DNA of 55,001 nucleotides from a virus. Numbering within the stretch: position 1 is the first letter of the stretch; each line of letters starts with the position of its first letter. The position numbers were made by a program, and so were the translations under genes. Below the pieces are notes generated by a model. The model searched no databases and was not told where the DNA came from. It worked only from the letters and a program-made list of their open reading frames with translations. The stretch spans positions 1-55,001 of the IMG/VR virus record IMGVR_UViG_3300024288_000002. One strand, written 5' to 3'. Below are positions 1 through 55,001 of the stretch, one piece after another.

Positions 1-149
1 AGAAGTGAGTAGTACCTTAAGGAGGTATACTGAGATATAGTGAATTGTTGGCCTTTATACGAGGAACAAGGTATAATCAGATGAAGGACCCTGGGAGGTG
101 TGATGAGCAAGATCGATAGGGACTCACAAGAGTGGATCTCTGACGAAGC
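1..149. repeat. terminal direct repeat, left copy
   Basis: These bases recur at 54855-55001. The only difference is a CA dinucleotide present here (around 126-127) and absent in the right copy. The repeat covers a promoter and the start of the first gene. The simplest reading is that the window runs slightly more than once around a circular or permuted genome of 54854 bases. Confidence 0.9.
48..77 (+). promoter_or_regulatory. sigma70-like promoter of the virion operon (copy 1)
   Basis: A -35 box TTGGCC (48-53), an 18-base spacer and a perfect -10 box TATAAT (72-77) lie just upstream of the first gene. The 23 bases 31-53, including the -35 box, are identical to 7607-7629, and the -10 with its flank TATAATCAG is also shared. 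This conservation suggests that a regulator or a phage-specific RNA polymerase state recognises the upstream block. Confidence 0.8.
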
Positions 150-423
150 GTTGGCAGCTATCAACATGGAGCGCATCCTCGAGCCTGACAAGACGCACGA
201 GGAAATTGCTCGCGAGATCCTCATGTCATCTGCTCCGATGGCTGCGAAGTCGGTAGCTTGGTTGTCAGCCCATGCGTCGGCGGAGCAAGTGCGGCTAGCG
301 GCTTCCAAGTACATCATCGACGGTGTGGTCGGTGGTGGGTTCAAGGCTGCAGGCTCTGTGGACGACTTGCTCATGTCATTGGTTTCGCAACTGGCTTCCA
401 ACGATGTAGAGGTCATGGAATAA
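103..423 (+). CDS. possible terminase small subunit
   Basis: This 106-residue, mainly helical protein is the first gene of the virion operon. Its central segment (PMAAKSVAWLSAHASAEQVR, then AASKYIIDGVVG) resembles a helical repeat common in small phage packaging and head proteins. The ATG at 103 is preferred because GGGAGG (93-98) is well spaced; a GTG at 100 is almost on the Shine-Dalgarno sequence. No large-terminase-like ATPase motif is present. The small terminase assignment rests on position, size and helical content only, so an unrelated regulatory protein is possible. In the right terminal copy a 2-base deletion would stop this frame after about 14 codons. Confidence 0.45.
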   Translation: MSKIDRDSQEWISDEALAAINMERILEPDKTHEEIAREILMSSAPMAAKSVAWLSAHASAEQVRLAASKYIIDGVVGGGFKAAGSVDDLLMSLVSQLASNDVEVME

Positions 424-431
424 AGCAAGCC

Positions 432-465
432 GCCCCTGTGGGTCTTTACTCCATAGGGGCCCGGT
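432..465 (+). terminator. hairpin between genes 1 and 2, containing the CCCTGTGGG element
   Basis: CCCCTGTGG pairs with CCATAGGGG (9 bp, one G-U) around a short loop, only 9 bases after the stop of the first gene. No U-tract follows directly, so it may attenuate transcription or stabilise RNA instead of terminating fully. Its left arm is one of the recurring CGCCC(C)TGTGGG elements of this genome. Confidence 0.5.
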
Positions 466-480
466 TGCATAGGAGGAAAG

Positions 481-1020
481 ATGCCGAATAGGCAAGCGCA
501 GCTTGGCGATACTGTTCAGTATCGCGATGCTCGGGGTAAGACACACAACATTCAGGTCATTGGGACACAAGCGAATACGGGAGCAGCGCCTGCGGCCCCA
601 GCGGTTGCGAATAGCGGTACCGGTGGGGTGCTAACAGCTGCTACGTACAGCTACAGGATTTCGGCTGTACGCTTTGGCGCTGAATCCCTTGCGTCGGCAG
701 CTGGGACAACGGTGGTCGGTGCGGGTACTACGAACAAGTGCACGATCACGTTGCCGGGTGTAGCTGGGGTGCAGTACGCCATCTATGGCCGCGTTGGGGG
801 TTCCGAACTCTTTATCGGTCTCAGTGCGCTGGGAGCTAGTTCCTTCGATGATACTGGCAGCGTTGTTACGCCGGCTGGAGCATTGCCTTCCACAGACGGT
901 AGGGTAGGTGCGATCCAGTACCACCAGGAGCCGGAGATGCTCGGGATGCCTGGGCAGCCGACGTCGCCGCTACTGAAGGCAACCTCGGTAGCTTCCGTGA
1001 ACGCCTACTTCAAGTACTAA
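481..1020 (+). CDS. virion protein with Ig/FN3-like domain
   Basis: This is a 179-residue protein with a strong ribosome site (AGGAGGAAAG directly before the ATG). Residues about 45-138 form a beta-rich domain (LTAATYSYRISAV, then YAIYGRVGG, ending AGALPST). It aligns clearly with the N-terminal domain of the major tail protein at 12518 (LTAGTYKYYVTAI, YKIYRTAA, AGALPT). Such Ig-like domains decorate phage capsids and tails and may bind host surface glycans. Its place before the large terminase suggests a head decoration or fibre protein. The role is inferred from the domain and neighbours. Confidence 0.6.
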   Translation: MPNRQAQLGDTVQYRDARGKTHNIQVIGTQANTGAAPAAPAVANSGTGGVLTAATYSYRISAVRFGAESLASAAGTTVVGAGTTNKCTITLPGVAGVQYAIYGRVGGSELFIGLSALGASSFDDTGSVVTPAGALPSTDGRVGAIQYHQEPEMLGMPGQPTSPLLKATSVASVNAYFKY

Positions 1021-1033
1021 GAGAAGGGAGACC

Positions 1034-1276
1034 ATGTTGAGTAGCTGGGATGGTAGGCACCCGAGCGTCCAGCATTTCGAGGACTTGTTCATGTATGACC
1101 ACCTGCCTGAAGGTCTTCTGCGTGACACTTCTATGGTGCTTAGTCAGGTAGCGGGCACGATGCTTACCGTGCTTGAGGATGGACCTGAGCTGAGCGCAGG
1201 TCTTCGCAAGCTGCTAGAGGCTAAGGACTGCTTTGTACGTCAGGCAGTCAAGGACCGGAAGAAAGCTGCAGGGTAA
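1034..1276 (+). CDS. Acb2/Tad1-like candidate (anti-CBASS cyclic nucleotide sponge)
   Basis: This small 80-residue protein has a helical C-terminal half reading GPELSAGLRKLLEAKDCFVR at about residues 51-70. From memory this resembles the Acb2/Tad1 hairpin family, whose members bind cyclic di- or trinucleotides and blunt CBASS (Acb2) or gcADPR (Tad1) signalling. The N-terminal HPSVQHFEDLF...YDHLPE segment would form the preceding helix. The ribosome site is AGAAGGGAG. It sits among virion genes, so it would be expressed late, which is unusual for a defence inhibitor; packaging with the capsid or a structural role cannot be excluded. The family call needs a profile search. Confidence 0.45.
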   Translation: MLSSWDGRHPSVQHFEDLFMYDHLPEGLLRDTSMVLSQVAGTMLTVLEDGPELSAGLRKLLEAKDCFVRQAVKDRKKAAG

Positions 1277-1611
1277 TGGGAGTCTACACCGGCGGGAATA
1301 CAGGAAGTGGGGATACGCACATGGCCAGCATGATTAGTGGTGGCAAGAACCAGCCGAGTAGGGGAATCAAGAAAGCTGCTAAGGCAGCACCAGCGAAGAA
1401 GGTGGCGAAGGTGGCAAAGAAGGCGGTAGCAGCTGAGTCGCCGGCCGTTGAGTCGGCTGAGGTCGGAACGCCTCGACAGAAGAAGGCGACAGCTGCCAGC
1501 AAGAAGGTACCGCGTAAGGTGGCTAAGGCAGCTGCCCCGACGGCTCGCGTAAGGCGACAAGCTACGCTGATGGCAACCAAGAACAACAGTAATGCCATTG
1601 GTGGGTACTAA
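1276..1611 (+). CDS. Lys/Ala-rich histone-like basic protein
   Basis: A 111-residue protein of very low complexity. Residues about 30-95 are repeated Ala-Lys-Val blocks (for example KKVAKVAKKAV), resembling the C-terminal tails of histone H1-like and HU-like bacterial proteins. It is predicted to bind DNA or another acidic partner. The ATG at 1276 overlaps the previous stop (TAATG), the coupling pattern used repeatedly in this genome; an ATG at 1321 would give a 96-residue version. It may be a minor head or DNA-condensing protein, and no enzymatic motif is visible. Confidence 0.55.
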   Translation: MGVYTGGNTGSGDTHMASMISGGKNQPSRGIKKAAKAAPAKKVAKVAKKAVAAESPAVESAEVGTPRQKKATAASKKVPRKVAKAAAPTARVRRQATLMATKNNSNAIGGY

Positions 1612-2004
1612 GTGGCAGGTTATCTGCGAAGGCTAGCGAGTGCCACGTTCACGCGCGGTTCTTCGTTGACTGCTTCTTCAGGCAACGTTGCGGCTGCCGT
1701 AGCTACTGCTACACTTGCTGCCAATGCTACGAAGACAACGTACATTACGGGCTTTGAGATCACAGGTGCTGGTGCTACTGCAGGAGCAGCTGTTGTTGTT
1801 ACCGTTACAGGTACTATTGGCGGTACAATGTCGTTCGTCTACACGGCTGCTACCGGAGCCGCAGTAGGCAACTTTCCCTTGATCGTCGACTTTCCAGAGC
1901 CGGTCCCAGGCTCTGCGATAAACACTGCGATCGTAGTCTCGTGTCCTTCCCTGGGCGCCGGCAATACGAACAACGCAGTAGTGGCTCACGGCTTCCAGCT
2001 GTAA
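1612..2004 (+). CDS. beta-rich putative virion protein
   Basis: A 130-residue Ala/Thr/Val-rich protein without charged catalytic motifs, starting with GTG immediately after the previous stop. Composition and pattern (alternating small and hydrophobic residues, ending NNAVVAHGFQL) are typical of small beta-sandwich virion proteins such as capsid decoration or tail-tube-associated proteins. Family not recognised. Its position between virion genes supports a structural role. Confidence 0.55.
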   Translation: MAGYLRRLASATFTRGSSLTASSGNVAAAVATATLAANATKTTYITGFEITGAGATAGAAVVVTVTGTIGGTMSFVYTAATGAAVGNFPLIVDFPEPVPGSAINTAIVVSCPSLGAGNTNNAVVAHGFQL

Positions 2005-2046
2005 GTCGAAAAGCATTCCTTATTATATAAGGGAGGGTGGGTTCAA

Positions 2047-2250
2047 ATGTTCGACAGATATGCGAAGGCGATTGTAGGAGCGTTAGTAGCTGGAGCCGGA
2101 ACGTGGGGAACCGCGGTCGCCGATGGGTCGATCACTGCGACTGAGTGGTCGGCCATTGTTGTGACCGTACTGTTGTCCCTCGGTGTGGTTTGGGCAGTCC
2201 CGAACACTGGTACTGTCGCATCGACAAAGCCAGCTGATGGCGCTAAGTAA
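2047..2250 (+). CDS. small two-helix membrane protein, holin-like
   Basis: This 67-residue protein has two hydrophobic segments (about residues 7-25 and 36-51) separated by a short polar turn, and a short charged tail (KPADGAK). The pattern KAIVGALVAG ... TEWSAIV ... VVWAVPN matches small membrane proteins that are often annotated as holins in actinophages. A strong GGGAGGGTGGG ribosome site precedes the ATG. Other holin candidates (20279, 20718) lie beside the endolysin, so the pore-forming role is not settled. Its 3' end overlaps the terminase start. Confidence 0.5.
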   Translation: MFDRYAKAIVGALVAGAGTWGTAVADGSITATEWSAIVVTVLLSLGVVWAVPNTGTVASTKPADGAK

Positions 2251-3715
2251 GGCGAAGTACTTCGATCTGGTTGGGTACAAGCCACACCCCAAGCAGCAGC
2301 TCTTCCATGATTCCACTTCCCGCTTTCGGATTCCGTGCTGCGGTCGACGGTTCGGAAAAAGCAACATGGCCGGCCGCGACACGGGGGCGGAGCTGTTCCT
2401 GCCAAAGCGTCGCTACTGGATTGTCGGACCTACGTATGACCTGGCCGAGAAGGAGTTCCGAGTTATCTGGGACGACCTGATTATTGGTCAGAAACTTGGG
2501 TTAGACAAGCGCGTGAAGAAGTCGTATTCCAAGCGTGGCGGCGAAATGTGGATTGAGTTCCCCTGGCAGACGCGCATCGAGTGCCGATCAGCTGATCACC
2601 CTGAAGGCCTGGTTGGCGAGAAGCTACACGGCGTGATCATGTCGGAAGCTGCTAAGCACCGGAAGGATACCTGGGAGCGGTTTATCCGGCCAGCTCTTGG
2701 TGACGTGCGAGGCTGGGCTACGTTTCCGACGACACCTGAGGGCTTCAATTGGCTGTATGACCTCTGGTCGTTCGGCAGATCACCTGATCCGATGCTTAAG
2801 GACTACGCTGCTTGGCAATTTCCGAGCTGGGACAATCCCTACATCTACCCGAACGGATTCGACGACCCCGAGATCCAGCTGATCAAGCGGACTGTGCTAC
2901 CTGCATTCTTCGACCAAGAGATCGCAGCTAAGTTCAACGCATTCGTCGGCAAAATCTACGACGAGTTCAGTGAAGTAACACACGTTAAAGGTCACACATA
3001 CCGGCCCGAATGGCCAAACTACATGGCGTTCGACTGGGGATTCACGAACCCACTAGCGTGCATCGAGTTCCAAGTTGATCCTTGGGGGCGCATCTACATA
3101 TGGCGGGAGCACTACAAAGCTGGGATGATGCTTTCCCAGCACATCCGGATGATCAAGGAGCGTCCGAATCCTGCTGGTTGGAAGATCGACCTAGCCTTCG
3201 GAGACGCTGCCAGTCCAGAGTCAGTGATGGAAGTTTCCACGACGCTTGCACCGTGCTATGCCGATCCTCGATCAAAGTCCGGCACGGCAAAGGTAACGCA
3301 GGATAGTCAGGGTCGTCATAGCTCTCAATCCGGATGGCGTGAAGGCGTAGAGCTAGTCAAAGGCTTTCTTCAGACACGTGAAGTAGGCGTACAGGATGAG
3401 TATGGAACTCCAATCCTCGAACCCTGGCTGTTCGTGGATCACTCCTGCGTCAATACGATCCGGGAATTTAACAATTACCGTGCCCCCGATATGGGCAAGG
3501 GAGATCGGAACCTTCGAGAAGATGCCCGACAGCATGACAACCATGCGCTGGATGCAATTCGGTATGCATTCATGCACATCTTCAAGCTCGGTGCAACAGC
3601 GAAGCTGAGCGACATCTACAACCTGGAAGACCTGCAGCGTGCTAGCGATTCCATCTTCGATACTACCGGCACGACGAGCTCGGGCTTCTTCCAGTCGGAA
3701 CTACTTCGCTTTTAA
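2237..3715 (+). CDS. terL: terminase large subunit
   Basis: This 492-residue protein is the ATPase and nuclease that packages DNA through the portal. Residues 35-42 (CGRRFGKS) form the Walker A motif. LHGVIMSEAA is the likely Walker B segment, with the catalytic acidic residue displaced slightly from the usual DE. The C-terminal RNase H-fold nuclease shows its three acidic sites in MAFDWGF, DLAFGDAAS and DNHALDAIRYAFMH. The ATG at 2237 overlaps the end of the preceding membrane protein gene. An in-frame upstream start at 2183 would lie deep inside that gene and is not favoured. Confidence 0.95.
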   Translation: MALSKAKYFDLVGYKPHPKQQLFHDSTSRFRIPCCGRRFGKSNMAGRDTGAELFLPKRRYWIVGPTYDLAEKEFRVIWDDLIIGQKLGLDKRVKKSYSKRGGEMWIEFPWQTRIECRSADHPEGLVGEKLHGVIMSEAAKHRKDTWERFIRPALGDVRGWATFPTTPEGFNWLYDLWSFGRSPDPMLKDYAAWQFPSWDNPYIYPNGFDDPEIQLIKRTVLPAFFDQEIAAKFNAFVGKIYDEFSEVTHVKGHTYRPEWPNYMAFDWGFTNPLACIEFQVDPWGRIYIWREHYKAGMMLSQHIRMIKERPNPAGWKIDLAFGDAASPESVMEVSTTLAPCYADPRSKSGTAKVTQDSQGRHSSQSGWREGVELVKGFLQTREVGVQDEYGTPILEPWLFVDHSCVNTIREFNNYRAPDMGKGDRNLREDARQHDNHALDAIRYAFMHIFKLGATAKLSDIYNLEDLQRASDSIFDTTGTTSSGFFQSELLRF

Positions 3716-3724
3716 GGAGAAGGT

Positions 3725-4096
3725 GTGACGCTATACATCTATGCCGCTACTGTACAGCGGGTGATTGACGGCGACACTGTGGTACTGGACGTCGATCTGG
3801 GTTTCAAGACCTGGCACCACGGACCCTTTAGGCTTGTCGGTATCAACGCTCGCGAGTTGCACTCACCTGGTGGGTTGGAGGCACGTGACAACCTCATGGC
3901 ACTCTTACCGCCAGGCACATCTGTTGGTTTGTCTAGCGTCAAGCCGGACAAGTACGCGGAGCGCTACGACGCCAAGATTGTCATGCCTGATGGAAGTGAC
4001 CTAGGCGAGCTGCTTGTGTCGACGTCTTGGGCAGCGGTTTGGGACGGACGCGGATCGCCCACGATTCCACCGTGGCCACGGGTTGCTGCTAGCTGA
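3725..4096 (+). CDS. thermonuclease-like (SNase fold) protein
   Basis: A 123-residue protein starting with GTG after AAGGAGAAGG. The N-terminal VQRVIDGDTVVLDVD and FRLVGINARE segments match the oligonucleotide-binding fold of staphylococcal-type nucleases. RYDAKIVMPDGSDLGELLV matches the later part. The metal-binding Asp of DGDT and the family Arg and Glu appear conserved, but the usual second Asp (as in GIDAPE) is Asn here, so activity is uncertain. Similar small nucleases sit beside terminase genes in other actinophages, where they may help packaging or DNA turnover. No signal peptide is seen. Confidence 0.75.
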   Translation: MTLYIYAATVQRVIDGDTVVLDVDLGFKTWHHGPFRLVGINARELHSPGGLEARDNLMALLPPGTSVGLSSVKPDKYAERYDAKIVMPDGSDLGELLVSTSWAAVWDGRGSPTIPPWPRVAAS

Positions 4097-4108
4097 ACAG
4101 GCGATTAC

Positions 4109-4136
4109 ACGGATCTTGCGATTTAGGTTGATCCGT
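4109..4136 (+). terminator. intergenic hairpin
   Basis: ACGGATC (4109-4115) pairs perfectly with GATCCGT (4130-4136) around a 14-base loop in the 72-base gap after the thermonuclease-like gene. There is no clear U-tract, so it is weak evidence for termination and may be a processing or pausing site. Confidence 0.35.
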
Positions 4137-4168
4137 TATATCATGACTTAACGGTTCAGAGGGGGTGA

Positions 4169-4516
4169 GTGGTGACAACCAAGTACGACATTACTATTCA
4201 GCAAGGAGCTTCCTTCCAACGTACTATCGCAGCCCTTAACCGGGACAGGACGGTTAAGAGCCTAGTTGGATACTCAGCTAGGATGCAGATTAGGCCGACA
4301 GTTGGTTCTGCGACTATCCTGCTGGATGCCAACACTGCTAACGGTATGCTTACCGTTAATGGGATAGCTGGCACGGTTTCGATTGACGTTGGAGCTGACA
4401 TCACTACTCCCATGACCTGGACTACAGGGGTCTGGGACATAGAGGCGTATCTGGGCAACACTGTAATCAGACTTGCGGAGGGATTCGCTTCCCTTAGTCA
4501 GGAGGTAACACGCTAA
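4169..4516 (+). CDS. small beta-rich virion protein, baseplate-N-domain-like
   Basis: A 115-residue protein. The pattern YDITIQQGASFQRTIA, then SARMQIRPTVGS, NGMLTVNGIAGTVSIDV and a final SLSQEVTR resembles a widespread small phage structural domain also found at the N-terminus of upper baseplate proteins. The start is GTG at 4169 or the next codon, GTG at 4172, behind GAGGGGGTGAG. It is coupled to the following gene by TAATG. Here it lies among putative head-decoration genes, so attachment of the LamG-like protein that follows is a reasonable guess. Confidence 0.6.
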   Translation: MVTTKYDITIQQGASFQRTIAALNRDRTVKSLVGYSARMQIRPTVGSATILLDANTANGMLTVNGIAGTVSIDVGADITTPMTWTTGVWDIEAYLGNTVIRLAEGFASLSQEVTR

Positions 4517-5385
4517 TGCCTGTTCAGCTTCCCCCGAACTCGACGGGTGCTGTCATCGAGACTCGTACAGTCAGTAGCAAGGAACGCCAAGTGTTTGCGC
4601 TGGGCGAGCCTCCTCGTCCAGCACCAACACGTGCAAGTGGCGGTCAGCTCCTCTACGTCGAAGACTTCTGTGCCGTTCAGCCAGGCTTGTGGAATGACGG
4701 TGTAGGCTGGTGTGGTATCGACACAGACATCATATTCAATGGCAAGCCAACGCTTCGGCTTGATACTGGTGGCAACTCCAACGGTGGTCCGGCAAACCCT
4801 AACCGGACGGCAATCACATCCGGCGTGGTAACGAAGCGCCGCATCCATGATGGCTACCGTCATAAGTTCGGTATGGAGTTCTGGTTCCGATTTACCTCGT
4901 TGAACCTTACGACCAACACGATGTTCTCCGCGTCGATCTACAACCGCAACGGTACACAGGCACATCACGGTCGGGTGTGGCTTGATCCGAATGGTAATAA
5001 CGTACCCATGCACGCTCGTATCCTCGACGGTGCTGCGACCTTTGCATTGTCCGGAACGAACGGTGCAAGTGCTGCAGTGTACACCGACGTAGTAACATCA
5101 GTCAATCAGAATGGCGCGGGCACTCACACCTACGACGTTCCGTCCGGTCGGCTGGACCGAGCAGGTGGTTGGCACTGGTGCAAGCTGGTCGTCGACTTTG
5201 TGGCTGCAAAGTACGTATCAATCCAGCTGGATGGCGAGACAGCAGTAGACTTGTCCGCCTACAACCTGGATGTCACCGACACTACTGGCTTCGCAGGCAT
5301 GCACCATAGCTTCGAGTTCAGTGCCTCCACATCAACTCGACGGTACGTCAACATCGCCAACATCATCGGAACGGTGGAAGACTAA
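4516..5385 (+). CDS. LamG/concanavalin A-like lectin-domain virion protein
   Basis: A 289-residue protein. After a roughly 45-residue linker, the rest looks like a jelly-roll lectin domain: LLYVEDFCAV, then KFGMEFWFRFTSLN, then GGWHWCKLVVDF followed by KYVSIQLDGETAVDLS, and a closing SFEFSASTSTRRYVNIANI strand. Such domains bind carbohydrates and occur on phage fibres and capsid decorations. The start overlaps the previous stop (TAATG), suggesting fixed stoichiometry with the neighbours. It has no signal peptide or enzyme motif. A capsid fibre or host-adhesion function is inferred. Confidence 0.65.
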   Translation: MPVQLPPNSTGAVIETRTVSSKERQVFALGEPPRPAPTRASGGQLLYVEDFCAVQPGLWNDGVGWCGIDTDIIFNGKPTLRLDTGGNSNGGPANPNRTAITSGVVTKRRIHDGYRHKFGMEFWFRFTSLNLTTNTMFSASIYNRNGTQAHHGRVWLDPNGNNVPMHARILDGAATFALSGTNGASAAVYTDVVTSVNQNGAGTHTYDVPSGRLDRAGGWHWCKLVVDFVAAKYVSIQLDGETAVDLSAYNLDVTDTTGFAGMHHSFEFSASTSTRRYVNIANIIGTVED

Positions 5386-5807
5386 TGGCAATCAAGCTAA
5401 CCATCCCGATGTGGACGTTGTCTACCGATAACGAGCAGTCCCTCGGTGCAGGACGTACGGTTGTCACAGCTACGACCACAGTGAGTCGTGAGTACCCGGA
5501 GTTTAGCCGCTTCGCCAAAGCCATCTTCATCCTGGATGTGTCGGCTGCTACTGGAACGTCCCCCACTCTCGATGTTACTGTCCAAGGCTTCAACGAGGCA
5601 TCTGGAAAGTGGCACACAGTAGTTACTTTCCCACAGCAGGTCGCTGCGTCTGCAGCTAGCCCACTCGCTGCGAACTCGGTTCTAGTTCAGTCGGCAAACT
5701 TGGACTACACCCGATACCGCGCTCAATGGGTAACTGGTGGTACTGGTATTTCCATCACGTTCACGCTTGTCGCAATTGCACACACAGAAGAGGCTGTGAC
5801 TCGATGA
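5385..5807 (+). CDS. beta-sandwich virion protein
   Basis: A 140-residue protein, again coupled by TAATG to the gene before it. Segments such as FAKAIFILDVSAATGTSPTLD, then VTVQGFNEASGKWHTVVTF and RYRAQWVTGGTGISITFTLV describe a compact beta-sandwich seen in small phage head and tail decoration proteins. No catalytic residues are apparent. It closes a group of three overlapping genes (4169-5807) that are likely co-assembled. Confidence 0.55.
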   Translation: MAIKLTIPMWTLSTDNEQSLGAGRTVVTATTTVSREYPEFSRFAKAIFILDVSAATGTSPTLDVTVQGFNEASGKWHTVVTFPQQVAASAASPLAANSVLVQSANLDYTRYRAQWVTGGTGISITFTLVAIAHTEEAVTR

Positions 5808-5839
5808 TCATCGCATCGTTTTGGCTAAACGGATGGTAA
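5804..5839 (+). CDS. 11-codon peptide, truncated duplicate of next gene's start
   Basis: MIIASFWLNGW then stop. It overlaps the previous stop by ATGA and the next start. The peptide closely mirrors the N-terminus of the next gene (MVIAAFWLAGW), so it looks like a partial tandem duplication or a coupling leader. Confidence 0.35.
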   Translation: MIIASFWLNGW

Positions 5840-5979
5840 TCGCCGCTGCATTCTGGCTTGCTGGTTGGGGACCTGCTCTCCAACCGGCTATTGTTTGGCA
5901 CGATGAACAAGTCGTTGGGTACATCGATCCAGACATCATCTACTGGTACACCGAACCGATACTCACCGTAGTTATTTAA
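5833..5979 (+). CDS. 48-residue aromatic-rich small protein
   Basis: Starts MVIAAFWLAGWGPALQPAIV and continues with HDEQVVGYIDPDIIYWY to a hydrophobic end (ILTVVI). It has an ATG overlapping the 11-codon peptide before it and runs uninterrupted to TAA at 5977-5979. Tryptophan and tyrosine content is very high. It is not recognisably a membrane helix, because it is broken by prolines and acids; a small beta-rich virion component is plausible. Family not recognised. Confidence 0.55.
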   Translation: MVIAAAFWLAGWGPALQPAIVWHDEQVVGYIDPDIIYWYTEPILTVVI

Positions 5980-5997
5980 TTCGCCAATCGACTATTT

Positions 5998-6008
5998 CGC
6001 CCTGTGGG
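5998..6008 (+). promoter_or_regulatory. CGCCCTGTGGG element before the portal gene
   Basis: One of at least nine intergenic copies of CGCCC(C)TGTGGG. Here its GGG forms part of the portal gene's Shine-Dalgarno sequence (GGGAGG, 6006-6011), so anything binding the element in RNA would compete with ribosomes. Confidence 0.4.
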
Positions 6009-6020
6009 AGGTTGAACAGC

Positions 6021-7601
6021 ATGAGCGCGGTTGATCCGGGTAGCGCGGCACTCTCACAGTACCGCGAGATTTCGATTCAGGAACTAATAGAGCAGTACGA
6101 AGTTGTGAAGGTTGATGAAGGTAACCGCAACCTCGGTACGTCGCCCTTCATCGTTGTGTCCGAGAGCGGTGGCATCAAGCTTGCAGGTACTCCGAACATA
6201 GATGCACAGTTCGGGATACAGGAGCTCGGTTATACTTCCATGAGCCCTTGGACTGCATGGACTCGAGAAGAGCTCATTCCCGAGCTACGAAACAAGCAAG
6301 GCATTCGCAAGTTCTACGACATGAAGCGTAACGATGGTGCTGTACGTGGCTCGCTTCGTTTGCTGAAGACTCCAATCCAGGCTGCTCACTGGTTTGTAGA
6401 GCCGGCAAGCGACAGCGCTCTAGACAAGAATATCGCAGACTTTGTCAAGGCGTGTTTGTTCGACAAGCTAAACGTCAACTGGTCACAGGTACTCGACGAC
6501 GTACTACTGATATTCGAATACGGTTACATGGTCTTCGAGAAGGTGTACGACATTGATCGGGATGGTAAGGTCGTCCTGAAGAAGCTCGGTCCACGACACC
6601 CTCTCGACATCCAGGAATGGATATTCGACGATCATGGTGGTCCTGCAGGTATTGTTATGGAGCCGTTTGTCCCGTACGGTAACCAGTACATCACTGGCAA
6701 TAATAGTCCCTATGCCACTACCGATCAGTTCGGTGCTGTTATGGCACTCGGACAATTCATTCCGATCAACAAGCTGGTAATCTTCTCTCTCGAAGCTGAA
6801 GCTGGTGACCTTCGTGGCATCTCTGTTCTTCGGTCCGCGTACAAGCACTGGTACTACAAAGACACGCTCTATAAGATCGACGCTATACAGAAAGAACGGC
6901 ACGGTATTGGGGTACCTATCATCAAGCTTCCGCCTGGGTTTAGTCCTGCGGACAAGAAGCTCGCCGACGAGCTTGGTCGTAACCTACGCACCAACGATCG
7001 TGCTCACATCGTTGTGCCTGCGAACTGGGAGATCATGTTTGCGGTACTTGGTGGCAATCCGGTTTCGGCCATTGAGTCAATCAACCACCACAACGACCAG
7101 ATACTTCTAAACATCCTTGCACCCTTCATCACAGATGCACGAGTGCGTGACGTAGCTGCCGACATGTTTCTCAAGTCGACTAGGTACCTAGCTGACGCAG
7201 TCGCCTCGATCTTCAATAAGCACATCATCGAACAACTGGTTGATCTGAACTTTGCAAGGGGCAAGTACCCAAAGCTTCGTGCACGTCGTATTGGTGAGTG
7301 GGACGATCTTCGTACGCTCAGCTTTGCCGTTCGTAACTTCGTTGGTGCTGGTCTGATAACGCCTGACGATGTACTCGAAGCATCGCTACGTGAAGAGACC
7401 GACCTTCCGAAGATGGATAAGGCTACTCAACGTATTCCTGTTACGCCTCAAGTACCGGGTGGAGGTGCTCCAGGCGACGGTGGAGACGCAAATGCTCCTA
7501 GTGCACCTAAGCCGCCAAAAGCAGGACCTCCTAGGCAAGGACCCCCTTCTACCGGTGGCTCAGGCGCTCCTACTAAAGGAAGGGATGCCTCAGGGGGTTA
7601 A
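6021..7601 (+). CDS. portal protein, Mu gp29-like (DUF935)
   Basis: The 526-residue portal forms the dodecameric channel at one capsid vertex and is the docking point for terminase. The family pattern is visible through RNDGAVRGSLRLLKTPI, FEYGYMVFEKVYDI, RHPLDIQEWIFDDHGG, GDLRGISVLRSAYKHWY and KERHGIGVPIIKLPPG. The last ~60 residues are a Pro/Gly-rich tail. ATG at 6021 is preferred (GGGAGG 9 bases upstream); a TTG at 6012 lies on the ribosome site. It is followed directly by the second virion promoter, so it may be the last gene of the first transcript. Confidence 0.88.
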   Translation: MSAVDPGSAALSQYREISIQELIEQYEVVKVDEGNRNLGTSPFIVVSESGGIKLAGTPNIDAQFGIQELGYTSMSPWTAWTREELIPELRNKQGIRKFYDMKRNDGAVRGSLRLLKTPIQAAHWFVEPASDSALDKNIADFVKACLFDKLNVNWSQVLDDVLLIFEYGYMVFEKVYDIDRDGKVVLKKLGPRHPLDIQEWIFDDHGGPAGIVMEPFVPYGNQYITGNNSPYATTDQFGAVMALGQFIPINKLVIFSLEAEAGDLRGISVLRSAYKHWYYKDTLYKIDAIQKERHGIGVPIIKLPPGFSPADKKLADELGRNLRTNDRAHIVVPANWEIMFAVLGGNPVSAIESINHHNDQILLNILAPFITDARVRDVAADMFLKSTRYLADAVASIFNKHIIEQLVDLNFARGKYPKLRARRIGEWDDLRTLSFAVRNFVGAGLITPDDVLEASLREETDLPKMDKATQRIPVTPQVPGGGAPGDGGDANAPSAPKPPKAGPPRQGPPSTGGSGAPTKGRDASGG

Positions 7602-7623
7602 TATATTGAGATATAGTGAATTG

Positions 7624-7653
7624 TTGGCCCGTAAGCTTTGAAGATGATATAAT
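7624..7653 (+). promoter_or_regulatory. sigma70-like promoter of the head-tail operon (copy 2)
   Basis: TTGGCC (7624-7629), an 18-base spacer and TATAAT (7648-7653) lie between the portal stop and the protease start. Bases 7607-7629 are identical to 31-53 and the -10 region is shared, while the spacer is not, showing selection on the promoter elements. It probably boosts capsid and tail expression. Confidence 0.8.
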
Positions 7654-7675
7654 CAGGTGAGGAGGTACCGCTAGA

Positions 7676-8839
7676 ATGGATAAGCACTTCGGTTGGTGGG
7701 TTGACTTAGAGAAAGTCACCCTGAGTGATACTACCGCGGGTGCGTCCAGCTGGGTCCACGCCCTACCACTCGGTAAGTATCAGCACCCGCTTCACGGTGA
7801 ACTGAACTTCGACATCGCCAAGCTTACGGCTCTGGCATCGAGTGTGAAGACGAAGGCACGTGGTATAGACCCTGACATCGACTACGACCACAAGGCGGAC
7901 CCTGCTAAGGGCAACCAAGCGGCGGGGTGGGTGAAGGACGCTGAAGTTCGTACTGATGGTTTGTACCTCAGTGTGGACTGGACGAAAGACGCAGCATCGG
8001 ACATCAAGGAGAAGAAGTACCGTTACTTCTCCGCCGAGTTCGTAGACGAATGGAAAGACCCTCAGGGCGCAAGTCACAAGGATGTTCTCTTTGGCGGAGG
8101 TCTTACCAACCGACCGTACATGAAGAACCTCTTGCCAGTGAACCTGTCGGACCTCATCATCTCAGAACCACCCCGAAACCAACCACCCACGGAGGCAGAA
8201 GTGGATCTGAAGAAGCTCGCAGAGCTTCTTGGTCTGCCCGCGACTTCGACCGAAGAGCAGGTACTCGCCAAGCTGGGTGAGATGGCCTCGGGCGTCGTCA
8301 AGTTGACGGAAGACAACAAGAAGCTCGCCGACGAGATCGAGAAGCTCAAGAAGGACCCGACGGAGGGTCTGGACCCGGAGCTCATGCGGCTGGTCGAAGC
8401 AAGTCCCGCGTTCTCCAAGATGTTCGCGGACATGCAGGAGAAGGACAAGAAGCTCACCGAGATGCAGACCGCTATGCGGCTGACCGAGGTGAACTCCCAG
8501 CTCGGCGAATTGCAGCGCGGGAAGATGTTCGCTCTGGCTCCCGTCGTCAAGGAAGACGTTCGGAACATCCTGCTCAAGTCGACTTCTGAGGCCGGTGAGC
8601 AGCTGTTCAAGTTCCTCGCGAAGGTCATGGACGGTACGGCGATGGTCGACCTGTCCGAGCGCGGTCATGCAGGTCGTCGACTCGACGAGGCGGACATCAC
8701 CAAGCGGTTCAACGACATGGTCACGCAGCACATGCAGACCAAGAAGTCGAACTACGGCGAAGCCGTTGAAGCCATCGCGCGTGAGAACCCGCAGATGTTC
8801 AACGACTACCGCGAAGCGTCCTACCAGTTCAAGGCATAA
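7676..8839 (+). CDS. Mu I-like head maturation protease/scaffold
   Basis: A 387-residue protein. Residues 1-160 match the Mu I-like protease domain: LGKYQHPLHGELNFD, then PDIDYDHKADPAKGNQAAGW, RYFSAEFVDEW and GGGLTNRPYMKNL. From about residue 180 onward it is charged and helical (EDNKKLADEIEKLKKDP and similar), the scaffolding part usually removed when the capsid matures. It has its own promoter and a GAGGAGG ribosome site, and immediately precedes the decoration and capsid genes, the standard order. Confidence 0.85.
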   Translation: MDKHFGWWVDLEKVTLSDTTAGASSWVHALPLGKYQHPLHGELNFDIAKLTALASSVKTKARGIDPDIDYDHKADPAKGNQAAGWVKDAEVRTDGLYLSVDWTKDAASDIKEKKYRYFSAEFVDEWKDPQGASHKDVLFGGGLTNRPYMKNLLPVNLSDLIISEPPRNQPPTEAEVDLKKLAELLGLPATSTEEQVLAKLGEMASGVVKLTEDNKKLADEIEKLKKDPTEGLDPELMRLVEASPAFSKMFADMQEKDKKLTEMQTAMRLTEVNSQLGELQRGKMFALAPVVKEDVRNILLKSTSEAGEQLFKFLAKVMDGTAMVDLSERGHAGRRLDEADITKRFNDMVTQHMQTKKSNYGEAVEAIARENPQMFNDYREASYQFKA

Positions 8840-8855
8840 GGGGAGGTGAACTAGA

Positions 8856-9305
8856 ATGGCTGGATCAAACTACGTACTCGACAAGGGCTTCGATGTCCTG
8901 TCGACCTACAACTCCTCGGCCACAACGGGTGTAACGGCTTACCGTTGTGTAGCAGTGAATAGCACGACCGGTAAGATCGACCTGAATGCCACCTCTACTG
9001 TAATGAGCATCGGTGTCGTTCAGGAGAACGTCGACGCGACGAAGGTCGTGCAGGGCAAGGCCGTAGTCGATGTTCGACTGCTAGGCATTACCAAGGTTCG
9101 TGTGTCAGACACCCCTGGTACAATCGTCCTCGGGTCGAGAGTAGCGGCTAGCGGTACTTCGACGAACTCCGGCGGCGTGAAGTTGGCCGTCACAACCAAT
9201 GCGGTCCTCGGCATCGTGGTTGGTCCCGTGCCAATCGGTACACCTGCCGCTGGCGACCTCATCGATGTGCTGTTGACGCCTGGTGCCGTCGCAGTCCTAA
9301 CGTAA
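8856..9305 (+). CDS. capsid decoration/stabilisation protein (DUF2190-like)
   Basis: A 149-residue protein rich in Val, Gly and Thr with the pattern TGVTAYRCVAVNSTTGKIDL, MSIGVVQENVDATK and VQGKAVVDVRLLGITKVRVS. This resembles small trimeric decoration proteins that cap capsid threefold axes. It lies between the protease and the major capsid gene, as such proteins usually do. GGGGAGGTG precedes the ATG. Base composition is higher in G+C than the early genes, consistent with high expression. Confidence 0.75.
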   Translation: MAGSNYVLDKGFDVLSTYNSSATTGVTAYRCVAVNSTTGKIDLNATSTVMSIGVVQENVDATKVVQGKAVVDVRLLGITKVRVSDTPGTIVLGSRVAASGTSTNSGGVKLAVTTNAVLGIVVGPVPIGTPAAGDLIDVLLTPGAVAVLT

Positions 9306-9327
9306 TCTGAAGGGAGTGAAATAACCA

Positions 9328-10320
9328 ATGCCCGTTTACAACCCGACAGGTTCCGTTAACGTCCACATTGATCAGATCCTGACCCAGATCAGTGTCGGAT
9401 GGCCCAACAACGGACTCGTAGGTGAGCAGCTCTTTCCTACCGTCAACGTTCAGAAGCAGTCGGACAAGTACTACGTCTTCGGCCGTGAAGGTTGGAGCGT
9501 TCAGAACGATGTGCGTGCTCCGGGCGCCGAGGCGAACGAGATTCCTGGTCTCACGCTGTCGACTGACACGTACTATGCACAGGAGCACTCGCTTCAGATT
9601 CCGGTAACGGATGAAGAGCGTTGGAACGCTGATAGTCCTCTGGCGCCGGACCGTGATGGTGCTGAGCTCGTGACCTCCAAGATCTGGTTGGGTCGCGAGA
9701 AGGCGATGCAGCTGTTGGCGACCACCGCTGCGAACTACGCATCGACTAACACCATCACGCTCTCCGGCACGAGTCAGTTCAACGACTACATCAACTCGGA
9801 CCCGATCTCGGTGCTCCGTGTTGGCAAGTCGGCTGTACACTCGCGCATCTTCCAAGCGCCGAACCTCATGGTGATTCCCTACCAGGTCATGACGATCCTG
9901 GAAGACCACCCGGACTTCATCGAGCGCATCAAGTACTCGGAGCGCGGCATCGTCTCCTCGGACTTGATCGGCGCGGTGCTCGGCATCGACAAGATCATCA
10001 TCCCAGGCGTCGGCATCGACAGCGCCGCTCTCGGCCAGGCTCCGTCGCTGAGCTACCTCTGGGGTAAGGATGTTCTACTGGCGTGGGTTCCTCCGCGCGC
10101 CGGCCTGAAGATCCCTGCCTTCGCGTACGAGTTCGGATGGGTCGGCAACCCTGGTGGGTCTCTTCAGTACGTCGACCGTTGGCGTGAAGAGAAGCGGAAG
10201 TCAGACCTTGTTCGGGTCTGCCGCTACTACGACCTGAAGCTGGTAGCCCAGGGCGACCCGGGCACAGCCGATGCCGGCAAGGCCATTGCTGGCTACCTGA
10301 TCAAAGCCGCTGTGGCGTAA
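9328..10320 (+). CDS. major capsid protein
   Basis: A 330-residue protein directly after protease and decoration genes, the canonical place for the shell protein. LVGEQLFPTVNVQKQSDKYY, then APGAEANEIPGL, TYYAQEHSLQIPVTDEERWN and RVGKSAVHSRIFQAPNLMVI fit capsid proteins of the HK97-fold class found with Mu-like protease modules. Late in the sequence, DVLLAWVPPRAGLKIPAFAYEF and RVCRYYDLKLVAQ are typical end segments. There is no obvious N-terminal delta domain, as scaffolding is supplied by the protease gene. Confidence 0.9.
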   Translation: MPVYNPTGSVNVHIDQILTQISVGWPNNGLVGEQLFPTVNVQKQSDKYYVFGREGWSVQNDVRAPGAEANEIPGLTLSTDTYYAQEHSLQIPVTDEERWNADSPLAPDRDGAELVTSKIWLGREKAMQLLATTAANYASTNTITLSGTSQFNDYINSDPISVLRVGKSAVHSRIFQAPNLMVIPYQVMTILEDHPDFIERIKYSERGIVSSDLIGAVLGIDKIIIPGVGIDSAALGQAPSLSYLWGKDVLLAWVPPRAGLKIPAFAYEFGWVGNPGGSLQYVDRWREEKRKSDLVRVCRYYDLKLVAQGDPGTADAGKAIAGYLIKAAVA

Positions 10321-10332
10321 GGGAGGTGTGAG

Positions 10333-10641
10333 ATGGCATCACAGTACTACGCACTATCGAAGATCCTTCATGGTCAGGGCGCCGCTGGCGAGTTGGTGTT
10401 TGAGGTCGGCGACCAGGTCAAGGGTCTGAACAAGGACGCCATGATCTCGTTGTGGAACGCGGGCGTTCTGACCGAGCGCGACCCTAACCAAGCACCCCCG
10501 GACGATCGCGACGATCGGATCAAGGCGTTGGAGAAGGAGCTCGCGGACCTCAAGGCCTCGCAGACCGCGCCAATTCTGCCTGAGGGCGAAAGCCCTGCAG
10601 CAGAAGCGGCCGATGATCCGGCTGCTGAGCCTGTAGCCTAG
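10333..10641 (+). CDS. small head protein of unknown family
   Basis: A 102-residue protein between the capsid and connector genes. Residues 1-50 form a small beta-rich domain (LVFEVGDQVKGLNKDAMISL); residues 55-75 are a charged helix (DRIKALEKELADLKASQ); the tail is Ala/Glu/Pro-rich and probably disordered. GGGAGGTGTGAG precedes the ATG. Proteins of this position and shape are common in head modules without a settled function. A capsid-associated or connector accessory role is inferred. Confidence 0.5.
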   Translation: MASQYYALSKILHGQGAAGELVFEVGDQVKGLNKDAMISLWNAGVLTERDPNQAPPDDRDDRIKALEKELADLKASQTAPILPEGESPAAEAADDPAAEPVA

Positions 10642-10665
10642 TAGCAACGTGAGGAGGGTGGAGAT

Positions 10666-11109
10666 ATGTCTCGTATTACTGTGGCGGAAGCCAAGGCATG
10701 GGCAGACGGTACGAAGCTGACTATCTCCACCCTAGACGCGGATCTACTTGACCACCTCGAAGAAGAAACTATTCGCCAGCTTACGGGCTTCGATGCTACG
10801 ACGTGGGTAGATGCGACGACCACTCCTAAGCTCGTACGAACGATCATTGCCAAGCTGTATGTAGCGTGGCTCTATGATCGGCAGTACTCAGAAGACATTG
10901 ACCAAGGTAGTAACTACGCTGATCGCCTGAAGACGAATGCTAACAACCTCATCGCAGGCTTGATCGCAGGTACCATCGAGCTTCCGGGTGTCCTTGACGT
11001 GTCGGGATCACCTACCTTCTATCCAACCGATGCATCGTCGGCTATGACTGCGACGACTGACGATCCCTCCCTCGGGCCTGCCGCATTCTCGATGGGGATG
11101 CGCTTCTAA
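10666..11109 (+). CDS. head-tail connector (adaptor), Mu gp36/DUF1320-like
   Basis: A 147-residue, mainly helical protein. ITVAEAKAWADGTKLTISTLD and DLLDHLEEETIRQLTGF followed by LVRTIIAKLYVAWLYDRQY resemble the adaptor ring that sits beneath the portal. Position after the capsid gene and before the gpG-like gene is as expected. The C-terminal 40 residues are loop-rich (SPTFYPTDASSAMTATTDD), which fits an arm inserted between subunits. The ribosome site is GAGGAGGGTGGAG. Confidence 0.65.
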   Translation: MSRITVAEAKAWADGTKLTISTLDADLLDHLEEETIRQLTGFDATTWVDATTTPKLVRTIIAKLYVAWLYDRQYSEDIDQGSNYADRLKTNANNLIAGLIAGTIELPGVLDVSGSPTFYPTDASSAMTATTDDPSLGPAAFSMGMRF

Positions 11110-11119
11110 GGAGGGTACT

Positions 11120-11809
11120 GTGACACTTCCCCGCGAGCCCATTCAGAATACGCCTCTTAGGCTTTCGGAGATCAAGCGAGCCATTTATGGTGGCCTAAGA
11201 TTCGATCGGGTCTTGTATGCGGGTTGGTCATTTCAACCCTCTCCCGGCATCGTCGCTAAGGACATTGATCGTCTAGGTATAGACATCCGCTCCTTCAAAG
11301 AGCCTCTCATTAAAGCCATCCGTCTAGTCATGATGCCATCTATTCGAAAGAACTTCGAGATGGGTGGACGTCCTGAGCCCGGGTGGCCGCCTCTTGCCGA
11401 GTACACAGTCAAAGTTCGTGGTGAGGCTTGGCCCATCCTCGTACGCTCTGGCGCCCTGAAGAAGGTAGCGACGAGCTTCTCGATCTGGACCATTGGTCAG
11501 ACTACGGCTTCGATTCGAGAACTACCTTCCAAAGTCTGGTATGGTAATCTTCACCAGGCTGGCTACGGTAGCATTGGACAAATTGCACGTAAGGAACTTG
11601 GCCCTCGAGCAACGCCTCAGGACATTCAAGATCGTGCAATGCAGTTGTTCCTAGGTGCTCGACCGGCCCACCAGCAGTCCAAGATCGTAATCCCACAGCG
11701 GGAGTTTGCCGTATTCCAAGATGAGGACATGGAAAAGATCCAGGAGATCTTCATCGATTGGGTTGAGCAACGTGCTGACAGAGTCGGAAGGACGTGGAAC
11801 TTGCTATGA
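11120..11809 (+). CDS. virion morphogenesis protein, Mu gpG-like tail completion protein
   Basis: A 229-residue protein with GTG start behind AAGGAGGGTACT. The family's signature is seen in RKNFEMGGRPEPGWPPLAEY followed by VRGEAWPILVRSGALKKVAT and YGNLHQAGYG, which place it with Mu gpG/PF05069-type proteins. These join head to tail or complete the tail end. It ends overlapping the next start by ATGA. Confidence 0.75.
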   Translation: MTLPREPIQNTPLRLSEIKRAIYGGLRFDRVLYAGWSFQPSPGIVAKDIDRLGIDIRSFKEPLIKAIRLVMMPSIRKNFEMGGRPEPGWPPLAEYTVKVRGEAWPILVRSGALKKVATSFSIWTIGQTTASIRELPSKVWYGNLHQAGYGSIGQIARKELGPRATPQDIQDRAMQLFLGARPAHQQSKIVIPQREFAVFQDEDMEKIQEIFIDWVEQRADRVGRTWNLL

Positions 11810-12276
11810 CAGGTCCTTACGGCTACACTTCCGATCCGACAGTTATCACGCAGCTCATCCTCGACAAAATCGAAGCTGCCAAAGCTACATTTCGCATTCC
11901 TGTGATTGACACGTACTACGGAGATCAGGATCGTATCCTACACACGCCTTCCATATGTGTCGAGACAGGTGAGAAGCAGCGAGCACTGCATGGCACTGTT
12001 ATGACCGAGAATGAGTTCCTAGTCTACATCTTGGTGTACCATAACAAGGTGCAAGGCAATGAACTCACTCGTAAAGAGTGTGACATGATAGGGTACGACG
12101 TCGAGATGCTGCTACACCAAGACCTGCAACTAAAGAATGGTGGAACAGTTGCTAACGTGATTCACGGGTATGTACAGTCGCACGAGTCGGGCTACACATT
12201 CAAGCAGAACACGATGTACAGGTCAGCACGATTGACTTGGCACGGTCTGAACAAAACGTCGCTGCCGGTTGCATAG
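11806..12276 (+). CDS. tail terminator-like protein
   Basis: A 156-residue protein whose ATG overlaps the previous stop (ATGA). The order gpG-like, this gene, small gene, major tail protein matches tail terminators, which cap the tail tube and dock with the connector. Segments such as RILHTPSICVETGEKQRALHG and NEFLVYILVYHNKVQGNE show an alternating alpha/beta pattern consistent with that fold. A GTG 12 bases upstream is possible. Assignment is mainly positional. Confidence 0.6.
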   Translation: MTGPYGYTSDPTVITQLILDKIEAAKATFRIPVIDTYYGDQDRILHTPSICVETGEKQRALHGTVMTENEFLVYILVYHNKVQGNELTRKECDMIGYDVEMLLHQDLQLKNGGTVANVIHGYVQSHESGYTFKQNTMYRSARLTWHGLNKTSLPVA

Positions 12277-12288
12277 ACAAGGAGTGCC

Positions 12289-12525
12289 ATGACTGCAGTG
12301 AGGGTACAGTTCGAGGTGACGTCAGAGCACCCTTGCCAGATTCCAATCATCGGCGAGTTCGCTGCTGGCGAGACCAAGGTGATCGACGACTACACACTCG
12401 AGCTGTTCGAGGTGAACTACGGATACAAGCTTGGAGCCAGTTCCTTCGCTCGCAGCATAACCTGCGTGGCACGTGTGATCGAGGACTCCGAGCCTGTGAA
12501 GGATGAGGAGGTAACAAATGCCTAA
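12289..12525 (+). CDS. small tail protein of unknown family
   Basis: A 78-residue protein (MTAVRVQFEVTSEHPCQIPI at its start) that overlaps the major tail protein start by 8 bases. It is beta-rich in the middle and acidic at the end (EDSEPVKDEEV). The tight overlap suggests co-expression with the tail tube; its function is unknown. Confidence 0.5.
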   Translation: MTAVRVQFEVTSEHPCQIPIIGEFAAGETKVIDDYTLELFEVNYGYKLGASSFARSITCVARVIEDSEPVKDEEVTNA

Positions 12526-13780
12526 CCCGGGTATTGGTGCTAGCGGACAAGTAGGCATCGCCGCCGAAGTCCTAGTTCCGCCAGTCCTAGCAGGGTCTCC
12601 TGTCGCTGGTGGTGCTCTCACGGCTGGTACGTACAAGTACTACGTCACGGCGATCAACGCCAATGGTGAGACAAGCATTAGCAACGAGGTCACCGTCACT
12701 ACCGCAGCCGGCAACCTTACTGCTGCCATGACTTGGGGCGCAGTGACAGGTGCAACGGGATACAAGATCTATCGCACAGCTGCTGCGGGTGCTACTGGCA
12801 CTGAGCTCTTGCTTGCGACACTCGGCCTCGTTCTCCTGTACAACGATGCGGCAGTCGGAGCTCCAGCAGGAGCCCTTCCAACGATCAACACCGCAGCGAA
12901 TGGTGGTGTGTACGCTGCACCAACCAAGTTCTTCCCAATCAACAACGAGTCGCTCAAGTTCCAGCAGAACACCCAGTGGCGTCGGCCGATTCGCAAGACG
13001 GCTGACATCGTAGGAGCTGTTCCTGGTGACGTCCACATCGAGGGCGACATCGAGATGGAAGCTCTCGAGGACGTCGTACCGTGGTTCCTGTACTCGAGTC
13101 GTACGGCCGTAGTGAAGTCGGTTACGGGTCCAAACTACACGTACGTCTTTACACCCACAGCGGCGGCCATTCCAGTGCGCACGCTGAGTATCACGGTAGA
13201 GCGCAACGCCGTTATCTTCGGGTACGTCGGATGTGTCGTAACTAGCTACAAGTTTACTGTCTCGAATGGCATGCTGATGTTTACCGTCAGCATTGTAGGT
13301 CGGGACGAAGCCACGCAGTCACTGCCTACTCCTTCGTTCACTACCACGACGCCGTTCGGTGCTGGCAACTACAGCATGGAGATCCCGACTGCAACACAGG
13401 TCTTCGACATCGACACCTTCGACTGGTCTTGTGACGACAACGGGACGCCGCAGTACCGTATGAAGAACACGGGACGTGGTGCGCAGTTCATCAACTTCGG
13501 CGAGCGCGCGTTAGCTATTACATGTGACCGTGACTTCCTCGACCGGACTGACTACGACGCCTTCAAGGCACTGACGGCGCAGGCAGTAACGTTCACGGCC
13601 ACTAAGGGTGTCAACAACCTGATCACGCTTCTCACATCCGTTTCTATCAAGGACACATACGAACTCGGTCTCAGCGGCGAGGGTGATCTGATCCGAGCTC
13701 ACATCGCTTACCAGCTGGCGATCGACGGCGGCGGTATCTCATACCAGATCACGATCAAGAACCAAGAAAACGTGTTGTAA
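12518..13780 (+). CDS. major tail (tube) protein with N-terminal Ig-like domain
   Basis: A 420-residue protein. Residues about 25-130 form an Ig/FN3-like domain (LTAGTYKYYVTAINANGETS, YKIYRTAA) homologous to the domain in the virion protein at 481-1020. The rest (for example VPGDVHIEGDIEMEALEDVV and FTVSNGMLMFTVSIVGRDEA) fits a tube protein. Tail proteins often carry such surface-exposed Ig domains, but usually at the C-terminus, so an N-terminal position is less common. It immediately precedes the tail chaperone and tape measure genes. The ribosome site is GGATGAGGAGG. Confidence 0.85.
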   Translation: MPNPGIGASGQVGIAAEVLVPPVLAGSPVAGGALTAGTYKYYVTAINANGETSISNEVTVTTAAGNLTAAMTWGAVTGATGYKIYRTAAAGATGTELLLATLGLVLLYNDAAVGAPAGALPTINTAANGGVYAAPTKFFPINNESLKFQQNTQWRRPIRKTADIVGAVPGDVHIEGDIEMEALEDVVPWFLYSSRTAVVKSVTGPNYTYVFTPTAAAIPVRTLSITVERNAVIFGYVGCVVTSYKFTVSNGMLMFTVSIVGRDEATQSLPTPSFTTTTPFGAGNYSMEIPTATQVFDIDTFDWSCDDNGTPQYRMKNTGRGAQFINFGERALAITCDRDFLDRTDYDAFKALTAQAVTFTATKGVNNLITLLTSVSIKDTYELGLSGEGDLIRAHIAYQLAIDGGGISYQITIKNQENVL

Positions 13781-13969
13781 GGAAACCAGAGACAGTAGAA
13801 AAGACAATCGAGATAGCATAAGAGACGAGATGAATCGATGGATTACGTAGAAGGAGTACGTGATTCGTCTAACACACGTCTATTAGCTTTTGTTCGGAAA
13901 TTGGTTAAAGCCGCCCTGTGGGTATTGATTCACATGCTCCGGCTGACCACGTCATTACTGGAGGGTGAG
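13781..13969 (+). other. 189-base gap before the tail chaperone genes
   Basis: No convincing separate gene. It contains a CGCCCTGTGGG element (13912-13922), flanked by short inverted repeats (AGCCG with CGGCT; TGTG with CACA) that could fold around it. An in-frame extension of the next gene to 13838 exists, but the ribosome site GGAGGG sits just before the ATG at 13970. Confidence 0.5.
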
Positions 13970-14416
13970 ATGGCAAGGGCAACGGTTGCAAAAACGACGG
14001 AGAAATTCCCACTGACTACCATCGAGGCTACGGAGCAAGATCCGGAAGGTGGTTGGGTGGAGCTCCGTCGTTTAGCTTATGGCGAGAAGCTTCAGAAGGA
14101 CGCCGAAGCGATGAAGATGCGCTTCGCAATGGACGACGCTCGGAGTGGAAGTAAAGGCATCGATGCGGAGGTGTCCTTGATCAGCGAGTTCGTAACGCTG
14201 GCCGAGTTTGCCAAGTGCATCGTGGCTCATAACCTCACGGGTCCAATCGATCCGAACGACGATACTAAGGGAGAACGTCCGCTCGACTTCCGTAAGCCAG
14301 AAGACGTTCGGGCATTGGACCCTCGAGTCGGCGACGAGATCTCAACCCTGATCGGCGAGCTCAACGACTTCGAGAAGGCCGTAAGAACTAACATCATGGA
14401 TGCCTCGGGAAAATAA
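13970..14416 (+). CDS. tail assembly chaperone, gpG-like
   Basis: A 148-residue acidic, helical protein (PLTTIEATEQDPEGGWVELR; FVTLAEFAKCIVAHNL) between the major tail protein and the tape measure, where tail chaperones lie in long-tailed phages. They wrap the tape measure protein during tail assembly. The last codons contain the slippery heptamer GGGAAAA, giving a longer fusion product with the next frame. The ATG at 13970 follows GGAGGG. Confidence 0.85.
   Translation: MARATVAKTTEKFPLTTIEATEQDPEGGWVELRRLAYGEKLQKDAEAMKMRFAMDDARSGSKGIDAEVSLISEFVTLAEFAKCIVAHNLTGPIDPNDDTKGERPLDFRKPEDVRALDPRVGDEISTLIGELNDFEKAVRTNIMDASGK
14407..14413 (+). other. programmed -1 ribosomal frameshift site
   Basis: GGGAAAA in the correct register (G GGA AAA) just before the TAA stop at 14414. 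Slipping back one base enters the frame of 14458-14649 with no stop in between. The layout matches the gpG/gpGT frameshift of long-tailed phages. Confidence 0.85.
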
Positions 14417-14649
14417 TTAGGCCTGGTCTAGCCTGGCGGCTAAGGGCATCAATCGTTATGGATCGTCCATCTGACGAAGAAGTTGTACAGGTCCTAGCGG
14501 TGGTGCGAACGTGTCAAAGCATGAAGGTGCTTCCACGTGCAGGAGGGCTACTAGACCAGGACGCATATTTCGTTCTCCTGCTTCAATTGGTTCTAGCGGC
14601 TGACTCAGAAAGAGCGGCGCTTGACAAGGCTAGGCAGAAGGCGGCGTAA
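14414..14649 (+). CDS. tail assembly chaperone, frameshift extension (gpGT-like T domain)
   Basis: This frame is read after the -1 slip at 14407-14413 and adds about 78 residues to the upstream chaperone (226 residues in total). It continues through MDRPSDEEVVQVLAVVRTCQ and a helical end (AADSERAALDKARQKAA). An internal ATG at 14458 has no good ribosome site, which supports expression by frameshifting. It ends overlapping the tape measure start (TAATG). Confidence 0.8.
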
Positions 14650-17336
14650 TGGCCCTCGCGACACGAAACTTGTACCTCGTCCTGAAAGCAAGGGACGAGG
14701 CATCTCGTGTCATCCGAGGCTTTGGGCGTGAGCTAACTAGAGCAGGCCGTCTCGCCGAAGCAGAGAACCTTCGTACTCGGGCTGGGCTAGCTTCATTGAA
14801 GGCGGCGCAGTTAGCAGCCTCTGGAGCTGCCCAGGCCGATATCGACAAGCAGAACCTTCTCGCTAAGACCCTTAGAGGTCAAGCGCAGGAACTTGAACGA
14901 GCGCATAGAGCATCTGTGCGGTATGCCAATGCTCTACACTCTGTTAGTGCTACCCTTATCACGGTTGGTTCCGGTCTAGCTATTGCCGGTGCGGTGGGCC
15001 TAGCCTTTCTTACCCAATCAGTACAAGTTGCCAAGGAATACAACCGCACAGTAGCGTTGACCTCTACCCAGATTACAGACTTCAAAGCAAGCCTGCAGGA
15101 CCTGTCTGCCTTAGGTCTCAACGTCGCTAGAACTATCGCTGCACCTTTCGAAGAGATCCAGCCAGCCCTGTATAACATTTTCTCGTCGACCAATGCTAGT
15201 ATGGCACAAGCGTCAGTTCTGTTAACATCGTTTGCGAAGACAGCTGTAGCTGGCCAAGTCTCGATCGAGGATGCAGCTAAGGGCACTATCCCGATTCTCA
15301 ATGCGTTCAACATCCCGCTTGAGAAGGTCAATAGTGTTCTAGACATTCAGTTCCAATTGGTTCGTAAGGGTGTTGGTACCTACGCAGACTTCTCGAGTGT
15401 GTTCGGTCGAGTCGTTCCATCAGCGACTCGTGCTGGACAAAGCTTTGAGACTGTCGCGGCTATGCTTGCGTACTTGACCCGTAACGGTCTAAGTGCTGCT
15501 ATGGCTTCCTCTTCAGCAGCACGTGCTCTTGATGCTATGTCGAATCCAAAAGCCGTAGCGAGTATGGAAGCGCTAGGCATCAAGGTTCGAGATGCTGCGG
15601 GCAACATGCTACCGCTAGAGCAGTCACTCCAGAACTTGCAGAAGTACTTGTTGGCGCTTCCTAATAAGGATCGCATCCAGGCACTGGTCGACATCTTCAA
15701 GGGTGCTGGCGGAACTATCCAGGCTCGAAGGTTCCTTGACCAGATTCTATTGAAGCCTGGAGAGCTTAACGAGTACATTGGCTTCTTGAACGACATGAAG
15801 AATGCCAATGGTTCGTTCGAGCAGGCGTACGCCACGATGAGCAATACAGTAGCTGCTCAGACTACCCTCCTGCGTAACAACTGGAAGGTCCTTCAGGTAA
15901 ACCTAGGCAACGCTGTTACGCCTGCATTCGTTGTACTACTGTCTTGGGTCAACAAGCTGCTGACAGCCTTTAATGGCCTAAGTCCCAATATGCAAAAGGT
16001 CATTGCTATTGGTATCGGCATTGTTAGTATCTTCGGGGTGGTCGCTGGCGTCATCCTCATTGTGCTTGGTGCTCTCGCAGGAATCGCGGCGGCCATCATT
16101 GGTGCAGGTGCATCGTTCTTCTATCTGGTCGGTGGCGTTGTTGCCCTGATAGCCGCTCTTGCAGCTTTCACTGCTGCATTGGTTCTAGCGTGGACTCGTA
16201 GTGCTCAGTTCCGTGGCATGGTAAGCGACATGCAAAAGCATCTCAAGTCCTTGTGGCATGATGTCATAGTCCCACTTGGACAAGCAATTCAAGATGCGTG
16301 GGACAAGCATATGGGTCCTGCGCTTACTAAACTAGCTGACATTATCGAACAAAAGATCATGCCAGCTGTAAGGGAATTCTATAACCAGTTCTGGGCGAAA
16401 CTACTTCCGGCATTGAAAGAAGTAGCGATGTTTATTAAGACCCTGCTGGTAGGTGCCTTCACAGGTATCGGGTGGGTAATTACTAACATACTTGTGCCAG
16501 CAATAAACTGGCTCATACAAAAGTACCAGGAGCACAAGGCAACAGTTGATATGGTTGTTAGTGTCTTGATTTGGCTCGGTAAGTGGATCCTGAAGATTGC
16601 TGCAGTTGTAGGCATAGTACTAGCCGGAGCATTCGTTGGATCCGTAGTCCTTTCGATGCTAGCATTCATTGCCGCAATCGTGGCAGTGATTGCCGTTGTC
16701 GTTTTGTTGGTTGAGGGCATCAAGTGGTTGGTGGAATGGATTGGTACTAACGTTCCAAAGGCGTGGGACTGGGTTGCCGCAAAGAGTGTTGCTGTTTGGA
16801 ATTGGATAGCAGCGTTCTTCGCAGGTGTTTGGAATGGTGTTTGGAATACCTTCTGGACCACTCTTAGTAAGATTCAAACCGGTGTTACGACGATTTGGTC
16901 TTCCATTGTCAACTTCTTTAGTAACGCGGGTACTTGGTTGTTCAACGCAGGTAAGAACATCGTCCAAGGTTTGATTGACGGTTTGCTAAGCATGCTCGGA
17001 GCTGTAGGTAAGATCGCTGGACAAGTTGCACAATCAGTGAAGGACTTCTTCCCGCACTCGCCAGCTAAGAAGGGTCCCCTCTCAGGTGCTGGCAGTATGT
17101 TTTATGCCGGCAAGAAGATGGCTCAACAGCTCGCCGATGGGTTGTCGTCACAAAATGCAACCATCAGCATGAGTGCTGCATACCAAGCAGGGACAGCCGC
17201 AAGCAACTTAACACCTCCTCCTCCAGGTAGTTCTAATGGTGGCGATGTACAACAGACCTTCAATATCAATACGCAGGAGATCAACCCCAGAAGGCATGCT
17301 GCGGAGCTGGGCTTCTTGTTGGCAGGTAGGTTGTAA
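14649..17336 (+). CDS. tape measure protein
   Basis: The 895-residue largest protein of the virion operon sets tail length and may form a membrane channel at DNA injection. The N-terminus (LYLVLKARDEASRVIRGFGR) and following helices are typical. The middle holds several long hydrophobic segments (about residues 455-515 and 650-690), and the sequence WDWVAAKSVAVWNWIAAFFA shows Trp-rich repeats. The C-terminal VKDFFPHSPAKKGPLSGAG is a hallmark of actinophage tape measure proteins. At about 0.15 nm per residue it would predict a tail of roughly 130 nm. Confidence 0.93.
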   Translation: MALATRNLYLVLKARDEASRVIRGFGRELTRAGRLAEAENLRTRAGLASLKAAQLAASGAAQADIDKQNLLAKTLRGQAQELERAHRASVRYANALHSVSATLITVGSGLAIAGAVGLAFLTQSVQVAKEYNRTVALTSTQITDFKASLQDLSALGLNVARTIAAPFEEIQPALYNIFSSTNASMAQASVLLTSFAKTAVAGQVSIEDAAKGTIPILNAFNIPLEKVNSVLDIQFQLVRKGVGTYADFSSVFGRVVPSATRAGQSFETVAAMLAYLTRNGLSAAMASSSAARALDAMSNPKAVASMEALGIKVRDAAGNMLPLEQSLQNLQKYLLALPNKDRIQALVDIFKGAGGTIQARRFLDQILLKPGELNEYIGFLNDMKNANGSFEQAYATMSNTVAAQTTLLRNNWKVLQVNLGNAVTPAFVVLLSWVNKLLTAFNGLSPNMQKVIAIGIGIVSIFGVVAGVILIVLGALAGIAAAIIGAGASFFYLVGGVVALIAALAAFTAALVLAWTRSAQFRGMVSDMQKHLKSLWHDVIVPLGQAIQDAWDKHMGPALTKLADIIEQKIMPAVREFYNQFWAKLLPALKEVAMFIKTLLVGAFTGIGWVITNILVPAINWLIQKYQEHKATVDMVVSVLIWLGKWILKIAAVVGIVLAGAFVGSVVLSMLAFIAAIVAVIAVVVLLVEGIKWLVEWIGTNVPKAWDWVAAKSVAVWNWIAAFFAGVWNGVWNTFWTTLSKIQTGVTTIWSSIVNFFSNAGTWLFNAGKNIVQGLIDGLLSMLGAVGKIAGQVAQSVKDFFPHSPAKKGPLSGAGSMFYAGKKMAQQLADGLSSQNATISMSAAYQAGTAASNLTPPPPGSSNGGDVQQTFNINTQEINPRRHAAELGFLLAGRL

Positions 17337-18190
17337 TGACACTCACTAGCGATTACACGTGGCAGCTCAATTCAGGAGTCATCCTAAACGATGACTCCCT
17401 GTCGCTACCCTTCGTCGACATTGCCAAAGTCTCCGGCTTGGACTCTGCTCCCTACAGGGAAACGATTCGAGACCATGAAGGTACCGATGGCGGGTTCATC
17501 GATGCCCAGTTCGAGCAAGGCAGGGAGCTTTCCCTAGAGGGTACTGCTTATTGTGACGTAGCTAACGTCGAGCCTTACTTCGATACGCTGAAGGCTAACT
17601 ACGCTCCGGTGACTTCCCCTATCCCGCTCGTCTTCAAGGCGTCTGGTGTATCTGAGCGAGTCATGTTTGTCAAGCCTCGGGGTATCAGGTACGACTGGGA
17701 CACCGCACGTCGAACTGGAATGACTCCGATCCAGTTCTTGATGTACGCAGAGGATCCACGTATCTATGACAACAGCCTTCTCAGCGTGGTCATTCCGTTT
17801 GGTGGTCTGGCCACGACTGGTTTTGGGTTCTCTTTTGGGTTCAACCTAAGCTTCGGTGTATCTGTTCCGCCTGTTGGTGGGATTGTACTTGTAACAGGCA
17901 ACAGACCTACACCGGCACTTCTAACTATAACAGGTCCTACTGTTGATCCTCGCATCATTAACGACACAGACAGTAAGACACTAGGACTTAGTTTTACGTT
18001 AGGTGTCTCGGACGTTATTGTTATCGACCTGGCTAATAGAACTTGCATCCTTAATGGCTCAGCGAACCTACGCGGTTTCATGACGCAGGCGGACTGGTGG
18101 CTGTTCAATCCTGGAAGCACGTCTATCAGGTTCGGTGGAGCATCAGGTTCAGGGACGCTAACAGTGAGCTACAGAAATGCGTGGAGGTAA
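17336..18190 (+). CDS. distal tail protein (Dit-like)
   Basis: A 284-residue protein directly after the tape measure gene, starting within its stop (TAATG). DYTWQLNSGVILNDDSLSLP and IRDHEGTDGGFIDAQFEQGR followed by ELSLEGTAYCD are typical of the N-terminal belt domain of Dit proteins, which form the hexameric ring at the tail tip. The middle (GLATTGFGFSFGFNLSFGVS) is Gly/Phe-rich. It probably anchors the hub and receptor-binding proteins encoded downstream. Confidence 0.8.
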   Translation: MTLTSDYTWQLNSGVILNDDSLSLPFVDIAKVSGLDSAPYRETIRDHEGTDGGFIDAQFEQGRELSLEGTAYCDVANVEPYFDTLKANYAPVTSPIPLVFKASGVSERVMFVKPRGIRYDWDTARRTGMTPIQFLMYAEDPRIYDNSLLSVVIPFGGLATTGFGFSFGFNLSFGVSVPPVGGIVLVTGNRPTPALLTITGPTVDPRIINDTDSKTLGLSFTLGVSDVIVIDLANRTCILNGSANLRGFMTQADWWLFNPGSTSIRFGGASGSGTLTVSYRNAWR

Positions 18191-18193
18191 GAC

Positions 18194-19288
18194 ATGGCCG
18201 AATTCAACCCGCCTGGCTGGCTACAGAATGCGGGTGCTACTCACACAGCCGTTCAGATGCGGAGTTATGTTTCCGCCCTTCTTACAGGCGCAAATGCTTC
18301 TGCTTCGTTAGTGGCTCGAGGCGGCGTCGCACCAGCTCTGGGCAACAAGCTTCAGGTAACACAGACGGGCTCTCCGTCGATGGCGGTGATCATTAGGTCA
18401 GGCTTAGCGTGGGTGCCTGGAACCGAGCTAGGCTCGCAAAGCGTCTACGGCGTCTTGAACGACGCAGACCTAACTGTAGCCGTTACGACGGCGCATGCTA
18501 CTCTCGCTCGCATCGACCTCGTGTGCTTCAAGGTTCAGGACACGCAGTACTCGGGAGCTGTAAACGCTTCCTCCTTGGTTGTCGTAGCAGGTACGCCTTC
18601 AGGATCACCTGTAGCTCCTGCAGCACCTAACAACTCGATCACGTTAGCTCAGGTAGCAGTAGGCGCAGCTGTCACTTCGATCACCAATGCTAACATTACT
18701 GACAAGCGTATGTACCTCGCTACAGGTGTACTCCTGTGCACCTCAGCTACGCGACCAGCCGCAGGAACTGTTGGCGTCGGCCAGACCATCTTCCAGTCGG
18801 ACAACAACAGGATGTACACAACTTCCGATGGTGGTACAACTTGGATCGAGTTGACCAAGCGCAAGTACCTTGCAGGTGTTGCATATGTTACGGCTGGCGA
18901 CCAAACTATTGCCGCTGGCAACAATGCGGTGGTTGCCAACGTAACCTTCACTGCGGAAATCAACAACACGTATGTTCTAACAGTTACTGGTAGAATCAAA
19001 GGATCTGTAGCTGCTAGCCAGGCTCTCATCCAAGGCAAGCACAGAACAGGTGCAGGCCCCGCTGTTGTTGGTGATGCGAGTACAACAAATTCGCTGGACT
19101 ACATTGTGGGCACTGATGTCACAGTCGGTGATATCTACACCTTCATTGGTGAGTTTGTCGCCTCAGCTAGCGGTACGTATACTGCAGGTCTACTCGTCAA
19201 CTTCTTCAGCGGATCTGGTACTATGACTGTCTTTAGCAATAGCAACACGCAGATCCGAATAGGAGTTACTGAAGCAATTCCGGTGTAA
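18194..19288 (+). CDS. minor tail protein, candidate receptor-binding or baseplate protein
   Basis: A 364-residue protein three bases after the Dit-like gene. It starts FNPPGWLQNAGATHTAVQMR and has a repeated Ala/Ser/Thr-rich beta pattern. The middle segment TIFQSDNNRMYTTSDGGTTW is a short motif common in tail-fibre proteins that bridges to a distal beta-sandwich domain. The last ~120 residues (AEINNTYVLTVTGRIKG onward) look like a compact adhesin domain. Host-binding is inferred from position and architecture. Confidence 0.7.
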   Translation: MAEFNPPGWLQNAGATHTAVQMRSYVSALLTGANASASLVARGGVAPALGNKLQVTQTGSPSMAVIIRSGLAWVPGTELGSQSVYGVLNDADLTVAVTTAHATLARIDLVCFKVQDTQYSGAVNASSLVVVAGTPSGSPVAPAAPNNSITLAQVAVGAAVTSITNANITDKRMYLATGVLLCTSATRPAAGTVGVGQTIFQSDNNRMYTTSDGGTTWIELTKRKYLAGVAYVTAGDQTIAAGNNAVVANVTFTAEINNTYVLTVTGRIKGSVAASQALIQGKHRTGAGPAVVGDASTTNSLDYIVGTDVTVGDIYTFIGEFVASASGTYTAGLLVNFFSGSGTMTVFSNSNTQIRIGVTEAIPV

Positions 19289-19303
19289 GGAAAGGAGGGT
19301 GAC

Positions 19304-20269
19304 ATGTTAGTTGGAGTAGATGTTCACGGAGCGTTTCAGTCAGGAATCGACTTCAACCTGCTTAAGCGTCAGGGCTACTCGTTCGCAGCAATGAAGTTCA
19401 CACAAGGTACAAGCTTCACTGCACCTAGTGTCGACACATGGCCACGAATGATTAGGGACGCTGGTCTAGTACTAGGTGGCTATCACTGGATCAATCATGG
19501 GCAAGCTGTTCAGCAAGCGGAGTTCTTCTTCAATACGCTTGAACGAACTAAGGCCCTGGTTCCAGGCCTGCCTACGCTGATCCAGCTCGACTGTGAAGAC
19601 AATGCTACCTACACAGACGTGTTGCAGTGGAAGGATAGATGGAATCAGCTTTCAGGCAACCATCCATTCTTGCTGTATACAGGCAAGTGGTGGTGGGCTC
19701 CTTCAGACGGAAGCCGAAATTGGAACGGTCCGAACGTTACTCCGTTCCTGTGGCATTCGCAGTACCTAGTAGCCGACACAGATACAATTCAAGACGACCC
19801 ATTTGTATTCGCTGCTCGCATTCCAAGCAGCTGGTGGATTCCAGGCTATGGTGCTTGGAACCGCGCAACGTTCATCCAGATGACGTCAAAGGGTGATGCT
19901 GGCTCGTTAGGTAACAACGTCGACCTGAACGCCTTTCAGGGTACGATGCAGAACCTACTTGCGCTCACTGGTACAGTACATCAACCGGAGGCTGTGAGTG
20001 ACATGAAGGTATTTACCTGGAACAAGGGAATGTGGGTGTCTGGTGGCAATGCTCGTAGGAGTATTCCTGACGGCGGAGCTCTTACAGACATCTACGAAAG
20101 TGGTGGCGTGAACCTGGGAGATCGTAGCACGTGGTCGCAAGAGCGAATCGACAAGTGCTTCGGTCCCGACCAGGATACGCTCAAGGGTCAGGCTGGACCG
20201 CCCGGACCGGCGACCTACGTTCCACATACCCACACGGGCGATGAAGGTACGCCTACAGCGAAGGGGTAA
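19304..20269 (+). CDS. endolysin, GH25-type muramidase
   Basis: A 321-residue protein. The N-terminal ~210 residues carry the GH25 pattern: GVDVHGAFQSGIDFNLLKRQ, then FAAMKFTQGT, VLGGYHWINH, LIQLDCED with the catalytic acidic residues, and PFLLYTGKWWW. Such enzymes cut the N-acetylmuramic acid linkage of peptidoglycan. The C-terminal ~90 residues (MKVFTWNKGMWVSGGNARRS through WSQERIDKCFG) form a separate segment that may bind the wall and ends with a short collagen-like GPPGPATYVPHTHTGDEG. No signal peptide is present, so a holin is needed. The ribosome site is AAAGGAGGGTGAC. Confidence 0.85.
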   Translation: MLVGVDVHGAFQSGIDFNLLKRQGYSFAAMKFTQGTSFTAPSVDTWPRMIRDAGLVLGGYHWINHGQAVQQAEFFFNTLERTKALVPGLPTLIQLDCEDNATYTDVLQWKDRWNQLSGNHPFLLYTGKWWWAPSDGSRNWNGPNVTPFLWHSQYLVADTDTIQDDPFVFAARIPSSWWIPGYGAWNRATFIQMTSKGDAGSLGNNVDLNAFQGTMQNLLALTGTVHQPEAVSDMKVFTWNKGMWVSGGNARRSIPDGGALTDIYESGGVNLGDRSTWSQERIDKCFGPDQDTLKGQAGPPGPATYVPHTHTGDEGTPTAKG

Positions 20270-20278
20270 TGAAGCCAG

Positions 20279-20539
20279 ATGTTTGGTGCGGAGTTAGGTC
20301 AGCTGGGTCCTTGGGGTTTGGCTAGCGCCTGCTTTATGCTCGTGTTCCTTGGTGGCCTAATTCCGCGCTGGACACATAACCAGAGGATCAATGATCTCAA
20401 GGACCTGAACAACAAGCTTGAGGCGGCACTGGATAAGCGCGATGAACAATTCGATAGGCTTATTGGCCAGAATGAAATCATCGTGCATACGCTGGAGGAA
20501 ATAAAGGCGATAAGCAAAGAGACGAGGCCTGTGTCGTGA
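20279..20539 (+). CDS. membrane protein with coiled coil, holin candidate
   Basis: An 86-residue protein just after the endolysin. Residues 8-28 form one membrane helix (LGPWGLASACFMLVFLGGLI) followed by a basic turn and a long coiled coil (INDLKDLNNKLEAALDKRDE). This one-helix plus coiled-coil shape is common next to actinophage endolysins and is often called a holin or holin partner. Confidence 0.6.
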   Translation: MFGAELGQLGPWGLASACFMLVFLGGLIPRWTHNQRINDLKDLNNKLEAALDKRDEQFDRLIGQNEIIVHTLEEIKAISKETRPVS

Positions 20540-20718
20540 AGTGGCCGCCGTGGCGTAAGTCTGAGCACTCGGAAGAGATAGCTCGGGCCCAAGAACGGCT
20601 TGAGAAGGTTTACAGTGACGATGCTAAAGTAAATGATCTCTCTCGCCGGGCAAGAAAGATAGTGCATGAAAACGAGTTGGCTCCGGCCATCATGAAAGCA
20701 TTGGGGGTGCGCAACTAA
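20536..20718 (+). CDS. small helical protein of lysis cassette
   Basis: A 60-residue highly charged protein starting with GTG that overlaps the previous stop. EEIARAQERLEKVYSDDAKV predicts a long helix, then RRARKIVHENELAPAIMKAL. Similar small proteins occur between holin-like genes in actinophage lysis cassettes. It overlaps the following gene by TAATG. Confidence 0.6.
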   Translation: MKWPPWRKSEHSEEIARAQERLEKVYSDDAKVNDLSRRARKIVHENELAPAIMKALGVRN

Positions 20719-21014
20719 TGTACCAGTGGTTCCTTGGGAGTATAACCGCTGCGGGACTTGTTGGATGTGTTACCTTCGTCCTACGCTACGCCATCCGTAG
20801 TAGGGGGGCCTGGCGTCGTAGTGAGGCTGGACGCTTCATGATGGTTACGTACTTTTGTACTGGGGCGCTTTTCACTTCAGTTCTTGCGAGTCAGATCTTT
20901 GGTGATTGGCCTGGTCGCAGGATCGTAACGGTAATCTTGTTTTCGGCTTATGTAGTCTTTACCTGGTGGCCGCAACGCCTACTGACTAAGGCTGGTAGGC
21001 TAAACAATGACTGA
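20718..21014 (+). CDS. multi-pass membrane protein, holin candidate
   Basis: A 98-residue protein with three predicted membrane helices: WFLGSITAAGLVGCVTFVL, then RFMMVTYFCTGALFTSVLA and IVTVILFSAYVVFTWW, separated by basic loops (RSRGAWRRSEAG). Location in the lysis cassette makes it a class I-type holin candidate; the 20279 product is the alternative. Confidence 0.6.
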   Translation: MYQWFLGSITAAGLVGCVTFVLRYAIRSRGAWRRSEAGRFMMVTYFCTGALFTSVLASQIFGDWPGRRIVTVILFSAYVVFTWWPQRLLTKAGRLNND

Positions 21015-22092
21015 CTATAAATACATCTTCGGGTCTCTTCGTGATGAACAGATCGTTGCGGAGATTCCTTTGTACGGAACTTTTATGGACTTGGAGTTGA
21101 ATGTCGGAGGAACGTTCAACGGTTCTTTCAACCTTGACCAGACGGGAATAAGTAACCGCATTCTTCTGGATGCAACATCGCCAGGACGAACCTGGGTAGT
21201 CTGCGAGCGTAACGGTCAAGCTGTCTGGGCTGGATTTATTTGGAGTCGTGTATACCAAAGTCAGTCTAAGTCAGTGCAGCTATTTGCGAACAGCTTCGAG
21301 AAGTATCCGGCGAAGCAACTTATACGTTCTCAATTCACAGAAGGAGGAGTTGATCAACTTCAAACCTTCCGGGACCTTTGGGCGCACATGCAAGCTGTGC
21401 CGGGACGCAATATAAACATCAACCTTCCAACGGCTACTCCGCCTATAGTCGTTCCGAAGTATGTGGACATTGCTCCTACTGACTACAAGTACTATTCCGA
21501 GGTCATGGATGCCTTGGCCACCGGCACAGACGGTTTCGACTGGACGATCGATGTTGCTAAGTCAGGTCAATACTACCTCAAAACACTTCGCTATGGCTAT
21601 CCTATAACGGGTAGCGCTGATCCAAAGAACCTGACGTTCGAATATCCCGGTGACATCTTAAACTACTACGCTACTGAGTCAATGGTAGATGCAGGGACTA
21701 ACGTCTTCACACTAGGAAATGGTGAAGGCACATCAATGCCAACTCGAGAGGTTATCCATCAAGACCTTCTCGACGGTGGCTTTCCTAGATGGGACTCTGT
21801 AGCTCCTCACAAGGACGTTGACAATCAATCAACGATCGACGGGATAGCTATACAGGAAGCAGCTATTAGGCGACCACCAATGTTGGTGATGAAGCCTACA
21901 CTGAAGGCGAATCTGATTCCTGAGTTTGGAAGCTTCGGACTTGGTGATGCTTGCACCGTCTATATCAAAGATCCCAGGTTCCCTGAAGGCTTCACATTTA
22001 CGTCTCGGATTATCAAGTGGACTCTAAATCCACAGGCGTCGGACCAGACTGATGAGTTCACCATAATCTTTGCAGGTGACGAGAATGGGTAG
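21007..22092 (+). CDS. minor tail protein, tail hub-like
   Basis: A 361-residue protein. The N-terminus (YIFGSLRDEQIVAEIPLYGT, then NVGGTFNGSFNLDQ) and WVVCERNGQAVWAGFIWSR segment match actinophage tail-hub proteins of the gp27 type. FTFTSRIIKWTLNPQASDQT near the end is also typical. Its position after the lysis cassette is unusual, since hub genes often follow the Dit gene directly, but actinophages do show interrupted tail operons. It overlaps the previous gene and the next one. Confidence 0.7.
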   Translation: MTDYKYIFGSLRDEQIVAEIPLYGTFMDLELNVGGTFNGSFNLDQTGISNRILLDATSPGRTWVVCERNGQAVWAGFIWSRVYQSQSKSVQLFANSFEKYPAKQLIRSQFTEGGVDQLQTFRDLWAHMQAVPGRNININLPTATPPIVVPKYVDIAPTDYKYYSEVMDALATGTDGFDWTIDVAKSGQYYLKTLRYGYPITGSADPKNLTFEYPGDILNYYATESMVDAGTNVFTLGNGEGTSMPTREVIHQDLLDGGFPRWDSVAPHKDVDNQSTIDGIAIQEAAIRRPPMLVMKPTLKANLIPEFGSFGLGDACTVYIKDPRFPEGFTFTSRIIKWTLNPQASDQTDEFTIIFAGDENG

Positions 22093-22903
22093 ATATAGGA
22101 CTGACAAGGATCTGATTGACAAAATCAATGAGCTCGAAGCTCGTCTGTCCAAGCTAGAACGGACGCCTCAGGCAAGCAGCATGGGCGTAAACATTGCAGG
22201 CATCACGGTTCAGGGCGGGTCCGTTACAACCCGTCGTGATCCAATAGCCGCACAAGGTCTAATTAGCACAGGATCAAACAACAGTGTTAATGGCGAAGTA
22301 GGCATGAGCCATAGCATACAACGTTCCAATTCAGTGAAAGGTGATGACCACTTCACTGATGGTACCACTGTCGATGGCAACATCGCTATGCAGGTCGGAA
22401 CAGTTGATGGTGGCCACGACTTTCCTGGCTTTGCATTCCCTACACTTGTCCTGTACGACAAGTCGGGAAGCCCGTTAGTAGCTGACTCGGGCAACGCTCG
22501 AAGAGGCTTCTCGGATCCAGTACTGCATCAATCGTTCACGGATGGCACGTACTTCTCGAGCACCTCGACGACGTTCTCATTCATTATGTCGGCAGAGTGG
22601 TACATGTACCATCCGCACTGTCGGATCCGAGTAATCGTTCAGAACGATGCTGCGAACTCGAGTGAGCTTCGCGTTTCGGAGAATGGTGGGAACAACAGCA
22701 TTCTAGTGACACCCATCGGACTAGGAGCTTTTCAATACGTGGACTTGATCGTTAGAAGGTCAAGCATGGTGTCTGGTGTCGCACCAAATGGTAACGTCGC
22801 AGCACTGAACCTCGAACACAGACGTGTCACAGGCGCAGGAACGATTAGGACACAAATCATCAGTGTGGTCGGCATTGACTTGTCCGCCTCCCAACCGTTC
22901 TAG
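22085..22903 (+). CDS. minor tail protein, tail-tip/fibre candidate
   Basis: A 272-residue protein. Residues 5-25 form a coiled coil (DLIDKINELEARLSKLE), typical for trimerising tail-tip proteins, followed by a Gly/Ser-rich beta region and a C-terminal beta-sandwich (SFIMSAEWYMYHPHCRIRVI; FQYVDLIVRRSSMVSG). It is the last gene before the convergent terminator. Start at ATG 22085 overlaps the previous stop; a GTG-type start at 22070 is possible. A receptor-binding role is inferred. Confidence 0.65.
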   Translation: MGRYRTDKDLIDKINELEARLSKLERTPQASSMGVNIAGITVQGGSVTTRRDPIAAQGLISTGSNNSVNGEVGMSHSIQRSNSVKGDDHFTDGTTVDGNIAMQVGTVDGGHDFPGFAFPTLVLYDKSGSPLVADSGNARRGFSDPVLHQSFTDGTYFSSTSTTFSFIMSAEWYMYHPHCRIRVIVQNDAANSSELRVSENGGNNSILVTPIGLGAFQYVDLIVRRSSMVSGVAPNGNVAALNLEHRRVTGAGTIRTQIISVVGIDLSASQPF

Positions 22904-22915
22904 CGCCACACAGAC

Positions 22916-22964
22916 CACTAGCCGGCAGCCTGGGCATTCACCCTCCCTCAGCTGCCGGCTAGTG
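22916..22964. terminator. bidirectional hairpin between convergent arms
   Basis: CACTAGCCGGCAGC (22916-22929) pairs perfectly with GCTGCCGGCTAGTG (22951-22964), a 14-bp stem at the junction where both arms end. No long U-tract is present on either strand, but the location strongly suggests a shared terminator. Confidence 0.8.
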
Positions 22965-22984
22965 TTCTATCTGTAGCTATACGC

Positions 22985-23506
22985 TTATAGAATCTCTACG
23001 CCTGTTGCAGGTGGTCGAAACGGTTCGAAGAGCGACAGATCGTTCAACTGAAATGAACGATAGGCAAGCAGGTGTCTAGTGGCATCCATGGCGTGCCGCT
23101 GGCCAGGAACCCACAGGCCGAGTGCCTTGATCTTATCGTCAATCCAGAAGCCTTTACCCTTTGATGCACCGGATCGAACCAGCTTGACGTAGTCTCGAGA
23201 GTACGCCCAGAGACGAAGAGCTCCTACAACCTCTGCTGCGGTGTAGTCGATCTTGTAGCGGTCGCGTTCGTCCTTGCGAAACTCGAACGGCTCGTAGACG
23301 ATGTGCACGCTCTTGTGGCCTGTGAAAGGTTGCGCATACCGACAAATGCCTTCGAGCCGGCTGAACAACGTGCTGAGCCGGAAGTCATCATCGCAGCAGT
23401 CGATCTGCTCACGACCCCACAAGTCGTCCAAGGTCCAGTACGCCAGGCCCGTAGTACCTCCTGGGTCCATTGCGATGATCAACTTCATCGGGCTGAATGT
23501 TACCAT
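22985..23506 (-). CDS. RuvC-like Holliday junction resolvase
   Basis: A 173-residue protein. LIIAMDPGGTTGLAYW carries the first catalytic Asp of the RNase H-like RuvC fold, VYEPFEFRKDERD the Glu, and GQRHAMDATRHLLAY the C-terminal Asp. Such nucleases resolve branched DNA before packaging. The start is ATG at 23506 overlapping the upstream stop (TAATG) or an internal ATG at 23488, six residues downstream. It is the last gene of the leftward arm. Confidence 0.8.
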   Translation of the reverse strand: MVTFSPMKLIIAMDPGGTTGLAYWTLDDLWGREQIDCCDDDFRLSTLFSRLEGICRYAQPFTGHKSVHIVYEPFEFRKDERDRYKIDYTAAEVVGALRLWAYSRDYVKLVRSGASKGKGFWIDDKIKALGLWVPGQRHAMDATRHLLAYRSFQLNDLSLFEPFRPPATGVEIL

Positions 23507-23928
23507 TAAATCCTATCCAATCCTAGGGGATTGATGCGAGCTGCGATTTGTGGAGTGATCGTTGCCTCAGCCTTGACGACATCTGGTTGAGCTGGACCGA
23601 GTGGAATGTACGTAGCATTCATCGACATGAACTCGAGAGTCACGCCGTACAGTACCCTGAAGACCTCTTCGGCATCGTCGATGGCTACCTGAGGGAACTG
23701 AAACGCAGGGTTCCTTCCTCGAGAGTATCCGCCGATCCCGATCTGGTTGGCAGTAATGACGTGGTGCTTCCACGGGTAGTCCCGGATGTGACTACGAAGA
23801 CGATCAATGATGTACTGTGCACGACCTTCATGTGCAACGATCACGCATCGCCTGTCTGGGTCCTCTGCAATCCATCGACACACAGCTGTGGTCTTACCTG
23901 TTTGTCTTCCACCTGCAACGATGATCAT
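23506..23928 (-). CDS. P-loop NTPase of unknown role
   Basis: A 140-residue protein. MIIVAGGRQTGKTTA is a clean Walker A motif and VAIDDAEEV a Walker B. The short size and the absence of later helicase motifs resemble small AAA-like or DNA-packaging-accessory ATPases. The ATG at 23928 overlaps the stop of the tiny membrane protein gene before it (ATGA), and the upstream in-frame sequence to 24003 is that gene's coding region. It is followed by the RuvC-like gene, so a DNA-processing partnership is possible. Confidence 0.7.
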   Translation of the reverse strand: MIIVAGGRQTGKTTAVCRWIAEDPDRRCVIVAHEGRAQYIIDRLRSHIRDYPWKHHVITANQIGIGGYSRGRNPAFQFPQVAIDDAEEVFRVLYGVTLEFMSMNATYIPLGPAQPDVVKAEATITPQIAARINPLGLDRI

Positions 23929-24029
23929 ACACGCACTCCTTGGATAATCAATGCAGCGACCCATCCAATAGCGAGCCCGAAAAGCAAGCCAAGCCCGGTC
24001 CACATAAGTGCTTCACCAAATCTTTTCAT
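23925..24029 (-). CDS. 34-residue single-helix membrane protein
   Basis: MKRFGEALMWTGLGLLFGLA at the N-terminus, then IGWVAALIIQ and a short basic end. One membrane helix spans about residues 9-29. A strong AAGGAGGA ribosome site and ATGA overlap with the P-loop gene show it is a real coupled gene. Confidence 0.7.
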   Translation of the reverse strand: MKRFGEALMWTGLGLLFGLAIGWVAALIIQGVRV

Positions 24030-24051
24030 CCATTCCTCCTTGTGGCCTATC

Positions 24052-24064
24052 GCCCCTGTGGGCG
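24052..24064. promoter_or_regulatory. CGCCCCTGTGGGCG element
   Basis: A copy of the recurring element that here forms a perfect 5-bp stem (CGCCC with GGGCG) around a CTGT loop. It lies upstream of the 24029 gene in reverse orientation to it. Confidence 0.45.
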
Positions 24065-24080
24065 TTGCTAGATTCACTTG

Positions 24081-24153
24081 TTAGACCTAAGAGAGACAAA
24101 ACTGCGCTGATCGTTTCCTAGAAGCTCATTCATCTTGTCTCTCTTAGGTCTAA
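24081..24153. repeat. 19-bp perfect inverted repeat enclosing a 19-codon open frame
   Basis: TTAGACCTAAGAGAGACAA (24081-24099) is the exact reverse complement of 24135-24153, with 35 bases between. On the - strand a short frame (MNELLGNDQRSFVSLRSNK) starts just inside the first transcribed arm, whose AGAGAG could act as ribosome site. It may be a terminator for the gene at 24166, or a leader peptide or attenuator. Confidence 0.55.
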
Positions 24154-24165
24154 GACTATTAGACG

Positions 24166-24354
24166 TTAATTAGACTTTCCTGCGTGCTTGCTAAAACCTA
24201 AAACACATGCTCCGCATTTCAATCCTTTGGACGCTTCATACAAGTTGCCAGCATCAAGGCTTTTACCACACCCGATGCATTTGTTATCTTGACGAAGAAG
24301 TACTTTCCGAATCCTGATGGAGACGTTCTTCCTGTTTCGGTAGTCTCGCACCAT
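24166..24354 (-). CDS. small zinc-ribbon protein
   Basis: A 62-residue basic protein. Cysteines occur as CIGC at about 26-29 and CGAC at 47-50, enough for one zinc ribbon. The N-terminus is rich in Arg and Lys (RDYRNRKNVSIRIRKVLL), suggesting nucleic acid binding. The spacing recalls small Cys4 HNH-type or recombination-nuclease zinc modules, but no catalytic His motif is present. Confidence 0.6.
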   Translation of the reverse strand: MVRDYRNRKNVSIRIRKVLLRQDNKCIGCGKSLDAGNLYEASKGLKCGACVLGFSKHAGKSN

Positions 24355-24356
24355 AG

Positions 24357-24677
24357 CTAAAGGTTCTCCTGGATCCTAAGTCGACGTTCTAGTTCCATCT
24401 TGGTCGCCTCAAGACTTTCGATCTGTGCTTCGACTTGTGCCAGCTTACGCTTCAGTGATGTGCGTCCGCGAAACTGGACAATGATGTTCGATGGGTCGAG
24501 GTTGGTACGGTTACCATCCTTGAAAGTGACATACTCATGAGCACGTAGAGTGCGTCCAAGATTTCGCTCGGCAATAACTCTGGAGGTGAGTTCCCAACCT
24601 TCGGGCGTCTTGACGTACTGGTATCCATTGGGTGCCACTCTCTCCGTTCCTACAGGTGAAGCTTGTCCTCTAGGCAT
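24357..24677 (-). CDS. degenerate HNH-like DNA-binding protein with coiled coil
   Basis: A 106-residue protein. Residues 16-66 follow the HNH homing-nuclease layout: YQYVKTPEGWELTSRVIAER, LGRTLRAHEYVTFKDGNRTN, LDPSNIIV. The two His residues that normally precede the Asp-Gly-Asn are replaced (EYVTFKDGN), so cleavage is unlikely. The C-terminus (KRKLAQVEAQIESLEATK) is a coiled coil. It may be a transcription regulator or replication accessory derived from an HNH protein. Confidence 0.65.
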   Translation of the reverse strand: MPRGQASPVGTERVAPNGYQYVKTPEGWELTSRVIAERNLGRTLRAHEYVTFKDGNRTNLDPSNIIVQFRGRTSLKRKLAQVEAQIESLEATKMELERRLRIQENL

Positions 24678-24855
24678 GAAGTCCCTCAGTATCTATAGCG
24701 CTCCAGAGTTTGTTTTCCAAAAGGCGATAATCCCTTTCTAGGTCAGCATCTCTGAATTCAAGGGCGGTGTAGGCAAGCTGCAACGAGTGCTTACCATTAA
24801 TCACTTTGATTATGTGCCTGCGTCGTGACTTGTCGTAGTATAGTTCCCGTATCAT
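24670..24855 (-). CDS. small basic protein of unknown function
   Basis: A 61-residue protein (RELYYDKSRRRHIIKVINGK near the start) whose start overlaps the end of the DNA polymerase gene, and whose end overlaps the HNH-like gene. It is basic at the N-terminus and acidic/helical later (FRDADLERDYRLLENKLWSA). The tight coupling suggests a polymerase-associated function, but no family is recognised. Confidence 0.5.
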   Translation of the reverse strand: MIRELYYDKSRRRHIIKVINGKHSLQLAYTALEFRDADLERDYRLLENKLWSAIDTEGLHA

Positions 24856-27281
24856 TATAAGTCACCCCAGTTCTTGCCTACGGAGATGTCGACGGGGAAG
24901 GGAACGTAGTCGGTAAACTTTGTTCCCTCTTCGGCCATGACTGTACTGAGTAGTTTCGAAACTTCGTCTGTCCTAGTTTCTGCACACTCAACCACAAGTG
25001 CATCATGGATAGTAAGTCGGATGAAGCCCAGACCACGCAACATCGGTCGCAGACGTATAAGAGCGCTAAGGCAGATGTCGGAGGCAGTTGATTGTGGCAG
25101 GTAGGACAGCGCTTCATTCATCACCTCTCGCTTGTTCTGATCCGTGATCAACCAGAATCGTCGATGTCTTCCGAATGGAGTGACAAGGGGCTTGCCCGAC
25201 AGTACATGCGCCTTGATACCCTCTTGCCACCTCATCACGTCCGGGATCAGATTCGTAAAGCCTCTGTATAGCTTCTCGCCCTCACTAGCCGACAAGTTAT
25301 ACTCTTTTGCGACGGACCAAGACTCTCGACCATAACCGATGCCGTAGAAGAATGCCTTAGTTCGAATGTATTCTTCCTTGCCCCACTTGCCTGAGCCGTA
25401 CAACTGATCGGACAACTCGTTGAAGAACTTGTAGTCCGGATCAGGATTGCTCAGGATTTGTCGGAGGTATTCGTCCTGAGCTAGGAACGTCATCACTCGA
25501 GCTTCGACGTTTTTGTAGTCGGCTTGGATTAGGACATTCTCAGGTCGTGTGACACCAAACTGCCGTCTAATTTCCTTATCACGTACAATGTTCTGGAGAT
25601 TTGGATTTCGAGATGCCAACCGTCCTGACGTCGAACCGTGGAGCATGTAAGTAGTATAAACACGTCCGCGGTACATTCGTTTGCGGATTCCAGCGATATA
25701 TGTACTGTAGAGCTTGTGCTGTCGTCGATACCTGAGAAGAGCTTTGACAAACTCTCTTCGGGCACTCCCAACAGGCAGTCGGGTGAGCAGCGCTGTGAGT
25801 GTTTCTTCGTTCGTAGAAGCAACTTGCACCTTCTGCGTTTCTAGATACGCCTTAACTTGCTTCGGCGATCGTGGGTTGATTCCAAGCCATGCACCATCAT
25901 CCAAATGCCCTGTTGACTTCTGGATGACGACGTCCATTTCATTCTCGATGCCATCGAGACGGTTGAGGTACTCCGTCTCAAGCTTCGCCATGGCATCCCG
26001 ATCGATCTGGATCCCATTCAACTCTAGGAACATGAGCTGGTTGGAAGCCTTAACCAGGAAGTCATGGACCTTACGAACGTCCTCACGTTCCATCGCCTCT
26101 GTGAATAGCTCGTACAGTTCCCAAGTACATGCTACGTCATATGCATTGTACTTGTAGAGGATTGGTCGTGGAATGTTCGCGTAGTTACCACGCCTAGGAA
26201 TGAACCGCTTGATCTCGTCGTCGTACTTCGGAGCGCCAAGCTTTTCTACTGCGAGGACTTTAAGACCATGGTTACCTGGTCGTTCGTCGAGACAGTAGGA
26301 GGCGAGCATGGTATCGAACCAGAGCTCGAGGGCTCCGAGCTTGGGGTAAAGTCCGGCAAGGTCAAATTTGCCGTTGTGAGCAATGAGTCGCTTTCCACGA
26401 AAGAGCTCCCGCAGTCGACTGACCACCTTAGGGTCGGTAAGTGGATGCTCACCCAACACCACAGCTCGTCCCCTTGCGTAAGCAATTCCCACGCAAAGTA
26501 GAGAGTAGTTGTTCGGGTGGTCATCGCCGGCGACGTCTTTCTCAATACCCACCTCAATGTCGATAACGAGAGGTCCCTCAAGTCGTTCCAGTTCGTCGAT
26601 GACTGCGAGCGTCTGATCAACATCGTCAAATGCTCGCCACTCAGGTTCACGCCAAGACTCACGTCTACTCTCCTTCAGCTTCCCTATATCCGAAACGAGC
26701 GCTGGAAACGCATCTGCATTGCGCAGGCAGTACGCCGGGTGCCAAGTCGGAACAACCCGGATATGATTCGCCTCGCCCGCATTTGCACTGAGAAATCTTG
26801 CGCCAGTCTTAGGTGGGCCAACTCGGAGAGTGGTAATTGTGCCTGGATCGTCAACCAGAAGGGTGCCCGCCGTGCCGCCAAGTGCAATGATATCGGTAGT
26901 CTCGAATTGCTGTACTTCCCGTGCGAGACGAGCCTTACATGCAGTAACCGCACTACGAGGAGGAGTTGCGTTACTCTCAGGCCTACATAGACAAACATTG
27001 GTAAGAAGTACCTCGCTTCGTTTTATACTGTGATGCTTAAGTACAGCATCCAGCAGTTTTCCGCTAGGTCCCGTGAATGGTTTTCCGTAAGTCCCCTCGT
27101 AGAAACCAGGAGCCTCACCGACTACAACTAATCTACGTTCGCCTTCAGCTCTCGGGCGCCACAGATCTCTTCCAGCTGCTTTCACCCCCTGTGGGATTTG
27201 CGAAGGCACATACGGGGCGTCTCGCAGCGGGCAGTGGGAACAATCAGCTCCTAGCGCTTCAGCTTTCACTGTCCTGCCCAT
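24855..27281 (-). CDS. uracil-DNA glycosylase fused to family A DNA polymerase
   Basis: An 808-residue two-part enzyme. Residues 1-200 match family 4-type uracil-DNA glycosylases: two N-terminal iron-sulfur Cys in CSHCPL, motif 1 GEAPGFYEGTYGKPFTGPSG, two further Cys in NVCLCRP and AVTACKA, and motif 2 PTWHPAYCLR. From about residue 235 a 3'-5' exonuclease domain follows (PLVIDIEVG; IAHNGKFDLAGL; YNAYDVACTWELY), then polymerase motif A (QADYKNVEARV), motif B (RTKAFFYGIGYG) and motif C (TIHDALVVE). It would copy phage DNA and may sense or remove uracil at the same time. Confidence 0.92.
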   Translation of the reverse strand: MGRTVKAEALGADCSHCPLRDAPYVPSQIPQGVKAAGRDLWRPRAEGERRLVVVGEAPGFYEGTYGKPFTGPSGKLLDAVLKHHSIKRSEVLLTNVCLCRPESNATPPRSAVTACKARLAREVQQFETTDIIALGGTAGTLLVDDPGTITTLRVGPPKTGARFLSANAGEANHIRVVPTWHPAYCLRNADAFPALVSDIGKLKESRRESWREPEWRAFDDVDQTLAVIDELERLEGPLVIDIEVGIEKDVAGDDHPNNYSLLCVGIAYARGRAVVLGEHPLTDPKVVSRLRELFRGKRLIAHNGKFDLAGLYPKLGALELWFDTMLASYCLDERPGNHGLKVLAVEKLGAPKYDDEIKRFIPRRGNYANIPRPILYKYNAYDVACTWELYELFTEAMEREDVRKVHDFLVKASNQLMFLELNGIQIDRDAMAKLETEYLNRLDGIENEMDVVIQKSTGHLDDGAWLGINPRSPKQVKAYLETQKVQVASTNEETLTALLTRLPVGSARREFVKALLRYRRQHKLYSTYIAGIRKRMYRGRVYTTYMLHGSTSGRLASRNPNLQNIVRDKEIRRQFGVTRPENVLIQADYKNVEARVMTFLAQDEYLRQILSNPDPDYKFFNELSDQLYGSGKWGKEEYIRTKAFFYGIGYGRESWSVAKEYNLSASEGEKLYRGFTNLIPDVMRWQEGIKAHVLSGKPLVTPFGRHRRFWLITDQNKREVMNEALSYLPQSTASDICLSALIRLRPMLRGLGFIRLTIHDALVVECAETRTDEVSKLLSTVMAEEGTKFTDYVPFPVDISVGKNWGDL

Positions 27282-28009
27282 TCCTTGAAGATTCGAATGT
27301 TAGCTGCTAGTACTCTAGGGTCAACCTCCTTCTTCACGGTGAAGTAATCGGATCGTCGTGTGCTCCAGGCATCGATTGTGGTAAGTTGCTTACCAACCTC
27401 TGCCAGCTTGAACGGCTGTGCTGAGTCCATAGATCGGACTCCCTCGAATTGTACGTGATACATCTCTTGTGGATATATGCTGTTCAATCCGAGTAAGTGG
27501 ATCTTAAACCTTTTTGGATAGACTCTATGGATAGCACGTGCGATCTTCCGACGGATCTCTAGGTCTTCATGTGTAACGAGGACCTTCGGAATCCCGATGG
27601 CGGTGATCAAACTATTCTGAGCGTACTTCTTTAGCAGGAACTGTCTGTCGCTTAGCTCCTGTCCTTGTAGTACGCCCATGATGTTGTAGTTCGATGCTTC
27701 CGGACCATACTCGTCTAGGAAGGCATTTGTTGCTTCGAGTGTTGCAGCTGCGTCGTTCATAACGTCAGGTGCAACAATCTCGTGCGGCTTGATAGCTCGG
27801 GCGAAGTTCAGAAGATCTTCACCGTTAGCGAGCTGATTCTCAGCACACCCATTGTCTAGGATGATGTAGTGCCCACGTGCCCGAGCTGTTGCGTATGTTC
27901 TCAGGTATGAAAGGTTGCGACGCAGCGAGGCTAGTGGCAACACTAGGTGGATGTCACTGTGAAGTGCTTCCTCTTCATACCCCTTAGGAGGGATTAATGC
28001 TGCGCGCAC
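27266..28009 (-). CDS. TGT-like DNA transglycosylase candidate (DpdA-like)
   Basis: A 247-residue TIM-barrel-like protein. The TGT pattern appears as IILDNGCAENQ, IVAPDVMNDAAATLEATNAF, NIMGVLQGQ, AIGIPKVL, IHLLGLN and SMDSAQPFKLA, the last containing a likely nucleophilic Asp. In phages, DpdA proteins swap guanine in DNA for a 7-deazaguanine such as preQ0. All four genes for making preQ0 lie directly upstream in the same operon. It lacks the C-terminal zinc site of tRNA enzymes, as DpdA proteins do. The GTG start shares a base with the previous stop (TAGTG). Confidence 0.75.
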   Translation of the reverse strand: MRAALIPPKGYEEEALHSDIHLVLPLASLRRNLSYLRTYATARARGHYIILDNGCAENQLANGEDLLNFARAIKPHEIVAPDVMNDAAATLEATNAFLDEYGPEASNYNIMGVLQGQELSDRQFLLKKYAQNSLITAIGIPKVLVTHEDLEIRRKIARAIHRVYPKRFKIHLLGLNSIYPQEMYHVQFEGVRSMDSAQPFKLAEVGKQLTTIDAWSTRRSDYFTVKKEVDPRVLAANIRIFKEWAGQ

Positions 28010-28377
28010 TACTGTTCCTTTACGCTTGTGAATCGGGAGGACTTGATGAAGCCTGACTCGAGACTGTCCGGTGGAAGTGCAGCTGCGATTGACTCTTGTA
28101 GTAGACGCAGCTTGATGTAGGTGTATCGGGCGTAGTTGGCTAGATCGACGATCTCGTGGAGCGCTTCCTCGATGGTATCGACGGTTAGGAACTTTCCGGG
28201 GCCATACTTCTCGGCGCCCATTCCATGACGCTCTTCGGTCATGCGATCGAACTCTTCACTCAAGGCGAAGACGACCCCTGCGAGCTCTTGTGCGGCCTCT
28301 TCAGCCTCGGCTGACCCACGAAAGGTCATGTGCTCCTCGTCAGCCTGACGTTTGAAGTCGTCGGTTATATCAGGCAT
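28009..28377 (-). CDS. MazG-like nucleotide pyrophosphohydrolase candidate
   Basis: A 122-residue helical protein. HGMGAEKYGPGKFLTVDTIE and EALHEIVDLANYARYTYIKL resemble the alpha-helical MazG-like fold with acidic metal ligands (EE near residue 28, ExxD in HEIVDLAN). Such phage enzymes hydrolyse nucleoside triphosphates. Within the preQ0 operon it could adjust guanine nucleotide pools; this is inference. Confidence 0.6.
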   Translation of the reverse strand: MPDITDDFKRQADEEHMTFRGSAEAEEAAQELAGVVFALSEEFDRMTEERHGMGAEKYGPGKFLTVDTIEEALHEIVDLANYARYTYIKLRLLQESIAAALPPDSLESGFIKSSRFTSVKEQ

Positions 28378-29036
28378 TAGTGACCACCATTCAATCTTGA
28401 AAGGAATTCGGCCTTTGCGGTCCGGGTGTGATCGTTGAATACACCTGACATGACGGCCGTGTACGTCTTAGTGCCCGGTGTTTGTACACCGCGAATTGTC
28501 ATGCAGAGGTGTTCTGCTTCCATGACAACCGCAACGCCACGAGGCTTGAGGTTCTTCTCGAGGAAGTCTGCAACCTGTTGAGTGAGTCGTTCCTGAACCT
28601 GTAGAGCCTTGGCGAAGTGATGTACAACACGGGCGAACTTACTTAGTCCGGCCACGAACTCACCCGGCACGTAGCCTATGTCTGCCTTCCCAATAAACGG
28701 GATAACGTGATGATTGCAGAGGCTCACGAATGGAATGTTACGGACGATGATCATCTCGTCCATTCCATCATTCGGAAAGCACTTCCACTTGATCGGAAGT
28801 GGTTCGGTAAGCTCCTTCAGCATGTGAACGAATCGTGTTGGTGTGTCCTGACCATGTATGTCGTTGACGTCGAGACCTGCGGAAGTACGAAGAAGTACCT
28901 CAGCCGCTTCGATCGCCTCCTTCTCAGGATCGGCAAACATATGTGCAAGAGATGGATGGTTCCGTCGGACTAAGTCCAGGCCCATTCGTTCGAACACGCC
29001 TTGCAACTCTTCAGGTATTGGTTGTTCTCCAGGCAT
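28377..29036 (-). CDS. folE: GTP cyclohydrolase I
   Basis: The 219-residue protein opens GTP to dihydroneopterin triphosphate, the first step of preQ0 (and folate) synthesis. Zinc and catalytic residues are visible in FVSLCNHHVIPFIGKADIGY (Cys, His) and EAEHLCMTIRGVQTPG (His, Cys); VAGLSKFARVVHHFAKALQV and QERLTQQVADFL complete the signature. Its neighbours encode the next steps QueD, QueE and QueC. It overlaps both neighbours by TAATG. Confidence 0.95.
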   Translation of the reverse strand: MPGEQPIPEELQGVFERMGLDLVRRNHPSLAHMFADPEKEAIEAAEVLLRTSAGLDVNDIHGQDTPTRFVHMLKELTEPLPIKWKCFPNDGMDEMIIVRNIPFVSLCNHHVIPFIGKADIGYVPGEFVAGLSKFARVVHHFAKALQVQERLTQQVADFLEKNLKPRGVAVVMEAEHLCMTIRGVQTPGTKTYTAVMSGVFNDHTRTAKAEFLSRLNGGH

Positions 29037-29374
29037 TAGGCGTCCTTGTTTTCGAATTGAGCCCTTGGCACAACGATCTTCCGTATAGCACCGTTGTCCT
29101 GTTCTTGGTGAATGGCGACCAACGTCTGTAGCGATGGGGGCGACAGACGAAAGCGGGTGAGACGTCCGAATGGCTTTCCCGTACGTCGGGTGTGATTCAT
29201 CCCCATCGAACGGAGGTGCGCACGATTCGGAACCGACTCGCTTCGGTGCTTGGCGATCTCCTTCTCGTCTGCGCCTTCGCTCTTCAGACGCTTGAGAAGG
29301 TTCTTCTCCAATAGTGCTGCCATACGATCGATAGCACCCTTACGGTTCTGCTTGCCTGTACGTGTACGTAACAT
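29036..29374 (-). CDS. basic protein of unknown function in preQ0 operon
   Basis: A 112-residue strongly basic protein between QueD and FolE genes. It has a helical N-terminus (IDRMAALLEKNLLKRLKSEG) and a loop-rich middle (NHTRRTGKPFGRLTRFRLSP). No motif is recognised. Its location, coupled to folE, suggests a role in DNA modification or in presenting DNA to the transglycosylase. Confidence 0.5.
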   Translation of the reverse strand: MLRTRTGKQNRKGAIDRMAALLEKNLLKRLKSEGADEKEIAKHRSESVPNRAHLRSMGMNHTRRTGKPFGRLTRFRLSPPSLQTLVAIHQEQDNGAIRKIVVPRAQFENKDA

Positions 29375-29382
29375 GCTACTCC

Positions 29383-29853
29383 TTATGGTAGCTGGTACTC
29401 AGCTCCGTTGGTGTTTGTTTCCTGGACAAAGATCCTTATTGGGAACTTGGCTCCAAACTTGTCGCACATGGCTTCGCAGATCCACTTGGCGATGTTTTCC
29501 GTCGTAGGATCTCCTGGCCATGTACGCAGACCAGGCAAAGTACTCCATGAGATTGCCGGAACTTCTTTCATGGGATCGTACTGGTGATCGTTGATGAGTT
29601 CACGTGACCATGGATCTTTGTAGTTGAGGTGGAGTTGGTGATCGAGCTGCTCGTCGATGAGCGTACGAAAGACCTTCTTCACCGATCCGAAATCGAGTCC
29701 AGCGAGAAGACCTTTCTCATCGATATGTCCTGCGATATGCATCTCGATCTGCAACGAGTGACCATGAATGTGCTCGCACTTACCTGGCAGGTTCATGAGC
29801 CGATGTGCGATCTCAGCATTGTGACTTACGTAGATACCTGCTCGATGGCTCAC
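29383..29853 (-). CDS. queD: 6-carboxytetrahydropterin synthase
   Basis: A 156-residue protein making 6-carboxy-tetrahydropterin from dihydroneopterin triphosphate. The zinc site is formed by SHNAEIAHRL and the HIHGHSLQIEM segment; the catalytic Cys precedes it (GKCEHIHGH). GLDFGSVKK, LDHQLHLN, PTTENIAKWI and a closing ETNTNGAEY complete the family. The GTG start at 29853 overlaps the previous stop (GTGA); the longer open frame upstream is shadow sequence of that gene. Confidence 0.93.
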   Translation of the reverse strand: MSHRAGIYVSHNAEIAHRLMNLPGKCEHIHGHSLQIEMHIAGHIDEKGLLAGLDFGSVKKVFRTLIDEQLDHQLHLNYKDPWSRELINDHQYDPMKEVPAISWSTLPGLRTWPGDPTTENIAKWICEAMCDKFGAKFPIRIFVQETNTNGAEYQLP

Positions 29854-30191
29854 GAGTCGTCTCCCAGTTGCAAAAGCATCTGAGCGGCTTCGAGATTTGC
29901 TTCGACCTTTTCGGTCATCTTGTCGGCGAGCTGCTCGGAGCGACTTGACTCCGGTGCGACCTCGGCTGTCTTGATCATGGTACATGGAGGAAGGAGATGA
30001 CCTATTTTTAGGCCATTCTCGTCGTATACCATGACGAACGCACCTTCGACGTTCCACCCACCGTACGTCGAGTAAACCACAACAGGGTCGATCTCCCCGT
30101 CGTATACTTCGACACGATACTTGATTGGAATCACTTCGGGCTCTATCCCTTCGTAACCATCATCCAGGAAACTTCTAACATGCTCGCCCAT
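29850..30191 (-). CDS. unknown protein between queE and queD
   Basis: A 113-residue acidic protein starting MGEHVRSFLDDGYEGIEPEV. The first two thirds look like a beta-rich domain (YRVEVYDGEIDPVVVYSTYG; GAFVMVYDENGLKIGHLL) and the end is a helix (KMTEKVEANLEAAQMLLQL). It is coupled to queE by TAATG and to queD by GTGA. The family is not recognised. Confidence 0.55.
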   Translation of the reverse strand: MGEHVRSFLDDGYEGIEPEVIPIKYRVEVYDGEIDPVVVYSTYGGWNVEGAFVMVYDENGLKIGHLLPPCTMIKTAEVAPESSRSEQLADKMTEKVEANLEAAQMLLQLGDDS

Positions 30192-30931
30192 TACCTGCCC
30201 CTTGTGTCGCTCCATAGTAGGATGTGTGTACGGAATGATAGTCCGTATCCACGCGCAATTGCTTGGTCCACGATGCGTCGAGCTGTATCGACGTTCTGCG
30301 CAACGCTTGTACCTTCAGGCATGACCATTACACGATTCGTATCAATACCTGCGACACGAACGATCTCGTCGACCTCGGGAAAGTCTTCCGTGGATCTTAC
30401 TACGAACTTGAACCACGCCTTAGGACTTTGTGCAAAGTACTCTAGCGTTTCCCAGCGACGACGTTTGTTGATTATGTTACCACTGTGCTTCAGCTTTGGC
30501 GACACGTTGTATTGTGCTACGTGTCTATCGAATGGAAGCGTTGGTGTTATTGTTGCGGCTGTCTCGATGTGAATCGAATCTCCCCAGCCAGTCAGCGTCT
30601 GAATGAGTGGCAGCAAATCGCGCTGCTGCATCATAGGCTCACCACCAGAAATGACAAGCATGGTAGGCCAAGTAGCTATATCCCATAGCTTGCGAAGCTC
30701 GGAGATAACCTCGTCGACCTGCATTGTCTTGCGGTTCGCAGCCTTGTCGTGAATGATAGGCACTTCGAGCTTGCTGGCGAGCTCCGCGTTGAACGCCCAC
30801 GTGTATGCAGTATCACACCACGTGCACCGAAGATTACAGTCCGCCATCCGGAGGAAGAGGCAGTGTCTACCACTTGCTGCCCCTTCCCCCTGGACCGTAG
30901 GTCCGAAGATCTCATTGACCTGCAAGGTCAT
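30191..30931 (-). CDS. queE: 7-carboxy-7-deazaguanine synthase (radical SAM)
   Basis: A 246-residue radical SAM protein. VNEIFGPTVQGEGAASGRHC is the typical QueE start, and the iron-sulfur/SAM motif occurs as CNLRCTWCD. ISGGEPMMQQRDL and IHIETAATITPTLP are the SAM-binding GGE and following strand. It converts carboxytetrahydropterin to 7-carboxy-7-deazaguanine, the substrate of QueC. It overlaps queC by TAATG. Confidence 0.94.
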   Translation of the reverse strand: MTLQVNEIFGPTVQGEGAASGRHCLFLRMADCNLRCTWCDTAYTWAFNAELASKLEVPIIHDKAANRKTMQVDEVISELRKLWDIATWPTMLVISGGEPMMQQRDLLPLIQTLTGWGDSIHIETAATITPTLPFDRHVAQYNVSPKLKHSGNIINKRRRWETLEYFAQSPKAWFKFVVRSTEDFPEVDEIVRVAGIDTNRVMVMPEGTSVAQNVDTARRIVDQAIARGYGLSFRTHILLWSDTRGR

Positions 30932-31800
30932 TAGTTACTTGCCTCCATGGATCGATGAGTAGTGGCGATTTTCCAGTACTCAGTGTCGTCGTATACCGTT
31001 GAATCCGTGTACGGGAAGTCGTCCGGGCGCTCGTTGTTGAACTTGCGAAGTGCCTCGTCGATTGCCTCGAGACGTTCGACACACGTGCCACAACGGCCAC
31101 AGTGGTTCTCGCCGCCCTTGTAGCAGCTCCACGTCAGGTGGAACGGAACACAAAGCTGCAGCGCACGATAAGCGATGTCGGCCTTCGTCGAGTTTAGGTA
31201 TGGTGTTGTGATTGGCTTGGCTACGCTAGTGAAACCTTCAGCGATGACTTGAGCATCTCGGGTCGGATCAAGCTCGATGTCGAAGTTGTGAAAACCTTCG
31301 TTGCCAGCAAGCATTGCCTGACCGAGCGTGTAGATAAACACCGGACGACAATCCGGGTAGATGAAGTGATCACCTGCGTGGACGCCCATAGCGATTGTAT
31401 TCGCCTGACGATTCACAGCCATACCACATGCGATGGACAGCATGATCATGTTACGGTTAGGTACAACCGTCTGCTTCATGGTGTCCTGAGCGTAGTGACC
31501 CTCAGGCACGTCGATGTGCTTGCAGCCACCTTCAGTACCGTAGGTGTCAGATGTACCTGGGTGCGAAGTGAGTGCGCTGTTCGAGATGAATGGGGTGAGG
31601 CCGGAGAGGTCGATGACGCTGTGACGAAGTCCGAGCGCCCTCGATGTGTTCGACGCGAAGATAAGCTCCTTGCGATGACGCTGTCCGTAGTTGAACGAGA
31701 CAGTTTCAACCTTGTAGTCCTGCGCTAGCAAGTCGTATACCATGGTGGTGCTATCGAGCCCACCACTAACGATTGCTAGCGCTAACTGCTTTTGGGTCAT
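30931..31800 (-). CDS. queC: 7-cyano-7-deazaguanine (preQ0) synthase
   Basis: A 289-residue ATP-dependent enzyme. LAIVSGGLDSTTMVYDLL is the PP-loop; VSFNYGQRHRKEL and VPNRNMIMLSIACGMAVNRQ follow the family. Zinc Cys appear near the end as SCYKGGENHCGRCGTCVERL. It makes preQ0, which the DpdA-like protein may insert into DNA. The ATG at 31800 (GGAAGGATC upstream) lies inside the end of the primase-helicase gene; the open frame extends further upstream but without the family's sequence. Confidence 0.95.
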   Translation of the reverse strand: MTQKQLALAIVSGGLDSTTMVYDLLAQDYKVETVSFNYGQRHRKELIFASNTSRALGLRHSVIDLSGLTPFISNSALTSHPGTSDTYGTEGGCKHIDVPEGHYAQDTMKQTVVPNRNMIMLSIACGMAVNRQANTIAMGVHAGDHFIYPDCRPVFIYTLGQAMLAGNEGFHNFDIELDPTRDAQVIAEGFTSVAKPITTPYLNSTKADIAYRALQLCVPFHLTWSCYKGGENHCGRCGTCVERLEAIDEALRKFNNERPDDFPYTDSTVYDDTEYWKIATTHRSMEASN

Positions 31801-34033
31801 TGAACTTGATCCTTCCAACTGCTTCGTAAACGAATGTTCTCCCAAGACGTGACGACAAGATAAGCCCACGCTGCTCGAGAGTCCCGAAGACAATGTCGGC
31901 TTGACGTGCTTCGAGATGGTACCATTGCATCAATCGAGATCGAGTCACGCCAGGATTTCGACGTATACTCTTGAAGATCCGTTGCAGTAGGATCTCGTTG
32001 GCGGAACGTCCAATACCGTTGATGATCTCGGTAGCATAGTCCCTCCAACCTTCTCCGTACTTGATTGCAAGCAACAGGTCCTCTACCTCGACAGTTACAA
32101 TGTCTTGCTGCAATCGCGACGCTGCGATAAGTACAGCAACCTTCAATATGGACTTAGACAACCGGTCGTACACCGGCGTCATGATGTCTGGCTGGTCGTT
32201 ATTTACGCCTGCGTAAAGCAAGGTCGCTTCGAGCCTGTTGTATCTCTGCCAAGCCTCCTGAGTTAGCTCCGCATTCCATCTACCTTCCGAGATATCTACG
32301 GTCTTACCCTTAACGATTACCTCGGTGTTAAAGATGTAGTGGTCGCGAAGCTCTTCCAATTCATCGAGGAGGACTTGACGTCCAGCCAAGTTCTGCTCCG
32401 TTGGAGGTCCCAAAGGCTGTAAGGTACTCACATCCGATTCCGCCGTTAAGAACAAGAACCGCGGGACAAAACCAGATGATACATGATCTAGGGTCAATAA
32501 CGACTGGATTCGCGTCTTGATCCCGCCTGCGAATATCAGGAGGCATGGTTCCCTAACCGTCACCGTTTCACGCTTGAGGACTCTTTTCATGGTCTTGCCG
32601 TCGTACAATTTTGTAAGAGCCTCGGCCATGCCAGCCATGTAGTCCTTGCGCGCCATCGCTTCGATGAGCCCCGAGAACTCGTCGCGCAGAAACATTGATG
32701 GCTTTCCAGGCCGGATTTCTAGTGACTGCATGAGCCCTTCTAGCGAGCCATCTGTTGCCAAGAGGACGTTGTCGTCCACCTCGTCCAGCATGTCCATTGC
32801 TATATCCATAGCAGTCGATTTTCGTGTCAGCGTCGTATCCGCCAGAAGCATGAACCACAAGTTCGGCATAATGGTCCCGAACGAGGTTGGCAAGCGAATC
32901 GTACCAGCAAGAAGTGAACTGAGGATCATAAGGGCGCCGGCTTGGTGGTACGCTACTGCCGCGTCCCCAAGAGTACTGGCCCATTCTATGTACCTTTCGA
33001 CGAATGTTTCGTAGCCATCCAGAGACTTGAGCTCGTCAGGCGTAATGAGGGGGGCTTGCTTTTCTGTCTCAGGTACAAGGATGTTAAGCTTCTCAACCGT
33101 CATAAGGTATGCGCGACAAACTTCTTCCCATAACAGACGTGGGTGCTTGCCATCGCGCTTGTACTTATTGCAGGCTGCGTCTGAAGCTACAACGAACACT
33201 TCTTCTCGGGACAGACCGGCTTCGAAGCAAAGCATCTGAAGCTGCCATAACGGCTTGCTCCATCCACCTTCTTCGTCGTCATTAGGCGGTTGACTATGAA
33301 TGCTAAATACGATTGGGTTGATCGATCTTCGATACCTTTGCAGGATGTCTACTGCAGCTTCGGTGGGAAGCACTTCAGGCATTGGATCATGGTCAAGGGT
33401 GTTGACTCGTGATTCGGCGTAGTCGCTAAAGTCTTCGATGTGGTAGTAAGTCTTTTTCGCCGTTAAGATCTGGACTTCGTACGGTAGTGCATACTTCATG
33501 TTGAACGTTCCAGGCACACGAAGCAGCTGCGTAAGATCCCAGCCACCACTATCAGCACCATCTGGTACGTGGTGGTACGTGATGTTCCTACTTACTTGCT
33601 CGGCCACCGCGGGGGTTACTGCTTTGTCGAAAACCCACAGGGCCTGCCATCTTGCGGGCGACGTTTGGACTATGATCGATGGGGCGACGAGCATAAGTGA
33701 TGGATCACACGCGTCGAGATCAGCCCAAGCCGCTGTACACATCTTGACGTTCTCTTTAACTCTTGCGCTCTTTGTTCCAGGCGCACGTTGGTTAGTCTTA
33801 AGGAGCTGGGGACAGAAGTACACATTTGCCGTTGCCTTGTTTTGGGAGATATGGTGCATCATTCTTGGAAGGTCTTCTGGGTACTTAAAGAACTCTTCCG
33901 TAAAGCCCTTCTTGCCTGTAATGTTTGTTATGTACGCAACGCATACGTATCCATCTGCTTCTGTCCCGAACAGCAGCTTGAAGAACGTTTCCTGTCTTAG
34001 GCGTTGTTCTTCCGGCGAGGCCGGTGTTGCCAT
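31766..34033 (-). CDS. primase-helicase (AEP-like N-terminus, DUF3987-like ATPase)
   Basis: A 755-residue protein. Near residue 105, TAAWADLDACDPS supplies the paired Asp of archaeo-eukaryotic-type primases, followed by IIVQTSPARWQALWVFDKAV and LLRVPGTFNMKY. From about residue 345 the second half resembles DUF3987 ATPases: a Walker A-like LLADTTLTRKSTAMD, FLRDEFSGLIEAMA as Walker B, and LIFAGGIKTRIQSLL. The C-terminal ~90 residues resemble a winged helix (NPGVTRSRLMQWYHLEARQA). It would prime and unwind phage DNA. Confidence 0.85.
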   Translation of the reverse strand: MATPASPEEQRLRQETFFKLLFGTEADGYVCVAYITNITGKKGFTEEFFKYPEDLPRMMHHISQNKATANVYFCPQLLKTNQRAPGTKSARVKENVKMCTAAWADLDACDPSLMLVAPSIIVQTSPARWQALWVFDKAVTPAVAEQVSRNITYHHVPDGADSGGWDLTQLLRVPGTFNMKYALPYEVQILTAKKTYYHIEDFSDYAESRVNTLDHDPMPEVLPTEAAVDILQRYRRSINPIVFSIHSQPPNDDEEGGWSKPLWQLQMLCFEAGLSREEVFVVASDAACNKYKRDGKHPRLLWEEVCRAYLMTVEKLNILVPETEKQAPLITPDELKSLDGYETFVERYIEWASTLGDAAVAYHQAGALMILSSLLAGTIRLPTSFGTIMPNLWFMLLADTTLTRKSTAMDIAMDMLDEVDDNVLLATDGSLEGLMQSLEIRPGKPSMFLRDEFSGLIEAMARKDYMAGMAEALTKLYDGKTMKRVLKRETVTVREPCLLIFAGGIKTRIQSLLTLDHVSSGFVPRFLFLTAESDVSTLQPLGPPTEQNLAGRQVLLDELEELRDHYIFNTEVIVKGKTVDISEGRWNAELTQEAWQRYNRLEATLLYAGVNNDQPDIMTPVYDRLSKSILKVAVLIAASRLQQDIVTVEVEDLLLAIKYGEGWRDYATEIINGIGRSANEILLQRIFKSIRRNPGVTRSRLMQWYHLEARQADIVFGTLEQRGLILSSRLGRTFVYEAVGRIKFNDPKAVSASNR

Positions 34034-34059
34034 TACTCACCTCCTATTCAATTAGTAAG

Positions 34060-34139
34060 GAACGCCAGGAATCGAACTTCCATATGAGCACCCGTTCGGC
34101 CCGGGCCTACTAGGCTAACCTCGCCGATTCCTGGCGTTC
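34060..34139 (-). tRNA. tRNA-like RNA, extended 15-bp helix, atypical
   Basis: GAACGCCAGGAATCG (34060-34074) pairs perfectly with 34125-34139. On the - strand the 3' part contains the tRNA T-arm core GTTCGATTCC, but that sequence is pulled into the long helix. A GCCCG/CGGGT stem with a 7-base loop GGCCGAA lies in the middle, lacking U33. It sits between the DUF669-like and primase-helicase genes and is probably co-transcribed. It is either a decayed tRNA or a tRNA-shaped processing site. Confidence 0.45.
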
Positions 34140-34145
34140 GCCTTC

Positions 34146-34172
34146 TACTGTAACTATAGTTCAGTTACAGTA
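34146..34172 (-). terminator. 10-bp hairpin after DUF669-like gene
   Basis: TACTGTAACT (34146-34155) pairs perfectly with AGTTACAGTA (34163-34172), starting 3 bases after the stop at 34175. There is no U-tract, so partial termination or 3'-end protection is more likely than full termination. Confidence 0.5.
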
Positions 34173-34174
34173 CA

Positions 34175-34729
34175 TTACGACAGCAGAGAGGAACGCGCCC
34201 CCGACTTGGTCTTGGTCGTAGCGGTTCCAGCAGCTGCAGTCCACTGCGCCTCGGCCCAGAAGCCCTTCGGCTCGAACTTCGGCTGGTAGGTCTTGCTCGG
34301 GTCCTGCTTGTCCTTCTGCTCTCCGACGTAGAGGCCGCCGACCATCATGACCTTGCCGATCAAGAAGTCAGGCGAAGGTACGCGCATCCGACCTGAGCTG
34401 ACGGGAAGGCCGAGCGCCTTCATCATGTTCGAGATGGTGTACAACGCCGGGTTGAAGAGCATAGCGTTCGTCCAGCACTTACGGTTGACGAACTGTCCAC
34501 CCTTCTTGTCGGCGACGACGGTGAACTCGATGGCGTAGTATGGCTTGCCAGGGTTCTTGCTTGCCAGGCCGCACTCCCTGAGGTTCACGTCGGTGATCGT
34601 CATCAGGTACTTGCCGGTCGGAAGAGGCTCGATGTCTCGCGACTCGGAAGCTGCTTCCTCTTCCGAGAAATTGACGTACAAGCCGCCATCGTCGTCCATG
34701 TCTTCCATGTAATCGCTGGGATCAGTCAC
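34175..34729 (-). CDS. DUF669-like ssDNA-binding candidate
   Basis: A 184-residue protein. The core LPTGKYLMTITDVNLRECGL, then KPYYAIEFTVVADKKGGQFV and IGKVMMVGGLYVGEQKDKQD, resembles DUF669, an OB-fold-like family that accompanies Sak4-type recombinases in phages and is thought to bind single-stranded DNA. It has an acidic N-terminus (DYMEDMDDDGGL) and a Ser/Thr/Lys tail. It overlaps the end of the ATPase gene. Confidence 0.75.
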   Translation of the reverse strand: MTDPSDYMEDMDDDGGLYVNFSEEEAASESRDIEPLPTGKYLMTITDVNLRECGLASKNPGKPYYAIEFTVVADKKGGQFVNRKCWTNAMLFNPALYTISNMMKALGLPVSSGRMRVPSPDFLIGKVMMVGGLYVGEQKDKQDPSKTYQPKFEPKGFWAEAQWTAAAGTATTKTKSGARSSLLS

Positions 34730-35627
34730 TTGTTACTCCTGGGTTTAGTAGCGCAAGCGCTTCGTCGGTTACTTCCATGTTTGGTTTGGTAGGTTTGGGA
34801 TTTTCGATTTCCATCTTAGCTGCGCTCATGATACCTGTCTGACGGACAATGATGTCGTACAGTTGCTCCATGTCCGGATTTACTAGGACAGGTGGGAGAA
34901 GACCTGATCGGTCCTTTGCAACTGTTGACTCGGTAGCCGCTGACTGCAGGACTCGTACCTGCGTTTCCTCGCCGTCTACAACCACCTCCTTGATGTTGTA
35001 GTACAATACGATGTCCAGGAATGCTGCGACTTCCTGGGCCATCTTCCCGCTGAGTGACGGGAGCTTAATGGGTCGCTTCATCCGATCCATGTCTTCACGT
35101 TCCAACGCCGTGAAGATCACGTTCATTGGAAGGTCACGGAACGCACGAACGAAGCGCCGAGTCTGTTCGAGGTTCTTGCCCCACTCGCGAATGCTTGGGA
35201 CGTCCATGTCGCGCTCGTCGCCCTTGTCGTCCAAGAGCTTCAGCATGATCTCATTCATGTTGAACTTCTGGATCTCTGTCAGGCTGTCAAGAACGACAGT
35301 CGAGAAGCCGTGACCTCCTGCGTAGAGTGCATCGTATACAGCCTGCATCTCTTTCCAGGTCTTGATTCGGACTCGCTCGACGCCAGGGAATTCCTTCCTG
35401 AGAGTCAGCACACCGCCTTCGATGTCGATGTACAGCACTCGACGCATCTCCGGAACTGCGAAGGCTGAACCTGCAAGTCGAGTCTTACCGACACCTGACT
35501 TGCCGTAGATCATCAGGTTGAAGTGAGGAGGTACGTCCGCGACCTTCTCCAGCTTGAGACCTGCAATCGTTCCTGGCGTCAGACTTGTTACTCGGCTGAC
35601 TCCGTCGATCACTCTCGGATGTGTCAT
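34722..35627 (-). CDS. Sak4-like RecA-fold ATPase
   Basis: A 301-residue protein. LMIYGKSGVGKTRLAGSAF is Walker A and FSTVVLDSLTEIQKF Walker B; VIFTALEREDMD and KLPSLSGKMAQEVAAFLDIV are the later motifs of phage AAA_24/Sak4 ATPases. These promote single-strand annealing and recombination-dependent replication with the adjacent ssDNA-binding protein. It is followed by a charged tail. The ribosome site is GAAGGAGAGC. Confidence 0.85.
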   Translation of the reverse strand: MTHPRVIDGVSRVTSLTPGTIAGLKLEKVADVPPHFNLMIYGKSGVGKTRLAGSAFAVPEMRRVLYIDIEGGVLTLRKEFPGVERVRIKTWKEMQAVYDALYAGGHGFSTVVLDSLTEIQKFNMNEIMLKLLDDKGDERDMDVPSIREWGKNLEQTRRFVRAFRDLPMNVIFTALEREDMDRMKRPIKLPSLSGKMAQEVAAFLDIVLYYNIKEVVVDGEETQVRVLQSAATESTVAKDRSGLLPPVLVNPDMEQLYDIIVRQTGIMSAAKMEIENPKPTKPNMEVTDEALALLNPGVTSD

Positions 35628-35665
35628 TGCTCTCCTTCTCTTGCGGTCCTCATCGGTTTGGACCT

Positions 35666-35839
35666 TTAGTTACCGTTCATTGCCTGACAAAACGCTACCC
35701 AGCAGATCATCACTGCGATGACGATGATAGCAACGTTAGCGACGATAGTAGCGTCGCGGCCTGTGTGGGTTACGACATATGCAGTAGCGACGCTGCCAAT
35801 TCCTAGTACACCTGCAACAACTGCCCATACGTGCCTCAT
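35666..35839 (-). CDS. 57-residue two-helix membrane protein
   Basis: MRHVWAVVAGVLGIGSVATA begins one membrane helix and VANVAIIVIAVMICWVAF forms a second, separated by a short polar loop (THTGRDATI). Its ATG overlaps the previous stop (ATGA). Family not recognised; small membrane proteins in this arm could act on the host envelope or superinfection. Confidence 0.65.
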   Translation of the reverse strand: MRHVWAVVAGVLGIGSVATAYVVTHTGRDATIVANVAIIVIAVMICWVAFCQAMNGN

Positions 35840-35943
35840 ACCATCACCACGTCACAGCAACGGCAGACGTAGTAGTTGTGCCCCTTGACATCTTTGCCTG
35901 CGTAGCGTGGCCAGTGGATCCGAAGCTTGCAGATCAGTCTCAT
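35836..35943 (-). CDS. 35-residue Cys-rich mini-protein
   Basis: MRLICKLRIHWPRYAGKDVK then GHNYYVCRCCDVVMV. One Cys near the start and a CRCC cluster near the end suggest metal binding. It is coupled by ATGA to both neighbours. The YVCRCCDVV end resembles the second half of a zinc ribbon. Confidence 0.6.
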   Translation of the reverse strand: MRLICKLRIHWPRYAGKDVKGHNYYVCRCCDVVMV

Positions 35944-36098
35944 TGTTTGCCCTTGATTTCTATTTCGCCGGTACATGAGCCCTTACCATCGAGGTGTTCA
36001 GTGGTTGTGTGACCACATTCGCACACAACAATTATGTCTTCCTCGTTGTCGGTTTTGTACCAGTACTCGAAGCCTGAGCAGTCGCACATGACTATCAT
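35940..36098 (-). CDS. 52-residue zinc-ribbon protein
   Basis: MIVMCDCSGFEYWYKTDNEE, then DIIVVCECGHTTTEHLDG. Paired Cys (CDC, CEC) 20 residues apart are consistent with a zinc ribbon. Its ATG overlaps the stop of the RecB-like nuclease (ATGA) and its own stop overlaps the next start. It may be a nucleic-acid-binding accessory protein of the recombination block. Confidence 0.6.
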   Translation of the reverse strand: MIVMCDCSGFEYWYKTDNEEDIIVVCECGHTTTEHLDGKGSCTGEIEIKGKQ

Positions 36099-37333
36099 CG
36101 TCCGCCCTTGCTCTCGGTGCTCATGGGTTCGATCTCCCAGTAACGACGAATACGCTTTTCATAGTTCGAGAGGAACATATACTCGACGTCCTCGTCTCGA
36201 TTCGTACCAAGGCAAGGTTGGCGGTAAGCGCAAAACGTACATGCAAAGCGTCCGGGAGATGGGTAAACACGAAGGGCCGGATCGATGATGTCCATGGCTT
36301 CGAGCCAGATGTTATATCCCGCATTAGCCAGTTCTGTCGGCGTACGAAGTACCTGCTTCCGACTGAAGAACCTCGGACCTTCATCCTTCAACCACTCCAA
36401 GAAGTTGTCGTACGCTCCCGCTGCGAGACCTTGAGGGTCGCCCTCGCCGATGGTCTCGAGGTAAATGTCGTACGAAGTGTTTTGCGACTTGCTAACGGAG
36501 TACCAACATCCCTTACGCTGGACCTTGTTCGGCTCAGGCTCGATCGGGAATGCCTTCTTGATCTCGTGGTGGATGAACCCAGCGATGTCGAGTCCTAATA
36601 CCCACAGGGCCCAGCAGTACGAAGTGATCTGGTCGTCGAGTAGGATGAACTCGTCGGGAGCGTCGCCCTCTTCCTGTCCGGACAGACGAGCTGCTGTCTT
36701 CCAGTCAACGATCCAAAGGCGCCCATGCTCATCTTCCATCAGGCAGTCGATACGGCCACCATAGGTAACAGGAAGTCCAGGCCATGAAACCTTTTGGCTA
36801 GTGTCTTCAGGATCTGCCTTGAAGTGTGTCATGAAGAGCTTCCAGCACTGGTTGCACTTACACCAAACGACTCGGCCTTCAGGGTTACAAATAGGCACCT
36901 CGAACTCGATCTCTACCTTGATCGGTTTGAGGCGCCATCCGTCTAGCTTCGGACTGACCTTTGAGCAGTGATAGCGTAACATTCCTTCGCCAAGCGCGAC
37001 ACGCTCTTTGAAGTCCTGATCAAGCTCTGGGTCAATCTGTCCGTTATTCAATTGTACGTAGTGGTTCTTCTGCTCGATGCACATGTTCTTAAATGCAAGC
37101 AGAGCTAGTGTCTCGCGAGTCTCAGCGTCTTTGCCCCACATATCCGGGTCGTACCAGGTCTCCATCGCCTTGTGAAAGGCGCTGCCGAACTCTAACGGCT
37201 TGGGAGTTGTCTGAGGGTACCATCTGTCGACGAACAACCAGTGGTGACGTCGACGACATCCTCGGAAGCTGAGACGTTCGCTCGTGTGAATTGAGTGTGA
37301 AAGTTTAGCTTCGATGTAGTCGTTTAGATTCAA
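36095..37333 (-). CDS. RecB/Cas4-like PD-(D/E)XK exonuclease with Fe-S cluster
   Basis: A 412-residue protein. FRGCRRRHHWLFVDRW gives the first cluster Cys, FGSAFHKAMETWY is the conserved His motif, and YGGRIDCLMEDEHGRLWIVDWKTA carries the Asp and DxK catalytic residues. The C-terminal FACTFCAYRQPCL contributes three more Cys for a 4Fe-4S cluster. Such nucleases generate recombinogenic single strands. The start appears to be TTG at 37333 behind GGGGAGGG, with a promoter 30-60 bases upstream. Confidence 0.85.
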   Translation of the reverse strand: MNLNDYIEAKLSHSIHTSERLSFRGCRRRHHWLFVDRWYPQTTPKPLEFGSAFHKAMETWYDPDMWGKDAETRETLALLAFKNMCIEQKNHYVQLNNGQIDPELDQDFKERVALGEGMLRYHCSKVSPKLDGWRLKPIKVEIEFEVPICNPEGRVVWCKCNQCWKLFMTHFKADPEDTSQKVSWPGLPVTYGGRIDCLMEDEHGRLWIVDWKTAARLSGQEEGDAPDEFILLDDQITSYCWALWVLGLDIAGFIHHEIKKAFPIEPEPNKVQRKGCWYSVSKSQNTSYDIYLETIGEGDPQGLAAGAYDNFLEWLKDEGPRFFSRKQVLRTPTELANAGYNIWLEAMDIIDPALRVYPSPGRFACTFCAYRQPCLGTNRDEDVEYMFLSNYEKRIRRYWEIEPMSTESKGGR

Positions 37334-37361
37334 TTTTTAACCCTCCCCTATACTATACTTA

Positions 37362-37392
37362 ATTATACCCTGCACCACGTATTTGACCTCAA
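37362..37392 (-). promoter_or_regulatory. early-type promoter upstream of RecB-like gene
   Basis: On the - strand, TTGAGG (37392-37387), a 19-base spacer and TATAAT (37367-37362). It fits the repeated promoter class of this arm (usually TTGTAG-N19-TATAAT). A hairpin (37397-37440) lies directly upstream, so terminator and promoter adjoin. Confidence 0.7.
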
Positions 37393-37396
37393 GGGG

Positions 37397-37440
37397 CCTC
37401 ACAATCGTCCTACTGAAAGTCTATTAGTCCGATTGTGAGG
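37397..37440 (-). terminator. hairpin ending the secreted-protein module
   Basis: CCTCACAATCG (37397-37407) pairs with CGATTGTGAGG (37430-37440), an 11-bp perfect stem 13 bases after the stop at 37454, followed directly by the next promoter. No U-tract is present. Confidence 0.6.
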
Positions 37441-37453
37441 GACCTTCAGATCA

Positions 37454-37849
37454 CTACTGGTAGACCTTGAACGACGACGATTGGTCGTTGTGGAAGCCGG
37501 TCAGGTTCATCTGTTGACCTGAGCCGACGTAGCCCTGGAACGTACTGTAGTCCGACGTGATACCGCCGAGGCAGTTCGCATCGTAGTACGTGCTGACCTT
37601 CCAGGGTGAAGAGTAGTTGTTCCTGATCGACGAGACCTGATCGTTGAACGGGTAGCCGATGTTCTGGCAGTGACCGAGATAGGCCGTATCCCAGTAGTAC
37701 ATCGTTCCGCCGCCGTTGCTGTCGATCCAAACGCAGAACTTGTTGGACGGGCAGTTGGAGAACGCCGCCGATGCAGGCGAGCCCGTCGCGAGGAGACCTA
37801 CGACGACAACCATCAGTAGGGCTGCCAATAAGGACAAAGCACGTTTCAT
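37454..37849 (-). CDS. secreted peptidase-inhibitor I36-like protein (1)
   Basis: A 131-residue protein. Residues 1-29 form a signal peptide (MKRALSLLAALLMVVVV, then SPASAA). The mature part (NCPSNKFCVWIDSNGGG; SIRNNYSSPWKVSTYYD; the aromatic-rich end SSSFKVYQ) resembles small beta/gamma-crystallin-like secreted proteins of the I36 protease-inhibitor type that are frequent in Streptomyces. Four Cys suggest two disulfides. The start at 37849 overlaps the stop of its paralogue (ATGA). It could protect infected cells or progeny from extracellular proteases, or act at the cell surface in superinfection exclusion; both are inference. Confidence 0.75.
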   Translation of the reverse strand: MKRALSLLAALLMVVVVGLLATGSPASAAFSNCPSNKFCVWIDSNGGGTMYYWDTAYLGHCQNIGYPFNDQVSSIRNNYSSPWKVSTYYDANCLGGITSDYSTFQGYVGSGQQMNLTGFHNDQSSSFKVYQ

Positions 37850-38250
37850 CGTGCGACTCCGATCGTGTAGGTCGAGTACGTCCGATAGGCGGGGGATTGG
37901 GGGAAATACGAGATGTTGCAGGAAGCGCAGATCACGTCGACCGGCTGGATGCTTCCGTTCGTCGAGCAGGCATTGTTGAAGAACAGTACCGATCTGCCAG
38001 ACCCGAGCCGATTGTACACACTGATGTCTCGGTTGTCCCAGTAGCCACCGAGGAAGTTGCACACGAGCTGACCGCCGGAGCCGCTGTACGAGAGTGTCAG
38101 TCGATTGCCTGTTGCACCAGCGCCGTCCCAGATACAGAACAGACCGGCGGGACAGTCGGCCCAAGCTGCAGATGCGGGTTGCACCGCAACCAGCTGAATG
38201 CCGACGAGGAGTAGTAGGGCTGTGGATGCTGCGAGTAGAACCTTTTTCAT
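37846..38250 (-). CDS. secreted peptidase-inhibitor I36-like protein (2)
   Basis: A 134-residue paralogue. It has a signal peptide (MKKVLLAASTALLLLVGIQL, ending QPASAA), then ADCPAGLFCIWDGAGATGNR and LFFNNACSTNGSIQPVDVIC. The CP..LFCIW pattern matches CP..KFCVW of the next gene, but the domains have diverged strongly, with six Cys here. Two diverged secreted paralogues in tandem suggest different targets. Confidence 0.7.
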   Translation of the reverse strand: MKKVLLAASTALLLLVGIQLVAVQPASAAWADCPAGLFCIWDGAGATGNRLTLSYSGSGGQLVCNFLGGYWDNRDISVYNRLGSGRSVLFFNNACSTNGSIQPVDVICASCNISYFPQSPAYRTYSTYTIGVAR

Positions 38251-38294
38251 TTCTCTCCAGGCTAGTTGCGAATTATGGACTTGGCGCGACTTTT

Positions 38295-38417
38295 CTAGGC
38301 CTCACCTCCCTTCAATGCAGCACTCTGCGTCGGTCGATGAGCTGGATGCCCGCCCGTATGTGGATCGCAGGCAGCAAGTGTCAACACTACTGCAACCAAA
38401 ACTATGACCTTCTTCAT
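38295..38417 (-). CDS. 40-residue predicted lipoprotein
   Basis: MKKVIVLVAVVLTLAACDPH shows a short signal with a lipobox LAAC, leaving a mature peptide of about 24 residues (DPHTGGHPAHRPTQ...). Its ATG overlaps the previous stop (ATGA). Very small phage lipoproteins are known superinfection-exclusion factors, which makes that role attractive here next to two secreted proteins. Confidence 0.7.
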   Translation of the reverse strand: MKKVIVLVAVVLTLAACDPHTGGHPAHRPTQSAALKGGEA

Positions 38418-38719
38418 TCCATGTTCTCCAGAACTGTGATGGCTTGCAGTGCTTCGTTCGACAACTTGCGAAGGAAGTCGATTGCGTCCTTCTTCTTGTC
38501 GACATCGATGAGTGGCTCGTCGTCGCGGGACTCTTTCCCCCACAAGTACACACGCCACCAAGTTGTTGTGACTTCCTCATAGACAGGAACGGTTCCGTCT
38601 ACGAGGGGATTCTCGTGCGGCTTCGATCCGGTTTGGAGTGTCTCGCGTTCCGTTTCAGTTCCGACTTTGAGTTGAAAGTGTCCGTCAATCTCGGTTAGGT
38701 TTTCTTGAATAAGTGTCAT
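38414..38719 (-). CDS. unknown protein upstream of lipoprotein gene
   Basis: A 101-residue mixed alpha/beta protein (ENLTEIDGHFQLKVGTETER; TTTWWRVYLWGKESRDDEPL) with a helical end (DAIDFLRKLSNEALQAITVL). It has no signal peptide, is coupled to the lipoprotein gene, and overlaps the gene before it. Function not recognised. Confidence 0.55.
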   Translation of the reverse strand: MTLIQENLTEIDGHFQLKVGTETERETLQTGSKPHENPLVDGTVPVYEEVTTTWWRVYLWGKESRDDEPLIDVDKKKDAIDFLRKLSNEALQAITVLENME

Positions 38720-38898
38720 GACTTAACCGACTCCGAGTCCGTTGCCTTGGCGTATGCAGCCAGGTCGATTGGGTGCCGAAGGGCCATCTCCAGCTCCTCG
38801 GTGAGCCTCTCGACACGACGCTCGGCACGTGCCAGCCGCCTGAATGCATCGATAGCCAGTTCTGTGTTAACGTCCATGTTCACCTGCACCTTTCGCAT
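38716..38898 (-). CDS. small coiled-coil protein
   Basis: A 60-residue protein. NTELAIDAFRRLARAERRVE and RLTEELEMALRHPIDLAA predict one long amphipathic helix. Start at 38898, or at an internal ATG at 38877 preceded by AGGTGA. It overlaps the zinc-ribbon gene before it. Confidence 0.55.
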   Translation of the reverse strand: MRKVQVNMDVNTELAIDAFRRLARAERRVERLTEELEMALRHPIDLAAYAKATDSESVKS

Positions 38899-39044
38899 CT
38901 GTTCCTTACGAACCCTTTTGCGACCGCGTTTTTACGTGCCAGGTAAGCTTGTTCATTTCTCGGAGCAGTATGTCCGCATTTACAACGAACCTCGTACCAA
39001 ACACGGTCCCATGACTTTGGATCTACATAACTTGTTGCGAACAT
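38880..39044 (-). CDS. 54-residue zinc-ribbon protein
   Basis: MFATSYVDPKSWDRVWYEVR then CKCGHTAPRNEQAYLAR, ending NRCERCR. Two CxxC-like pairs (CKC, CERC) flank a basic helix, a typical small zinc ribbon. GGTAGGA precedes the ATG. It overlaps the next gene by 19 bases in another frame. It adds to a series of zinc-ribbon mini-proteins in this arm. Confidence 0.6.
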   Translation of the reverse strand: MFATSYVDPKSWDRVWYEVRCKCGHTAPRNEQAYLARKNAVAKGFVRNRCERCR

Positions 39045-39056
39045 TCCTACCACCCG

Positions 39057-39067
39057 CCCTGTGGGTG
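39057..39067. promoter_or_regulatory. CGCCCTGTGGG element
   Basis: One of the recurring intergenic copies, located 23 bases after the stop at 39090; flanked by CACCC and GGGTG that can pair (5 bp). Confidence 0.4.
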
Positions 39068-39089
39068 TTTGTTTAGCAGAAGCACGTAC

Positions 39090-39278
39090 TTAACTCTTTG
39101 CTTGCCCAATGGACTTCAGTTGGTCCGGGCGAAGCTTGTTGCTGGGTCGATGTCCCGAAGCACTCTCCGGACATTTCTGATTGAGCGTCTCAGTGGCTTG
39201 CCACTTCTCCCCACGCCACTTAATGGATGTACCACAATGCTTACAAACCCTCAGGTTTCCAGGAGCCTGTCCTTCCAT
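39090..39278 (-). CDS. 62-residue zinc-finger-like protein
   Basis: MEGQAPGNLRVCKHCGTSIK then WRGEKWQATETLNQKCPESA, and a basic tail. CKHC plus a later Cys and His suggest zinc binding. Start at ATG 39278 is supported by GGAGGGCC upstream, inside the end of the gene at 39241. Function unknown. Confidence 0.55.
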   Translation of the reverse strand: MEGQAPGNLRVCKHCGTSIKWRGEKWQATETLNQKCPESASGHRPSNKLRPDQLKSIGQAKS

Positions 39279-39600
39279 ACTTCGGCCCTCCTTCCACAAC
39301 ACCAAGGAACATGTTACGTTCCTGTGGTGGGATATCGGCCGGATCGAGAAGGTTCCGAGGATGCTGCCACTGACCTTTTCGAGGCTTCCCACAGGCTGCG
39401 TGAATCCACCAGCCCCACTTGACGCCTCGAACGCTTTTCGGCTCTTTGGCTACTGATGGGCATCCACAGAACTGTGAAGGCTTCTTGAAGATGCCCTTCA
39501 CCCTGATGGTCTGGGTAGGCTCTTCAGTAACGGTCTGCATTGTGCCTGCAAATGCATCGGCGTCTTCATCGCTGTCGAACTCGAGTAGGACGTACTTCAC
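39241..39600 (-). CDS. unknown protein with Cys motif
   Basis: A 119-residue protein. It starts MKYVLLEFDSDEDADAFAGT, a small ferredoxin-like strand-helix pattern, followed by FCGCPSVAKEPKSVRGVKWG and IHAACGKPRKGQWQHPRNLL. Clustered Cys suggest metal binding. It is coupled to both neighbours. Confidence 0.55.
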   Translation of the reverse strand: MKYVLLEFDSDEDADAFAGTMQTVTEEPTQTIRVKGIFKKPSQFCGCPSVAKEPKSVRGVKWGWWIHAACGKPRKGQWQHPRNLLDPADIPPQERNMFLGVVEGGPKYGRTGSWKPEGL

Positions 39601-39932
39601 CTGATTTCACCTCCGCACTTTGGGCAGCTGAAGATATCGGTGGGACCTTTACCAAACTGCTGAACCTCGATCTGGTTTTGAACTTCGGTCGAGTTGTACT
39701 CGCACTCGACATACTCGACGGAAGAAGCAGGATAGCTTGTGTTACCAGTACTGAAAAAGACACGAAGCCAACCGTTCTCAAGGCGCCACCCTCTGATGTT
39801 GGCGAAGAGAAGGACTACCACTATGCCTGACTTGAAGCTGATCTTTAGGTAGCCGTCTGGCTCGATTTCTGGGGACACAGGAAGCCGCACCCCGAATTGA
39901 GGTGCGGCGTCTGCTGGTACTTCACTTGTCAT
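39597..39932 (-). CDS. unknown protein ending in CxxC
   Basis: A 111-residue beta-rich protein (DGYLKISFKSGIVVVLLFAN; NGWLRVFFSTGNTSYPASSV) that ends in FSCPKCGGEIR, half of a zinc ribbon. No family recognised. It overlaps neighbouring genes by a few bases. Confidence 0.55.
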   Translation of the reverse strand: MTSEVPADAAPQFGVRLPVSPEIEPDGYLKISFKSGIVVVLLFANIRGWRLENGWLRVFFSTGNTSYPASSVEYVECEYNSTEVQNQIEVQQFGKGPTDIFSCPKCGGEIR

Positions 39933-40248
39933 TTGGATCCTTCCAAGTCAGTATCTTGCTGTTAGGGTCTACGAATACCTCATCGGACAGGATTGGCTTG
40001 GATGCTTCGAGCCGCTCAGCGAAGAGTACCCACTCGTGGTCAGGGAGTTCGGAACTACGGTCCTTAGGACCCACCGCACACTCCACTTCTACTAGCTCGA
40101 AATTGTTACTCGGGCTTCGTGGTTCGTGCTTGGGGTGAAGATGGATGAGTGACTCTTCAGGCCAAATTGCATCCATTACTCGGTAATGAGCATCCTTGCG
40201 GATTGCATCGAGATCGGTCTTACCTGAGGAGTGATAATAGATATGCAT
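39922..40248 (-). CDS. unknown protein downstream of SNF2-like helicase
   Basis: A 108-residue protein starting MHIYYHSSGKTDLDAIRKDA with later SNNFELVEVECAVGPKDRSS and HEWVLFAERLEASKPI. It starts in the stop of the helicase gene and may be its partner. No family recognised. Confidence 0.5.
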   Translation of the reverse strand: MHIYYHSSGKTDLDAIRKDAHYRVMDAIWPEESLIHLHPKHEPRSPSNNFELVEVECAVGPKDRSSELPDHEWVLFAERLEASKPILSDEVFVDPNSKILTWKDPNDK

Positions 40249-41735
40249 TACGCCTCGATCTCTACTACTGTCTTGTCACCTAGGAGTTGCTTCAACCAGG
40301 ACCATTTGAGCTTGATCATCTGCAAGCGGCCACGATCGACCGTGTCATCAGCAACGACGTCTATTACTTCGACGGCGTTCTTCTGACCGATACGGTGAAG
40401 GCGATCCTCAGCCTGCCGATTTTTAGATGGGTTCCATGTCCTGTCAAGGAAAATGACTGTTGAAGCGGCTGTGAGTGTAATGCCCTCGCCACCCGCATGA
40501 ATTGTTCCAGCGAATACGCGTGCACTCCCATTTTGGAACGTGTCGACCAAACTACCGCGATGGTGCTGTGGTGTGTCACCAGTGAGCACCACGTGAGAGA
40601 CGTTCGCGGCTTTGAGTCTGGCGACGAGCAGTCGTATAATTTGTTTCGATTCACTGAAAACAACGACTTGCTTGTCAGGATTGTCACCAATCTTCTCCAT
40701 AACTACGTCGAGCTTGGATGATGGCTCCGACAGCTTGACTCTGGTGAATCCCTCTTCATCGCCTGTTTCAGGATTCTTCTTCATGAACCACTCTAGCTCG
40801 GCAAAGGCGAGAGCGAACTGCTTCAATCGTATCAGCTGCGCAACAACGATCGGTGCTGCGATAGGTTCAGACTCATGCTTTCCTACCCACGCGAGCATCT
40901 CACTACGCATTTGATCGTAGATACGACGTTGCTTCGGAGCAAGCTGGACCTTGATCTCCGAATAGTACTTCTCCGGAAGATCGTCGATCACTTCTTCTTT
41001 CAGGCGACGGATGTAGTACGGCGCAATGGCTTCTGCCAGCTCGTCGATATGTGCTACACCCGTTACCTTCTTGAACGTACCTTTGTGATATCCACCACAA
41101 GGTTCTTCTGTTCCGTCTTCCTTGGTCATGATGGCGAAACAGGCACCCTTGTTATGGGTTTGAATCTTGACGAAGTAGTTATCGAACCTGTTGTGGCTAG
41201 ACCACACCTTAGGGTACAGCCAGTTTAGGATCGACCAAAGGTCTTGGGGTGCGTTGTCTGCAGGGGTTCCAGACAACGCTGTCTTGTAGCTTGTACGAAG
41301 CTTCTTCAGCCCTTGTGTTTGTTGCGACTTAGGATTCTTGGCGCGGTGAACTTCATCGGCGATAATATGCCACCAATGAACGTCTCGCAGCTCTTCCACT
41401 AGGCGTAGTGCTTCCCAGTGAACGACGTAGTAGTGATATGGTTCATGTAGCTTGTTGATAAGGTCTTGTCGGTTCTTCGGATTGATTACTACAACCCTGG
41501 CACCGACCCAGATCCGCTTGATGTGATCGTACCAAGACGATAGAACCGTCGATGGTGCAATGATCAACGTCTTGCAGTCTGTCTGCTTGTAGCCATCCAG
41601 CTGCTTTGTCCGTCTTCGTAAGTCAAGTGCTAGGGCTTCAACTGTCTTGCCAGTACCCATGTCGTCGCCGCAAAGTACACCAGGCACATACTCGAACTTG
41701 TCAACCATTACCTTTTGGAAGGGGTACAACTTCAT
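40248..41735 (-). CDS. SNF2-like DEAD/H helicase
   Basis: A 495-residue superfamily 2 translocase. Motif I is GDDMGTGKTVEALALDLRR, motif II is IIADEVHRAKNP (DEVH), motif III ALSGTPADN, motif IV-V HVVLTGDTPQ and FAGTIHAGGEGITLTAA, and motif VI DRLHRIGQ. Such phage proteins remodel or displace DNA-bound proteins during replication or recombination. It has an insert with CFAIMTKEDGTEEPCGGYHK, possibly a small metal site. Confidence 0.9.
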   Translation of the reverse strand: MKLYPFQKVMVDKFEYVPGVLCGDDMGTGKTVEALALDLRRRTKQLDGYKQTDCKTLIIAPSTVLSSWYDHIKRIWVGARVVVINPKNRQDLINKLHEPYHYYVVHWEALRLVEELRDVHWWHIIADEVHRAKNPKSQQTQGLKKLRTSYKTALSGTPADNAPQDLWSILNWLYPKVWSSHNRFDNYFVKIQTHNKGACFAIMTKEDGTEEPCGGYHKGTFKKVTGVAHIDELAEAIAPYYIRRLKEEVIDDLPEKYYSEIKVQLAPKQRRIYDQMRSEMLAWVGKHESEPIAAPIVVAQLIRLKQFALAFAELEWFMKKNPETGDEEGFTRVKLSEPSSKLDVVMEKIGDNPDKQVVVFSESKQIIRLLVARLKAANVSHVVLTGDTPQHHRGSLVDTFQNGSARVFAGTIHAGGEGITLTAASTVIFLDRTWNPSKNRQAEDRLHRIGQKNAVEVIDVVADDTVDRGRLQMIKLKWSWLKQLLGDKTVVEIEA

Positions 41736-41738
41736 GTG

Positions 41739-42233
41739 TTACTCCGGCTTCTTGCTGCGATCAAAGTTCTTGATCACAAAACCTTCACCCTTCAAGTCCG
41801 GAAGTGGCACGTCTACCAACGCCGCCATCTTTAGGAACTCATCCAGCTCGTCGTCCACGAGAGTTGAACAAGGACATGGAGTGAGCTTGTCGTACGGTAG
41901 ACGTGTTACCATATGCTGTCCAAGCTGGTAGAACCGACCAGCCATCATACGGCTGACGTGTACTAGACCATTAAAGACGGCGTCGAACCTTTGTTCTGGC
42001 TCCCAGTCTTCGGCGTGCTCAGTACCTTCAAGGGACACGTTGATGTAGTCGATTCCCTCTTCTATGATCTTGTCGATCAGATCACGGAGGCCACTCGGAA
42101 TATGGTACATGTCCTGATTGGACTTACCCACGATGGATTCGTCGCTACCGGATCCGAACAACTCACGCCAACCCAGGTTTAGCATATGCAAGTCCTTTGT
42201 TGCCTGCATACTCATTTCGCGTCGTGTTGCCAC
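41739..42233 (-). CDS. unknown protein upstream of helicase
   Basis: A 164-residue protein with a GTG start at 42233 behind AAGAAGG (ATGs follow at codons 7 and 9). Helical segments (IPSGLRDLIDKIIEEGIDYI; FDAVFNGLVHVSRMMAGRFY) precede a Cys pair in LTPCPCSTLVDDELDEFLKM. It ends 3 bases before the helicase start, so the two are co-translated. No family recognised. Confidence 0.5.
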   Translation of the reverse strand: MATRREMSMQATKDLHMLNLGWRELFGSGSDESIVGKSNQDMYHIPSGLRDLIDKIIEEGIDYINVSLEGTEHAEDWEPEQRFDAVFNGLVHVSRMMAGRFYQLGQHMVTRLPYDKLTPCPCSTLVDDELDEFLKMAALVDVPLPDLKGEGFVIKNFDRSKKPE

Positions 42234-42246
42234 AATGCCTTCTTTC

Positions 42247-42340
42247 GTTCCGGATTCCGTTCGTGTAATAGCTAGTAACTAAGAAACATCTAACCTGATG
42301 TCTAACAAAGTAGACTAGCTATTAGACCAAAGGAATCTGG
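42247..42340. repeat. nested inverted repeats in the gap after the 32-residue membrane protein gene
   Basis: CCGGATTCC pairs with GGAATCTGG (one wobble) at the outside, TAATAGCTAGT with ACTAGCTATTA (11 bp, perfect) inside, and ACATC with GATGT at the centre. Together they can form a long branched hairpin of about 90 bases between two coding regions, a terminator or regulatory RNA candidate. Confidence 0.55.
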
Positions 42341-42357
42341 TGTTTAAGCGTCTTTAC

Positions 42358-42456
42358 CTAGCGGTTTGTCTCTCTTGAGTCTCTTATATCGATGCTGATC
42401 CAACTTCCAAGGTACATCATGACTATTACCAAGGAAGCTAGTAACAATCCGGTCAT
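42358..42456 (-). CDS. 32-residue membrane protein
   Basis: MTGLLLASLVIVMMYLGSWI then SIDIRDSRETNR. One membrane helix at residues 3-20 with a charged cytoplasmic tail. The ATG overlaps the stop of the previous gene (ATGA), supporting a real coupled gene. Confidence 0.6.
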   Translation of the reverse strand: MTGLLLASLVIVMMYLGSWISIDIRDSRETNR

Positions 42457-42785
42457 CTGTTGACCTCGGCGCCGCCACCTAGTTCTAGGCCAAGCTGACG
42501 CTCAAGCGCTGCATTAACCTGATCGCCGATGTCGGGAACCTTGGGGAACTGCTTCTCCCGCTTCATCAGTGGTGGTGGAATTGTTCCGTCAGGGTTTACC
42601 TGTACTGCTCGACACACTTCGTTGCACCACCTGCAACGTGTATTGCGACAGGTATAGATGTTGAGTTGTGCTCCACGAGTTATGCCTCTCCCTCGCAGTG
42701 CTCTCTTCTGGGTAAGCTCGCCGATCTCTCCGCACTTCGGACACCGGCTTGCCTCTTCCAATGTTGTTTCGACTGACTCACTCAT
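42453..42785 (-). CDS. zinc-ribbon protein
   Basis: A 110-residue protein. Cysteines in SRCPKCGEIGELTQKRAL and NIYTCRNTRCRWCNEVCRAV could build two zinc sites. A proline-rich stretch follows and a helix ends it (QVNAALERQLGLELGG). It overlaps the winged-helix gene before it by 8 bases and may assist it in transcription control. Confidence 0.6.
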   Translation of the reverse strand: MSESVETTLEEASRCPKCGEIGELTQKRALRGRGITRGAQLNIYTCRNTRCRWCNEVCRAVQVNPDGTIPPPLMKREKQFPKVPDIGDQVNAALERQLGLELGGGAEVNR

Positions 42786-43263
42786 TGAAGTTGGTCCATT
42801 TCATTAGTGCCCGATTCTCTTCCTTCAGATTGTCGATGGCCGCTTCAAGATCTCGCATGCGTGCTGCCATGTCCTTGACCATCTGTTCGATAATGGTCTG
42901 CTTGTTGCCGTGACGAACACGACTTGGCTTTGTGTTCTTCCAAGCCTCAAGCTCTGGTTCCTTCCACAGAACCCATCTGCTCGTTCCATTACCGCCGCCA
43001 CGACGGGTCTGTTCGATACAACCCATCGCTGTGAGATGGTTCTTGATCGTGGTGTAGTACGGAACGCTCAGCCGAAGCTCCTTGAACAGCCCTGTTAGGT
43101 GTCCTTCGTACGTTAAAAGGCCGCCATCCTCAAGTCTGCCGAATGTGGCTTGTCGAGCCATCATCGCATACACCTTTTGCGCATGCTCGAACATGGCTGG
43201 GACGATCTCAAGATCACCTTGAGACAGATCCGTACTCGATTCAGAAGCTCGTCCGTCTATCAC
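42778..43263 (-). CDS. winged-helix DNA-binding protein with C-terminal coiled coil
   Basis: A 161-residue protein. The helix pattern LTYEGHLTGLFKELRLSVPY, YTTIKNHLTAMGCIEQTRRG and GNGTSRWVLW resembles a winged helix with a wing hairpin. Residues 125-155 (MVKDMAARMRDLEAAIDNLK) form a coiled coil for dimerisation. It may regulate phage genes or act as replication initiator accessory. Confidence 0.65.
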   Translation of the reverse strand: MIDGRASESSTDLSQGDLEIVPAMFEHAQKVYAMMARQATFGRLEDGGLLTYEGHLTGLFKELRLSVPYYTTIKNHLTAMGCIEQTRRGGGNGTSRWVLWKEPELEAWKNTKPSRVRHGNKQTIIEQMVKDMAARMRDLEAAIDNLKEENRALMKWTNFNE

Positions 43264-43276
43264 TAATCCCCCTCCT

Positions 43277-43492
43277 TCAGAAGTCCGCCTTCAGATGTTG
43301 CGTTATCCTTTGCAGCAGCCCGATACGCTGCTGTTGAGTCCCAACGACGGCCGTGAACTCTTCGATCGTCTCAGGCGTTTCGTCGTCGATCATGTACTCG
43401 AGGGTACTGTTAGCATGACCAAGAGCCTCGTCAAGCACGTCAAGAAGGATGCCCTTCTCTTCGTCGTCAAGGTCTAATTCAAGTTTCAACAC
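43277..43492 (-). CDS. small acidic helical protein
   Basis: A 71-residue protein (MLKLELDLDDEEKGILLDVL; then ALGHANSTLEYMIDDETPET) with strong negative charge, headed by a ribosome site AGGAGGAAAG and the promoter at 43510-43540. Acidic mini-proteins expressed early are often DNA mimics or inhibitors of host enzymes; no specific family is recognised. Confidence 0.6.
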   Translation of the reverse strand: MLKLELDLDDEEKGILLDVLDEALGHANSTLEYMIDDETPETIEEFTAVVGTQQQRIGLLQRITQHLKADF

Positions 43493-43509
43493 TCTTTCCT
43501 CCTATTCTT

Positions 43510-43540
43510 ATTATACCGTAGGATACCGTATTGACTACAA
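43510..43540 (-). promoter_or_regulatory. early-type promoter
   Basis: TTGTAG (43540-43535), 19 bases, TATAAT (43515-43510) on the - strand. The -35 is embedded in an 8-bp hairpin (ACAAGGGT with ACCCTTGT, 43537-43563), so a terminator-like stem and the promoter overlap. Confidence 0.75.
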
Positions 43541-43587
43541 GGGTCTAATTTGCCGACCCTTGTCAACGTGGTATGCGTGAAGCAAAT

Positions 43588-43600
43588 CCCCACAGGGGCG
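43588..43600. promoter_or_regulatory. CGCCCCTGTGGGG element (reverse orientation)
   Basis: Located 8 bases after the stop of the gene at 43608. CCCC pairs with GGGG around ACA/TGT. Part of the recurring element family. Confidence 0.4.
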
Positions 43601-43607
43601 ATCTGGT

Positions 43608-43844
43608 TTAGTGGCGCATCTTGAGGTTGAAGTACTCGGTAGTGATGAACTGGTAGCTGGCGTTAGACACCCAGAGTCGCCAGTTACCATTGTGAGCATC
43701 GACGGTTACGGCAAAGCTACTACCCTGCGGAACATCCGTACGATCGCTTGACATCAACATGTCGACGATCTTACGAATATCTTCGGGCGGTAGTTCCAAT
43801 ACGTACGGAAACGCGTTCGGTAGGTGGACTTTGTACATACTCAT
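43608..43844 (-). CDS. unknown small protein
   Basis: A 78-residue alpha/beta protein (MSMYKVHLPNAFPYVLELPP, then EDIRKIVDMLMSSDRTD; FAVTVDAHNGNWRLWVSNAS). Good ribosome site upstream (GAGAGGAGTGAC). It follows a strong terminator, so it may need its own promoter, which I do not identify. Function unknown. Confidence 0.55.
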   Translation of the reverse strand: MSMYKVHLPNAFPYVLELPPEDIRKIVDMLMSSDRTDVPQGSSFAVTVDAHNGNWRLWVSNASYQFITTEYFNLKMRH

Positions 43845-43876
43845 GTCACTCCTCTCATGATCCTTTCGTGGGGAAA

Positions 43877-43925
43877 GAAAAAGGGGCCGACCAAGCCTAG
43901 CCGCCTGCTAGACCTGGCCGACCCC
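43877..43925 (-). terminator. intrinsic terminator
   Basis: On the - strand, a 19-bp stem (43925-43907 with 43901-43883, several G-U pairs) around a 5-base loop is followed by TTTTTCTTT. It is the most convincing Rho-independent terminator in the window and ends the transcript carrying the 44256 gene and the tRNA-like RNA. Confidence 0.85.
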
Positions 43926-43988
43926 TCCTTCCTCGGTGCTGCGCCATCACCCGCGCACCCCATTCACCCTTCAGTAAAGTCCTAGCGT

Positions 43989-44084
43989 GGAGATGGTAGG
44001 AATCGAACCTACACCTTCGAAGAGAGGTCAACTTGGCGCCTTCCGACCCGCACTTCGATGCTCGTACCTTCGAGCTACATCCCC
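43989..44084 (-). tRNA. tRNA-like RNA with enlarged anticodon arm
   Basis: The acceptor (GGGGATG with CATCTCC, one G-U), D stem (GCTC/GAGC) and T arm (GTAGG TTCGATT CCTAC) are all canonical. Between D and T arms lie 46 bases instead of about 22. A TCGAAG/CTTCGA stem closes a 30-base loop that can form an inner GGTC/GACC stem. No 7-base anticodon loop is visible. CCA is not encoded. It may be a tRNA with an inserted segment, or a tRNA-shaped RNA processing signal. Confidence 0.65.
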
Positions 44085-44088
44085 TTGA

Positions 44089-44134
44089 AGGACCGGCAGT
44101 TCACTACGACTCCATCGTAATGCTTACCGGTCCT
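44089..44134 (-). ncRNA. armless tRNA-like stem-loop
   Basis: AGGACCGG (44089-44096) pairs with CCGGTCCT (44127-44134), and an inner TACG/CGTA stem carries a 7-base loop, so the shape is acceptor-like plus one hairpin with no D or T arm. It sits directly before the tRNA-like RNA on the same transcript. Function unknown. Confidence 0.4.
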
Positions 44135-44255
44135 GTCTTACCTAAATTCGGCCTAACCCCTACCGACATGCGCCCTTTAACGTGGTGACCTCTCGCCCTC
44201 CATATCGGTCTGTTTCACCCGACTCTGCCAGGCTAGCGTACTTCCCCACGACGTG
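44135..44255. other. gene-free stretch after the 44256 gene
   Basis: No supported reading frame. Pyrimidine-rich on the + strand, with short self-complementary pieces, probably the 5' part of the RNA that contains the two tRNA-like structures. Confidence 0.4.
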
Positions 44256-44768
44256 CTATCCGAACAGCTCGTGAATGTCGTTCCGTGTGGTCGGCTTATC
44301 GCCGGAGACGAGCCAGTTCACGAACTCGTCGTACGTGTACACGCTGCCACGAGGACCGGTCGTGTAGAACTTGTCGGAGATCACGATGGCCGCGTAGGTG
44401 TACATCGTGTCCGAACCGGTGAAGCCCTTCCGGAACCTAAGAACGGTTCCGTCGCCCCATCCGTTCGGACCGAAGTCCGCGATCAGGCCGAGCTTGTCTG
44501 CGACGGCCTTCTCCATTGCACGCTCACGACGGATCGCCGCGACCTTGTCGTCAACGTCGTAGTTGTCGGTCACTTTTACGGTTTCCTTTCGACCATAGAG
44601 CGCTTCGAACAGTTGTTGAGTTGCTGCCACGTCGGTACGACTGTACGCCTTCATCAGGCGCTCTTCGATCTTGTCGTACATAGGCTCGTGCCTGACGTAG
44701 TTTCCGTCTTTGTCGTACACGGGCTCACGTCCAACGTAGAACCCGTCGATGAAGTTTCCGTCGATCAC
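44256..44768 (-). CDS. unknown protein
   Basis: A 170-residue protein. It starts MIDGNFIDGFYVGREPVYDK, has a charged helical middle (VDDKVAAIRRERAMEKAVAD) and a beta-rich end (YTYAAIVISDKFYTTGPRGS). Family not recognised. It lies between two RNA-rich gaps, which suggests its transcript is processed around it. Confidence 0.5.
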   Translation of the reverse strand: MIDGNFIDGFYVGREPVYDKDGNYVRHEPMYDKIEERLMKAYSRTDVAATQQLFEALYGRKETVKVTDNYDVDDKVAAIRRERAMEKAVADKLGLIADFGPNGWGDGTVLRFRKGFTGSDTMYTYAAIVISDKFYTTGPRGSVYTYDEFVNWLVSGDKPTTRNDIHELFG

Positions 44769-45198
44769 GTCTACTCCTTGATGGTGAAGGTCTGGCCCTA
44801 ACGGATCGTACGCTTCTCAGTCTCCCACGAACGGATCTCAGCGGCTTTTGAGCTACTCCCCATTCTGTCCCAGTGGTTTCGCGACTCTACGTCCCCGTTA
44901 GGGCCTCGCCTCTTCATGATCCCTCGATTCCTACTCGTCCGAAGGTCCCTTACTATCCGTTGACATAGCTGCAAACTCTACGTTCGATGCAGATACAACG
45001 GCCTCGTTCAGGGTCCAAGGCTTTCAGTCACCAAGGGCCTTGCTTCATCCATCACCCGCGTCAGCCATTGCTGCGTACGGGTGGCAGCAGCTTTATAATG
45101 GACCTGACAAACCATTACGGGCGAACTCGTTTTGTCGGAACGCATACCTGGTCGTCATGCTCCCGGAACCAATTCGTCGTACGTTTTGCCATTGCCGA
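44769..45198. other. 430-base structured non-coding region with tRNA fragments
   Basis: No supported gene. GGCCCTAACGG (about 44793-44803) pairs perfectly with CCGTTAGGGCC about 90 bases later. Inside, the - strand holds two tRNA-like 5' starts (GGGGACGTAGAG and GGGGAGTAGCTC), but without matching 3' acceptor halves. More short stems follow (CCGTTG/CAACGG, CTGCA/TGCAG, TAATGG/CCATTA). It looks like decayed tRNA genes or a structured RNA. Confidence 0.5.
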
Positions 45199-45269
45199 GT
45201 CCTAGGTGGGAATCGAACCCACAATCTTCCAATCCGAAAAGGACGCATTCACCAGAATGCTTCTAGGAA
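45199..45269 (-). tRNA. tRNA-like RNA, weak anticodon stem
   Basis: The T arm (GTGGG TTCGATT CCCAC) is perfect, the D arm (GCATT/AATGC, loop with GG) good, and six of seven acceptor pairs form (TTCCTAG with CTAGGAC). The central 21 bases are of normal length, with TTCGGAT as a candidate loop (anticodon CGG, proline), but only three of five anticodon-stem pairs form. It lies 30 bases after the stop of the gene at 45302. Confidence 0.6.
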
Positions 45270-45301
45270 CCAATTCTGCCCCATCGTGTGAGGGCAGAAG
45301 C

Positions 45302-45478
45302 CTAACCCTTGAGCGTCCAGCCCATGATGGCGCAGGCACCCTCGGCCAGCTCGCGCTTGTCGTCCTCGGTCAGCGCCTTGAGCTCCTTCTGGAAGTCGAC
45401 GAGCGGACGCTTGGCCGTGCCCGCGTTGAAGTAGCCGGCGATGGCACTGGTCTGAGACTTCTCGTTCACGTTCGGCAT
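45302..45478 (-). CDS. 58-residue unknown protein
   Basis: MPNVNEKSQTSAIAGYFNAG then LVDFQKELKALTEDDKRELA and EGACAIMGWTLKG. The end is a conserved-looking helix-turn of the type DDKRELAEGAxxxxG, seen in small actinophage proteins of unknown function. TCAGGAGATAAC precedes the ATG at 45478; in-frame codons further upstream lie in the structured gap and lack a ribosome site. Confidence 0.6.
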   Translation of the reverse strand: MPNVNEKSQTSAIAGYFNAGTAKRPLVDFQKELKALTEDDKRELAEGACAIMGWTLKG

Positions 45479-45511
45479 GTTATCTCCTGATGAGGGGGAT
45501 TTATAAAGCGG

Positions 45512-45616
45512 CACAGCCTACAGTCGTGGCTTAGCGTTTTGGGCATACACTGTCGTAGGCTGTGCTCGTGGATCCGGCCCAATTCGATCGGGCACCCTCA
45601 CGGCGTGTTCGGATCC
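45512..45616. repeat. two adjacent inverted repeats in the 45.5-kb gap
   Basis: GCACAGCCTAC (45512-45522) pairs with 45555-45565 and GGATCCG (45570-45576) with CGGATCC (45610-45616), both perfect. They fill the 145-base gap between the 45624 stop and the 45478 start and probably act as terminator or RNA-stability elements. Confidence 0.5.
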
Positions 45617-45623
45617 TACCTTG

Positions 45624-46184
45624 TTACTCGGCTTCGACAACCGGAGTCGCATCGGGAGAAGCGGCAGCCGGTACAGCGGCCTTAGCAGCCGCCTTCTTGG
45701 CCCGCTCGTCCTTGGAAGCCGCGACGCGAGTGTTCTTCGCGTCCCACCACCCCAGACCCTCTTCGGGCTTGATGTACCAGGCGTAGCCCTCGATCTCGTG
45801 GGTCGGGAACGGGTTCCGAGCACCCTCACCCTGGTTGTTCTTGATGTACGAGTACACCACCTGGGGCGGAACGACCTTGTTCAGGTGCGTTCCGAGGATC
45901 TTCGCGAACTCGACCGGCTTCACGTACCCCTCGGGGGCCTTCGTCCGAGGCGTTGCGGTGCTGGCCTTCGCCGGCTTCGCTGCATTGGTCTTCACGGCCT
46001 CCGCGGGAACCTCGTCGGTGTCGTCCGGCACGTCCACGTCGAGGTTGGCGTCGTCGTTGACTTCCGCGTCGAGAGCGTCCTCGCCGGTGCCCTCGATGTC
46101 GCCATCGTTGACCTGCTCGGTTGCTACGGCGCCGTCGGTCGACTTGACTTCGGTGTCGTCGAAGTTTGGAGTTGTCATGGTCAT
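45624..46184 (-). CDS. putative DNA-binding protein with acidic N-terminus
   Basis: A 186-residue protein. Residues 1-65 are acidic and disordered (DDANLDVDVPDDTDEVPAEA). Residues ~85-150 form the folded part (GYVKPVEFAKILGTHLNKVV, PPQVVYSYIKNNQGEGARNP), resembling the helix-turn-helix of nucleoid or excisionase-like proteins. The pattern V.PQ..Y.Y..N is shared with the protein at 53690. The tail is Ala/Lys-rich. It may bind phage DNA or control gene expression. Confidence 0.6.
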   Translation of the reverse strand: MTMTTPNFDDTEVKSTDGAVATEQVNDGDIEGTGEDALDAEVNDDANLDVDVPDDTDEVPAEAVKTNAAKPAKASTATPRTKAPEGYVKPVEFAKILGTHLNKVVPPQVVYSYIKNNQGEGARNPFPTHEIEGYAWYIKPEEGLGWWDAKNTRVAASKDERAKKAAAKAAVPAAASPDATPVVEAE

Positions 46185-46227
46185 CGTGTTGCCTTTCTGG
46201 TAAGCTTTTGTATTGCCTTCTACTTTT

Positions 46228-46257
46228 ATTATACAGGTTGTGCTGCTTGGACTGCAA
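46228..46257 (-). promoter_or_regulatory. early-type promoter
   Basis: TTGCAG (46257-46252), an 18-base spacer and TATAAT (46233-46228) on the - strand, 44 bases before the start of the gene at 46184. Slightly shorter spacer than the other members of this promoter class. Confidence 0.7.
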
Positions 46258-46301
46258 GAGGGATCTTGAAAATTGTTTTGGGGCTCTTTTCTCGGCCCTC
46301 G

Positions 46302-46401
46302 CTTGCCCGTAAGGACTTGAACCTTACTCCGTCAGCTCTGCCTAGCAAATGCGCCGGGTGATCGGTGACGTGTCCTGATGCCTAAAATACAGGCGGGCAA
46401 G
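46302..46401 (-). tRNA. tRNA-like RNA, oversized and degenerate
   Basis: A 100-base element bounded by CTTGCCC/GGGCAAG acceptor halves. The T arm (TAAGG TTCAAGT CCTTA) is canonical and a CCTG/CAGG stem with a GG-containing loop can serve as D arm. The remaining 46 bases hold no normal anticodon stem; CGTCA/TGACG can close a 31-base loop. Its 5' end is only 8 bases after the stop of the gene at 46409. Confidence 0.5.
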
Positions 46402-46408
46402 TATTCAG

Positions 46409-46858
46409 TTAGATGCCGTGCTGTTCGGGCTGGAAGACGAATGCCTCGTTAGCGTCGGCTGCCAGACCTTCCTTGACGGCGTCGGCGATCTTGTCGAGCT
46501 GATCGTCGGTCGTATCCTTCTCGACCATGTTGAACTTCATCCCCGGCTCCCGATGCCCTGCCTCAGGCCTCGTGAGGAACGTTGGGCCATCCGTCGGAGT
46601 GCGCGGAAGGTCCGGGATCGGTCGTGAAGCGACATCCCCGTTGTCCGTGTCGATCAGGTCGACGGTTCGCGTCTGCTCGATCCCGTCGCCGGGCTCCCGC
46701 ATCTGCATAGCCATCATCACGGTTTCCCAGCGGGTCTCGTCGTCGGCGTCCATCTCAGCTGCCCGAGCCTTGTCGAGGTCCATACCAGGGTAGGTGGCCT
46801 CGGTGTACTCGACGTCAGTGACGACCCGCACGGTGTCGATGATTCGGAACGTTTTCAC
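46409..46858 (-). CDS. unknown acidic protein
   Basis: A 149-residue protein (MKTFRIIDTVRVVTDVEYTE; then MDLDKARAAEMDADDETRWE; end IADAVKEGLAADANEAFVFQ). It has a strongly negative charge. It is preceded by a long structured leader and the promoter at 46953. Function unknown; G+C is higher than in its neighbours. Confidence 0.55.
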   Translation of the reverse strand: MKTFRIIDTVRVVTDVEYTEATYPGMDLDKARAAEMDADDETRWETVMMAMQMREPGDGIEQTRTVDLIDTDNGDVASRPIPDLPRTPTDGPTFLTRPEAGHREPGMKFNMVEKDTTDDQLDKIADAVKEGLAADANEAFVFQPEQHGI

Positions 46859-46945
46859 TTGTCATCTCCAGGTTTGACGTTAACAAGCAAGAGAACAGTC
46901 ACAAGCTGTAGCTTCCTGTTACGCTGTGGCTATTCTCTTGCTTGC
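46859..46945 (-). promoter_or_regulatory. structured 5' leader hairpin
   Basis: AAGCAAGAGAA and TTCTCTTGCTT (11 bp) bracket this leader; further pairs (TAG/CTG, CACA/TGTG) extend it to about 17 bp around a ~20-base loop. It lies between the promoter and the gene at 46858, the only long leader of this promoter class, so it may regulate translation. Confidence 0.5.
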
Positions 46946-46952
46946 TAATTCA

Positions 46953-46983
46953 ATTATACGCTGGACATACCTCGCGACTACAA
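46953..46983 (-). promoter_or_regulatory. early-type promoter
   Basis: TTGTAG (46983-46978), 19 bases, TATAAT (46958-46953) on the - strand. Confidence 0.75.
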
Positions 46984-47002
46984 GGTGTCTCTTTGAGGGC
47001 TA

Positions 47003-47152
47003 TTAAATGTAGTCATGGTTCTTAGCCTTGTGCATGCGACGAGCCTGTTGCCTAGTAAGAATCGGATGCCAACCAGCAACGAACTTGAGAAAGAGGCAGG
47101 CGCACGTCCACCCAGTACAAAAGGCGGTGACTATGATCATCCACTCAGGCAT
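47003..47152 (-). CDS. 49-residue membrane protein
   Basis: MPEWMIIVTAFCTGWTCACL then FLKFVAGWHPILTRQQAR. One membrane helix (residues 4-24) with a basic tail (RRMHKAKNHDYI). The ATG at 47152 has GGGGAG upstream and overlaps the previous stop; an in-frame ATG at 47206 would lie in that gene. Its 3' end is close to the next promoter. Confidence 0.6.
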   Translation of the reverse strand: MPEWMIIVTAFCTGWTCACLFLKFVAGWHPILTRQQARRMHKAKNHDYI

Positions 47153-47318
47153 CTGAGTACTCCCCAATCCAACCAGCGTCAGGGTGACGCAACTGCTTCG
47201 GGTCACCAGGAATAATCGGAACGGTTTTGTTCCACTTGCCCTTGATCGTGGTGTCGATGATGTCGATCACGTTACGGAGCTCATCGATGGTAACTCCGAA
47301 GTGCTTGATCTTTGCCAC
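47145..47318 (-). CDS. 57-residue protein abutting a tRNA-like RNA
   Basis: Starts with GTG: MAKIKHFGVTIDELRNVIDI, then TTIKGKWNKTVPIIPGD and HPDAGWIGEYSDA. The start codon lies two bases after the acceptor stem of the tRNA-like RNA, and there is no ribosome site, so processing of the tRNA end could yield a leaderless message. The stop overlaps the next ATG. Function unknown. Confidence 0.6.
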   Translation of the reverse strand: MAKIKHFGVTIDELRNVIDIIDTTIKGKWNKTVPIIPGDPKQLRHPDAGWIGEYSDA

Positions 47319-47320
47319 GA

Positions 47321-47399
47321 GGGGATGAAAGGAATCGAACCTCTATATACCGTGCAGCAGCCAGTAAGCACGGGCGCTCTACCATTGAGCTACATCCCC
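47321..47399 (-). tRNA. tRNA-like RNA with enlarged anticodon loop
   Basis: The acceptor (GGGGATG/CATCCCC), D arm (GCTC AATGGTA GAGC) and T arm (AGAGG TTCGATT CCTTT) are canonical. The anticodon stem is CCGTGC/GCACGG, with a 12-base loop (TTACTGGCTGCT) in place of 7. No CCA is encoded, and the discriminator would be U. Its first 13 bases match those of the element at 43989-44084, so both derive from one ancestor. Confidence 0.7.
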
Positions 47400-47459
47400 A
47401 TATGTAGTTAGGTTTCGACAAAAACGATCTCCTTAGAGATGCGCCAGTTAATCAAGCCA

Positions 47460-47470
47460 GCCCTGTGGGT
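47460..47470. promoter_or_regulatory. GCCCTGTGGG element
   Basis: A copy of the recurring element (AGCCCTGTGGGTT) located 4 bases after the stop of the gene at 47474. Confidence 0.4.
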
Positions 47471-47473
47471 TAC

Positions 47474-47683
47474 TCAGACGCCTACGGCTCCATTCATCGT
47501 CATGAACGCGAAGGCCGCGTCATGCCAAAGGTTGACGAAGTAGCCTGGAGCGTTGTGACGCTTCTTCGACTTGTCCAGCGACCGAACGTATCGACGCCAG
47601 CCACCACCAATTCGACCGAGCTCCCTGTCTACCCAACTCCACTTGGATTCGCAGGGCCGGATGATGTTGTTTGATCTGTGCAT
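47474..47683 (-). CDS. unknown basic protein
   Basis: A 69-residue protein (MHRSNNIIRPCESKWSWVDR; GGWRRYVRSLDKSKKRHNAP; YFVNLWHDAAFAFMTMNGAV). Basic in the first two thirds and hydrophobic at the end. Good AAGGAGG ribosome site close to the promoter at 47709. Family unknown. Confidence 0.55.
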   Translation of the reverse strand: MHRSNNIIRPCESKWSWVDRELGRIGGGWRRYVRSLDKSKKRHNAPGYFVNLWHDAAFAFMTMNGAVGV

Positions 47684-47708
47684 TGTACCTCCTTGCTAGT
47701 CTTCCTTA

Positions 47709-47739
47709 ATTATACCGTGACAATCAAGTCTGACTACAA
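47709..47739 (-). promoter_or_regulatory. early-type promoter overlapping a terminator hairpin
   Basis: TTGTAG (47739-47734), 19 bases, TATAAT (47714-47709). The -35 region overlaps the right arm of a 9-bp hairpin (CAAGCGTCT with AGACGCTTG) located between the preceding gene's stop and this promoter. Confidence 0.75.
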
Positions 47740-47772
47740 GCGTCTCCTCTGGTTGAGAGAAGACGCTTGTGC

Positions 47773-48063
47773 TCAGGCTTGCTTCTGAGCTGGCAAACGC
47801 CTTGTGGGCGTTACCGGATTCGACCGCAACATAACTGCCATGTTCGATGCGAGCAGGGCGCATGTCATGAACTTGTTACGGTCGCCGACCGCATCCTTGT
47901 ATCCCTTGTTGTCACGTAGGAGCACTGACGCGTCGTTCTTGTTGCCAGCCCTATTAAGGGCCTGCTTCTCGTACTCATTTACGAGTTCCTGCATCTCAAG
48001 GTACTGAGCGTAGCAGAGTACTGCCTCTTGTGCATAGTATTGTGGATTGGTTAGGTCGGGCAT
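47773..48063 (-). CDS. unknown helical protein
   Basis: A 96-residue protein (MPDLTNPQYYAQEAVLCYAQ; YLEMQELVNEYEKQALNRAG). Predicted helical through most of its length. AAAGGAGGAAAAC precedes the ATG at 48063. Family unknown. Confidence 0.6.
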   Translation of the reverse strand: MPDLTNPQYYAQEAVLCYAQYLEMQELVNEYEKQALNRAGNKNDASVLLRDNKGYKDAVGDRNKFMTCALLASNMAVMLRSNPVTPTRRLPAQKQA

Positions 48064-48118
48064 GTTTTCCTCCTTTGTAACCATGAAGGCCGACATCCTT
48101 AGATGTCGACCAACATTG

Positions 48119-48463
48119 CTACATGGTGGAAAGGAAGTCGTGCGTGGGTGTTAGCACGATCTCATCGAGGCTGTGGTCCGTCACCTCAACGTGTGGAACG
48201 AATCCGCTTTCGTCGAGGCCGATGTCCGTCACGTTGCCACTACGCATTTGCTTGGGGGTATACTTCCTGGCCTTGTGCTCCAGGAGGTCCTGCGCCTGAC
48301 GTACCCTTGCCAGATGCGGCCGGGCAACCAACCGTCCAGCTCCCACGTTCTTCAGGGAGGCGCACTTCTTGCCCTTTTGCTGACCGCAGAGCGGACATCC
48401 AACGTGGAGTGCCCTGATCTCGCCAGGATTGAGTTGTACCTTACGCACGTTCTCTCCTCGCAT
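48119..48463 (-). CDS. zinc-finger-like protein (CxxC...C...H type)
   Basis: A 114-residue protein. HVGCPLCGQQKGKKCASLK and a following basic His-containing helix (RPHLARVRQAQDLLEH) match a small zinc-binding module common in actinobacterial phages and also present in the 49268 protein. The last third (TDIGLDESGFVPHVEVTDHS) is acidic. Function unknown. Confidence 0.6.
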   Translation of the reverse strand: MRGENVRKVQLNPGEIRALHVGCPLCGQQKGKKCASLKNVGAGRLVARPHLARVRQAQDLLEHKARKYTPKQMRSGNVTDIGLDESGFVPHVEVTDHSLDEIVLTPTHDFLSTM

Positions 48464-48629
48464 GTACTTGTACGATTCCAGTGGGGGATTTGGAAACGCG
48501 GACGATCTCGAGCTGATCGCCCACCTGGTACACTGTGCCTGGACCGTCGGTCAGAACGATCTGTATCTCAAGATCGTTCTCTCCCATGAACGCCCGATGA
48601 AGGTGTTCAAGGGCTTGTGTGTACTTCAC
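48441..48629 (-). CDS. 62-residue unknown protein
   Basis: GTG start behind AAAGGAGG: MKYTQALEHLHRAFMGENDL then EIQIVLTDGPGTVYQVGDQL. A short helix followed by a beta-sandwich-like part with a GDQLEIVRV strand. Its end overlaps the start of the gene at 48463. Confidence 0.55.
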   Translation of the reverse strand: MKYTQALEHLHRAFMGENDLEIQIVLTDGPGTVYQVGDQLEIVRVSKSPTGIVQVHARRERA

Positions 48630-48648
48630 ACTACCTCCTTTCCATGAA

Positions 48649-48672
48649 CGCACACGTCTCCGAACGTGTGCG
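48649..48672. terminator. 9-bp hairpin
   Basis: CGCACACGT (48649-48657) pairs perfectly with ACGTGTGCG (48664-48672) around a 6-base loop between two genes. There is no U-tract. Confidence 0.5.
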
Positions 48673-48679
48673 AACAAAG

Positions 48680-48904
48680 CTAGGAGCTTTCGTCGACTTT
48701 TACTACCAGATCTCCGAACGGGCACTTGCATTCACCCGTAGCGCTCCGTTCGATGTTACCCTCCGGAAGCTTGATCACATGCAGACCTCGCTGGTAAGGG
48801 TTCTTGGTGAAGTACTCGGCGGTCGGGTGGTTCTTGCAGGTGAGCGCGAACATGTCTGGTCCAGGCTCTGGAAAACGGAACTCTTTTACAGGCACCAATG
48901 GCAT
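48680..48904 (-). CDS. unknown small protein
   Basis: A 74-residue protein (MPLVPVKEFRFPEPGPDMFA; LTCKNHPTAEYFTKNPYQRG; ATGECKCPFGDLVV) with three Cys and a His that could bind a metal. Ribosome site GAAGGAGGTAGCC. Function unknown. Confidence 0.55.
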   Translation of the reverse strand: MPLVPVKEFRFPEPGPDMFALTCKNHPTAEYFTKNPYQRGLHVIKLPEGNIERSATGECKCPFGDLVVKVDESS

Positions 48905-48962
48905 GGCTACCTCCTTCCACAGCCAACGACGAACCGAGGCTCGCCGATGACTGAAGCTGGAG

Positions 48963-49268
48963 CTAGAACTTTGGCTCGAACCACTCTCGGATGTCGAGCT
49001 TGATCTCGCCTCGCTTGGTGTGAACGACGGTCACCCGAAGTTCACCTTCCTTGTAGGGTATCGCAACGTACACCTTGCGGCCGAAGTTGTCCTTCTCCTC
49101 GGTCCACTGGTTCATCTCGCTTTCCAGCAGCGAGTCGAGGATGGGATCGAACGCCTTGTCGTCCGCATCCTCGTCGCTGTAGCAGATGTCGATGTCCTCG
49201 AGCACCTTCTGCAGCCAGTTGAGATAACGGTCGTTCAGTTCGAGGTGTGCACCCTTACCTGGAAGCAT
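48963..49268 (-). CDS. unknown acidic protein
   Basis: A 101-residue protein (LELNDRYLNWLQKVLEDIDI; DSLLESEMNQWTEEKDNFGR; LRVTVVHTKRGEIKLDI). It is alpha then beta. Coupled to the gene at 49268 by TAATG. Family unknown. Confidence 0.55.
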   Translation of the reverse strand: MLPGKGAHLELNDRYLNWLQKVLEDIDICYSDEDADDKAFDPILDSLLESEMNQWTEEKDNFGRKVYVAIPYKEGELRVTVVHTKRGEIKLDIREWFEPKF

Positions 49269-49705
49269 TACTCTCCTTTTCGTACGCCGTCGACGATGAT
49301 CGCGGCGATGCTACGATCGATGGCTGACTGGATCGTTCCGATCGACCGGGCAAAGTTGATTGCCCAGAGAACCGTCTGGATCCGCTCTTCCCGTGATCCG
49401 GACAAGGTCGTAGCCCAATCGGCGAGGATGTTCTCCTTGCCATGGTCTACTGCTGGCTCCGATGGTCCAAAGCTGTCATCCTCCTGGTGTACTCGGTTGT
49501 CGCCGTTCTTGACCAACCCACCAGTGGAATCCTTGCTCCACACGCTGCCACCGCTGGCGTCGTTGAAACTCTTCCACAGTTCCTTGCGGGCCTTGTGCGA
49601 CTGTGCAGGTGGGTACCTGCGGCGGCCTGTACCATCAGCCACCTCACACCTGTTACCAACCGCAGCACCACATGCGGGGCACACAACCGTTAGGTACTTA
49701 TGCAT
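49268..49705 (-). CDS. zinc-finger-like protein (CxxC...C...H type)
   Basis: A 145-residue protein. YLTVVCPACGAAVGNRCEVA then a His-Lys-Ala-Arg helix (PAQSHKARKELWKSFNDA) repeats the zinc module of the 48119 protein. The C-terminal half is helical (TVLWAINFARSIGTIQSAID). GAGGGTGA precedes the ATG. Function unknown. Confidence 0.6.
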   Translation of the reverse strand: MHKYLTVVCPACGAAVGNRCEVADGTGRRRYPPAQSHKARKELWKSFNDASGGSVWSKDSTGGLVKNGDNRVHQEDDSFGPSEPAVDHGKENILADWATTLSGSREERIQTVLWAINFARSIGTIQSAIDRSIAAIIVDGVRKGE

Positions 49706-49742
49706 TCACCCTCCACTGTCAAACGGGTCCCTGTCTCATCAT

Positions 49743-49753
49743 TCCCACAGGGG
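49743..49753. promoter_or_regulatory. GCCCCTGTGGG element (reverse orientation)
   Basis: A copy of the recurring element in the 103-base gap between the genes at 49705 and 49809. No other structure or gene is seen in the gap. Confidence 0.4.
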
Positions 49754-49808
49754 CTTTCCGTCCGTGAGCAACGGCGCTACTTCGATGCTGACCCGTTGCT
49801 TCCCTGTT

Positions 49809-50288
49809 TCAGTACGAAACTCCTTGTGCAGTCAAAGCCTTGATGGCGGCTTCTGTGTTACGGAGCTCTTCCGTAAGGAACGCCTCGTCCTCTTGGCTCC
49901 AGCTCGGGTGACCGTTGTACTTGCTGGTAAGGTCGAGATGAAGTCGTTGCTTGTAGGAACGAAGAGCGAACCAGACAGTCTTTCCATGGTTCTCGTTCAG
50001 CGTTACAGCGCCGACTTCTAACCCGTCGAGAGCTGCAATCTCCCAGCCGCTGACAGTATAGAGGCGAATACCTAGATTCCAGCCGTCGTCCACCCAGCCT
50101 TCGAAGGCCTCACCGTCCTCGTTAATTCCGCGAACCCAGTGGATTTCCTCCTCTTCGCCCATCTCGAACATCCGAGTCATGGTATCGAAGAGTGCCTTCT
50201 CGTCGTATCCCAAAGTGCGGATATCGCTGAGTGTAGCGTCATCGATTTCCACCTTGTACTTACGGGCGACCTTTATAGTTGTAGGCAC
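49809..50288 (-). CDS. unknown protein
   Basis: A 159-residue protein (IKVARKYKVEIDDATLSDIR; LFDTMTRMFEMGEEEEIHWV; SKYNGHPSWSQEDEAFLTEE). Its N-terminal strand and acidic middle recall early phage proteins that bind host enzymes; nothing specific. Ribosome site AAAGGAGGC. Confidence 0.55.
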   Translation of the reverse strand: MPTTIKVARKYKVEIDDATLSDIRTLGYDEKALFDTMTRMFEMGEEEEIHWVRGINEDGEAFEGWVDDGWNLGIRLYTVSGWEIAALDGLEVGAVTLNENHGKTVWFALRSYKQRLHLDLTSKYNGHPSWSQEDEAFLTEELRNTEAAIKALTAQGVSY

Positions 50289-50363
50289 GATGAATGCCTC
50301 CTTTCGAAGATTGGCTGCTTCGATGCTACGGCCTTGTTTCAGCCGACCAACCCTTTCCCTTTG

Positions 50364-50504
50364 TTACTCCGGCAGCGGTGGACAAGTCCAGTCGCCGTCG
50401 AAGAGCACATCCAAGGCCTCTCGATGCGCCTCAACCCACTCAGCGGTCACGATGGCCTTGAAGTGCCAATCTCCGTTGATCCTGACAAACAGTCCGTAGA
50501 CCAT
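50364..50504 (-). CDS. 46-residue unknown protein
   Basis: MVYGLFVRINGDWHFKAIVT then AEWVEAHREALDVLFDGDWT. A strand-helix pattern with ribosome site AGGGAG, one base after the stop of the preceding gene. Reads as a compact, Trp-rich mini-protein. Confidence 0.6.
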   Translation of the reverse strand: MVYGLFVRINGDWHFKAIVTAEWVEAHREALDVLFDGDWTCPPLPE

Positions 50505-50505
50505 A

Positions 50506-50727
50506 TCAGTCTCCCTTCGGAGCTTCTACCCGCCAGAGAACGTCGTCTCCCGCGTCACCGCTTTCGCCGAACTTGAAGTAAGCCGCCTCACCATCGGATG
50601 GCCAGACGATTAGATCGAAGTCCGAGTGTAGCGAGATCTCCACCTTGACGATGTCTCCCTCGCGTTCGGTGTCGAGACCTGCGATCTCCTGCAGGTAGTC
50701 GACGATGTCTTGCTTGTGTTCGGACAT
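50506..50727 (-). CDS. small acidic protein
   Basis: A 73-residue protein (MSEHKQDIVDYLQEIAGLDT; VKVEISLHSDFDLIVWPSDG). A helix followed by beta strands, with negative charge throughout. Family unknown. Confidence 0.55.
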   Translation of the reverse strand: MSEHKQDIVDYLQEIAGLDTEREGDIVKVEISLHSDFDLIVWPSDGEAAYFKFGESGDAGDDVLWRVEAPKGD

Positions 50728-50820
50728 TCAGTTGTTCCCTTCGGAGTGATGGACTCGTCGGCGTAGGCATTACCTACGGACAACGTTCGTCTCCCGACAA
50801 TCGCTGTTTCGTCCTTGTTC

Positions 50821-50994
50821 TTACTCTCCTACCTCCGGAAAGTAGCCCTCGATGGGTTCGGTGTTACGCTCCTGCTCTCCCCAGAAGTCGCAATCGATCT
50901 TATGAAGGCGCTCCGTTAGCTCCTTCATCTTTGGGAGCTCCCTCGGGTCGTACACTACCAGGTAGCGACTCCCTTTGTTACCCTTGTTGATCAT
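50821..50994 (-). CDS. 57-residue unknown protein
   Basis: MINKGNKGSRYLVVYDPREL then PKMKELTERLHKIDCDFW and EGYFPEVGE. One beta strand and one amphipathic helix. The start is preceded by AAAGG. Uninterrupted frame in an otherwise unassigned gap. Confidence 0.55.
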   Translation of the reverse strand: MINKGNKGSRYLVVYDPRELPKMKELTERLHKIDCDFWGEQERNTEPIEGYFPEVGE

Positions 50995-50999
50995 GTTAC

Positions 51000-51098
51000 C
51001 GGCCTTTCTATCTCAACGGTCAACTGATGATTCTGACCGTTTAGGGCCGAACGTTTAGGACCTGGATAACTCATCCCTAGCGAGTTACCGTTGATCTT
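51000..51098. other. hairpin-rich gap
   Basis: No gene. AACGGTCA pairs with TGACCGTT (8 bp) and TAACTC with GAGTTA (6 bp), both perfect, between the genes at 50994 and 51099. Possibly terminators or RNA-stability elements. Confidence 0.4.
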
Positions 51099-51374
51099 TT
51101 ACGAAATGTTCCGCCGATCCAGCTTGGCGAGGTTGTTGGCACTTGCTCCTTGGCGGATGTGCCAATCTACCGTGTTGTCGAAGTCGCACGGATTGATCTT
51201 GTAGAACTGTGCGGCCATCTGCAACACTCTGTCGCGATGACGATCGACCGCTTTCTTCATGGCAGTCTTTTTGCCAGATGGATCCAACGGTAGGTCCGCC
51301 ACATCCAAAGGCGCAACGATGACAGCGATGAGTGCCGCCATCCCCTCTGGATGGTACTGCTTTGGAATTTTCAT
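51099..51374 (-). CDS. unknown small protein
   Basis: A 91-residue protein (MKIPKQYHPEGMAALIAVIV; GKKTAMKKAVDRHRDRVLQM; NPCDFDNTVDWHIRQGASAN). Helical and basic in the middle. Family unknown. Confidence 0.5.
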   Translation of the reverse strand: MKIPKQYHPEGMAALIAVIVAPLDVADLPLDPSGKKTAMKKAVDRHRDRVLQMAAQFYKINPCDFDNTVDWHIRQGASANNLAKLDRRNIS

Positions 51375-51438
51375 TCGTTACTCCAGTGTGATGGATTGGA
51401 GTGGCTCGAACGAACCCCGTGATCGTTCGAACTGGAAA

Positions 51439-51467
51439 TGTAGGAGAGCTGATGAGACTCTCCTACA
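51439..51467. terminator. 9-bp hairpin in gap 51375-51476
   Basis: TGTAGGAGA (51439-51447) pairs perfectly with TCTCCTACA (51459-51467). A second stem, TCGAACGA/TCGTTCGA, lies just beside it. Together they fill the gap after the gene at 51477. Confidence 0.5.
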
Positions 51468-51476
51468 CCTCTACGT

Positions 51477-51692
51477 TTACATGTACGCTAGGAAGTTACC
51501 ATCGTCATCGACGATGGTACCAGAGAACTCGTGCTCTCCTTCTCCTCCTGTGCAGTACAAATTGCCATCGTCCAACTTCCAGTACGCTCCGTCCTTGAAG
51601 AAAACGAACGGCGCAGCATCAGCAGCTGGATTGGACTCGGCGGAGATTACCGCCGAGGTGTGCGTGTTGCATCGAATCTGAAACTTAAACAA
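51477..51692 (-). CDS. unknown small protein
   Basis: A 71-residue protein (FKFQIRCNTHTSAVISAESN; FVFFKDGAYWKLDDGNLYCT). Beta-rich and acidic, with two Cys. The ribosome site is GAGGTAAG. Family unknown. Confidence 0.5.
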   Translation of the reverse strand: MFKFQIRCNTHTSAVISAESNPAADAAPFVFFKDGAYWKLDDGNLYCTGGEGEHEFSGTIVDDDGNFLAYM

Positions 51693-51734
51693 GGTCTTAC
51701 CTCCTCTCAGTAGACCCCGCGACTACTGAGCGAA

Positions 51735-51761
51735 GATGATAGGCTGATGTGGCCTATCATC
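51735..51761 (-). terminator. 10-bp hairpin after gene 51774
   Basis: GATGATAGGC (51735-51744) pairs perfectly with GCCTATCATC (51752-51761), 12 bases after the stop at 51774. No U-tract follows. Confidence 0.5.
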
Positions 51762-51773
51762 TCCTACGCCTGT

Positions 51774-52103
51774 TTAGAACTCTCTCGTCCAATCCTCTTG
51801 CTCTTGTCCTGTTCTGTCACTATAAACGGCTTTGACAAAATCCAAGCCGTAGAATCGTGACGAGCCAGGACTTTGAGCAATGATCCTCTGGTTCAGAGTT
51901 CCTTGATTAGATACAGGTCGCTTACCAAGCTTCTGACCTGCCTTACATCCAATACCAGGACTCATCAGCGATCGGATCCGATCTTCGATTCGGCTAGATT
52001 CTGAGTCAGTCTGTCCGTTTCGAAGTCTAGCCTCTCGTTCAGCCATTAGCTGCTCGAGTTCGACTAGGCGGAGCTCTCGCTCCTTGTACAGGTAGTTACG
52101 CAT
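51774..52103 (-). CDS. basic coiled-coil protein
   Basis: A 109-residue protein. Residues 1-45 form a charged coiled coil (RELRLVELEQLMAEREARLR). The rest is basic and loop-rich (KAGQKLGKRPVSNQGTLNQR). Its promoter lies at 52167-52196. Function unknown. Confidence 0.5.
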   Translation of the reverse strand: MRNYLYKERELRLVELEQLMAEREARLRNGQTDSESSRIEDRIRSLMSPGIGCKAGQKLGKRPVSNQGTLNQRIIAQSPGSSRFYGLDFVKAVYSDRTGQEQEDWTREF

Positions 52104-52166
52104 GTTACTCCTGTCTCTGTGTGGTGCTATTTAGTTGATAGGTGTTGATGTTTTGTTGCTAATTCT

Positions 52167-52196
52167 ATTATATAGTGAGGCTACAACGGAACACAA
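52167..52196 (-). promoter_or_regulatory. early-type promoter
   Basis: TTGTGT (52196-52191), 18 bases, TATAAT (52172-52167) on the - strand, upstream of the gene at 52103. The GACCCTTGTGT context resembles the GACCCTTGTAG context of the promoter at 43510. Confidence 0.65.
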
Positions 52197-52251
52197 GGGT
52201 CTTTTTAGGTGCTCTTTCAAGATCTTTTGCCGGGTTATTGGTAAGGTAAAG

Positions 52252-52262
52252 ACCCACAGGGC
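52252..52262. promoter_or_regulatory. CGCCCTGTGGG element (reverse orientation)
   Basis: Located 10 bases after the stop of the gene at 52272, followed on the - strand by GTCTTTACC, much like the copy at 432 (GTCTTTACT). Confidence 0.45.
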
Positions 52263-52271
52263 GAGTTTCCC

Positions 52272-52547
52272 TTAATCCCACCAGTGGTCGTGTTTCTTCC
52301 CTAAAGACGGGCAAGAGAGGGCGGCGCAACGTTCGGCGCGGCTCTCGTAACACTGGAAATTGAGTAGCCCCCGAGTCATGTCACGACTACATTGAAACCT
52401 GACAAACTTACGAGCTGCCCTAGCTTTCGTGAATAGCATAGACCTGAATGACAGCATCTCGGATCTTGTTTCGTACTCGACACGGACTATACGTCCGTCG
52501 AGCCATTGTTCCCATAACATCTTCGAATGCTTAAGCGGTGGCTCCAC
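52272..52547 (-). CDS. paralogue of the 52553 gene product
   Basis: A 91-residue protein. The pattern LWEQWLDGRIVRVEYE, SFRSMLFTKARAARKFV and LLNFQCYESRAERCAA aligns with LLWTNGEYHDAEP, ALQQRLHNRARSSG and RIGFQYFKSTEERDAK of the gene upstream, so the two are paralogues. GTG start at 52547 is likely. Function unknown; basic charge suggests nucleic acid binding. Confidence 0.55.
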   Translation of the reverse strand: MEPPLKHSKMLWEQWLDGRIVRVEYETRSEMLSFRSMLFTKARAARKFVRFQCSRDMTRGLLNFQCYESRAERCAALSCPSLGKKHDHWWD

Positions 52548-52552
52548 TGATC

Positions 52553-52978
52553 TTAGTCCTCAGGTCCTTTGTCGCCATATCCGTCATCGTACTCTACAGC
52601 CCACTTAGCATCTCGTTCTTCGGTAGACTTGAAGTACTGAAATCCGATACGTCCTCCAAGACCCTTCGTTTCCGTTTTCAGGATAAGACCCGAAGACCTG
52701 GCTCGGTTGTGCAACCTCTGCTGTAACGCACTGAGCGTGATCCCGAATTCCGTTGGTTCGGCATCGTGATATTCGCCGTTAGTCCAGAGTAGCCACGGGT
52801 ATTTCATGGTCTGACCTGATTTGGAAGGAAGTTGGTTATCTATCTTACTATCTACCTTGCTAGGTAGATAGGTAGGTAGGTGGGTAGATGGATGGGTAGG
52901 TAGATAGCCAGTAGTTGCCTCCTTACCAAAAACCTTCTCAAGATCAGCGTCAGTGACGGGGTCAAATGATCTAGACAC
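52553..52978 (-). CDS. unknown protein carrying a tetranucleotide repeat tract
   Basis: A 141-residue protein. Its C-terminal part (MKYPWLLWTNGEYHDAEPTE onward) is paralogous to the 52272 product. The N-terminal part includes YLPTHPSTHLPTYLPSKVDS, encoded by TAGG/TAGA-type tetranucleotide repeats (about 52846-52906). Changes in repeat number would shift the frame. The start seems to be GTG at 52978 behind AAAGGG; an internal ATG before MKYPWLLW would bypass the repeats. Confidence 0.6.
   Translation of the reverse strand: MSRSFDPVTDADLEKVFGKEATTGYLPTHPSTHLPTYLPSKVDSKIDNQLPSKSGQTMKYPWLLWTNGEYHDAEPTEFGITLSALQQRLHNRARSSGLILKTETKGLGGRIGFQYFKSTEERDAKWAVEYDDGYGDKGPED
52846..52906. repeat. tetranucleotide repeat tract
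   Basis: Degenerate TAGA/TAGG/TGGG tetranucleotides inside the gene at 52553. Related CTAT-type repeats occur at about 53000-53025, 53143-53163 and 53300-53340 in the flanking gap. Confidence 0.6.
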
Positions 52979-53028
52979 AGTATACCCTTTCTGGGTAGCT
53001 ATCTAACTAGCTTGTTATCTATCTACCT

Positions 53029-53059
53029 ATTATACTGTGACTACATTACTCGACTACAA
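53029..53059 (-). promoter_or_regulatory. early-type promoter
   Basis: TTGTAG (53059-53054), 19 bases, TATAAT (53034-53029) on the - strand, 50 bases before the start at 52978. Confidence 0.75.
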
Positions 53060-53634
53060 TGGGGCGCTTTTCTATACTAAACGTCTATAAACCCGGTTTC
53101 CGAACGAGTGCTTTTTGTGAAAAATCCATCGGACCTGTCCCAGGCTATCTATCTATCTATCCTCTGTGTATATAGAAACATAATACTACCTGTATATATA
53201 CTACTATATAAGTGAGGGATAGGGGATTGGAGTCGGGAATTAGTATCATATTATACTGTACACGAAGGGCTTGTGGGTTTATAGAGAAAATTTTGTTACT
53301 ATCTACCCAGCTAGTTAGATAGTTACGTGGATAGTTAACTTCCGTACCCCTGTCACCGGGGCGCACTCGCCCTATTTCATCCCGTTTTACCCGTCTCGCA
53401 AATCCCTCCCGACGCCCCGTGGGATTCCTGTGTAGTTCGATCAGGGGGTCCGTACCCTAAATGCGGAATGCCCGAGAGGCCGAGTGAAGCAGAATTTTTC
53501 CTGGACCTGTATCGTCCTCCCGCAGGATCTTGAATCGACAAGATCCTCTTCAACACAGACGGGTGCCCTCCTGGTTCTAGCGGATAAAACAGTATAAATC
53601 CGGACATAGCTGGTTCTAACCGTACGATGATCAA
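53060..53634. other. 575-base gap without a supported gene
   Basis: It contains CTAT-type microsatellites, a 9-bp perfect hairpin (AGGATCTTG 53524-53532 with CAAGATCCT 53539-53547), and from 53581 a 28-base segment that recurs inverted at 54501-54528. An open frame on the - strand (53377-53640) has low-complexity, repeat-derived sequence and no good ribosome site, so I do not call it. Confidence 0.5.
53581..53608. repeat. outer inverted repeat, left copy (28 bp)
   Basis: The reverse complement of these 28 bases is identical to 54501-54528. The pair brackets the gene at 53690-54070 and most of the 21-bp repeat region. Confidence 0.75.
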
Positions 53635-53668
53635 GATCATGAGTAGGTTGGTTAGACGAACCTTCGGA
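53635..53668. repeat. inner inverted repeat, left copy, with a fossil or alternative gene start
   Basis: Thirty-two of 34 bases match the reverse complement of 54041-54074. On the + strand it reads ATG and then MSRLVRRTFGTY before a stop, a copy of the N-terminus of the neighbouring gene (MSRFVRRTFGG). Two direct repeats TTCGGAACTTACT follow at about 53664 and 53683. Confidence 0.8.
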
Positions 53669-53689
53669 ACTTACTAGTTAGTTCGGAAC

Positions 53690-54070
53690 TTACTTGTTCG
53701 TAACCGACTCAAGATCCAATTCGAGCTGGTTAGGATCTTGAATCTGCATGATCTGGATCTTGTTACGCTCCAAGTAACGAACTAGGAAGTTCCGTACTTC
53801 CTCGTTCGTAACGTTCCTGAGGTTCTCTCCGAAGATCTTTTCGCCTTTTACGATCATTCCGTTCCGGAGGTAGTTATACATCATCTGAGGACGAACCTCA
53901 GCCTTACCTACGCTCCGTAGGATCGTGTTAAGGATCTTAGAAATACCATACGCAGTATATAGATCCTCTGTGACGTACTCTTCGATACTAAACATAGCGC
54001 TTACCCTTCGGTTAGGTGTGTATCGAGATCTTTGAATCCCTCCGAAGGTTCGCCTAACGAACCTACTCAT
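53690..54070 (-). CDS. putative DNA-binding protein inside inverted repeats
   Basis: A 126-residue basic protein starting MSRFVRRTFGGIQRSRYTPN. The middle (YGISKILNTILRSVGKAEVR, PQMMYNYLRNGMIVKGEKIF) resembles a helix-turn-helix and shares the V.PQ..Y.Y..N pattern with the protein at 45624. The end (RYLERNKIQIMQIQDPNQLE) is helical and acidic. GGAGAGAGGATC precedes the ATG at 54070. The first 10 codons lie inside an inverted repeat whose partner is at 53635-53668, so inversion of the segment would leave the coding frame intact on the other strand. Confidence 0.6.
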   Translation of the reverse strand: MSRFVRRTFGGIQRSRYTPNRRVSAMFSIEEYVTEDLYTAYGISKILNTILRSVGKAEVRPQMMYNYLRNGMIVKGEKIFGENLRNVTNEEVRNFLVRYLERNKIQIMQIQDPNQLELDLESVTNK

Positions 54071-54074
54071 GATC
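54041..54074. repeat. inner inverted repeat, right copy
   Basis: Carries the start codon and first ten codons of the gene at 53690-54070 on the - strand; partner of 53635-53668 (32/34 identity). Confidence 0.8.
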
Positions 54075-54103
54075 CTCTCTCCGCTCCGTAGGATCTGGAG
54101 CAT

Positions 54104-54650
54104 ATGGAGGTAAATCCGGCCTTATGCGGATATAGTGCGGAATGTCCTGGATTTTGCTGTGTAGTACGATTTTATCCTCTCTGTGCATATTATCCGGTGC
54201 TTTATGATGATGATGCAGGACATTTCCGCATAACTCGTGTTATGTCCGGATTTATCGTTCTATATCGGTCCATACTGCGCTATGTCCGGATATTTGCTAC
54301 TTTATCAGCTAAATTACGGTTTTATGACCTTTGTTCAGGTTATGTACTCTTTTACCGGTAAATATGGCGAATTTCCATACTATGAGCCGGTTTATCCGAG
54401 TATATCCGCACTTTTCCGTCATTATCCGCAGATACGGTGCTTTATCCGTAGGTACTACGAAAACGTCCGTTATAATGCGCTTTACCATGGTATTTCTCCT
54501 TATGTCCGGATTTATACTGTTTTATCCGGACATACCGCGGTATGGACCGATATATCCTGCTCTGTCACGATTTAGTTGTCAATATACGGATAAGTACGGA
54601 TTTCACCCGATTTATCGGTTCATATCCGGATATGTCCGGATTTAGCCGGC
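54104..54650. repeat. degenerate 21-bp repeat array (TATGTCCGGATTTAT type)
   Basis: About 25 degenerate units built around TATGTCCGGATTTAT or TTATCCG, spaced by about 18-23 bases. The period keeps all three + frames largely open and yields heptad-like translations (for example MSGFIVL, YVRIFAT), so the frames seen there are by-products. No ribosome site is convincing. Candidate roles are replication origin, partition-like or packaging site, or protein-binding array at the divergent junction of the two arms. Confidence 0.65.
54501..54528. repeat. outer inverted repeat, right copy (28 bp)
   Basis: Perfect inverted partner of 53581-53608, here part of the 21-bp repeat array. Confidence 0.75.
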
Positions 54651-54854
54651 GGTTTCTGTACTTATAACTATATTATATCACATTTTTCAAGATCTTTACC
54701 GACCCGAGGGTTCTAGTAGCTGCGAGAGTAAAAAACAAAGAGACGTTTGATAGACATACTAGCATCTCTTTACTACTAAACAGCCTAGTAGAAAGTCTCT
54801 CTATAATTCTAACTAGTCTAAGTAAAGGTCTATTTAAACCTAGAGAGTTTGGTT
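54651..54854. other. AT-rich divergent intergenic region
   Basis: About 200 A+T-rich bases between the repeat array and the left-arm promoter. Short stems are seen (CTACTA/TAGTAG; CTCTCT/AGAGAG). TATAAT-like boxes occur on both strands (54673 region on the - strand; about 54805 on the + strand) but without good -35 partners. No gene. Confidence 0.4.
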
Positions 54855-55001
54855 AGAAGTGAGTAGTACCTTAAGGAGGTATACTGAGATATAGTGAATT
54901 GTTGGCCTTTATACGAGGAACAAGGTATAATCAGATGAAGGACCCTGGGAGGTGTGATGAGCAAGATCGATAGGGACTCAAGAGTGGATCTCTGACGAAG
55001 C
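54855..55001. repeat. terminal direct repeat, right copy
   Basis: Repeats 1-149 with a 2-base deletion within the first codons of the first gene, giving a frame that stops after MSKIDRDSRVDL. The deletion is either a sequencing or assembly error at a contig end or a real variant. Confidence 0.9.

Follow-up and report, generated by a model that had tools for sequence, protein, structure and literature searches.

Some phages have been reported to replace every guanine in their DNA with a 7-deazaguanine. In phages CP220 and CPt10, 100% of dG is reported to be replaced by dADG (PMC8306585), whereas the DpdA1 phages Rosebush and CAjan replace 28–32% of G (PMC6884629). For phages without a recognised DpdA, a modified-dGTP route and undetected deoxyribosyltransferases have both been considered possible (Hutinet 2019). 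A precedent for a nucleotide-level route is MazZ, which is encoded beside datZ and makes dGMP for PurZ (PMC8342488). Here we describe a viral sequence of 55,001 nucleotides (IMG/VR record IMGVR_UViG_3300024288_000002; hereafter the window), in which a preQ0 cassette adjoins a predicted short transglycosylase of the TGT fold. A search of genome contigs found no host for this phage.

A preQ0 cassette between primase and polymerase

The cassette lies on the minus strand, as do all genes given below, in the order QueC, QueE, ORF121, QueD, ORF112, FolE, a small MazG-like protein and a 247-aa TGT-like protein, followed by a UDG–PolA polymerase. The eight cassette genes, whose ends overlap, stand in the order given by the initial annotation. 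The upstream border is a primase (RepB-primase/DUF3987; 31766..34033; Pfam 4.5e-17; PHROG DNA primase 1.8e-84). Downstream, an 808-aa family-4 UDG domain fused to a family-A DNA polymerase (24855..27281; Pfam UDG 3.7e-26, DNA_pol_A 1.8e-56) overlaps the transglycosylase gene and adjoins dpdA in nearly all relatives. The cassette arrangement was found again in ~80 loci, and this recurrence shows that it is not due to chance.

All four preQ0 enzymes carry the active-site motifs first read from the sequence, and Pfam, PHROGs and NCBIfam agree that the pathway is complete. QueC (30931..31800, 289 aa), the 7-cyano-7-deazaguanine (preQ0) synthase, has the motifs SGGLDSTT and CxxxxxxxCxxC and matches Pfam QueC (7.7e-51) and TIGR00364 (163 bits, cut-off 150); a Pfam scan found no amidotransferase domain in it. 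QueE (30191..30931, 246 aa), a radical-SAM 7-carboxy-7-deazaguanine synthase with CNLRCTWC, matches the QueE-like PHROG (1.3e-52), with TIGR03365 (1.9e-25) and Pfam Radical_SAM scoring under their curated cut-offs. QueD (29383..29853, ~156 aa), the 6-carboxytetrahydropterin synthase, contains CEHIHGH (Pfam PTPS 3.3e-23). FolE (28377..29036, 219 aa), GTP cyclohydrolase I with CNHH ... EHLCM (Pfam 5.4e-54), is the only FolE/QueF-type gene that a profile scan recovered from the whole window. The Pfam matches of QueC, FolE and PTPS/QueD are all above curated cut-offs. Reading the DNA corrected two starts: QueC begins at ATG 31800, and QueD at GTG 29853, within a GTGA that overlaps the ORF121 stop.

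A short, divergent TGT-fold enzyme

The last cassette gene (27266..28009, GTG start) encodes the 247-aa protein that had been called TGT-like, and modelling bears out that call. AlphaFold predicted its structure with a pLDDT of 92.4, and the best 50 PDB matches in a fold search were all TGTs (E ~1e-7), with no better fit to an unrelated TIM barrel; by its modelled structure, the protein is a genuine TGT-fold enzyme. Asp52 (LDN), Asp82 (PD) and Asp195 (SMDSAQP) are invariant across 61 diverse relatives, and profile alignment lines up D52 and D195 with LDSG and CDSSSW of DpdA1. The zinc-binding CxCxxC...H site of tRNA TGT is absent, the sequence containing a single cysteine. Single-sequence phmmer against the PDB found no match, and a deep-profile search gave the DNA-guanine transglycosylase 7ui4 as best sequence match (E 1e-4).

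The expectation of a classical DpdA was not borne out. NCBIfam matches to DpdA (3.1e-5) and tgt_general (1.3e-3) fall far under curated cut-offs, and DpdA1 proteins gave no significant match to the short-TGT profile (best E 0.024), so that the link to DpdA1 is at profile level only. This best E value and a score of 23 bits against NF041059 DpdA (cut-off 200) ruled out identity with the classical phage DpdA of 9g. By profile, the window enzyme belongs to a short, divergent TGT family that includes those of Campylobacter phages CP220 and CPt10: one profile recovers the window, CP220, CPt10 and immuto proteins alike. The immuto protein matches that of CP220 at 44% (3e-50), and tblastn with the window protein reached immuto at 5e-3 and CC_R7 at 3e-3. 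No viral contigs matched a Bacillus-type alignment used as query. For the DpdA2 class, typified by Vibrio phage nt-1, the QueE region of KVP40 was inspected and has no annotated TGT. Net charge, taken as a sign of DNA binding, does not distinguish the short TGT from DpdA1.

MazG and kinase neighbours

The conserved partner of dpdA is the MazG slot, which the initial annotation had not remarked upon. In the window, a small helical protein of 122 aa (28009..28377) with the motif EFD..RH..G.EKYG...EE..D.ANYARY is encoded immediately upstream of dpdA. Among 58 loci spanning queC to dpdA, the MazG-like gene occupies this slot in 53, and it, a canonical MazG or both precede dpdA in all 58. Canonical MazG, which shares the folE–dpdA interval in relatives, keeps GEvGE..KK..RG..E..D over 63 sequences and matches Pfam MazG at up to 3.4e-5; the window phage has the putative MazG-like gene only, without the canonical one.

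The MazG-like call made initially is one of motif. None of 46 members of the MazG-like family matched Pfam MazG, the window protein itself gave no Pfam, PDB or fold match, and hhalign against the MazG of phi19:2 was unsuccessful. The MazG-like protein weakly matched PDB entry 2p06 (E 0.06), and AlphaFold modelled it as a helical hairpin (pLDDT 74, pTM 0.37). Because Pfam, fold and hhalign gave no match, the MazG label of the window protein stays motif-only.

A nucleotide kinase lies within two genes of the short TGT in 9 of 12 phage lineages, a T4-gp1-type DNMK in three, and beside none of ten DpdA1 loci (P = 0.0005; P = 0.009 with related DpdA1 controls collapsed to six), with neighbours scored after the first loci had been seen and lineages not fully independent. 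R7M likewise has no kinase beside dpdA, and the DpdA1 loci examined had no MazG neighbours. A dedicated dNMP kinase (PF21448) directly follows the short TGT in Ahp1 (1.7e-17), D479 (5.7e-9) and Bakedbeans (7.7e-4), and other small P-loop kinases lie near it in BSP7/Youna2, phi19:2, MA9V-3, immuto, CP220 and CC_R7. Within viral contigs, immuto-type loci carry a kinase near dpdA in 68 of 80 cases and PRA-PH/MazG in 76 of 80, and DNMK stands next to dpdA in 41 of 77 Ahp1-type loci. Neither MazG nor kinase adjoins the short TGT of Brevundimonas StAshley, and the window phage itself has no recognised gene for a nucleotide kinase.

Predicted pathway and alternatives

A complete preQ0 pathway together with a TGT-fold enzyme carrying the catalytic Asp makes 7-deazaguanine DNA the best prediction for the window phage, and the predicted base is preQ0. 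FolE, QueD, QueE and QueC would convert GTP to preQ0, and the short TGT would swap guanine on 2'-deoxyribose for it, Asp195 serving as the nucleophile and Asp52 as the acid/base. Most or all G positions in the phage genome would then probably hold 7-cyano-7-deazaguanine, and the genome would resist restriction enzymes. The recurring MazG and kinase neighbours suggest that the exchange may take place on dGMP before polymerisation. A MazG-type enzyme would convert dGTP to dGMP, which the short TGT would turn into dPreQ0-MP. A kinase would raise this product to the triphosphate for incorporation by the adjacent polymerase; many relatives encode such a kinase, and the window phage would use that of its host.

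We consider it very probable that the preQ0 cassette and the short TGT replace guanine; with exchange at the level of the nucleotide pool added, a level that we prefer only narrowly, the whole proposal has close to an even chance. For the family as a whole, nucleotide-level purine exchange (dGMP and preQ0 giving dPreQ0-MP and guanine), in which MazG would supply the substrate, a dNMP kinase would act next and all guanine would be replaced before replication, is a tentative generalisation to which we give a little under an even chance. Several points count against the nucleotide-level step: canonical TGTs act on polymers, other roles have also been proposed for MazG, and Cui et al. 2023 reportedly call the insertion of such bases post-replicative. 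The gene content of the window phage, with neither canonical MazG nor a recognised kinase, and the StAshley locus weigh the same way.

With the same cassette and base, the short TGT may instead swap G for preQ0 in polymerised DNA after replication, as is assumed for classical DpdA, while MazG and kinase merely manage pools during infection. This deserves serious weight, although we would bet against it. It has the precedent of TGT and DpdA, among them the CAjan DpdA1 that is required for DNA modification (PMC6884629), and 7ui4, the best PDB profile match, is a DNA-guanine transglycosylase. The recurrent dNMP kinase and MazG/PRA-PH neighbours, missing at DpdA1 loci, argue against it, as does full replacement in CP220/CPt10 against the partial replacement in DpdA1 phages (PMC8306585; PMC6884629). 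We give no weight to the neighbouring DNA polymerase: DpdA1 genes also adjoin clamp and polymerase, so this closeness says nothing about the level of insertion.

Two small genes of unassigned function had been put forward as possible new parts of the system: ORF121 (29850..30215), encoding an acidic protein, and ORF112 (29036..29374), encoding a basic one (family median pI 11.3). Neither had a significant family match in Pfam, PHROGs or NCBIfam scans, and their presence in only 9 and 8, respectively, of the 58 cassette-spanning loci shows that they are not core. Since both are confined to the window's own clade, where they are conserved, they are probably accessory. Either or both might nevertheless modify preQ0 further or aid the transglycosylase, in which case the final base would not be preQ0. 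Translational coupling within the cassette, conservation inside the clade and a distribution complementary to canonical MazG (ORF only in 8 loci, MazG only in 48, both in 2, neither in 0) would fit such a role. We judge it unlikely, as the genes are missing from most relatives with an intact preQ0–dpdA cassette and have no enzyme signature, and the complementarity may reflect a single event in a single clade.

That the TGT-like protein targets tRNA or a protein rather than phage DNA, with the preQ0 genes boosting host queuosine, is very improbable. There is a case elsewhere in which chemistry of the QueC type came to serve protein modification (PMC13329287), but the family tie to CP220/CPt10, phages with fully modified DNA, the missing Cys zinc site and the position of the gene in a replication operon, against the polymerase, all speak against this reading.

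The short TGT family spans CP220/CPt10 and a large uncultured phage lineage and, unlike DpdA1, repeatedly has genes for MazG-type hydrolases and dNMP kinases as its neighbours. Owing to this association, a single purified enzyme would suffice to test the level of insertion directly, and the short TGT would offer a means of producing DNA in which all guanine is 7-deazaguanine.

Comparison with known systems

Bacterial DpdA (PDB 7ui4) aligns with the window enzyme at the HLLG and SxDS motifs but is 436 aa long. The phage DpdA1 of 9g, CAjan and Rosebush (Hutinet 2019) resembles it in TGT superfamily, preQ0 pathway and location beside replication genes, yet forms a separate family by profile, with a median length of 308 aa against 249 aa for the short TGT. 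The Z-cluster (datZ–mazZ–purZ) of S-2L, which yields 2-aminoadenine, is an analogy in how it works: a MazG-type (d)GTPase gives dGMP to a neighbouring base-altering enzyme, and base replacement is total. Its chemistry differs, and general family scans of the cassette recognised neither PurZ nor DatZ; we take the window cassette as an analogue rather than a member.

CP220, CPt10 and Flavobacterium phage immuto encode a homologous short transglycosylase of ~250 aa, reportedly named DpdA3 by Cui et al. 2023, with the same invariant residues and only ~20–25% identity to that of the window. CP220 ends at dADG, and immuto encodes a formyltransferase as well as QueF; in the window cassette, the scans recognised no step beyond QueC. 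Like the window, immuto carries preQ0 genes beside the short TGT, and loci of this type have nucleotide kinase or PRA-PH/MazG neighbours; in the window, the putative MazG-like gene stands next to the short TGT.

Cassette architecture

The window, an entire uncultured virus record of 55,001 bases, carries a minus-strand cassette with a primase gene on one side (34033-31766) and the gene for a UDG4-PolA polymerase on the other (27281-24855). Between them, on the same strand, lie the genes for QueC, QueE, ORF121 (29850-30215), QueD, ORF112 (29036-29374), FolE, a MazG-like protein (28009-28377) and a 247-residue TGT-like protein (27266-28009; hereafter short TGT), with gene ends that overlap or almost touch. 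This confirms the order from queC to the TGT-like gene claimed in the initial annotation, and family searches backed the preQ0 enzymes: QueC, QueD and FolE, as well as the polymerase, scored above curated Pfam cut-offs, and QueE was identified via PHROGs. Inspection of the DNA placed the starts of QueC and QueD at 31800 and 29853, respectively. The polymerase (window 24855-27281) has a family-4 uracil-DNA glycosylase domain at its N-terminus. The window also encodes an SNF2-type helicase (40248-41735; Pfam SNF2-rel_dom, 1.5e-42) and a tRNA-Lys (CTT; 47319-47399).

The short TGT is a separate family

Taken alone, the TGT-like protein gave a weak NCBIfam DpdA match (3.1e-5; 23 bits, where the cut-off is 200) and no match in a PDB search; the assignment became firm through added relatives. 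An AlphaFold model on ten relatives reached pLDDT 92.4 and pTM 0.90, all 50 of its 50 best PDB fold matches were TGT, and a Cellulophaga phiST protein topped the viral fold search. A 61-sequence profile matched the DNA-guanine transglycosylase 7ui4 (1e-4; HLLG and SxD motifs aligned) and a ten-sequence profile of DpdA1, the classical phage DpdA (90% probability, E 1.7e-6), with Asp52 opposite LDSG and Asp195 opposite CDSS. Invariant residues are D52, N53, D82, R153, H171, L173, G174, D195 and N237. Because DpdA1 proteins reach at best E 0.024 against the short-TGT profile, the short TGT is, judged by sequence, a family of its own within the TGT superfamily. Of the earlier TGT/DpdA-like label, the TGT part stood; the enzyme is not the classical phage DpdA.

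By tblastn, this family, presumably the DpdA3 of Cui et al. 2023, occurs in Bacillus BSP7 and relatives, Cellulophaga, Brevundimonas, Flavobacterium immuto and Campylobacter CC_R7. Via immuto, at about 44%, it also takes in Campylobacter CP220 and CPt10, among others; in these two, 100% of dG is reported to be replaced by dADG (PMC8306585).

A lineage with MazG-type genes

Viral-contig scans recovered about 80 loci, all of one phage lineage, none of them in cellular genome contigs. The cassette is of known type (preQ0 pathway plus TGT), here with a short TGT in a lineage for which a DNA search of phage records gave no match. The order primase, queC, queD, queE, folE, MazG slot, dpdA, polymerase is kept. 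queE was not detected in loci L065, L069, L070, L071, L076, L078, L083, L091 and L092, which keep queC, queD and folE.

Among the 58 loci spanning queC to dpdA, 8 carry ORF112 and 9 carry ORF121. Of these 58, 53 have the MazG-like gene and 50 a canonical MazG, and none lacks both. ORF112/ORF121 and the canonical MazG of the folE-dpdA interval are complementary (8 loci versus 48, with both in 2 and neither in 0), and all eight loci lacking canonical MazG carry ORF112/ORF121, which may go back to a single event in the clade of the window. Across 63 sequences, canonical MazG keeps the pattern GEvGE..KK..RG..E..D, with Pfam scores around the cut-off; the MazG identity of the window's own MazG-like protein is unproved.

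Kinase and MazG genes often lie near the short TGT

The surprising element is the association of the short TGT with MazG and kinase genes. PF21448, a dedicated dNMP kinase family (DNMK), directly follows it in Ahp1, D479 and Bakedbeans, and other small P-loop kinases lie at most two genes away in BSP7/Youna2, phi19:2, MA9V-3, immuto, CP220 and CC_R7. MazG or PRA-PH is nearby in phi19:2 and immuto, and an HD-kinase fusion in CP220. By hand count, a kinase neighbours the gene in 9 of 12 short-TGT lineages (P 0.0005) and a kinase or MazG in 10 of 12 (P 0.0001), whereas none of 10 DpdA1 loci has either; with controls collapsed to six, P is 0.009 and 0.0015, respectively. All of this scoring came after the first observation, and the lineages are not fully independent. 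The DpdA1 phage R7M has a MazG gene, but away from dpdA.

Viral contigs point the same way. Their loci of the immuto type carry a kinase in 68/80 and PRA-PH or MazG in 76/80; these loci (L201-L280) share a conserved cassette of folE, PRA-PH, dpdA, formyltransferase, kinase and a second FolE/QueF-type gene. In Ahp1-type loci, DNMK adjoins the short TGT in 41/77. In a motif scan, DUF3310 (PF11753) came immediately behind the short TGT in about 29/80 Ahp1-type loci, mostly those without DNMK there, and Rhizobium phage RHph_I1_18 fuses DUF3310 to the TGT (L127:3359-3670, L133:3846-4163, L109:4001-5269 and L061:6744-7157 for these observations); DUF3310 is a possible partner of the short TGT. DpdA1-type genes of actinophages and Cellulophaga phi3ST:2 have neighbours with a ParB-like nuclease domain, and one also has a further DpdA-like gene at its side (L116:993-1610, L116:3390-3983, L118:4603-5067, L119:202-861).

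Predicted level of base exchange

The short TGT very probably installs preQ0 in phage DNA. Exchange could take place on the polymer, the substrate in TGT precedent, and insertion by DpdA3 is reportedly post-replicative; the window also holds no recognised kinase among its listed P-loop ORFs, which likewise counts against exchange in the nucleotide pool. We nevertheless lean slightly towards the nucleotide pool, where MazG would produce dGMP, the short TGT would exchange its base, and a kinase and the adjacent polymerase would complete the remaining steps. Such a route recalls two possibilities that Hutinet 2019 (PMC6884629) put forward, one through modified dGTP and one through a deoxyribosyltransferase. 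It fits the total replacement reported for CP220 and CPt10, and the proposed supply of dGMP by MazG to the short TGT parallels that by MazZ to PurZ (PMC8342488).
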